Assembly (NCBI GenBank): GCA_947482125.1
Contig: CANKIV010000004.1
Location: forward strand, 1-36,211
Direction: 5' to 3'
Origin: Alphaproteobacteria bacterium
GTDB taxonomy: Bacteria; Pseudomonadota; Alphaproteobacteria; Micropepsales; Micropepsaceae
Length of the DNA: 36,211 nucleotides
This document shows positions 1-36,211 of this stretch, piece after piece. How positions within the stretch are numbered: the first letter of the stretch is position 1; every line of letters begins with the position of its first letter. The notes under the pieces are model-generated. The model made no database searches, was not told where the DNA came from, and saw only the letters and a program-made list of their open reading frames with translations. Both the position numbers and the translations under genes were made by a program.

Positions 1-1
1 G

Positions 2-94
2 GAATACCGGTCCGGCATCGGATTGCGCGGCGGCGGGCGATGAGATCAAGGCCAGAAGGAAAGCAAGGCCCGGCCAGTTGCGGTGATAAGTCAT
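2..94 (-). CDS. N-terminus of an exported protein, runs off the left edge
   Basis: Reverse strand from ATG at 94 reads MTYHRNWPGLAFLLALISSPAAAQSDAGPVF, a classic signal peptide ending AAAQ; no stop before the edge. Confidence 0.6.
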   Translation of the reverse strand, partial: MTYHRNWPGLAFLLALISSPAAAQSDAGPVF

Positions 95-243
95 CCATTC
101 TCCGTTGAAGGAGAGTCTACTATGAGAATAGTAGGAAAAATGCAACGGCCCCCCAGCCTCGCGGTACATGAAGCTCTTGACCAGCGTGCCAGCCAGACGC
201 TGAAGGATGTGCGCCGCACCGGCGAAGTGCTGCTCAAGGAAAA

Positions 244-369
244 AGTGGCGCTTCACGGCGCGACGTCACGATCCGCAGCGCCCTGGGCAAGGGGACGACA
301 GTGTCGGTGTCGTTTCCGCAAGCGCGCTGCATGGATGCCGCGGCGGCAAGGCCGGCATTCGCGGTCTGA
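244..369 (+). pseudogene. Remnant of a histidine kinase C-terminus (G2 box of the HATPase domain)
   Basis: Reads VALHG, then after a one-base frame change near 260, GDVTIRSALGKGTTVSVSFPQARCMDAAAARPAFAV*. One added G would restore LHGGDVTIRSALGKGTTVSVSFP, typical of HATPase_c. No other kinase domain upstream. Confidence 0.55.
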
Positions 370-371
370 GG

Positions 372-587
372 TCAGGTGCGCGGGGATTGCCGCGTTTGCG
401 CGGAGGCGGGAATGGGAAATTTGTTGTAGACCAGCCGCTCGCCTTCGAAGATTTCCAGCATGGCGTAACGGTCCTGCATCGTGTCGCAGGCTTTGTGGAC
501 CGCCTCGGCATCGTCGGCGCATTGCATGATGGTGGTGCGGACTGCGCTGCCGGACCGGTCTGCGTAACGAAAACGATATACGGCCAT
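372..587 (-). CDS. Small conserved-type hypothetical protein (71 aa)
   Basis: MAVYRFRYADRSGSAVRTTIMQCADDAEAVHKACDTMQDRYAMLEIFEGERLVYNKFPIPASAQTRQSPRT; internal start of ORF 372..689. Confidence 0.55.
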   Translation of the reverse strand: MAVYRFRYADRSGSAVRTTIMQCADDAEAVHKACDTMQDRYAMLEIFEGERLVYNKFPIPASAQTRQSPRT

Positions 588-760
588 GGCGGTGCCTGCG
601 ATTTTCCAGCCCAATATCGGGCGGGGGCTGTTATGCGGGCCGGGCGATGAACCGGATGTGAATGGCTCGAACGGGTCCGAAGGAAGCAAAAACGGCTAGT
701 GCCGTCCCCGGGCTGCGGTTATGATCCGCGCCAATAAAAGCAGTTTTCAGGGGGTCTTCC

Positions 761-1933
761 ATGTCTTTTCGCAAGCGCGTGTTTTCCATTCTGTCGCTGG
801 CCAGCGTCGCCGCATCGGCTGTCGCACTGACCAGCGGTTCCTGGGCCCAGCCCGCCTTGCCGCCCGCCGTCGCGATTTCGCGCGAGCCGCTTGAGCTGGA
901 CGTCTCCAAATGGGTGGGCTGCAAGAAGGTGCCGGGCGGCTCGCTCTGCGCCCCCGCCATCCAGACCGGCACGCCGGAAATCCAGGCCAGCCTGCGCGCC
1001 CAGCAGGCGGCCGCACAGGCAGCCGGCGTCAAGCCGCTGCCGCCCATTCCGCTGGTGCCCATGACCTGCGGCGTGCCGATGAAGGGCGCCGACGGCCAGC
1101 CCATGGCGCGCATCCCGCAGGGCGGCCGTGGCCCGATCCGGGTTCTCTTTATCTCGAAGGGCCATGAGTTCGAACGCGAGCATCTGCTCTCCATGCTCGA
1201 CTGCCTGGGCGATGACATTACCTATGCCCATGCCGAGCATCCCGCCGCCGATGTGCTGATGACGCCCGAAGGCTCGAAGAATTTCGACGTCTTTGTCTTT
1301 TATGACCTGGGCGGTCCCGGCGTCGTGCAGCTTGGCCCAAATGGCGAGCGCAACCGCTTCTATCCCGACCCCTCGCCGGAACTGAAGAAGGGTTTCGCCG
1401 CGCTTCTGAAACAGGGCAAGGGCATGGTGTTCCTGCACCACGCCTCGGCGGCCTGGACCCATGTCTGGCCGGAATATGCCGAAGTGGTGGGCGGGGCCTG
1501 CGACTGGTATGCGCCGGTGACGGTGCGCGGGATTCTCGATCCCCATCACGGCTATTATCCGCGCACGGCGCAGCGCCAGACCGTGGTGGCCAAGAACCAT
1601 CCGGTTGCGGCAGGGCTGGGCGACGGCTTCGACATCACCGATGAAGCCTATGGCTGCGCCTTCTTCCCGGAATCGGTGACGCCGATCCTGACCACCAGCT
1701 TCACGCCGCCCGATCCGCGCGTGAACTTCAACCCGGCGCGCCAGTACAGCAACCTGTCGACCTGGGTGAAGGCGTCGGAGAACAGCCCGGTCTTCTATAC
1801 CCAGATGGGCCACGACAATAATGCCTGGCGGGTGCCGGCCTATCAGCAGCTGGTGCGCAACGCCATCAAGTGGGCGGCCTCGCCGGAAGCCCATGCCTGG
1901 GCCAAGGCCAACCGGACGAAGATTTTCAAGTAA
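761..1933 (+). CDS. Secreted ThuA-like (trehalose utilisation type) domain protein
   Basis: Signal peptide; IRVLFISKGHEFEREHLLSMLD..., GKGMVFLHHASAAW, HPVAAGL, DEAYG, MGHDNNAWRVPAYQQLVRNAIKWA motifs of ThuA-like proteins. Confidence 0.85.
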   Translation: MSFRKRVFSILSLASVAASAVALTSGSWAQPALPPAVAISREPLELDVSKWVGCKKVPGGSLCAPAIQTGTPEIQASLRAQQAAAQAAGVKPLPPIPLVPMTCGVPMKGADGQPMARIPQGGRGPIRVLFISKGHEFEREHLLSMLDCLGDDITYAHAEHPAADVLMTPEGSKNFDVFVFYDLGGPGVVQLGPNGERNRFYPDPSPELKKGFAALLKQGKGMVFLHHASAAWTHVWPEYAEVVGGACDWYAPVTVRGILDPHHGYYPRTAQRQTVVAKNHPVAAGLGDGFDITDEAYGCAFFPESVTPILTTSFTPPDPRVNFNPARQYSNLSTWVKASENSPVFYTQMGHDNNAWRVPAYQQLVRNAIKWAASPEAHAWAKANRTKIFK

Positions 1934-1983
1934 GAGGAGCGGTTCGTCGCAGCTTGGGCGAACAGCAGAGCAACAAATAAAAA

Positions 1984-2010
1984 GGGGCCGTGGCGACACG
2001 GCCCTTTTTT
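1984..2010. terminator. Bidirectional intrinsic terminator between convergent genes
   Basis: GGGCCGTG-gcga-CACGGCCC with T run on the + side and A run (T run on -) on the other. Confidence 0.8.
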
Positions 2011-2015
2011 GTGGC

Positions 2016-2255
2016 TTAAGCCTTGGCCAGGTGCCGTTCGATATAGGCGATGATATCGCCGACCGACTTCATCTGGTCCTGGTCCTGTTCCGGCAATTCG
2101 ATGCCGAATTCCTCTTCCAGGCCCATCAGCAGCTCAAAACGGTCCAGGCTGGATACGCCCAGATCCTCCACCAGCAGCGCCTTGGGCGTGATCTGGTCCT
2201 GGTTGACCAAAAGGGCTTTTTTGAGCACTGCGCTCACTCTGGCTTCGGTATCCAT
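2016..2255 (-). CDS. Acyl carrier protein
   Basis: MDTEARVSAVLKKALL...EDLGVSSLDRFELLMGLEEEFGIELPEQDQDQMKSVGDIIAYIERHL; Ser in DLGxSSLD as phosphopantetheine site. Confidence 0.9.
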   Translation of the reverse strand: MDTEARVSAVLKKALLVNQDQITPKALLVEDLGVSSLDRFELLMGLEEEFGIELPEQDQDQMKSVGDIIAYIERHLAKA

Positions 2256-2388
2256 GGACGGCCTCACTGCTGCTGATTTGACCATATCATGTGCCGGGCG
2301 GGTTTGTCAGAAGGCCGGTTAAGCTTCTTTTAGCCCTAACTTGCACTTCCGGTTCGGTCCGGGGCGGGGCTGTGCCAGTCTGGACGGC

Positions 2389-2583
2389 ATGGGGCAATCC
2401 ATTACATCCGTCACGGATATGGTGTCGCTGGCCGGCGAACTGCGCCGCGCCGCCAAGCAGGCCCCGGCACCCGAACTGGCGGAAAAAATCCAGCGCTCCG
2501 CCACCGAACTCGAAAAGACCGCGCTGGCGCGAATCGGCCAGGCCGGCCCCGGCATCGGCACGCTGCTCGACACCTTCGCCTGA
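2389..2583 (+). CDS. Small hypothetical protein (64 aa)
   Basis: MGQSITSVTDMVSLAGELRRAAKQAPAPELAEKIQRSATELEKTALARIGQAGPGIGTLLDTFA; start placed inside ORF 2341..2583. Confidence 0.5.
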   Translation: MGQSITSVTDMVSLAGELRRAAKQAPAPELAEKIQRSATELEKTALARIGQAGPGIGTLLDTFA

Positions 2584-2599
2584 AGCGATAGACAATTCG

Positions 2600-2782
2600 T
2601 CACTGCGGTTTTCCGTTGGCTTCGTCGAAGCCCTGGTCCCAGCGCGCGTGTTCGGGCCCGGGCGTGTAGGGATTGAGCGGCTTCTTGCCCAGCGATGCGG
2701 CGCGCGCGGCATTCCAGCCCTGGGCATAGATGCGGCTGGCGCGGAAATCGGTCAGCGAAGGATGGTCCTTCGGGTTTTCCAT
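2600..2782 (-). CDS. Small protein resembling ribosome modulation factor / CrpP-like family
   Basis: 60 aa with RIYAQGWNAARAASLGKKPLNPYTPGPEHARWDQGFDEA, similar to GxxAxxxG...NPY...W..G(W/F) RMF pattern; good Shine-Dalgarno (AAGGAGAATGTC-ATG). Confidence 0.6.
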   Translation of the reverse strand: MENPKDHPSLTDFRASRIYAQGWNAARAASLGKKPLNPYTPGPEHARWDQGFDEANGKPQ

Positions 2783-2862
2783 GACATTCTCCTTGTGAAG
2801 GGCCGCAGCCGGACGGCATTGCCGCCGCCCGGCTGCGTCACGGCGCAGGTTTTACCCGGATA

Positions 2863-3450
2863 TCACGCCGGCGTCGGCGTGAGGGCACTCAGCTGCGCCA
2901 GGATATCGTTGCTGGGCGTTCCGTTCAGGGCGCGGCGCTTCAGCGGCGCCTTGCTCTCCAGTGTTTCGGTCAGGGCGATGCGGCCGCGCGCCACCCGGCT
3001 TTTCATGGTGCCTACAGGTACGGCGCAGATTTCCGCGGCTTCCTCGTAGGAAAGGCCGCCGGCGGCGACCAGGATCACGGCGTCGCGCTGGTTTTGCGGC
3101 AGCATGTGCAGGACATGCACGGTGTCGGCAAGTTCGGCGGACCATTGCTGCGCATTGGCGGGGCCGGGAATGCGCTCGCCCTTGTCGGCGTCCCAGTTGG
3201 CCTGGCGCCAGGCGCGGCGGCCATGGGAATAGTATTCGTGGCGCAGGATGGTGAAGAGCCAGGCCTTCAGATTGGTGCCGGGCTGAAAGCGCGCGCGTGC
3301 CGCCCAGCTCTTGGCCAGCGTGTCCTGCACCAGATCGTCGGCGATATCGGCGCGCCGGCACAGCATGCGCGAAAAGGCCCGCAGATGCGGGATCAATGCG
3401 ACCAGGTCGCGCTGGAACTGCGCGGGCGAAGCATTTTCGTCGGCGGACAT
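2863..3450 (-). CDS. ECF-type RNA polymerase sigma factor
   Basis: Region 2: LIPHLRAFSRMLCRRADIADDLVQDTLAKSW...FQPGTNLKAWLFTILRHEYYSHGRR; region 4: LPQNQRDAVILVAAGGLSYEEAAEICAVPVGTMKSRVARGR. Confidence 0.92.
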   Translation of the reverse strand: MSADENASPAQFQRDLVALIPHLRAFSRMLCRRADIADDLVQDTLAKSWAARARFQPGTNLKAWLFTILRHEYYSHGRRAWRQANWDADKGERIPGPANAQQWSAELADTVHVLHMLPQNQRDAVILVAAGGLSYEEAAEICAVPVGTMKSRVARGRIALTETLESKAPLKRRALNGTPSNDILAQLSALTPTPA

Positions 3451-3548
3451 GTTCGCATTCCGGTTGATGACAAACAGGATCGCCCCTTGCTGATATGGGG
3501 CGAAAAAGGAAAATTACAATTGCCGCGCGCGAATAACCCGCGCGGACT

Positions 3549-3746
3549 CTAGGCGCGCGCGACCATGCGGCCGGCGGGCGTGGCGATCAGCCCGCCCATG
3601 ATGGATTGAATAAGGCCCAATTCGACGAGCCGCACCTCATGGGCGAGGGGAATGGTGCGCATGATGAAGCCGCGGCAGGTCGCCACCAGCGAGGCATGTT
3701 CTGCCGCGGTCAGTTCCAGGGCGCTGGGGATGCGGTCCATCACCAT
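3549..3746 (-). CDS. Small hypothetical protein (65 aa)
   Basis: MVMDRIPSALELTAAEHASLVATCRGFIMRTIPLAHEVRLVELGLIQSIMGGLIATPAGRMVARA; start overlaps stop of the upstream micro-ORF. Confidence 0.5.
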   Translation of the reverse strand: MVMDRIPSALELTAAEHASLVATCRGFIMRTIPLAHEVRLVELGLIQSIMGGLIATPAGRMVARA

Positions 3747-3838
3747 CAGCGACAGACGATATAGACGGCGACCAGAAGCAGCAGCGCTGCCGGCACGACC
3801 AAAGGAGGGACAAACCAGCTGCCGCATTTCGAAAACAT
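3746..3838 (-). CDS. Single-TM small protein (30 aa), not in the ORF track
   Basis: MFSKCGSWFVPPLVVPAALLLLVAVYIVCR*; AGGA upstream; stop and next start overlap as TGATG. Confidence 0.5.
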   Translation of the reverse strand: MFSKCGSWFVPPLVVPAALLLLVAVYIVCR

Positions 3839-3926
3839 CACTTTGTCCTGGTTGGCGAGCAGCAAGGCGCAACGGCGCCAAGGCGGTCACAGGTGGTAAC
3901 ACGCCCGCCAGGCAATAGTCTCAAAA

Positions 3927-3960
3927 CGACAAAGGCCTTTCGTGGGAAAGGCCTTTGTCG
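3927..3960 (-). terminator. Terminator-like hairpin with perfect 15-bp stem
   Basis: CGACAAAGGCCTTTC-gtgg-GAAAGGCCTTTGTCG followed on the minus strand by TTTT; lies just downstream of the minus ORF ending at 3983. Confidence 0.75.
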
Positions 3961-3982
3961 CGAAAGATGAAGGAAAGCGCGG

Positions 3983-4363
3983 TTACAGGCGCTGGTCGGC
4001 CATCAGGTAAAGGTCGGTGCGGTTGAGATTGGTCATCACCACGCCATCGGCGCGGTTGTAGCGGACATCGGCGGTATCGATCCAGACGATCTTGTCGCTG
4101 TCCAGGCGCACCAGGAGGGCGGAGACATCGCCATTGGCGCCATGGGCGGTGTCGGTGACGGTGCCGACGCGGCTGCCGCTGAGAAGCTGCACGCGGCCGC
4201 CGATCAGGTTGGCGTCGGTGGCGGCGACCATCCAGGTGCGATAGCGGCCCGGCCAGACAGCGCGATGATAGGCGGCGCGTTCGACCGAATACCGGGTGCG
4301 CAGGGCGTTATACCGGGCGTTCTTGTCGGCATATTCGGCGTGCTGCGCCTGGTTCTGCTGCAA
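3983..4363 (-). CDS. Hypothetical protein with PRC-barrel-like C-terminal part; 5' end apparently missing
   Basis: IGGRVQLLSGSRVGTVTDTAHGANGDVSALLVRLDSDKIVWIDTADVRY. No ATG; reading frame stays open to an upstream stop near 4507 (...ATGAAGWAGANNAQFQAQQQQYQGQ), suggesting a lost signal peptide/start. Confidence 0.5.
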   Translation of the reverse strand: MQQNQAQHAEYADKNARYNALRTRYSVERAAYHRAVWPGRYRTWMVAATDANLIGGRVQLLSGSRVGTVTDTAHGANGDVSALLVRLDSDKIVWIDTADVRYNRADGVVMTNLNRTDLYLMADQRL

Positions 4364-4403
4364 CTGGCCCTGATACTGCTGCTGCTGGGCCTGGAACTGG
4401 GCA

Positions 4404-5051
4404 TTGTTGGCGCCCGCCCAGCCCGCGGCTCCTGTCGCGGCGCAAGCCCGGCCCGAAAGACAAATGAGGCAAGACAGGCAGCAAAGGCAGCAAGCGGCGC
4501 CTGTTCAGGCGCCGGCGCCAGTCGCCCCGGTTCAGGTGCAAGCCGGTCCAAACTGGCAGCAGGGTCGCGACGGGCAGCAACGGCAGGCCAATCCGCAAGG
4601 GACCTTCCGGCCCCAGGTCCAGCCCCAGCCCCAGGCGGCGCCACAAGTCCAAGCGGTGCAGCGCAATCAGGCCGTACCGCAGCGCCATGTGCAGCAGACA
4701 AACCAATGGCAGTCCGGCAACCAGAACTGGGACCGCAATACGGCCTGGCAGCGCGACCGCAACTGGTGGCGCGGGAATAATGCGTTCCGGAATTATACCG
4801 GTGCGCGGGCGAATTTCTTCTTCGCGCCGGGCTTTGGCTATTACAGCGTGCCGCGGCAGTATTGGCGGCAGAGCTGGCATGCCGGCGATTACCTGCCGCG
4901 CTATTTCATGCGCTATGTGGTGAGCGACTACAGGTCCTATGGCCTGCCTAGGCCGCCCTACAACTGCCGCTGGATCTGGGTCAACAACAGCATCCTGCTG
5001 GTCGACCGTTCCGACCGCTATATCCTGGATGAAGTTCGCGTCGCCTGGTGA
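4404..5051 (+). CDS. RcnB-like protein, Gln/Pro-rich N-terminal part; 5' end uncertain
   Basis: C-terminal FFFAPGFGYYSVPRQYWRQSWHAGDYLPRYFMRYVVSDYRSYGLPRPPYNCRWIWVNNSILLVDRSDRYILDEVRVAW is RcnB-like. Frame opens at TTG 4404 (LLAPAQPAAPVAAQA) after a stop at 4371; first ATG 4464 would give no signal peptide. Confidence 0.65.
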   Translation: MLAPAQPAAPVAAQARPERQMRQDRQQRQQAAPVQAPAPVAPVQVQAGPNWQQGRDGQQRQANPQGTFRPQVQPQPQAAPQVQAVQRNQAVPQRHVQQTNQWQSGNQNWDRNTAWQRDRNWWRGNNAFRNYTGARANFFFAPGFGYYSVPRQYWRQSWHAGDYLPRYFMRYVVSDYRSYGLPRPPYNCRWIWVNNSILLVDRSDRYILDEVRVAW

Positions 5052-5112
5052 GCGTGGTTCGCCCGCAGCGAGCGCTTATCGAGAAGCGGTCGAACTTGTT
5101 TGGGCGCTAAGC

Positions 5113-5175
5113 ATGGCGATCTTGTGCGGTGGCTTTCTTGCCTGGTGCATCGCGGCTTTCTTGAAAAAGAAATAG
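5113..5175 (+). CDS. Possible micro-protein with one TM segment (20 aa)
   Basis: MAILCGGFLAWCIAAFLKKK*; hydrophobic stretch then Lys cluster. Weak RBS. Confidence 0.3.
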   Translation: MAILCGGFLAWCIAAFLKKK

Positions 5176-5229
5176 TCAGGTCGCGGTAGCTGCCACGCCT
5201 GTTTCTCCAGCACACTTAATGAAGCCCAG

Positions 5230-5256
5230 CCCGCCTTTTTAGCGGGCGGGTTTTTT
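5230..5256 (+). terminator. Intrinsic terminator
   Basis: CCCGCC-tttttagcg-GGCGGG-TTTTTT. Confidence 0.75.
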
Positions 5257-5282
5257 ATTTGCCGATGTGCTACAGGCGGCGC

Positions 5283-5606
5283 ATGACCAAAGACGAAATC
5301 ACCGCCTGGGCACTGGCCAATGGCTGGACCATGATTGACGGCTTTCCCAGCCTGACCAGGCCGGCCAAGCCTCATCCGGCCATTGTGCGGCTGGTGCTGA
5401 AGGCCACCGTCGCCAGTGTCGAGATCAAGAAGCCGGCCGGGAAGTGGGAAAAAGTCTCGGGCGAGAGCTATTCGAAGATCGAGGCCGATCCCGACAGCGG
5501 CATGCCTGGCGGGCTGGGCCTGGGCACGATTTCCGGCCTCACTCTATTAATGCAGGACAACAAAGACCGGAAAATGATGGCCGGCATAGGCGCTATGAAG
5601 CCCTGA
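5283..5606 (+). CDS. Hypothetical protein (107 aa)
   Basis: MTKDEITAWALANGWTMIDGFPSLTRPAKPHPAIVRLVLKATVASVEIKKPAGKWEKVSGESYSKIEADPDSGMPGGLGLGTISGLTLLMQDNKDRKMMAGIGAMKP. Confidence 0.7.
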   Translation: MTKDEITAWALANGWTMIDGFPSLTRPAKPHPAIVRLVLKATVASVEIKKPAGKWEKVSGESYSKIEADPDSGMPGGLGLGTISGLTLLMQDNKDRKMMAGIGAMKP

Positions 5607-5679
5607 ATCGGGGTTTCGCCTATCTTTTTGGCCGGATGGGGATAAAGGAGGGGCCGCAAACCCCACCCGAAAGTTCCCT

Positions 5680-7707
5680 TTGAGCTTCCCCGCCACCCAT
5701 CCTGCCCTTTCCCGCGCTTTGATCGAGCGCGAATACACCACCCCCACGCCTGTTCAGAAGGCGGTGGTGGAAGAGGAGGCGGAAGGGCGCGACCTGCTGG
5801 TGTCGGCCCAGACCGGATCGGGCAAGACCATCGCCTTCGGCATGGCCATGGCCGACACCTTGATGGAAGGCGCCGAGACTTTAGGCCGGGCGGGCGATCC
5901 GCTGGCGCTGATCATCGCGCCGACCCGCGAACTGGCGCTTCAGGTGCAGCGCGAGCTTTCCTGGCTGTATCATTATGCGGGTGCGCGCATCGTGTCGTGC
6001 GTCGGCGGCATGGATCCGGGCCGCGAACGGCGCGAACTGGCCGATGGCGCCCATATCGTGGTCGGCACGCCGGGCCGCCTTCGCGATCACCTGGAACGCC
6101 GCGCCCTGAAAGTGACATCGCTGAAGGCGGTGGTGCTGGACGAGGCGGATGAAATGCTCGACATGGGCTTTCGCGAAGACCTGCAGTTCATCCTGGAAAC
6201 CACGCCGGAAACCCGCCGTACGCTGCTGTTCAGCGCCACGCTGCCCAAAGCGATCGTCACCCTGGCGACGCATTACCAGAAAGACGCGCTGCGCATCGCC
6301 GCCAAGGGTGACACGGCAGGCCACGCCGATATCGAATATCGCGTCGTGCGCATTGCCGGCAACAAGATCGAACGCGCCGTCGTGAATCTGCTGCGCTTCA
6401 TGGATCCGCCGGGCGCGCTGGTTTTCTGCAACACCCGCAACGCCGTGCGCCACATGGAAGCCCAGCTGACCGAGCGTGGCTTTTCCTGCGTGGCGCTGTC
6501 GGGCGAGCTGTCGCAGAGCGAGCGCAACCATGCGCTGCAGGCGCTGCGCGATGGCCGCGCGAAAGTGTGCGTCGCCACCGACGTGGCCGCGCGCGGCATC
6601 GACCTGCCCAGCCTCAGCCTGGTGATCCATGCCGACCTGCCCAATGACGCGCAGGTGATGCAGCATCGCAGCGGCCGCACCGGGCGCGCCGGCAAGAAGG
6701 GCGTGAGTGTTTTGCTGGTGCCGCCGTCGCGCCGCCGCAAGGCCGAGGAGATGCTGGGCCGCGCCCGCGTCACCGCCACCTGGGGCAATGCACCGTCGGC
6801 CGAGGAAATCCGCAAAGTCGATCACGAACGGCTGCTGCACAATCCAATCCTGACTACGCCAGCATCCGAAGACGAACTGGCGTTGGCCGACGAATTGCTG
6901 AAGGCCAGCGATCCGCGCGCCGTGGCGGCGGCCTTTGTGAAAATGTACCGCGCCGGGCTGCCGGCGCCGGAAGACATCGAGGAAGAGGTGCCGTTCCAGC
7001 CGCGCGGCGACCGGGTGCCGCGCGAGCACAAGCATCGCGAGCCGCGCGAGGCTTCGCCCCGCGAACGTACGCCGCGTGAGCATGGTCCCAGAGAACATGC
7101 AGCGCGCGAACACAAGGATCACAAGCCGCGTGAGTACACGCCACGTCATGAAGGGTCCCGCGAAGAACGCGGCTCGAAACCGGGCGGCATGGAAGGCGGC
7201 GTCTGGTTTCGGCTGAATGTCGGGCGCGAGCGCAAGGCCGATCCCAAATGGCTGCTGCCGGAAATCTGCCGCCAGGGCGAAGTGACCAAGAAGGAAATCG
7301 GCGCCATCCGGGTGTTCGAGACCGAGACCCTGTTCCAGGTCGCGCCCGGCGCGGTGGAAAAATTCAGCGAGCTGGTGACGGCGCGCAAGAAGGGCGGCGT
7401 GCGCATCCTGCCCGCCCGCGACCAGACCGGCGAATCCCATGGCCGCCCCTATGGCGAGCGCGAGGTCGCCGACAAGGTTTCAGGCGCCCCCAGGCCGGAA
7501 GGCGAACCCAGGGCCGACTTCCACGGCAAGAAGAAGTTCGACGCCAAGCCCGACTTCCAGGCCCGCAAGCCCGATGGCGGCGACAAGCCCTTCACCGGCA
7601 AGAAGTTCGCCGGAAAGAAGTTTGGCGACAAGAAATTCGGCGGCAAGAAGTTCGGTAAACCGGGCGGCGGCTACAAGGGCAAGAATCCCCGCACGCCCGG
7701 CGCCTAG
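5680..7707 (+). CDS. DEAD-box ATP-dependent RNA helicase with DbpA-like RNA-binding domain and low-complexity tails
   Basis: AQTGSGKT, PTREL, GTPGR, DEAD, SAT, ARGID and HRSGRTGR motifs; C-terminal GGMEGGVWFRLNVGRERKADPKWLLPEICRQGEVTKKEIGAIRVFETETLFQV. TTG start. Confidence 0.95.
   Translation: MSFPATHPALSRALIEREYTTPTPVQKAVVEEEAEGRDLLVSAQTGSGKTIAFGMAMADTLMEGAETLGRAGDPLALIIAPTRELALQVQRELSWLYHYAGARIVSCVGGMDPGRERRELADGAHIVVGTPGRLRDHLERRALKVTSLKAVVLDEADEMLDMGFREDLQFILETTPETRRTLLFSATLPKAIVTLATHYQKDALRIAAKGDTAGHADIEYRVVRIAGNKIERAVVNLLRFMDPPGALVFCNTRNAVRHMEAQLTERGFSCVALSGELSQSERNHALQALRDGRAKVCVATDVAARGIDLPSLSLVIHADLPNDAQVMQHRSGRTGRAGKKGVSVLLVPPSRRRKAEEMLGRARVTATWGNAPSAEEIRKVDHERLLHNPILTTPASEDELALADELLKASDPRAVAAAFVKMYRAGLPAPEDIEEEVPFQPRGDRVPREHKHREPREASPRERTPREHGPREHAAREHKDHKPREYTPRHEGSREERGSKPGGMEGGVWFRLNVGRERKADPKWLLPEICRQGEVTKKEIGAIRVFETETLFQVAPGAVEKFSELVTARKKGGVRILPARDQTGESHGRPYGEREVADKVSGAPRPEGEPRADFHGKKKFDAKPDFQARKPDGGDKPFTGKKFAGKKFGDKKFGGKKFGKPGGGYKGKNPRTPGA
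7597..7656 (+). repeat. Four tandem 15-bp units coding (G/D)KKF(A/G)
   Basis: GGCAAGAAGTTCGCC GGAAAGAAGTTTGGC GACAAGAAATTCGGC GGCAAGAAGTTCGGT. Confidence 0.9.
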
Positions 7708-7760
7708 CCTTGGCCGTCGGCCCCCGTCTATAATCGCCAAAATCCAGGGCGGGGACGGTG

Positions 7761-8324
7761 ATGGAAGGCAAGGTGCGCAAGGTCCAGATTTCGGGCCGCG
7801 ACCTTTTTCTTTGCGATGGCCTGATTGATGCCGGCATGACGACCCAGCTCGGCATCGCGGTAAAGGGCCTGCATTACAAGCGCAGCGAAAAGAGCCGCCC
7901 TGATGTGCCGGCCCTGTCGTCGGCTGCCGACATTGATCCCGCAGTGGTGAAGGGCGATCCCTTTTTCCAGCGGCTGAAGGCGGTGGCCGGGCAGATGTTT
8001 CCCGGCGAAACGCTGAGCGACCTGCGCGCCTATGTGAACTCCAGCGTCTATGGCGACAGCTATTTCGGCCATCGCGACTGTCCGGAAACCAGCCCCAACA
8101 TCACCGTGCTCTACTATGCCAACCTGATCTGGCAGACGGACTGGGGCGGCGAGACCATCTTCTACAACGATGACGAGGATGCGGTGCTGGCGGTGTCGCC
8201 CAGGCCGGGCCGCCTGGTGGTCGGGCGCGGCGCCATCCTGCACCGTGCCAATGTGCCGACCCGGTCGTGTTACGAAGAGCGGCTGACGGTGGCCTACAAG
8301 CTGACCTCCAGCGGACCCAAATAA
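7761..8324 (+). CDS. 2OG-Fe(II) oxygenase-like (prolyl 4-hydroxylase type) protein
   Basis: YVNSSVYGDSYFGHRD...NITVLYYANLIWQTDWGGETIFY...RPGRLVVGRGAILHRANVPTR..EERLTVAYKL: HxD...H...R layout. Confidence 0.8.
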   Translation: MEGKVRKVQISGRDLFLCDGLIDAGMTTQLGIAVKGLHYKRSEKSRPDVPALSSAADIDPAVVKGDPFFQRLKAVAGQMFPGETLSDLRAYVNSSVYGDSYFGHRDCPETSPNITVLYYANLIWQTDWGGETIFYNDDEDAVLAVSPRPGRLVVGRGAILHRANVPTRSCYEERLTVAYKLTSSGPK

Positions 8325-8327
8325 AAA

Positions 8328-8356
8328 GGCGGCGCTGCAGAAGCGCCGCCTTTTTT
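8328..8356. terminator. Bidirectional intrinsic terminator between convergent genes
   Basis: AAAAA-GGCGGCGCT-gcaga-AGCGCCGCC-TTTTTT. Confidence 0.85.
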
Positions 8357-8373
8357 CGTTTCTGCCGGTCCGG

Positions 8374-9459
8374 CTAGTTGTGTTCGATCTTGTGCACCTT
8401 GGCCAGCACCGAGTCCGCGACCCAGATGGTCTTCTGGTCTTTCGATACCGCCATGTAATGGCCTTCGCCGACATCGTTGGAATCGCGCACCGTGCCGGCC
8501 TTGCCGAACCAGCCCTGCACCTTGCCGTCCCAACCCATCTTCATCACCATGCCGTGGCGCCCGGTGGAGAGCCAAAGCTGGCCGGTGGCGTCCTGATAGA
8601 AGCCGCAGGTGAGCTGGCCCAGCTGGATTTCGCGGTTGCGGGTCTTCAGGTCTTTGTCAAAAACCACGATCTTGCCGCTGGCGCGGTCGGCGACCCAGAC
8701 TTCGCCGGTGGGCGATACCACCACCGAATGGATCACCGGCAGGAAGCCGTCATTGTGCGCCATGCTGGCGCTGGAAAGGTACTTTCCATCCTTGTCGAAC
8801 TTGAGCACCCGCGGATCGCCGCCCGGAACCGCGGGCGGATGCACGAAGACGCCGCGCGGCTTGGCGGCGCGCACCTGGGGCAGGTCATAGGTGGCGCAGA
8901 AGGTGCAGTCGGCGGGCGGCGAGGTGCCGCCATGGCTCTGCACCACATAGAAATTGTCGTCCTTGTCCCAGGCGATGTCGAGCGGCTGGTTGAACATGCC
9001 GTTCCACCTGGTCTCGTCCCACACCGCATTCTCGCCGCGCACGCCGAAGGTGCGGATCACGTCGCCATTGGGGTTCAGCTTCCAGATGATGTTCATGAAG
9101 CTGTCGATGACCCAGATATTGCCGTGGCGGTCGATGCGGATGCCGTGCGGGTTCATGGCGATGTTGGGATTGAACACCCGCAGCACCTTGGTGCCGGTCG
9201 GGTCGTACTCCACCATCATGATGGCGGGGTTGCGGTTGAAGACGATCAGGTTGCCGTTGGGGCGCAGCGCCAGCGCGGCGACATTGCCGAACTGCTCGCC
9301 ATTGGGCGCCACCGGACGGGTGCCGAAGTGATAGGGCAGCTGCGGCGCATCGGGCATCACCAGCTTGGCCTCGGCCTGCTGCGGCATGGGGGTGGTCTGG
9401 GCCGCCAGCGGCGTGGCCAGAAGCATCGAGGCGGCGATCAGTTTGGAAAGATGGTTCAT
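8374..9459 (-). CDS. Secreted NHL-repeat / beta-propeller protein (peptidyl-amidating-lyase-like fold)
   Basis: Signal peptide MNHLSKLIAASMLLATPLAAQ; repeats HGIRIDRHGNIWVIDSFMNIIWKLNPNGDVI, QPLDIAWDKDDNFYVVQS, HSVVVSPTGEVWVADRASGKIVVFDKD. Confidence 0.8.
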   Translation of the reverse strand: MNHLSKLIAASMLLATPLAAQTTPMPQQAEAKLVMPDAPQLPYHFGTRPVAPNGEQFGNVAALALRPNGNLIVFNRNPAIMMVEYDPTGTKVLRVFNPNIAMNPHGIRIDRHGNIWVIDSFMNIIWKLNPNGDVIRTFGVRGENAVWDETRWNGMFNQPLDIAWDKDDNFYVVQSHGGTSPPADCTFCATYDLPQVRAAKPRGVFVHPPAVPGGDPRVLKFDKDGKYLSSASMAHNDGFLPVIHSVVVSPTGEVWVADRASGKIVVFDKDLKTRNREIQLGQLTCGFYQDATGQLWLSTGRHGMVMKMGWDGKVQGWFGKAGTVRDSNDVGEGHYMAVSKDQKTIWVADSVLAKVHKIEHN

Positions 9460-9482
9460 GTGAATGGTCCTTTTGCGTTGAG

Positions 9483-10250
9483 TCAGTAACGGGCGATGCC
9501 CTTGGTTTTCCAGATGCCGCGCATTTGCGGCGAGACGGCGAAGGTGATGAAGGCGGCGGCATTTTTCTTGTCGGCGCTTCGGACGGAAATTCCCGCGGCC
9601 ATGTCCATGTGCATGCCCAGCTCGGCCGGCAGTTCACCGACCAGATACGGATTGCCGGTTTCGGTATTGGCGGGATTGTGCGGATCGTGGATCAGGCCAA
9701 GGCCCATGGCCGCCGCATCGCCGTCGCCGCGCTTGAGCGCGGGTTCGGCGTCGCCCTTGATCGGCTGACCCTTGATGCCCGCGAAATCGGTGCGTTGAAG
9801 AAGACGCCCGCTCATCCCCGCCTGCATGCTGCCGCTGGCGGGATCGGTATAAAAGACCACCGAGGCGCTTTTCATTGCCGCGATAAGTTTGGCGACACTG
9901 CTGATGTCGGCGCGCGGGGCATCCGGTTTCTTGAACAGGCCGATCTCGGCCCGGCCCAGCGGGGTGAAATGGCTGGCGCCGCCGCTCAGCGCCAGCGTGC
10001 CCATCAGGTCCATTGGCAGGATCACCACATCGGCGGCGGGCGTAGCGGTGCGGGTGTCGTTCACGATCGTGCTCATGCCCAATACCTGGATGGTGACCTT
10101 GACGCCGGTCTTTTTCTCGAAGGCGGCGGCGACTTCGCCAAGGCCGGAATTGGAAATCACGCCGGGGCTGATGACGCGGATTTCGGCGGCGCGCAAGGAC
10201 GAGACAGCACACAGCAAAGCAGCGGTGGCCAGTCCGATCAGGCGCATCAT
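9483..10250 (-). CDS. Periplasmic substrate-binding protein, ModA-like
   Basis: Signal peptide; AEIRVISPGVISNSGLGEVAAAFEKKTGVKVTIQVLGMSTIVND...ADVVILPMDLM; no permease or ATPase gene alongside. Confidence 0.75.
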   Translation of the reverse strand: MMRLIGLATAALLCAVSSLRAAEIRVISPGVISNSGLGEVAAAFEKKTGVKVTIQVLGMSTIVNDTRTATPAADVVILPMDLMGTLALSGGASHFTPLGRAEIGLFKKPDAPRADISSVAKLIAAMKSASVVFYTDPASGSMQAGMSGRLLQRTDFAGIKGQPIKGDAEPALKRGDGDAAAMGLGLIHDPHNPANTETGNPYLVGELPAELGMHMDMAAGISVRSADKKNAAAFITFAVSPQMRGIWKTKGIARY

Positions 10251-10313
10251 TCCCCCGGCAGTTTCTTGGTCTTCTCCCCAAGCAAACGCCCCTTTGGGGC
10301 GCTTGGCAACCGC

Positions 10314-12233
10314 TTAGTGCTGGTAGGGCGGAATGTTCGGCGCGTCGCCCAGGTCGGCCACCGTCGCGTCCCATGGAAAGGCGAGGGTGGGATCGTTGGC
10401 GAAACGCTTCATGCGGATGGTCAGCCGCGCGCCCGCGCCGGGCGCCAGCCGCAGCGGCACGCAGGGCGCATTGACCTGTGTGGTGGCTTTGCCGTCCGAC
10501 ACCGACAGCAACTGATGCTCGGCATAGGCGCCGCCCTGCACGATCACGCTTTTGGCCGCGCTCTGGTTCAGGTTGACGAGGGAGACGGTGACGCTGTCGG
10601 TCGTCCAGCTATCCACCAAAGCGGCGACGTCTTCGGGGATGCCGGCGCGGCGCTGTTCCGGATCGAAATAGCGCAGGCGGGAAAATTGCAGCGCCCCGCC
10701 CTGGCCCGGCGTGGTGGGGGCCCAGCCGGGATGGCCGATATAAAGCCCCGCCTCCATCAGCTGCGTCAGGGATTCGGCCACGGCGGTTCCGGGATTGAAG
10801 TCCAGCGCCGCATCGGCCAGGCGCATGTCGGTCGAGGTGGTGTCGGCATCCACTTCCTGCATGCGCTTGCGGATGGCGGTGAGGGTTTGGCGCAGCACTT
10901 TGGCGGGATAGCCGGGATTCCTGCCTTCGAGATAGGAATACCAGCCGGTTTCCTCGGCGCGCGCCCGGTCCGACGGGCGCATGGAGAGATAATAGATTTC
11001 CAGGAAGTTGAAATTGTAATTGCCGGGACGAAAGCTGTACCAGCCCTGGTCGCCATGCATGGTGGGCGAGGATTTCTTGCCGTCGACGACCTTGGCCTGG
11101 GCGTCGATCCTGCTGGCCTGGCGGCGCCAGACGTCCAGATACTTGTCGTCGCCCCTGGTGACCAGATAGGCATTCATGAAACCGACGAAGGAGCGCGGCA
11201 GCCGGTTGCGGTCGGCGCGCTTGCCGGTCTGCGGCACGATGGGCGAGAAGCTCCAGCCATAGACGCCGCCATACCACTTGCCGCCGGCGTCGCTGCCGAT
11301 CACCCCGTCGCGCCCGACATTGCTGGGCAGGATGTCGTTATTGGCGCGCGCGCGTTCCACCCAGGCGTCGGTATATTCGACGATCCAGGCTTTGTACTTG
11401 TTCTCATGCGTCAGCATGTAGGCGGTGGCGGCCAGCGATGTGGCGACCAGGTTGAGCGGATTGTCGCCCACCACGTCATTGTAATCCTTGAAGTGGTCGA
11501 GGAAGCCCTGATAGTCGGCCTCGCCATGCGCCAGGGTGGGGAAGCGGTTGGCCACATCGATGGGATCGCCGGCCCAGTCCAGTCCCGTGGCTTTCCTCAG
11601 CATCGGGCCCCTGGAGCCATTCATCATGCTGCGGATCAGCTTGAGCTTGGGGTCGTAGTTCGGCGCGCCGGGATCTTCGTCCATGTAGAAGCCGGCGAAG
11701 CGCTTGATGCGGGCGCGGTACAGCCGGTCATAGGGATTGCCCAGCGGCATCTGGGCGAACACCGTCAGGCCTTCGCCATTGTGCTGCCAGTCCATGTTGA
11801 CCGGCCATTCCTTGTAATACATGCCCGCCTTGGCAAATGGCACGTCGGTGGTCCGGGCGGCGGTGAACTGGCGGACATGGCCTTCATAGGCTTTCTCGTA
11901 CATCTCCTTCAGCGCGGCATCGCCGCCCAGGGCATAGATGTGCGGCCAGTCGTTGAGATGCTCGATGGCATCGTCCGGGCCGTCATTGCCGCCCCAGCGT
12001 TCGGTGGTTTCCAGATAGCCGTTGGCCGGATTGAAATAGCGCCGGAAGAACTTGATGCAGGCGGCATTGTTGGCGCGCAGCACTTCGCGTTCCAGCAGCG
12101 CCCATTCCGGCGGCTCCATCGCGGTGGTGATGGTCAGAGCCGCTTCGGCCGCCTTCAGCTTCAGGGGCAGCAGCGCGGCATAGCCGGCCGCCGCCGAAGC
12201 CATCAGGAATCCACGGCGCGTGCGGTTCGTCAT
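10314..12233 (-). CDS. Large Tat-exported protein of uncertain function, possibly a glycan-active alpha/alpha-toroid enzyme
   Basis: Twin-Arg signal NRTRRGFLMASAAAG; long Trp/Tyr-rich helical body with HLNDWPHIYALGGD, WPVNMDWQHNGEGL, MHGDQGWYSFRPGNYNFNFLEIYYLSMRPSD. Confidence 0.6.
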   Translation of the reverse strand: MTNRTRRGFLMASAAAGYAALLPLKLKAAEAALTITTAMEPPEWALLEREVLRANNAACIKFFRRYFNPANGYLETTERWGGNDGPDDAIEHLNDWPHIYALGGDAALKEMYEKAYEGHVRQFTAARTTDVPFAKAGMYYKEWPVNMDWQHNGEGLTVFAQMPLGNPYDRLYRARIKRFAGFYMDEDPGAPNYDPKLKLIRSMMNGSRGPMLRKATGLDWAGDPIDVANRFPTLAHGEADYQGFLDHFKDYNDVVGDNPLNLVATSLAATAYMLTHENKYKAWIVEYTDAWVERARANNDILPSNVGRDGVIGSDAGGKWYGGVYGWSFSPIVPQTGKRADRNRLPRSFVGFMNAYLVTRGDDKYLDVWRRQASRIDAQAKVVDGKKSSPTMHGDQGWYSFRPGNYNFNFLEIYYLSMRPSDRARAEETGWYSYLEGRNPGYPAKVLRQTLTAIRKRMQEVDADTTSTDMRLADAALDFNPGTAVAESLTQLMEAGLYIGHPGWAPTTPGQGGALQFSRLRYFDPEQRRAGIPEDVAALVDSWTTDSVTVSLVNLNQSAAKSVIVQGGAYAEHQLLSVSDGKATTQVNAPCVPLRLAPGAGARLTIRMKRFANDPTLAFPWDATVADLGDAPNIPPYQH

Positions 12234-12244
12234 GCGAGTCTCTT

Positions 12245-13270
12245 TTACGGATTGAGCGAAGAGAGATAGGCGACGATATCGATGCGCTGGTCGGCGGTCA
12301 TCTTTTCGACCTGCGGCTTCATCATGGCGGCGCCCGGTCCGTTGCGCGCGCCGGTCTTGAAGTCATAGAGCTGGCGCGTCAGCTGGCTGGGCGAACGGCC
12401 CGCCAGCGGCGGCACATCGCCATTGCCATGGAACTGCGGCCCGTGACAGGCGGCGCAGGGGAAGCCGCCTGCGCCCGATTCCACCAGTTTCTTGCCGCGC
12501 GCAACCGAGCCTTTGGGCACATAGGCGACGAAGCCGATCATCGAACCGCGCGAGTCGATGGCGTGTTCATCTTCCGGGGTTTCAATGATGCGCTTGCCGA
12601 TCGGTTCCTTGGGGCCAGGCACCACGATCAGCATGTTGCGGCGGTCGATGTCGGTCTTGGGCACCATGTGGGTTTCCACGACGCGGATCCATTTCTTGTA
12701 TTTCAGTTTCGAGAAATAGTCGGCGGCGATCTTCACCTCGGCATCGTTGGAATGCTCCGCGATCTTGACCATCGATTTGATGGAGTTCATGCGGTTGGTG
12801 GAGGATTTTCGTGCGCCGCTGCGCATGTCCGCAACCTGCTGCACGATATAGTTGGCGGGCAGGCCGGCGACCGAGCTGTTCTCGGGCTTGCCCTGGCCGT
12901 TGGGCAGATGACAGAAGGCACAGGCCGACACTTCGGGCTTGCGGCCATGTTCGACAATGGTGGGCATCTTGGGATGCGAAGCGGGAAACCAGTCCGGCAC
13001 GTTCCAGCGGTCATTCACCTCGGCGGTGGTGAACACTTTCTTGGAGCCTTTCAGCCTGCGCTTTTCGGTGGGGTCCTGCGGCGCCCAGGGATGGGTGGCG
13101 ACCGCGAAGGCCCAATAGGGCAGGGGATCGTTCGCCAGGACCTTGCCGTTCTGCGCCGGCAGCTTGGCGGGATCGATGGCCGCGGCGCCCCGGTTGGCGC
13201 CCTGCTGCGCCAGCGCCGCGCCGCCCAGCAGCAGGCCTGAAATACCCAGCAAAATTACGATCTTGCGCAT
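12245..13270 (-). CDS. Exported diheme cytochrome c
   Basis: Signal peptide MRKIVILLGISGLLLGGAALAQQ; two CXXCH motifs (CAFCH, CAACH). Confidence 0.88.
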   Translation of the reverse strand: MRKIVILLGISGLLLGGAALAQQGANRGAAAIDPAKLPAQNGKVLANDPLPYWAFAVATHPWAPQDPTEKRRLKGSKKVFTTAEVNDRWNVPDWFPASHPKMPTIVEHGRKPEVSACAFCHLPNGQGKPENSSVAGLPANYIVQQVADMRSGARKSSTNRMNSIKSMVKIAEHSNDAEVKIAADYFSKLKYKKWIRVVETHMVPKTDIDRRNMLIVVPGPKEPIGKRIIETPEDEHAIDSRGSMIGFVAYVPKGSVARGKKLVESGAGGFPCAACHGPQFHGNGDVPPLAGRSPSQLTRQLYDFKTGARNGPGAAMMKPQVEKMTADQRIDIVAYLSSLNP

Positions 13271-13472
13271 TGTGGTCCCCTGTCCCTGACCGCCCGTTTG
13301 CGGGCGGTTGCCGGGCGGAGTGGCGCATGAAAGCGCCCCAAAATCAACGCCGCCGGCCGGCCTTGTCACAGACGTTCGGGCGGCCACATCGCACATGCGA
13401 AAGGCGCGAAGGGCCTTGGACGGTAGCGCGAAACGAGTCAGGCTGGCGGCTCATCGGGTCTGGGGAGAGCTC

Positions 13473-13897
13473 ATGAAAATCTTCGCGTTGACATCGGCGC
13501 TCGTGATCGGCGCATCCCTCTGCGGCCCGGCCGAGGCGCAGACGCGCCGCCCGTCGCAAAGTTACGGCTATCTGTTCGCCGAGTATGATTATCTCAGCGG
13601 CGGCGGTTCGATGAACGGCGGCGGTCTCGGCGCGGGCTGGCGGCTGGGCCGCTATTTCGGGGTGCAGGCGGGCGGGCAGTATTACAAGAAGTCCGGAACG
13701 GATTTCACCAACGGCTAAGTCGAAGCGCTGTTGTACCTGCCGGTCACGCCCCGTTTCTCGCTCACCGGCTCGATCGGCGGCGCATATGGCCGCAGCGAAA
13801 CCTCCACCATATTGGGCAATTTCTCGGCCAAGGGCGGCGGCTATCGCGCTGGCGTCGGCCTGGAATATTGGCTGACTCCGCGCTGGAGCCTGCGCTG
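13473..13897 (+). pseudogene. Outer-membrane beta-barrel protein, in-frame stop at 13716-13718 and truncated 3' end
   Basis: MKIFALTSALVIGASLCGPAEAQTRRPSQSYGYLFAEYDYLSGGG...YYKKSGTDFTNG*VEALLYLPVTPRFSLTGSIGGAYGRSETSTILGNFSAKGGGYRAGVGLEYWLTPRWSLR, same frame on both sides of TAA. Confidence 0.65.
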
Positions 13898-14134
13898 CTG
13901 CCAGTCATCGACATGATAGCGGCGGTCCTGGCGATATTGCGGGGGCAGGCGGTCACCGCGCGAAAAGCGCGGCGCGCTCATGCGCACGTGCGGATCATTG
14001 CGGTACGCCTCGTAACGATCCTCTCCATAGCCCTGCTGCGGCGGGCCACCACGGCCTGGATAGCCGGGCTGCGCCGTGACGGCGGTGGATCCCAGAAGCG
14101 ACAATGTCAGTGCGGCCATGACAATCTGTTTCAC
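13898..14134 (-). pseudogene. RcnB-like protein, truncated at its C-terminus
   Basis: GTG start: VKQIVMAALTLSLLGSTAVTAQPGYPGRGGPPQQGYGEDRYEAYRNDPHVRMSAPRFSRGDRLPPQYRQDRRYHVDDWQQRRLQ then runs antisense into the beta-barrel gene; usual C-terminal strand region absent. Confidence 0.6.
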
Positions 14135-14234
14135 GGTATTCCTTCCTTGCAGAAAGGCCGGCACAAACATTTCCGGTCAATGCAGCGTGTCATGCGGTTC
14201 GTCCCGGAACGTTGATCTTAATCAAGTGCGCCAA

Positions 14235-14276
14235 AACGCCCAGGCCCGGTGACGTTCGCCACCGGGCCTGGGCGTT
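14235..14276 (-). terminator. Terminator with perfect 17-bp stem
   Basis: AACGCCCAGGCCCGGTG-acgttcgc-CACCGGGCCTGGGCGTT, followed on minus strand by TTTT; downstream of the cupin gene. Confidence 0.8.
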
Positions 14277-14291
14277 GGAATGTTTGGCTGG

Positions 14292-14735
14292 CTATTTCGG
14301 GATCAGCACATCGCTGACGGGCGTGCGCGGCACGGTGCCCTTGTCGATCACCAGCGTCACCGCCACATGCACCGGGCCGCTGCCGGCGGCGGGGCGGCCG
14401 TCATGCACGGCTTCGCGCGGCACCATGAAGCTTTCGCCCGCCTTGATCACCTTGGGCGGCTGGCCCTTGATGAAGATCTCGAAGCTGCCTTGCGTCACCT
14501 GGGTCATCTCCACGCCATTATGGATATGCGCGCCGACGGTTTCGCCCGGCTTGAAATCGCGGGTGGTGATGATGACGGTCTGGGGCTTGGAACCCGTGGG
14601 GATATCGTAATTCTGGGTGTTGGGGCCCTGGGCCACCGCCATCACGCCGCCCGATTGGGCCACGGCGCTGCCGGCACCAAAAATTGCGCCGCCCGCCAGG
14701 GTCAACGCCGCGATCACGAAAGCACCGGTTTTCAT
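14292..14735 (-). CDS. Exported cupin-domain protein
   Basis: Signal peptide MKTGAFVIAALTLAGGAIFGAGSAVAQ; GETVGAHIHNGVEMTQVTQGSFEIFIKG...IKAGESFMVPREAVHDGRP. Confidence 0.85.
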   Translation of the reverse strand: MKTGAFVIAALTLAGGAIFGAGSAVAQSGGVMAVAQGPNTQNYDIPTGSKPQTVIITTRDFKPGETVGAHIHNGVEMTQVTQGSFEIFIKGQPPKVIKAGESFMVPREAVHDGRPAAGSGPVHVAVTLVIDKGTVPRTPVSDVLIPK

Positions 14736-14859
14736 ATCTTTTCTCCCCGTTGGTTTGCGCAAAGATGGCGTTTTGCGGGTCTTCCCGCAAGCACCGGACC
14801 TGCGTGCAGCGCAACAGGAATGACTGGCAGTGCGGACGGCTGAGGGCTATGCTTGCGCC

Positions 14860-15093
14860 ATGGCTGATAACAAGAAGAAAACCACCACCAACGCCGACTC
14901 CCGGCAGGATGCCGCCGACCGGCGCACCCAGATGGTCCGCGACCAGATGGAAAAAGAGCGTGCCGCCACCGACGCCAAGACCCAGCGGCTGAAGGCGCTG
15001 CGCCTGGCCCAGGAAGAAGAAGAGGCGGCCAAGCCCAAGGCTCCGCCCGCCGCCAAGGTGAAGAAAGTCGCCAAGGCGAAGGCGAAATCCTGA
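14860..15093 (+). CDS. Small charged Lys/Ala-rich hypothetical protein
   Basis: MADNKKKTTTNADSRQDAADRRTQMVRDQMEKERAATDAKTQRLKALRLAQEEEEAAKPKAPPAAKVKKVAKAKAKS. Confidence 0.55.
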   Translation: MADNKKKTTTNADSRQDAADRRTQMVRDQMEKERAATDAKTQRLKALRLAQEEEEAAKPKAPPAAKVKKVAKAKAKS

Positions 15094-15094
15094 C

Positions 15095-16093
15095 CTAGAG
15101 CGCCGTCACCGTTGCCGCCGATGCCGGGGCATTGCCCAGCGCATTGCGCAGCGGGAACAGGAAGGCGTCGGCCTCGATCTCGAAGATATCACCGGTTTGC
15201 GTCTTTACGCCCGCGCTGAACGAAAGCGTCGCGGTGCCGAAGAAATGCACATGCACGTCGCCGGGGCGGCGGAAGCCATCATACTTGAAGTGATGCGCTT
15301 CGAGGTTGGCGATGGTGTGGCTCATGTTGGTTTCGCCAGACAGGAAAGGCTTGTCGAAAATGATCTCGTTGCCCCGGCGCACTTTCGAGGTGCCGGTCAC
15401 GGCATCGGGCAGGGGTCCGGTGCGCAGCTCGGGCCCGAACGAACATTGGCGCAGCTTGGAATGGGCCAGCCACAGATAGTTGAACTTCTCGGTGACATGG
15501 TCCGAGAACTCATTGCCCAGCGCATAGCCCAGCCGATAAGACTGGCCGTCATCGCCGATGATATAAAGCCCCACGATCTCCGGTTCCTCGCCGCCGTCCT
15601 GGGCGAAGGCGGGGGATGAGAAGGCCGCTTCCGGCGCGACAACCGAAGCGCCATCGCCCTTGTAGAACCATTCGGGCTGCGCGCCCTCTTCGCCGGCCTT
15701 GGGTTTTCCCTTTTCCAGGCCCAGCTTGAACATGCGCATGGAGTCGGTGAGCGTGTCCTCCCCCGACAGTTTCTTGTGCATGGCGTCGCGCCCTTCGGCC
15801 GAGCCCAGATGCGTCAGGCCGGTGCCGGTGACGATCAGATGGGCGCTGTCGGTGGGATGGTCCAGCGGCGCCAGCACGCGGCCTTCGCTGAGCGCGGCGC
15901 GGATATCGACATGGTCGCCCAGGCCCAGATCGGCCAGCTTGGCTTCCAATGAAATGCCTTGCGCAATCGCGCCCCGCGCCAGGTCATAGGTGGTGGCGAC
16001 GCCATTGACGATGCGCCCCTTTGCGTCCGCATCCAGGGCCGCGACGGCGCGGCTGCCCTCGTTGGTTTTGAACTGCACCAGCCTTAGCACCAT
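15095..16093 (-). CDS. AraD1 / GguC-type fumarylacetoacetate-hydrolase-fold protein
   Basis: MVLRLVQFKTNEGSRAVAALD...GTGLTHLGSAEGRDAMHKK...GEEPEIVGLYIIGDDGQSYRLGYALGNEFSDHVTEKFNYLWLAHSKLRQCSFGPEL; GDVHVHFFGTATLSF. Confidence 0.82.
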   Translation of the reverse strand: MVLRLVQFKTNEGSRAVAALDADAKGRIVNGVATTYDLARGAIAQGISLEAKLADLGLGDHVDIRAALSEGRVLAPLDHPTDSAHLIVTGTGLTHLGSAEGRDAMHKKLSGEDTLTDSMRMFKLGLEKGKPKAGEEGAQPEWFYKGDGASVVAPEAAFSSPAFAQDGGEEPEIVGLYIIGDDGQSYRLGYALGNEFSDHVTEKFNYLWLAHSKLRQCSFGPELRTGPLPDAVTGTSKVRRGNEIIFDKPFLSGETNMSHTIANLEAHHFKYDGFRRPGDVHVHFFGTATLSFSAGVKTQTGDIFEIEADAFLFPLRNALGNAPASAATVTAL

Positions 16094-16188
16094 GATCCTG
16101 CCTCTTTCGGTTTGCCGTGTTTTCGCGCTCCTTGCGGCCGAAGGCAAATGGCGGCGGAACCTGCGCCCGGTGGGGGCGTTTGAGCAGC

Positions 16189-16365
16189 ATGAAGCTGACC
16201 GTCTTTTGCGTGATCGTATTTGTGGCCGGACTGTGGCCGGGACTGGCCAAGTATCAAGGCCCGGTCCCCGCGCCCCGGAAGCATGTCCTGCACACGCTGA
16301 AGGACGCGCCCAACCCCCAGCCCGCCTTCGGCCAGCTGGCCGAACGACTGAAGCTGCGGCTCTAG
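16189..16365 (+). CDS. Small hypothetical protein (58 aa) with N-terminal hydrophobic segment
   Basis: MKLTVFCVIVFVAGLWPGLAKYQGPVPAPRKHVLHTLKDAPNPQPAFGQLAERLKLRL. Confidence 0.45.
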   Translation: MKLTVFCVIVFVAGLWPGLAKYQGPVPAPRKHVLHTLKDAPNPQPAFGQLAERLKLRL

Positions 16366-16539
16366 ATGCGCGGGCTTCAGATCGTTTTCGCCCTGATTTT
16401 GGCGGCTATCCTGTTCCTCGTGCTCAAGCTGCTGGGGCTGTTTCTCAAATTCGCCCTGATCGCGGCGGTGCTGGGCTTTGTCGCCGGGCTGCTGTTGTGG
16501 CAGCTCTTCGGCCGCCTGTTTTCGCGGCGCAGCATCTGA
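16366..16539 (+). CDS. Small TM protein (57 aa), not in the ORF track
   Basis: MRGLQIVFALILAAILFLVLKLLGLFLKFALIAAVLGFVAGLLLWQLFGRLFSRRSI*, ATG abuts the preceding stop. Confidence 0.5.
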   Translation: MRGLQIVFALILAAILFLVLKLLGLFLKFALIAAVLGFVAGLLLWQLFGRLFSRRSI

Positions 16540-16667
16540 AGTCTGTCAAAGTGTGTCGGGCCGAATGCGGCCTCATGACACAAGAATCCCCTTCTTTGCC
16601 GCCGCCATAGCCGGTTAAATGGCGCCAACAGGGCCGCAAACGGTCCGCGTCGCGTCAAGGAGAGGTT

Positions 16668-18734
16668 ATGTCCGGGATTAATCGCAGAAACATGTTGGCC
16701 GCGACGTCGGTGCTGGCCTTGCTGGGCAAGGAAGCGTGGGCGCAAGCCCCGGCCGCCGCTCCGGCCCCCGCGCCCAAATCCAATATCCCCGACACCGACT
16801 GGTCGCAGTTCGGCGGCAATCTCGCCAGCCAGCGCTATTCGCCGCTGGACCAGATCAATGCCGAGAACTTCAACAAGCTGGAACTGGCCTGGAAGTTCAA
16901 CACCGATTCACTTGGCCCGGTGCCGGACGCCTATTTCAATTCCACGCCCCTGATCATCAAGGGCCGCATCTTCACCACCGCCGGCATGCGCCGCGATGTG
17001 GTGTCGCTGGACGGCGCCACCGGCGAACTGCTCTGGTCGTATCGCCATGACGAAGGCGCGCGCCTGGGAACCCGCGGCGGACCGGGCTTCGGCTGTTCCT
17101 ACTGGACCGACGGCACCAACGAACGCATCCTGTTCTGCACCCGCGGCTATTCCATGATCTCGCTGGACGCCAAGACGGGCCTGCCCGATCCGGCCTTCGG
17201 CGTGAACGGCATTCTCGACCTGCGCCTGAACAACGACCAGGAGATCGATCCCAATCGCGGCATCATCGGCATCCATGCCCCGCCGCTGGTGGTGCGCAAT
17301 GTCGTGGTGGTGGGTTCGGCCCCCACGGCGGCGGTGAAGGGCTACCTGCGCGGATTCGACGTGAAGACGGGGCAGCGCAAGTGGATCTTCCACACCATCC
17401 CGCGCAAGGGCGAGTTCGGCTACGATACCTGGATCAAGGAAGGCCAGGCCGAGAAGGCCGGCAATGTCGGCGTCTGGGCGCCGATGTCGGCGGACGAAGA
17501 GCTGGGCCTGGTCTATGCCGGCGTCGAACTGCCGCCCACCGATCTCAACGGCACCGAGCGCCACGGCAATGCGCTTTTCAGTGAAAGCGTGGTGGCGCTG
17601 GACATCGAGACCGGCGTGCGCAAGTGGCACTACCAGCTCACCCATCATGGCTTGTGGGATTACGACATTCCCTGCGCCGCGATCCTGTGCGACCTCAACA
17701 TCCGGGGCCGCGTGGTCAAGGCGCTGGCCCAGCCCAGCAAGCAGGGCTTCCTCTATGTGCTGAACCGCGAAACCGGCAAGCCGGTCTGGCCGATCCCGGA
17801 AACCAGGGTGCCGCAGGGCAATGTGCCGGGCGAATGGTATTCCCCGACCCAGCCGGTGCCGTCGCGTCCGCCGCCGTTTGATCGCAACGGCATGACCGAA
17901 GCCGACCTGATCGACTGGACGCCGGAACTGAAGGCGCGCGCGCTGGCCATCTCCAAGCATTACAAGCTTGGCGGATTGTTCACCCCGCCCGCCTTTGTCG
18001 AACCCCGCGGCGTCTTCGGACAATTCCTGCTGCCCGGCACCCAGGGCGGCGCCAACTGGCCCGGCGGGTCCTACGATCCGGAAACGCGCAAGGTCTTTGT
18101 CTATTCCAAGACCCGCATGGAATCGGTCGGCATCACCCGCAGTCCGCAAGACCCCAATCGCATGACCCAGGCGGGCCTCGTCACCGCGCCCAACACCGCC
18201 GATCCCAATGGCGGCATCTTCGGGTCCGCCGCCAGCCTCAAGGGCGGCACCACGCGCAGCTTCGCCGGCCCCAATGACGCCATCGATGCTCCCATCGTGC
18301 CGCGCCTGCTGTCGATCGAAGGGCTGCCGCTCAACAAGCCGCCGTTTGGCCGCATCACGGCGCTGGACCTGAATGACGGCACCCTGGCCTGGCAGGTCGC
18401 CCATGGCGAGACGCCGGACTTCATCAGGAATCATCCGCGCCTGAAGGGCGTGAAGATTCCGCGCACCGGCCAGTCGGGCATCCTGGGCACGCTTGCCACC
18501 AAGACACTGGTGATCTGCGGCGATGCCGGCGTCTTCACCGACGCGCAGGGCCGCAAGGCGGCGCGTCTGCGCGCCTATGACAAGAAGACGGGCGAGGAAA
18601 AGGGCGCGGTGTATATGGAAAAGGTCCAGACCGGCTCGCCCATCACCTACATGCTGGGCGGCAAGCAATACATCGTGCTGGCGGTCAGCAATGGCTATGG
18701 CGCCGACCTGATCGCCTATCGCCTGCCGGGCTGA
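16668..18734 (+). CDS. PQQ-dependent dehydrogenase (quinoprotein glucose-dehydrogenase-like), twin-Arg signal
   Basis: INRRNMLAATSVLAL signal; DWSQFGGNLASQRYSPLDQINAENFNKLELAWKF; VVSLDGATGELLW, YQLTHHGLWDYDIPCAAIL, TALDLNDGTLAWQVAHGE propeller motifs. Confidence 0.92.
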   Translation: MSGINRRNMLAATSVLALLGKEAWAQAPAAAPAPAPKSNIPDTDWSQFGGNLASQRYSPLDQINAENFNKLELAWKFNTDSLGPVPDAYFNSTPLIIKGRIFTTAGMRRDVVSLDGATGELLWSYRHDEGARLGTRGGPGFGCSYWTDGTNERILFCTRGYSMISLDAKTGLPDPAFGVNGILDLRLNNDQEIDPNRGIIGIHAPPLVVRNVVVVGSAPTAAVKGYLRGFDVKTGQRKWIFHTIPRKGEFGYDTWIKEGQAEKAGNVGVWAPMSADEELGLVYAGVELPPTDLNGTERHGNALFSESVVALDIETGVRKWHYQLTHHGLWDYDIPCAAILCDLNIRGRVVKALAQPSKQGFLYVLNRETGKPVWPIPETRVPQGNVPGEWYSPTQPVPSRPPPFDRNGMTEADLIDWTPELKARALAISKHYKLGGLFTPPAFVEPRGVFGQFLLPGTQGGANWPGGSYDPETRKVFVYSKTRMESVGITRSPQDPNRMTQAGLVTAPNTADPNGGIFGSAASLKGGTTRSFAGPNDAIDAPIVPRLLSIEGLPLNKPPFGRITALDLNDGTLAWQVAHGETPDFIRNHPRLKGVKIPRTGQSGILGTLATKTLVICGDAGVFTDAQGRKAARLRAYDKKTGEEKGAVYMEKVQTGSPITYMLGGKQYIVLAVSNGYGADLIAYRLPG

Positions 18735-19588
18735 TGGACCGGACCGCCGTTGCAAGCGCGGTCTGTTTCGCATCGCTTTTGATGTCTGCTTCCTCCTTGG
18801 AAGCCGCGCCTGCGCCGGTCAAAAAACCGGCGCAGGCGTCTTCATTTAAAACGCCCGCGCGGAGCGACCGCGAACCCGAAGGGCATCGCGGCGCGACCAT
18901 TAAAGAACCCCTTTCCGAATACCAGAAGGAACAGGCGATGAGCCCGGCCCAGCTCATCCGGCGCTGGAAGACGCCGGTGGCAAAGGCGTCGCGTCGCTTC
19001 GGCGTTCCCGTCGCCTGGATCAATGCGGTGATGCGGGTGGAAAGCGGGGGGCGCACCATGCTGGCGGAAAATGCCCGCATGATCTCCGACAAGGGCGCGA
19101 TGGGCATCATGCAGGTGATGCCCGGGACCTATGCCGAAATGGCGGCGGACCACCGCCTGGGCGCCGACGCCTTCAACCCTTCGGACAATATCCATGCCGG
19201 CGCGGCGTACCTGCGCTGGCTGAAAGGCAAATACGCCTATCCCGCTCTTTTCGCCGCCTACAATGCTGGGCCGGGACAGGTGGATGCCGCCTTGACCAAA
19301 GGGGCGCGGCTGCCGGAGGAAACCCGCGCCTATGTCGTGCGCATCAACGCCATACTGGGCGGCAAGGATGACGGCACCTCCATCTTCGCCGCGCCGCTGA
19401 CCCGGCCCGACGGCAGCCGCGTGCTGGTTGACCCGCTGGCGGTGGTTGCGGTCCGCGCCGCGTTGCCAGGCGAGTATGGCCCCGATGTGCAGTCGGTGAT
19501 CCGGCTGGGCGGGCGGCTGACCCAGGGCGTGCGCGAAGACATCAAGACGGTGACCACGGCGATCCGCCTGCGCGGCGGCAAGGTTTAG
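18734..19588 (+). CDS. Lytic transglycosylase (SLT domain)
   Basis: FGVPVAWINAVMRVESGG...GAMGIMQVMPGTYAEMA...NIHAGAAYLRWL...ALFAAYNAGPGQV; start overlaps PQQ gene stop (TGATG). Confidence 0.92.
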   Translation: MDRTAVASAVCFASLLMSASSLEAAPAPVKKPAQASSFKTPARSDREPEGHRGATIKEPLSEYQKEQAMSPAQLIRRWKTPVAKASRRFGVPVAWINAVMRVESGGRTMLAENARMISDKGAMGIMQVMPGTYAEMAADHRLGADAFNPSDNIHAGAAYLRWLKGKYAYPALFAAYNAGPGQVDAALTKGARLPEETRAYVVRINAILGGKDDGTSIFAAPLTRPDGSRVLVDPLAVVAVRAALPGEYGPDVQSVIRLGGRLTQGVREDIKTVTTAIRLRGGKV

Positions 19589-19600
19589 AAAACCGCGGCA

Positions 19601-19627
19601 CACTGGCCCGGCCAGGCCGGGCCAGTG
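19601..19627. terminator. Hairpin between convergent genes
   Basis: CACTGGCCCGG-ccagg-CCGGGCCAGTG, perfect 11-bp stem; no strong T run. Confidence 0.55.
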
Positions 19628-19635
19628 TCGCCATC

Positions 19636-19746
19636 CTATTTCGCGCGGCAGCCGCAGGCCGGGGCGCAGGATTTGCAGGCGTAGGGCTGGCACTTGCAGC
19701 CGGCGCATTTGCAGTCCTGGGTTTTGGCGGTTTCGATCTTCGTCAT
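19636..19746 (-). CDS. Metallothionein-like Cys-rich small protein (36 aa, 8 Cys), not in the ORF track
   Basis: MTKIETAKTQDCKCAGCKCQPYACKSCAPACGCRAK*; SD GAGAGGT upstream of ATG at 19746. Confidence 0.72.
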   Translation of the reverse strand: MTKIETAKTQDCKCAGCKCQPYACKSCAPACGCRAK

Positions 19747-19776
19747 GGTGACCTCTCGGGTTGTTGACCACCAGTG

Positions 19777-19807
19777 TTCTGGGGTGCGTACCATGGTACG
19801 GAGTCAA
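19777..19807 (-). promoter_or_regulatory. MerR-family-type promoter/operator
   Basis: Minus strand TTGACT-C-CGTACCATGGTACG-CACCCCAGAAC: -35 TTGACT followed by a 14-bp perfect dyad containing GTAC-N4-GTAC. Confidence 0.55.
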
Positions 19808-19909
19808 GCGGCTGGCGGCTTTCAGGAGCCGCTCGATGCTGGGGGAAGCCGCCAATGGCAGTTACGGCGGCCCGGAAGCCGAATACCGCCGCCTGTTCGG
19901 CAAGCCCGT

Positions 19910-20056
19910 CTAGCTTTCCAGCCAGTGCAGGCTGAACAGCCGCTCCGCATCGGTCCAGACCGCGCGCGGGCTGAAACCGGCGCGCACCGCCATCTCGCGG
20001 AAGGATTCGATGGTGTATTTGTGGCTGTCCTCGGTATGGATCGCCTCGCCCGGCGG
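19910..20056 (-). pseudogene. C-terminal fragment of an EgtD-like L-histidine N-alpha-methyltransferase
   Basis: PPGEAIHTEDSHKYTIESFREMAVRAGFSPRAVWTDAERLFSLHWLES*: characteristic HTE(D/N)SxKYT...AGF...VWTD..(F)S(L/V)H C-terminus; rest of the gene absent. Confidence 0.7.
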
Positions 20057-20355
20057 ACAATCTGCGTTTCGGCGTCACCCTGCACGATCATCTCGTGGCG
20101 TCCGAAACCGAATACCGCATCGATGAGATCAGTTCGGAATACCATCTCTACAAGCTGGGCGCCTTCATCGAGTACAAGCCGGTACCGGCCTGGACCATGC
20201 GCGTTTACGGCAATGACGTGGTGCCGACCCATTACCAGCGCAACCGGCAGATCTATGGCGGCCTCAGGGGCGTCTCGGCGCTCAGCCAGATCGAGCGCCG
20301 CCGCCTGACCAATGGCGCCCTGATCGGGCTGCGCGTTCAGCACGATTTTCTCTGA
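20056..20355 (+). pseudogene. C-terminal fragment of a TonB-dependent receptor-like protein
   Basis: DNLRFGVTLHDHLVASETEYRIDEISSEYHLYKLGAFIEYKPVPAWTMRVYGNDVVPTHYQRNRQIYGGLRGVSALSQIERRRLTNGALIGLRVQHDFL*; beta-strand pattern ending in aromatic residue; no start, no plug domain. Confidence 0.6.
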
Positions 20356-20358
20356 CGA

Positions 20359-20808
20359 TCAGTGGTCGTAGCTGATCACGCGCGAAAGCTTCCAGGCGCC
20401 GTCCCTGTTCTGCCAGATGTGAAGGAAGCGGGGCTGCCCAACATTGCCCGGCTCCCTGGGATGCAGGAAGCGGTGGGTTCCGATCTCGATCGCGCCGAAG
20501 CCGGGCAGGGGATGGACCTCCAGCGACCCGGGCACCAGTTCGCGCACCATGTTACCGCAGATATTCTCCTTGGTCTTTTGCAGCATGTCGTCCTTGCCGA
20601 CCGATAGCCCGCCCTTGTCGTGATAAAATTCCAGGTCATTGGCGAGGAAGGTGGAAAGTGTCGCCAGGTCGCAGCGATTGGTGGCGCCGAACAGGGCGGC
20701 ATCGGCGGCGGCGACGCTTTTGTAGAGCGGGTCCTGCGGCGCAAGTCCCCCGGCCTGGACCGGAATCGGGGCCAGGATGGCCAGCAGAACAAGGACTGCG
20801 CGGATTAT
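20359..20808 (-). CDS. Exported SnoaL/DUF4440-like protein; canonical start codon absent
   Basis: Frame reads (ATA)IRAVLVLLAILAPIPVQAGGLAPQDPLYKSVAAADAALFGATNRCDLATLSTFLANDLEFYHDKGGLSVGKDDMLQKTKENICG...RFLHIWQNRDGAWKLSRVISYDH; GGAG precedes ATA at 20808. Confidence 0.6.
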   Translation of the reverse strand: MIRAVLVLLAILAPIPVQAGGLAPQDPLYKSVAAADAALFGATNRCDLATLSTFLANDLEFYHDKGGLSVGKDDMLQKTKENICGNMVRELVPGSLEVHPLPGFGAIEIGTHRFLHPREPGNVGQPRFLHIWQNRDGAWKLSRVISYDH

Positions 20809-20915
20809 GTGGGTCTCCGTTGTTAAGCTAGCATGTGATACATGATATCATTCTATGCAAGATATAATATGGCCGGGAACTGGCGCCAATGCGTCAGCGG
20901 GCGGTAGGAAAGGGG

Positions 20916-20942
20916 TAACCGTCATGCTTTGCATGACGGTTA
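20916..20942. promoter_or_regulatory. Perfect 12-bp inverted repeat upstream of the outer-membrane gene
   Basis: TAACCGTCATGC-ttt-GCATGACGGTTA. Confidence 0.45.
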
Positions 20943-21044
20943 TGTGGCCAAAAAGCCGCAGAAAGCCTCCAGTTTTTGTTGGCCCGGAACCCCCTGTCTG
21001 TTATTTTCTTGCCTCTATCAGAGGGGCCCCGGACATCGGGGTGG

Positions 21045-22172
21045 ATGATGAACAGTTTGGCGCGTGCAGCGGTTCTGGCCGTTGGCGTTGCTGCCGTATC
21101 TGCGGTGGCGATGCCACTGCGCGCGGCTGAGCTTTCGCCCTCGCTGCAATCCTTCGGCGCCAACCAGGCGATTTCGGCCTACGAACTTTCCGCCACCGGC
21201 GTCGCGGGCTTTTCGCTGCAGCCCGCCGTGGCCGCTTCGCTGGGACGCAATGTGCGTCCCGCCGACACCGCCATCGGCCTGACCAGCTTCGCCGGCAGCA
21301 CCGTGCTGTCGCCCACCCTGGCGCTGGATGCGGGCCAGGGCCTGGACATCGGCGCGCGCTTCACCAATTACGACCGCAGCGCCTCGCCCTTCCTGGTGCC
21401 GGTCAATGCGCCCTATCTGGGCCTGGCCAATGGCGGCCGCTATGCCGGCGTCACCTTCGTGCCGTCGCCCGAACTGCGCATGCGCCTGGGCGCCAGCATC
21501 AACAGCGAGCGGCTGGACCGTTTCCGCTTCGATCCCATCGCGCCCACCGGCCCCCTGGCGCTGACCTATGACGCCAGCCAGACCCGGTCCTTGCTGGGCG
21601 GGGTTTCCTGGGACGTGACCAGCGCCATCGGTTTCGATGTCACCGCCATCGCCTCGGAGCGTTCGGGCGTGCCGCTGGGCTTTGCCAACGCGGCGCAGCT
21701 TTCGCCCAAGGCCCGCACCAATGCCTTCGGCGTGTCGGCGCATGCCGATATCGGCAGGGGATGGGTGACCACCGCCTCCTTCAGCGAAGGCATGACCCAA
21801 CTCAACCAGAGGGGCAGCCTGAGCAACCCCCTGGTGCGCGAGCAAAGCTATTCGCTGGCCATTGCCAAGCACGGCCTGTTCGGCAGCACCGACACGCTGG
21901 GCTTTGCCTTCATCCGCCCGGCCCCCGGCATGGCGGGCAGCTTCTCCAGCCTGATCGGATCGGGCGAGCTGCCGCCGCTGGTCGTCTCCCAGGCCCCGGC
22001 CTTCGCCGGCCGCGCCCCGGCGGCGGAAACCGATTTCTCGGTGGGCTATGTCACCAACTTCCTGGACGGCGCCGTGGCGCTGCAGACCAACGCCGCCTAC
22101 CAGACCAACGCCCAGGGCCAGCGCGGCGCCACCGCGGTGTCGCTGCTGAGCCGCGCCAAGATCAAATTCTAA
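21045..22172 (+). CDS. Exported outer-membrane/beta-barrel-like protein
   Basis: Signal peptide MMNSLARAAVLAVGVAAVSAVAMPLRAAE; repeated amphipathic strands; C-terminal AVSLLSRAKIKF. Confidence 0.65.
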   Translation: MMNSLARAAVLAVGVAAVSAVAMPLRAAELSPSLQSFGANQAISAYELSATGVAGFSLQPAVAASLGRNVRPADTAIGLTSFAGSTVLSPTLALDAGQGLDIGARFTNYDRSASPFLVPVNAPYLGLANGGRYAGVTFVPSPELRMRLGASINSERLDRFRFDPIAPTGPLALTYDASQTRSLLGGVSWDVTSAIGFDVTAIASERSGVPLGFANAAQLSPKARTNAFGVSAHADIGRGWVTTASFSEGMTQLNQRGSLSNPLVREQSYSLAIAKHGLFGSTDTLGFAFIRPAPGMAGSFSSLIGSGELPPLVVSQAPAFAGRAPAAETDFSVGYVTNFLDGAVALQTNAAYQTNAQGQRGATAVSLLSRAKIKF

Positions 22173-22193
22173 AATCTGCGACCGCGTTCGAAA

Positions 22194-23028
22194 GTGGCGA
22201 TGTTCCGAAACCGCATCGCACTGGCAGCGCTGTTCATCCTTGCCGCCGGGCTGGGGCTCTACGCCTTCTGGCTGGAACCGTCTTCGCTGCGGCTCAGCCG
22301 CTATGACGTAGCGGCGCCCGCCCCGCTCAAGGGCCTGACGATCGCGGTGATCGCCGACCTGCATGGCGGCAGTCCCTATATTGACGAAGCCAAGATCGAC
22401 CGTGTCGTGGCCATGACCAATGCGGCCCATCCCGACCTGGTGCTGCTGACCGGCGATTATGGTACCGGCGTGGACGAAAGCCTTGGCGGCCGCCGTATTC
22501 CGATCAAAACCATCGCCGCGCATCTCCGGCCTTTGCGCGCGCCTTTGGGTGTCTATGCCGTCATCGGCAATCACGATCGCTGGGAGAATGAAGTTCGCAC
22601 CGTCTCCGCCTTCCGTGCCGCCGGCATCCCCGTGCTGGAAAACCGGCATATTGTCATCGCGCGCACCGACGGCCCGCTTTATCTCGCCGGCATCGGAGAT
22701 GACAAAACCCACGCCGCCGATCCGGTGCGGGCGCTGGCGGGTGTTGCGCGCACCGCGCCCGCCCTCTGCTTCACCCATTCGCCTGACGTGTTCCCCGCGC
22801 TGCCTGCTGCCTGCGCCCTGACGCTGGCCGGTCACAGCCATGGCGGCCAGGTGCGATTGCCGCTTCTGGGAAGGCCCATCGTGGCCGTCACGTTTCGGCC
22901 AGCGCTATGCCGCCGGGCTGGTGCGCGAAGGGGGAAAATCGCTGTTCGTCAGCACCGGCATCGGCACGTCGCACCTGGCTGTGCGCCTGGGCGTTCCACC
23001 GGAAATCTCGCTTCTGGCGCTTAAATAG
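22194..23028 (+). pseudogene. Metallophosphoesterase with membrane anchor, interrupted by a 1-nt frameshift
   Basis: VIADLHGG, LTGDYG, VIGNHDRWE, TLAGHSHGGQVRLP motifs; after TTT at 22893-22895 the frame changes to FGQRYAAGLVREGGKSLFVSTGIGTSHLAVRLGVPPEISLLALK*. Confidence 0.8.
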
Positions 23029-23098
23029 GGGCCGATTGCGGCCACGCGCCCGCTTCGCTAAAAAGCCTCCACTTCCCCCTGTTTGAAGGACACTGCGC

Positions 23099-24757
23099 AT
23101 GGCCGGGCCGCAATTTGTTTATGTGATGAAGGGGCTGTCCAAGACCTATCCCGGCGGCAAGCAGGTGCTGAAGGATATCTGGCTCAGCTTCTACCCCGGC
23201 GCCAAGATCGGCATTGTCGGCGTCAACGGCTCGGGCAAGTCCACCCTGATGAAGATCATGGCGGGGCTGGACAAGGATTTCACCGGCGACGCCTGGGCGG
23301 CCGACGGCGTGCGCATGGGCTACCTGTCGCAGGAGCCGCAGCTCGATCCCGACAAGGATGTGCGCGGCAATGTGATGGAAGGCGTCGCCAAGAAGCAGGC
23401 GCTGGTGGACCGCTACAACGAGATCGCGTCGAACTATACCGATGAGACCGCCGACGAGATGGCCAGGCTGCAGGACGAGATCGAGGCCCAGGGCCTGTGG
23501 GATCTCGACAGCAAGGTCGATCAGGCGATGGATGCGCTGCGCTGCCCCGATGGCGACGCCAAGGTGGAAACCCTGTCGGGCGGCGAGCGCCGCCGCGTGG
23601 CGCTGTGCAAGCTGCTGCTGGATGCGCCCGACGTGCTGCTGCTGGACGAACCTACCAACCATCTGGACGCGGAGTCGGTGGAATGGCTGGAGCATACGCT
23701 GCGCGATTATACCGGCTGCGTCATCCTGGTGACCCATGACCGCTATTTCCTGGACAATGTGACCAGCTGGATCCTGGAACTGGATCGCGGCAAGGGCATC
23801 CCGCATGAAGGCAATTACTCGTCCTTCCTGGGTGTGCAGGAAAAGCGCCTGAAGCAGGAATCCAGCGAGGAAGCCGCCAACCAGCGCACCATCGCGCGCG
23901 AGCGTGAATGGATTGCGCAATCCCCCAAGGCCCGCCAGGCCAAGTCCAAGGCCCGCATCAACTCCTATGAGGAGCTTGTGAAGAAGTCACAGGAGCAGCG
24001 TCAGGGCACCGCCACCATCATGATCCCGGTGGCCGAACGGCTGGGCGACCTGGTGATCGAGGCCGACAATCTGGCCAAGGGCTATGGCGACCGGCTGCTG
24101 TACGAGAATGTGAACTTCAAGCTGCCGGCCGGCGGCATCGTCGGCGTCATCGGTCCCAACGGCGCGGGCAAGACCACCCTGTTCCGCATGCTCACGGGCC
24201 AGGAAAAGCCCGACGCCGGAACCCTAAAAGTCGGCTCCACCGTGCAGCTGGGTTACGTGGACCAGTCGCGCGACGCGCTGGACCCCAACAAGACCGTCTA
24301 TCAGGAAATTTCCGGCGGCACCGACTTCATCGAATTCGGCAAGACCAAGATCAATGCACGCGCCTATTGCGGCCACTTTGCCTTCAAGGGCGGCGACCAG
24401 CAGAAGAAGGTCGGCCAGCTGTCGGGCGGCGAGCGCAACCGCGTGCATCTGGCCAAGATGCTGCGCTCGGGCGCCAACCTGTTGCTGCTGGACGAACCCA
24501 CCAACGACCTGGACGTCGAAACTCTGCGCGCGCTGGAATCCGCGCTGGAGGAATTTGCTGGCTGCGCCATGATCATCAGCCACGACCGCTGGTTCCTGGA
24601 CCGCATCGCCACCCACATGCTGGCCTTTGAAGGTGACAGCCATGTCGAATGGTTCGAGGGTAACTACCAGGATTACGAGGCCGACAAAAAGCGCCGGTTG
24701 GGCGTGGACGCCGACCAGCCGCACCGCATCAAGTACAAGCGCTTTGCCCGCGCCTAG
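23099..24757 (+). CDS. ettA: ABC-F ATPase, energy-dependent translational throttle protein EttA
   Basis: Two ABC domains ([45 protein letters not shown]) and EttA-type [16 protein letters not shown]...[29 protein letters not shown]. Confidence 0.96.
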
Positions 24758-24802
24758 CTTTTGCTGAAAATCTGCCGCGCGTCATGCGTGGCGAGATGAG
24801 AA

Positions 24803-24821
24803 GCTGGCGCATTCCGCCAGC
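24803..24821. other. Short hairpin between convergent genes
   Basis: GCTGGCG-cattc-CGCCAGC. Confidence 0.4.
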
Positions 24822-24860
24822 GCCCGGATTGCGAAAACAGGCAGCGCGAAACGCGCGGTG

Positions 24861-26708
24861 CTACTTGCGCTGATTGTTGCTGCGCCAGCGGGCGACCGTG
24901 TCTTCCAGCATGCGGCGGTCCATGTTGGGCGCCGCCCAGCGCTGGGTGAACTCGTCCTGGCTCTTGCCCGGCAGGATGGTGGCCGGCAGTTCGCTGAACT
25001 TGATGCGCATCGGCATCGGCGCGCCGCGGCCCAGCACGATGGCTTCGCGGTCGGCCAGCAGCGGCAGATATTCCAGGATGCCGAAGGTGGAGTCATGCAC
25101 ATTGGAGCGCATCACCCGCTGGTCGCTCTCGGTGGCGAGCCGCATGGCCAGGATGGTGCTGCATTGCGAGAGAATGGTGGTGTCCAGTTCCGACGGGCGC
25201 TGGGTCAGAAGCGCCAGCGAGATGCCGTATTTTCGGCCCTCCTTCGCGATGCGCGACAGCGCCTGGCGGGTGGGAAAGAAGCCCTTACGGTCGTCGGCCG
25301 GCACATAGCGGTGCGCTTCCTCGCACACCAGCAGCACCGGCAACCCGCCATTGCTCCAGACGGCAAGGTCGAAGGTCAGCCGCGCCAGCAGCAGCACCAC
25401 CACGTCCAGGATTTCCTCCGGCACGGTGGACAGTTCGATCACGGTGATGGGCCGGCCCTCGTTGGGAATGCGGAACAGGCGGGCCATAATCTCCACCATG
25501 GTGTCCTCCATGTTGGGATTGCCGAACATGAAGACATAGCGCGGATCGCTGGCCAGGGATTCGATACGCGATTTCAGGCGGCGATAGGCGAGGGTGGGGT
25601 AGGGACGTTCCAGCTTGCCCAGCTGCTCGTCGATATAGCTGATAAGGTCGGACAGGCGGAACGGCGTGGGTGAGTCCACCGTCGCGGTCGAGGTGTCGAG
25701 CGCGGCTCGCACCCTTCCTGCCGCCGCATTCGAATAGCGCTTCTTGGCATTGATGATGGCGTCGCACAGGATTTCCACCTGCGCATCATGATGGTCGTCC
25801 GGGCTGGTCAAGACCGAGCGCGGTTCCTGGAAATTCAGCAGCCAGAAAGGCAAAAGCAGGTCGCCGGCGCCGATCACTTCAGCCTGGTTGCCGAAGGCGC
25901 GGTGATATTCGCCGTGCATGTCCAGCACCAGAACATGGGCATGGGGCCGTTCCTTCAGCGCTTCGCGCAGGATGCAGGTCAGGGCGCTGGACTTGCCGCA
26001 GCCTGTGGTGCCGACAATGGCGAAATGCTTCGAGAACAGGTCGTCGGCCATCAGCCGCGCCGCCACCGATGGATCCTGATACAGGGTGCCGACATTCAGG
26101 GTGGCCATGGCCGGCTGGGCATAGACATGGGCGAGGTCCGCGCTGCCCGCCAGGAAGGCATCGTCGCCGATCGAGGGGAAATGCGCGACGCCGCGCTGGA
26201 AGCCGCCCGGCACAACCTCGCCGACCAGGATGACTTCCAGCACGGTCTTCTCGCCGCGCGCGCCGGGCTGCACCGCCATGCCGGAAATGATTCCGACCAC
26301 GGTGGCGTTCTGGGCGCTGATCTTGGCCAGCGATCCGATCTCGGCGCGGGCGGCGGGCTGTCCGGGAATGTGCGGCGACAGTTCGACCTGGGTGCTGCAT
26401 CCCGCGACGCTGACGACACGGCCGATACATTGCGCGGGTACGGACAGCGGGCGCGGCGCAGTGCGGCGTTCGGTGGCAGGCGCGGCGACTGGAACGGTGA
26501 CGGCGGGAATGGGGCGTGGCTGCGGCGGCACCGGTTGCGGCGCGGCCTGCACAGGAGATTGCACCGGCGGGCGCGCGGCGGGCGGAGCGGCTGGCGGCGG
26601 CGCGGATGGCGGTACAGATGACTGCGGCGGGGCAACAGGCGGGCGCGGCGCGCCAGGAGGCGGCGAGGGTGCGCGCACATCGGCAGTCGGTCGCCACATC
26701 TCGTTCAC
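24861..26708 (-). CDS. HerA-like ATPase (DUF87) with Pro-rich N-terminal extension
   Basis: HerA-type barrel, HFAIVGTTGCGKSSALTCILREAL, VLVLDMHGEY, LLVCEEAHRYVP, RIAKEGRKYGISLALLTQRPSELDTTILSQCSTILAMRL. Confidence 0.9.
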   Translation of the reverse strand: MNEMWRPTADVRAPSPPPGAPRPPVAPPQSSVPPSAPPPAAPPAARPPVQSPVQAAPQPVPPQPRPIPAVTVPVAAPATERRTAPRPLSVPAQCIGRVVSVAGCSTQVELSPHIPGQPAARAEIGSLAKISAQNATVVGIISGMAVQPGARGEKTVLEVILVGEVVPGGFQRGVAHFPSIGDDAFLAGSADLAHVYAQPAMATLNVGTLYQDPSVAARLMADDLFSKHFAIVGTTGCGKSSALTCILREALKERPHAHVLVLDMHGEYHRAFGNQAEVIGAGDLLLPFWLLNFQEPRSVLTSPDDHHDAQVEILCDAIINAKKRYSNAAAGRVRAALDTSTATVDSPTPFRLSDLISYIDEQLGKLERPYPTLAYRRLKSRIESLASDPRYVFMFGNPNMEDTMVEIMARLFRIPNEGRPITVIELSTVPEEILDVVVLLLARLTFDLAVWSNGGLPVLLVCEEAHRYVPADDRKGFFPTRQALSRIAKEGRKYGISLALLTQRPSELDTTILSQCSTILAMRLATESDQRVMRSNVHDSTFGILEYLPLLADREAIVLGRGAPMPMRIKFSELPATILPGKSQDEFTQRWAAPNMDRRMLEDTVARWRSNNQRK

Positions 26709-26795
26709 GCTCTACCGGCCCTGTCTGAAATGGACGGGCAGTATCGGGTGGAGCTGGTTAAGGGCGATTAAAGGAAAATGACAGGCAGGCGGCGG

Positions 26796-27440
26796 TTAGT
26801 TGACCGGTTTGCCCAGGTTAACCGCCAGATCGCTGAGATGGGCGATCAGGGTGCGGACATTGCCGTTGTTCTGGCCCAGGAACCCGACGAACTGGTCGCG
26901 CTGCTGGATCGACAACCAGATGCCTTCATAGGCCACGTCCACCACCACCGGCTTGCCCTGGTCGGTGCGAACCCGGAAGTCGACGGAGGCCGGCGGCTGG
27001 CTGCTGCCCGGATCGATCAGCTGGGTATGGACGATGAAGTCTGTGGGATTGCGCTGGGTCGAGCCGGTCACCTTCAGAATCTGGTCGGTGTATTTGGCGA
27101 AATAGGTCTGATAGGCGGCGGTGGCGTAATTCTGGAAGGCGCCCGCGAAGGCGTCGATGTCGGCCGGCGACGCGCTGTTGCGATACTGGCCCAGCGTGTA
27201 GAGGGCGATGCGGCGGGTATCCACCAGGCCCAGCAGCAGGGCCTTGAACTGGTCGCGGCGCTGGGGAACGGTGAGCTTCTTGTCCCGCAGGATTTCCAGA
27301 CCCTTCTGGATATTCTCGTTGACGAAACTCTCGGCCGGCGTGGCGGCGGCGGCGGGTTGCGCGGCCAGCGGCGCCAGCAACACGGCCAGGGCCAGGACGG
27401 CGCGGCGCAGTAGCGGCATCGAAAGGGTGGAGAGATGCAT
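26796..27440 (-). CDS. mlaC: MlaC-like periplasmic phospholipid-binding protein
   Basis: Signal peptide; ESFVNENIQKGLEILRDKKL...ALYTLGQYRNSASPADIDAFAGAFQNYATAAYQTYFAKYTDQ, VVDVAYEGIWLSIQQRDQFVGFLGQN. Confidence 0.85.
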   Translation of the reverse strand: MHLSTLSMPLLRRAVLALAVLLAPLAAQPAAAATPAESFVNENIQKGLEILRDKKLTVPQRRDQFKALLLGLVDTRRIALYTLGQYRNSASPADIDAFAGAFQNYATAAYQTYFAKYTDQILKVTGSTQRNPTDFIVHTQLIDPGSSQPPASVDFRVRTDQGKPVVVDVAYEGIWLSIQQRDQFVGFLGQNNGNVRTLIAHLSDLAVNLGKPVN

Positions 27441-27558
27441 GGGGAATCCTGATTTTTCGCGATGTTGCTGTGTTGCTATGGCAAGTTCAAGGCAGGAAAT
27501 GGCTTATTATACTGGCTTTTAACAGGCTTTTGTATGGTTCCGGCGCCCCTTCGGTTCA

Positions 27559-28299
27559 TCAGAAATCGGGCAAACCCTGCGGATCGGGTTTCCTGCCATT
27601 GCGAATCTGTTCCTCCCGGTACTGGCGGTAGAAGGAGCGCAGGGAGGCGTAGTAATCGATCGATGTGCGCTGGATATCGCGCACGGTCTGATAGGTCTGG
27701 GACCGCAGATCCAGGATGGTGAAATAGCCCCGTCCGGCGGCCCACCAGATATGCTGCTTCATCGGTATCAGATTGGTGGGATCGATCGCCCAGTCGGTGG
27801 CCAGCCCCACCGCATCGCGCGGATTGCTGGGTCCGAAGAAGGGCAGCATCAGGAAAGGCCCTTCCTTGAAGCCATGCACCGACAGGGTCTGGCCCATGTC
27901 TTCGCGATGTGGCGGCATCCCCAGCGTGACCGCGGGATCGAAGAAACCGCCCAATCCGAAGGTCGAATTGATCACGATGCGGCCCAGCGCGTGGGCGGCC
28001 CTGGTGGTTTCGCCCTGCAGCACGTCATTCACGAAGATGACGGGAAGCGACAGATGGCCCAGGAAATTGTGCACCCCGCGCCGTCCATTTTCAGGCACCA
28101 GGATGAAATAGAGACCCACGGTGGGGATCACGAAATAGCGGTCGACCTTGCCGTTTAAGCGCAGGGTTTCCCGGTTGGTCGCCTCATAGGGATCGTTGGC
28201 CGCCAGCGCTTCGGGGCTGGGCGGGACCCCGGTGGCGCAGGCCGCCAGGACCTGGCAAAGCGCCAGAGCGCATAGCCCCAATACCAATCCGCGGCGCAT
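27559..28299 (-). CDS. mlaA: MlaA/VacJ lipoprotein
   Basis: Lipobox LAACATG; NDPYEATNRETLRLNGKVD, INSTFGLGGFFDPA, EDMGQTLSVHGFKEGPFLMLPFFGPSNPRDAVG. Confidence 0.93.
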   Translation of the reverse strand: MRRGLVLGLCALALCQVLAACATGVPPSPEALAANDPYEATNRETLRLNGKVDRYFVIPTVGLYFILVPENGRRGVHNFLGHLSLPVIFVNDVLQGETTRAAHALGRIVINSTFGLGGFFDPAVTLGMPPHREDMGQTLSVHGFKEGPFLMLPFFGPSNPRDAVGLATDWAIDPTNLIPMKQHIWWAAGRGYFTILDLRSQTYQTVRDIQRTSIDYYASLRSFYRQYREEQIRNGRKPDPQGLPDF

Positions 28300-28383
28300 T
28301 TTCGATCAAAACCCCGATTTTCTCGGGTTTTGCCGGTTTTGCGCTGCGGAATCCAGACCCCTTGCAGCCGCAGGGGGCTCGCG

Positions 28384-28405
28384 CATATAAAGATATGTTT
28401 ATATG
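28384..28405. promoter_or_regulatory. AT-rich inverted repeat, likely operator of the ArsR-methyltransferase/metF/metH operon
   Basis: CATATAAA-gatatg-TTTATATG, perfect 8-bp arms, 13 bp before the start codon in otherwise GC-rich DNA. Confidence 0.65.
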
Positions 28406-28417
28406 TAGGCGAGACAC

Positions 28418-29386
28418 TTGGACAGGCTGGTTTCCATGCTGCGTGCCGCGGGCGACCCCACCAGGTTGCGCCTGCTGCTTTTGCTGCGCCAGGCCGAACT
28501 GACCGTCAGCGAACTGATCGAGATCGTCGGCCAGTCGCAGCCGCGCGTCTCCCGCCATCTCAAGCTTTTGGGCGAAGCCGGCCTGGTCGAGCGCTTCAAG
28601 GAAGGCAGCTGGGTGTTCTGCCGCGCCGCCGACCGGGGCACCGGCGCCGAACTGGGCGCGGTCATCGCCGCATTGGCCGATTCCCAATCGCAGGAAGCCG
28701 ACAAGGCGCGGCTGGAGCATGTGCGCAAGGGGCGCGCCGCCGCCGCCGCCGCCTATTTCAAATCCAATGCCGCCGAATGGGAGCGCATCCGCGCCCTGCA
28801 CGCGCCGGAGAAAGATGTAGAGACGGCGATCGCGCGCCATCTCACCTCGGGCAAGATCGAAAGCTTCCTGGATGCCGGCACCGGCACCGGGCGGATGCTG
28901 GAACTGATCGCCCCCCATGCGGCGCGCGCCATCGGCATCGATGTCAGCCCCGACATGCTGGCCATCGCCCGCGACCGGCTGCTGCGCGAAAACATCCAGA
29001 ACGCCCAGGTGCGTCTGGGCGACACCTATCGCCTCCCATTTCCGAATGGCGCGGCGGGCAGCGGTTTCGATGTCGTGCTGTTCCACCAGGTGCTGCATTA
29101 CCTGGACGATCCGGGTACCGCCGTGGCGGAAGCCGCCCGCGTCATGGCGCCAGGCGGCAAGCTCCTGATCGCCGATTTCGCGCCCCACCGCGAGGAATTC
29201 CTGCGCGATGAATTCGCCCATCGCCGGCTGGGTTTTTCCGACCGGGAAGTGGAAGGCTGGTTCGCCGCCGCCGGGCTTTCGGGTGCGGGCATCGAGACCA
29301 TCGCGCCCAAAAGCGAAGGCGAAAAACTCACCGTCAAACTCTGGCTCGCGTTCGCAAAAGCCAAAAGCAAAAAAGAAGCCGCATGA
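28418..29386 (+). CDS. ArsR-family regulator fused to a SAM-dependent methyltransferase
   Basis: ArsR wHTH RLVSMLRAAGDPTRLRLLLLLRQAELTVSELIEIVGQSQPRVSRHLKLLGEAGLVERFKEGSWVFCR; methyltransferase FLDAGTGTGRMLELIAPHAARAIGIDVSPDMLAIAR...VLFHQVLHYLDDP. TTG start (ATG alternative at 28436). Confidence 0.92.
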   Translation: MDRLVSMLRAAGDPTRLRLLLLLRQAELTVSELIEIVGQSQPRVSRHLKLLGEAGLVERFKEGSWVFCRAADRGTGAELGAVIAALADSQSQEADKARLEHVRKGRAAAAAAYFKSNAAEWERIRALHAPEKDVETAIARHLTSGKIESFLDAGTGTGRMLELIAPHAARAIGIDVSPDMLAIARDRLLRENIQNAQVRLGDTYRLPFPNGAAGSGFDVVLFHQVLHYLDDPGTAVAEAARVMAPGGKLLIADFAPHREEFLRDEFAHRRLGFSDREVEGWFAAAGLSGAGIETIAPKSEGEKLTVKLWLAFAKAKSKKEAA

Positions 29387-30267
29387 GCCTGGAAAAGCTG
29401 ATCACCGACCCGAGTCCCTTGCAGGTCTCGTTTGAATTCTCGCCCCCCAAGACCGACGAGGCGGAAGCTGCCCTGTGGACCGCGATAAGGCGGCTGGAGC
29501 CGCTGCAGCCGTCTTTCGTCTCGGTGACGTACGGGGCGGGCGGTTCCACCCGCGAACGCACCCATGCCACCGTCAAGCGCATCGTGGAAGAAACCAGCCT
29601 GAAGCCGGCGGCGCATCTGACCTGTGTGGGCGCTTCCAAGGGCGAGACGGACGACATCCTGCGCGCCTACTGGGATGCCGGCATCCGCCATATCGTGGCG
29701 TTGCGCGGTGACATGCCGAACATGAACGGGCCGTATCAGCCGCACGCGCAAGGCTATCGCTCGACGCCCGAACTGATCGCGGGCATCAGGAAGATCGGAA
29801 ATTTCGAAGTCAGCGTCTCCTTCTATCCCGAGCGCCATCCGGATTCGCCCAGCCATGGCCACGACATCGAACTGCTGAAGGCCAAGATGGATGCAGGCGC
29901 CAGCCGCGCGCTGGGGCAGTTCTGTTTCGACAACGCTCTGACGGCGCGGTTCCGCGATGACGCGGCCAAGGCGGGTATCACCATCCCGGTCGTGCCGGGC
30001 GTGATGCCCACCACCAATTTCAACGGCATCGCCCGCATGGCGGGCAAGGCCGGCGCCTCGATCCCCGCCTGGCTGGCCAAGGCCTATGAAGGCCTGGACG
30101 AGGATGTGGAGACCCGCCGCATCGTCGCCGCCGCCGTGCTGGCCGACCAAGTGCAGCAGTTGCGCAGCCTCGGCTTCAGCCAGTTCCACTTCTACACCCT
30201 CAACCAGGCCAACCTGACTTACGCGGCCTGCCGCATTCTCGGCCTACGTCCCAAGGAATTGTCATGA
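29383..30267 (+). CDS. metF: 5,10-methylenetetrahydrofolate reductase
   Basis: [84 protein letters not shown]. Confidence 0.95.
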
Positions 30268-33200
30268 GCTTTACACGCGACGCCCGCATTGCCTGGATGA
30301 AGGAAGAGGCGAAGAAGCGCCTGCTTCTGCTCGATGGTTCCTGGGGCGTGATGATCCAGGGCTTCAAGCTGGGCGAGGAGGATTTCCGCGGAAGCCGCTT
30401 CGGCAATCATCCCTCCGAGCTGAAGGGCAACAACGATCTTCTCACTTTGACCAAGCCCTCGATCATCCAGGATATCGGCCGCCAGTATCTGGATGCCGGT
30501 GTGGATTTCATCGAGACCAACACCTTCAACTCCAACTTCAGCAGCCAGGAAGATTACGGGCTGGGCCATCTGGTCGGGGAGTTGAACGAGGCCGGCGCCA
30601 GGCTGGCGCGCGAGCTGTGCGATGAATTCTCGACCTCGGACCGTCCGCGCTTGGTCGCCGGCGTGCTGGGCCCGGCCAACCGCACCGCCACCATCTCGCC
30701 CGACGTCAACGACCCCGCCTTCCGCAACATCACCTTTGACCAGCTGCGCGAAACCTATCGCGACGGCACCCGCGGCCTGATCAAGGGCGGCGCCGACGTC
30801 ATCATGATCGAGACCGTCTTCGACACCCTGAACTGCAAGGCGGCGATTTACGCGATCGAAGAAGTCTATGAAGAGATGGGCCTGCGCCTGCCGGTCTGGA
30901 TTTCCGGCACCATCACCGACCTGTCGGGTCGCACCCTGACCGGCCAGACGCCGGAGGCCTTCTGGCATTCGGTGCGTCATGCCGATCCCTTCGCCATCGG
31001 CCTGAACTGCGCCCTGGGCGCCAAGGAACTGCGCCCCTATATCGCCGACCTTGCTGCGGCCTGTGACACGCTGGTGTCGGCGCATCCCAATGCCGGCCTG
31101 CCCAATGAATTCGGCGGCTATGACGAGTCGCCGCAGCAGATGGCCGAGATGATCGGCGAATTCGCCCGTTCCGGCCTGGTCAATATCGTGGGCGGCTGCT
31201 GCGGCACCAAGCCCGATCACATCGCCGCCTTCGGTGCGGCCATCAAGGGCGTGACCCCGCGCGCCATTCCGGGCAAGCCCAAATACATGCGCCTGTCGGG
31301 GCTGGAGCCTTTCACCCTGACGCCGGACCTGAACTTCATCAATGTCGGCGAGCGCACCAACATCACCGGCTCGGCCCGCTTCCGCAAGCTGATCGTCGCC
31401 GGCGATTACGAAACCGCGCTGGAGGTGGCCCGCCAGCAGGTGGAAAGTGGCGCCCAGGTCATCGACATCAACATGGACGAGGGCATGATCGATGGCGAGG
31501 TGGCGATGACCCGCTTCGTCAACATGATGGCGGGCGAGCCAGACATCTCCCGCGTGCCGCTGATGATCGACAGTTCCAAGTGGAAGGTGATCCGGGCCGG
31601 CCTGAAATGCTGCCAGGGCAAGGTCATCGTCAATTCGATCAGCCTCAAGGAAGGCGAGGCTCAGTTCCTTGAGCAGGCCAGGGAAGTACGCCGCTTCGGC
31701 GCCGCCGTGGTGGTAATGGCGTTCGACGAAGTCGGCCAGGCCGACACCAAGGAACGCAAGATCGAGATCTGCAAGCGCGCCTATGACATTCTGGTGAACC
31801 AGGTCGGCTTCCCGCCGGAAGACATCATCTTCGATCCCAACATCTTCGCCGTCGCCACGGGCCTCGAAGAGCATAACGAATATGGCAAGGCCTTCATCGA
31901 GGCGACCGAGATCATCCGCGCCCAGAATCCGCACGCCCACATTTCAGGCGGCGTCTCCAACTTCTCCTTCTCCTTCCGGGGCAACGAGAAGGTGCGCGAG
32001 GCCATGCACTCGGTGTTCCTGTTCCACGCCATCAAGGCGGGCATGGACATGGGCATCGTCAATGCCGGACAGCTCACGGTCTATCAGGACATTCCCACGC
32101 CCTTGCGCGAGGGCATCGAGGATGTGCTGTTCAACCGCCGCCAGGACGCCACCGAGCGGCTGCTGGACCTGGCACAGCAGTACAAGGGCGACGGCTCCGT
32201 CGCCGCGGTGGAAGATGCCGCATGGCGCAGCCTGCCGGTGAATGAGCGCATTTCCCACGCCATGGTGCAGGGCATCGATGCCTTCATCGTCGAGGACACC
32301 GAGGAAGCCCGTGCGGCCGCGACCCGTCCGCTGGACGTGATCGAAGGCCCGCTGATGTCGGGCATGAATGTGGTGGGCGACCTGTTCGGCTCGGGCAAGA
32401 TGTTCCTGCCCCAGGTGGTGAAATCCGCCCGCGTGATGAAGAAGGCGGTGGCTTACCTTTTGCCCTTCATGGATGCCGACAAGAGCCAGGTGAAGGAACC
32501 GGCGGGCAAGATCATCATGGCCACGGTCAAGGGCGACGTGCACGACATCGGCAAGAACATTGTCGGCGTGGTCCTGCAGTGCAACGGCTATGAAGTGGTG
32601 GATCTGGGCGTGATGACGCCCACGCAAAAGATCCTCGACGCCGCCAGGGAGCACAAGGCCAACATCATCGGCCTGTCCGGCCTGATCACCCCGTCGCTGG
32701 ACGAGATGGTGACGGTGGCCAGCGAGATGGAACGTCAGGGCTTCGACATCCCGCTGATGATCGGCGGCGCCACCACGTCCAAGGTTCATACGGCGGTGAA
32801 GATCGATCCCTCCTATCGCCGCGGCCAGACCGTCTATGTCACCGACGCCAGCCGCGCCGTGGGCGTGGCTTCCAGCCTGCTGCACAAGGATACCGGCGCC
32901 AGCTATGCCGCGGAAATCCGCGCCGAATATGAAAAGATGGCCACCGCCCATGCCAACAAGCAGGTCAGCGGCAAACGGCTGACCATCGCCCAGGCGCGCG
33001 CCAACCGGGCCGAGCCGGATTTCGCCACCTACAAGCCGCCGCAGCCCGGTTTCTTCGGCACGCGGAAATACACCAACTACGATCTGGCGGAGCTGGCCCA
33101 GTACATCGACTGGACGCCCTTCTTCCAGACCTGGGAACTGGCCGGCCCCTATCCCGCCATTCTCACCGACGACAAGGTCGGCAAGGCGGCCAGCGAACTC

Positions 33201-33977
33201 TTCGCCGATGCCCAGAAAATGCTGGCGAAAATCATCGAAGGCAAATGGCTGCAGGCCAGCGGCGTGATCGGCTTCTGGCCCGCCAACCGCTCGCCCGACA
33301 ATGAAGACGATATCGTCGTCTATGGTGACAAGGCGCGCAAATTCCCCATCCACACGCTGCACACCCTGCGCCAGCAGATGGCGCGCGAGCCGGGCCGCGC
33401 CAACCTGGCGCTGTCCGACTTCATCGCGCCGGTAGGTGTCGAGGACTTTATCGGCGGCTTTGTGGTGACGGCGGGCCTGGGCGAAGACAAGCACATCAAG
33501 AAGTTCGAGGCGGCCAAGGACGACTATTCGGCGATTCTGTTGCGCGCTTTGGCCGACCGGCTGGCGGAAGCCTTTGCCGAACGCATGCACCAGCTGGTGC
33601 GCCAGAATTACTGGGGCTATGCGGCGGACGAGACGCTGACCAATGAGCAGCTGATCAAAGAAGCCTATCAGGGCATCCGTCCGGCGCCGGGCTATCCCGC
33701 CCAGCCCGAGCACAGCGAAAAGGCCACCTTGTTCAAGCTGCTGGACGCGGAAGACAAGATCGGCGTCAAGCTGACCGAAAGCTATGCCATGTGGCCGGGC
33801 TCATCGGTGTCGGGCTTCTATTATGCCCATCCTGAAAGCCGCTATTTCGGGGTCGGCAAGATCGAGCGTGACCAGGTGGAAGACTATGCCCGCCGCAAGG
33901 GCTGGGACATGGCCACCGCTGAACGCTGGCTGGCGCCGTTGCTGGGCTACAATCCCCGCGCGGTGGACGCGGCCTAG
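30264..33977 (+). CDS. metH: Cobalamin-dependent methionine synthase, full length
   Basis: Hcy domain with [14 protein letters not shown], pterin domain [19 protein letters not shown]12 motif [12 protein letters not shown], activation domain [28 protein letters not shown]. Confidence 0.97.
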
Positions 33978-34616
33978 GTGAAACCCGTCCGCGTGATCGC
34001 AGTGCTGGGGATCGCGGCGGGCATCTTGCTGGCGCTGGTCTATCGCAGTGCGATCGATCCGGTGGCGATCCGTGACGCCATCGCCGCCAATCCCCTTGCG
34101 CCGATCCTCTTCATCGCGCTTCAGGTCGCGGCCAGCCTGTTGTTCGTGCCGCGCCTCGTGCTGGGCATTGCCGCGGGGCTGGTGTTCGGATTCGTCTGGG
34201 GCACGATCTGGGCGCTTGCCGGCGCGATGGCGGGCGCGGCGGCGGGCTTCGCGCTGGTGCGCTGGCTGGGCGCGACGGGTCTGCTCGACACATCGCCCGG
34301 CATCGGACGTCTTGTGAAGCGGGCGGAAACCGGCGGGTGGCGCGCCGTGGCGATCCTGCGGCTGATGCCACTGCCGCACAGTCTGCTGAACACCCTGCTG
34401 GCCATGACCAACCTGTCCTGGCGCGACTATCTGCTGGGTTCCTTCGCCGGCATGCTGCCCATGACCCTGGCGCAGGTCGATATCGGCGCCTCGGGTGTTG
34501 CGCTGCTGCAGGGCGAGCAATGGCTGCTGGCCTGCCTGACCCTGGCGGCGGGAATTGCCGCCACGTTTCTTCTGGGGCGCTGGGGTTCGCAATCGCCCCC
34601 CGCCAAGTTAGATTGA
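33978..34616 (+). CDS. TVP38/TMEM64 (VTT domain) membrane protein
   Basis: LFVPRLVLGIAAGLVFGFVWGTIWALAGAMAGAAAGFALVRWLG...AVAILRLMPLPHSLLNTLLAMTNLSWRDYLLGSFAGMLP; GTG start. Confidence 0.85.
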   Translation: MKPVRVIAVLGIAAGILLALVYRSAIDPVAIRDAIAANPLAPILFIALQVAASLLFVPRLVLGIAAGLVFGFVWGTIWALAGAMAGAAAGFALVRWLGATGLLDTSPGIGRLVKRAETGGWRAVAILRLMPLPHSLLNTLLAMTNLSWRDYLLGSFAGMLPMTLAQVDIGASGVALLQGEQWLLACLTLAAGIAATFLLGRWGSQSPPAKLD

Positions 34617-34620
34617 GCGC

Positions 34621-35325
34621 ATGTCAGTCTGGGGCAAAGTTGGTGGAGCCGCCGCCGGCCTGTTCGTCGGCGGCCCCGTGGGGGCGCTGGTCGGCGCGGT
34701 GGCGGGACATTTCATCCTCGACCGCGAAGCCGATCCCGGCGTCACCTTCACCATCGCGGTGGTGGCGCTGGCCGGCAAGATGGCGCGCGCCGACGGCGTG
34801 GTCACCGAGACCGAGTTCGATGTTTTCCTGCGCGTCTTCAGCGTGCCGCCGCAGGAAGAAGCCAATGTGCGGCGCATCTTCAACATGGCCCGCCAGGACA
34901 TTGCCGGCTTCGAACATTATGCGCAGCAGATCGCCCGGCTGTTCGTCGGCAATCCCGCCGTGCTGGAAGACGTGCTGGACGGGTTGTTCGAGATCGCCAA
35001 GGCCGATGGCGTGCTGCACCCGTCCGAGGCGCAGTTCCTGGAACGGGTGGCGGAGATTTTCGGCTTCGCCCCCAACGAATTCCGCCGCATCCGCGCCAGC
35101 CATTTCGCGCCCGAGCTGACCGATCCCTATGTGATCCTGGGCGTCTCCTATTCGGCGGATGAGGACGAACTGAAGCAGACCTATCGCAAGCTGGTGCGCG
35201 AAAACCATCCCGACAGCCTGATGGCGCGCGGCGTGCCGGCCGAATTCATCAGGCTGGCGAACGACAAGCTGGCGGCGATCAACAACGCCTATGACAAGAT
35301 TCGCACCGAGCGGGGCTTGCCATGA
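34621..35325 (+). CDS. djlA: DjlA-like TerB/J-domain protein
   Basis: Gly-rich N-terminal TM segment, TerB-like helices (KMARADGVVTETE, EIAKADGVLHPSE), J domain DPYVILGVSYSADEDELKQTYRKLVRENHPD. Confidence 0.9.
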   Translation: MSVWGKVGGAAAGLFVGGPVGALVGAVAGHFILDREADPGVTFTIAVVALAGKMARADGVVTETEFDVFLRVFSVPPQEEANVRRIFNMARQDIAGFEHYAQQIARLFVGNPAVLEDVLDGLFEIAKADGVLHPSEAQFLERVAEIFGFAPNEFRRIRASHFAPELTDPYVILGVSYSADEDELKQTYRKLVRENHPDSLMARGVPAEFIRLANDKLAAINNAYDKIRTERGLP

Positions 35326-35981
35326 TCGAGCGCCCGTCACCCAACCACGACGACCGGGGCGGTGCGCCCATCGACATGCTGGTGCTGCATTATACCGGCA
35401 TGACCAGCGGGGCGGCGGCGCTGGAACGGTTGTGTGATGTCGAGGCCAAGGTCTCGGCCCATTACACCATCGACGAAGACGGCACGGTGTACCGCCACGT
35501 GCCCGAAGACCGCCGCGCCTGGCATGCCGGCGTCTCGCACTGGGCCGGCATCAGCAACGTGAATGCGCGCTCCATCGGCATCGAGCTGGTCAATCCCGGC
35601 CACGAATATGGCTATCGCGCCTTTCCCGATGTTCAGGTCGCATCGCTGATCCGCCTGTCGCAAGGCATCGTCATGCGCCATCCCATCGCCACCTCGCAGG
35701 TGCTGGCGCACAGCGATGTCGCCCCGGCGCGCAAGGAAGATCCGGGCGAACTGTTCCCCTGGGAAAAACTGGCGGCGGCGGGCATCGGGCTGTGGCCGCA
35801 AGGCAGCGCCGGTGAGGTCGGGCCCGAAGGTCTGGTCCGCTACGGCTATGATCCCGATGCACCGCAGGACAAGGTGATCACCGCCTTCCAGCGCCATTTC
35901 CGCCCCACCAGACTGGACGGGAAATGGGATGCGGAATGCGCAGCATTGCTCGCTTCCCTGATCCGGCAGGCCGGCGTATAA
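35322..35981 (+). CDS. N-acetylmuramoyl-L-alanine amidase (Amidase_2 / AmpD-AmiD family)
   Basis: IDMLVLHYTGMTSGAAALERLCD...VSAHYTIDEDGTVYRHVPEDRRAWHAGVSHW...SIGIELVNPGHEYGYRAFPDVQ...VLAHSDVAPARKEDPGELFPW. Confidence 0.93.
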   Translation: MIERPSPNHDDRGGAPIDMLVLHYTGMTSGAAALERLCDVEAKVSAHYTIDEDGTVYRHVPEDRRAWHAGVSHWAGISNVNARSIGIELVNPGHEYGYRAFPDVQVASLIRLSQGIVMRHPIATSQVLAHSDVAPARKEDPGELFPWEKLAAAGIGLWPQGSAGEVGPEGLVRYGYDPDAPQDKVITAFQRHFRPTRLDGKWDAECAALLASLIRQAGV

Positions 35982-35989
35982 GCCACCCG

Positions 35990-36211
35990 TCAGATGGCCG
36001 GGTGACCGCGGGCCTCGCAAGAGGTTCGAGGAAAGTCCGGGCTCCACGGAAAGACGGTGCCGGTTAACGGCCGGCGGGGGCAACCCCAGGGATAGCGCCA
36101 CAGAAATGACACCGCCTACCGGCCTAAAGCCGCGGCAAGGTTGAAATGGTGCGGTAAGAGCGCACCGCGTCCTTGGCAACAAGGGCGGCTAGGCAAGCCC
36201 CACCGGGAGCA
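35990..36211 (+). ncRNA. rnpB: RNase P RNA, bacterial class A, 3' end beyond window
   Basis: GAGGAAAGTCCGGGCTCCACGG, GGGGGCAACCCCAGGGATAGCGCCACAGAAATGACACCGCC, AAGGTTGAAATGGTGCGGTAAGAGCGCACCGC core motifs. 5' boundary approximate. Confidence 0.93.

Follow-up and report, generated by a model that had tools for sequence, protein, structure and literature searches.

Does a short cysteine-rich reading frame behind a MerR-type dyad, in a 36,211-nucleotide stretch of DNA (hereafter the window), encode a metallothionein, and if so, which ion and which regulator would control it? The minus-strand frame translates into MTKIETAKTQDCKCAGCKCQPYACKSCAPACGCRAK, with the cysteine spacing CxCxxCxCx4CxxCxxxCxC, exactly as the sequence-only reading had written it (Table 1). 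It has the clustered CxC and CxxC pairs that define metallothioneins as a class, and peptides of the same style occur in three relatives. No family match was obtained in Pfam, NCBIfam, PADLOC or PHROGs (for Pfam and NCBIfam, 0 families at E values up to 10), and a PDB profile search with the peptide gave no match either. The proposal that annotation had overlooked a metallothionein-like gene at this place looks right, with four family libraries passing it by.

Table 1. Features of the peptide locus, in window coordinates.
Feature	Position	Strand	Details and basis
SLT-domain lytic transglycosylase	18734..19588	-> (+)	convergent to peptide; PF01464, E 1e-19
Stem-loop, likely terminator	19600..19628		directly 3' of stop codon; fold
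Mini-metallothionein-like ORF	19636..19746	(-)	36 aa, 8 Cys; translation, homologues, shuffles
Shine-Dalgarno GAGAGG	19752..19757	(-)	5 nt before ATG; sequence read directly
Candidate -10 CAGAAC	19776..19781	(-)	20-bp spacing; operator comparison
MerR-type operator dyad CGTACCATGGTACG, GTAC-N4-GTAC	19787..19800		kept upstream of three relatives' peptides
-35 element TTGACT	19802..19807	(-)	same in G025, G076 mini-metallothionein, Sphingomonas caeni

GC-rich DNA yields small Cys-rich ORFs, and the window itself holds two more, which lack both CxCxxCxC-type spacing and an operator. Cys content is therefore weak evidence when taken alone, and the real evidence is conservation. Among 60 dinucleotide-preserving shuffles of the window, CxCxxCxC occurred within a small ORF in a single one, and a small ORF with at least 8 Cys at a density of 20% or more occurred in none. 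Moreover, the Cys motif, the peptide start and the distance to the dyad are all conserved in three other genomes. A chance ORF beside a functional or equally fortuitous dyad is accordingly the reading to which we give the least credit of all. Judged from the sequence, the frame is a real, unannotated metallothionein-like gene and not a product of chance.

The promoter was found largely as it had been described, with a -35 box, the GTAC-N4-GTAC dyad and a 20-bp spacer leading to a weak CAGAAC; the one correction concerns its distance, since the element placed about 47 nt upstream actually stops 40 nt short of the ATG. The sequence-only reading had passed over the Shine-Dalgarno sequence GAGAGG and the strong stem-loop directly 3' of the stop codon. 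The exact dyad is the sole match in the window at up to 2 mismatches, where 0.07 would be expected, and the sole match in the whole 2.4-Mb assembly at up to 1 mismatch. A palindrome within an over-long -35/-10 spacer of 19-20 bp is the hallmark of MerR-controlled promoters and is present here, though the -10 is weak: it misses the usual first T and appears degraded next to the TAAACA, TAAGCC and TATAGC of G025, G076 and Sphingomonas caeni, respectively. The assignment of the dyad to a MerR-family regulator is borne out by G025 and S. caeni, in which a MerR-family gene is the divergent neighbour.

In these three relatives, similar Cys peptides of 25-40 aa lie behind the same dyad, so that both the Cys pattern and the upstream dyad recur outside the window; across the four cases the peptides carry 6-9 Cys. 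Across 96 genomes from the same family, one convincing homologue was returned in a search with the peptide, that of G025 (MTNVETPTNEACKCIKCSCNPCNCAKVPEGCAPSCGCESK, 40 aa, 50% identical to the window peptide). It is preceded by TTGACTCCGTACTATGGTACG, and the divergent gene encodes a 131-aa protein with the Pfam domains MerR_1 and MerR-DNA-bind. The other, weak matches in the family were not peptides of the mini-metallothionein kind, and neither was a profile match in G065. When the same 96 genomes were searched for the operator only, it was present in 14, of which the window genome, G025 and G076 have the peptide; in the remaining ones the dyad leads to glutaredoxin-MauE genes, merR genes or merT. 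The peptide is thus rare (3/96 family genomes), and a combined search for dyad and peptide in 386 genomes of the class, a sample with only five genomes of the window's genus, returned the window only. Scores from the peptide profile refer to the profile's own input sequences and hence are not independent. Outside these genomes, the G025 peptide had no tblastn match in plasmids, and none of 6 viral contigs matching operator plus CxC encoded such a peptide.

The G076 peptide (MTKNQTEKSCKCAPCTCKPCRCGAK, 25 aa, 6 Cys, behind TTGACTCCGTACCATGGTACG) faces the same transglycosylase gene, in convergent orientation, as the window peptide does, and the window and G076 share 78% identity over a 1.3-kb block that runs through the operator. 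The transglycosylase is probably a syntenic neighbour with no part in the mechanism; its ortholog in G070 is 80% identical, yet that genome lacks the peptide. We also observed a 139-bp piece of the window (19912-20050) that matches G076 at 94% identity, clearly more than the 78% seen in the block beside it. This piece is directly followed (to 20356) by the apparent end of a different gene, which is on the opposite strand and has no Pfam match; a rearrangement or a chimeric join is possible within 19912-20356. The third relative, S. caeni (L086), was among the matches listed when named genomes were scanned with TTGACTCCGTACNNNGGTACG. Its genes are ordered merR, operator, peptide and glutaredoxin-MauE, with merR divergent from the other two, and its peptide MTYEAQTETETRCSCNPCTCRNCGC has 25 aa and 6 Cys. 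Since the alignment of the peptides covers little length and Cys prevails in it, the case for common descent of the peptide in S. caeni is mainly a positional one.

The position of the S. caeni ORF, 57 nt before the glutaredoxin-MauE gene, together with a stem-loop 3' of the ORF in both the window and G076, would also suit a Cys-codon-rich leader peptide, that is, a metal-sensing upstream ORF that attenuates a downstream gene after the model of CutF, which sets a precedent for upstream ORFs that sense copper (PMC9973294). A co-directed downstream gene is present in S. caeni, but in the window and in G076 the next gene is convergent and leaves such a leader with no target, which makes this explanation very improbable. 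The stem-loop after the window ORF folds at -37.2 kcal/mol (z -5.85), a similar one follows the G076 copy (z -3.38), and the former is likely a terminator, possibly one common to the ORF and the convergent transglycosylase gene. We therefore return to a stand-alone peptide gene and to the regulator that would control it.

The sequence-only reading had likened the dyad to the mercury MerR operator. As far as the DNA site goes the likeness holds, with half-sites and spacing the same as in mer operons and at least 30 dyad loci linked to merT, and one may imagine a mercury module in which a true Hg-responsive MerR owns the dyad, with the peptide trapping Hg(II) in an accessory role. The regulators point elsewhere. 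In an alignment to CueR, the position corresponding to Ser77 of CueR and Cys82 of the mercury MerR is Arg in both peptide-linked regulators (2/2) and, among the matches listed, Arg in 40 of 42 glutaredoxin-linked regulators as against Cys in all 30 merT-linked ones. The mercury signature of Cys82 plus two loop Cys is therefore incomplete in the peptide-linked proteins, which do keep the CueR-like C-x7-C loop (CQGSNRGPC in G025, with the same spacing in G076 and S. caeni). Concomitantly, the merT-linked regulators group together in the tree (100/99, with a few other rows), and the peptide-linked ones fall outside that clade, with those linked to glutaredoxin-MauE, in a tree that leaves many of its other forks unresolved and has CueR on a long branch. 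Finally, neither merT nor merA was seen beside the four peptide genes. A mercury module is accordingly unlikely.

Arg at position 77/82, judged by alignment, matches neither known case exactly. In CueR, Cu+ is bound by the two loop Cys, and residue 77 is said to govern selectivity between +1 and +2 ions (PMC9909328); Ser at this position marks monovalent sensors, and the known Cu(I) sensors have Ser, not Arg (PMC11591864), which leaves the metal uncertain. The NCBIfam MerR and CueR models match the regulator below their cut-offs (for CueR, 93.7 bits vs 147.4). Among homologues on plasmids, 14 of 15 have Arg and one has His, and 8 of these 15 loci, which were picked from the top matches and have no control set for the neighbour count, have a gene with a copper-resistance or copper-binding annotation at most 6 kb away. 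If one also admits a DUF411 gene and a heavy-metal P-type ATPase, the count rises to 10/15, and 5/15 have no copper-type gene nearby. We take this neighbourhood as a lead to the identity of the metal and not as a test of it. The usual target of the Arg class is a glutaredoxin-MauE membrane protein. Since Arg-class loci are often found among copper-resistance genes, Hg is a less likely ion than Cu(I) or Ag(I), and from its sequence the regulator looks like a copper or silver sensor and not a mercury sensor.

Apart from the peptide genes, and among the matches listed, GTAC-N4-GTAC loci mostly lead to merT or to the glutaredoxin-MauE protein, in which Pfam recognises MauE plus Glutaredoxin. The same promoter was also observed before heavy-metal P-type ATPase-like genes (L034, L054, L056 and L121) and, at other dyad loci, before merR itself in the same direction.

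A further claim was that the MerR protein is encoded away from the peptide. A cognate MerR-family gene is present in both G025 and G076, and in the latter, a 100% complete genome, there is no merR beside the peptide; an Arg-class regulator lies on another contig, C7, divergent from glutaredoxin-MauE over the dyad CCGTACCATGGTACGG. This arrangement supports a two-locus regulon, and to that extent the claim stands for G076. Downstream of glutaredoxin-MauE on the same contig (L228 3575-4882) we noted a Met/His-rich predicted exported protein, the composition of which suggests a link with copper. For the window genome itself the regulator was not found: no metal-sensing MerR came to light in its 87%-complete assembly, the only MerR located there being one beside an IHF-like gene.

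This gap, combined with the poor -10, means that the window copy may be an orphan, weakly expressed or decaying. On contig C19 of the window assembly (L227 4681-5462) the MauE half occurs without the glutaredoxin half, and the order is a Penicillinase_R/CopY-like (BlaI-like) repressor gene, then a short gene start that runs in frame into the MauE half. Homology to G076 stops at the passage into that gene start, and the junction could stem from a deletion or from a chimeric join. The truncation suggests that the regulator locus was lost or misassembled. One could thus regard the window copy as a relic, the regulator and the glutaredoxin half having been deleted, the -10 having decayed and the peptide being no longer induced. 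Against long neglect, however, the reading frame, all 8 Cys, the Shine-Dalgarno sequence and the dyad are intact, and with 87% completeness and a C19 junction that could be a chimera, the missing parts may reflect the assembly. We consider a relic a serious minority possibility, of about one chance in three in our estimation, though it bears on no copy but that of the window and does not conflict with the explanation that we favour for the family.

That explanation, which we hold at a probability of roughly 70%, posits a bacterial metallothionein of very small size (25-40 aa), the product of a gene that stands alone and is driven by a MerR-type promoter; the peptide would buffer Cu(I)/Ag(I) beside glutaredoxin-MauE. 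The ORF, the operator, the conservation of both, the divergent or unlinked regulator and the dyad common to the glutaredoxin-MauE locus are all evident at the sequence level, and from them we infer expression, the identity of the metal and its binding. In the relatives that have the regulator, a MerR-family dimer with the two-Cys C-x7-C loop and Arg at 77/82 would sit on the GTAC-N4-GTAC dyad in the spacer of 19-20 bp. Binding of a soft ion that is probably monovalent, either Cu(I) or Ag(I), would lead it to untwist the promoter. The peptide then made would sequester the ion as a metal-thiolate cluster, acting as a cytosolic thiolate sponge, and the glutaredoxin-MauE protein, a thiol-redox membrane protein of the same regulon, would act alongside it.

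Tentatively, and with slightly less than even confidence, we propose that these peptides form a previously undescribed family of 25-40 aa Cu/Ag metallothioneins, in one regulon with glutaredoxin-MauE and under a separate, Arg-bearing class of MerR proteins. Searches of the open-licence literature, judged mostly by titles and abstracts, brought to light no account of these peptides or of the Arg-bearing class. If the proposal is true, the peptides would rank among the shortest known metallothioneins. ORFs of 25-40 aa slip past annotation, and an operator-anchored search finds related peptides where library models fail, which makes it a route to further ones. Besides, MerR proteins of the Arg-bearing class are widespread and often encoded beside copper genes, and they offer a test case for residue 77/82 setting the choice of ion.

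Among known systems, SmtA has an N-terminal CxCxxCxC run that resembles the window peptide, and MymT of Mycobacterium tuberculosis is under a type of regulator different from the MerR-type switch. SmtA and BmtA are small Cys-rich peptides as well, and the window peptide differs from them in having no Pfam or NCBIfam match; at 25-40 aa, it and its relatives would also be too short for the zinc-finger-containing fold described for SmtA, going by the title of Blindauer 2001. MymT is likewise bacterial, small and linked to copper detoxification, and function has been tested for only a few bacterial metallothioneins (PMC7387436). In the CueR regulon the C-x7-C loop, the palindrome in a long spacer and the copper-linked neighbours are shared, whereas Arg instead of Ser77 and the sub-cut-off CueR score set our regulators apart. 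The fungal Cu-thioneins of Neurospora crassa and Agaricus bisporus, with 26 aa and 7 Cys (PMC4755600), come close in length and Cys density to the 25-aa, 6-Cys forms of G076 and S. caeni, but they are fungal and common descent is without evidence. Similarly, CadR-zrd of Pseudomonas aeruginosa ties a MerR-family sensor to a metallothionein-like gene, but Zrd has predicted zinc ribbons, the response is to Zn/Cd and CadR is another type of MerR protein (PMC12301328). CadR-zrd is a precedent for a metallothionein-like gene under MerR control, and the fungal metallothioneins are a precedent for equally short peptides.
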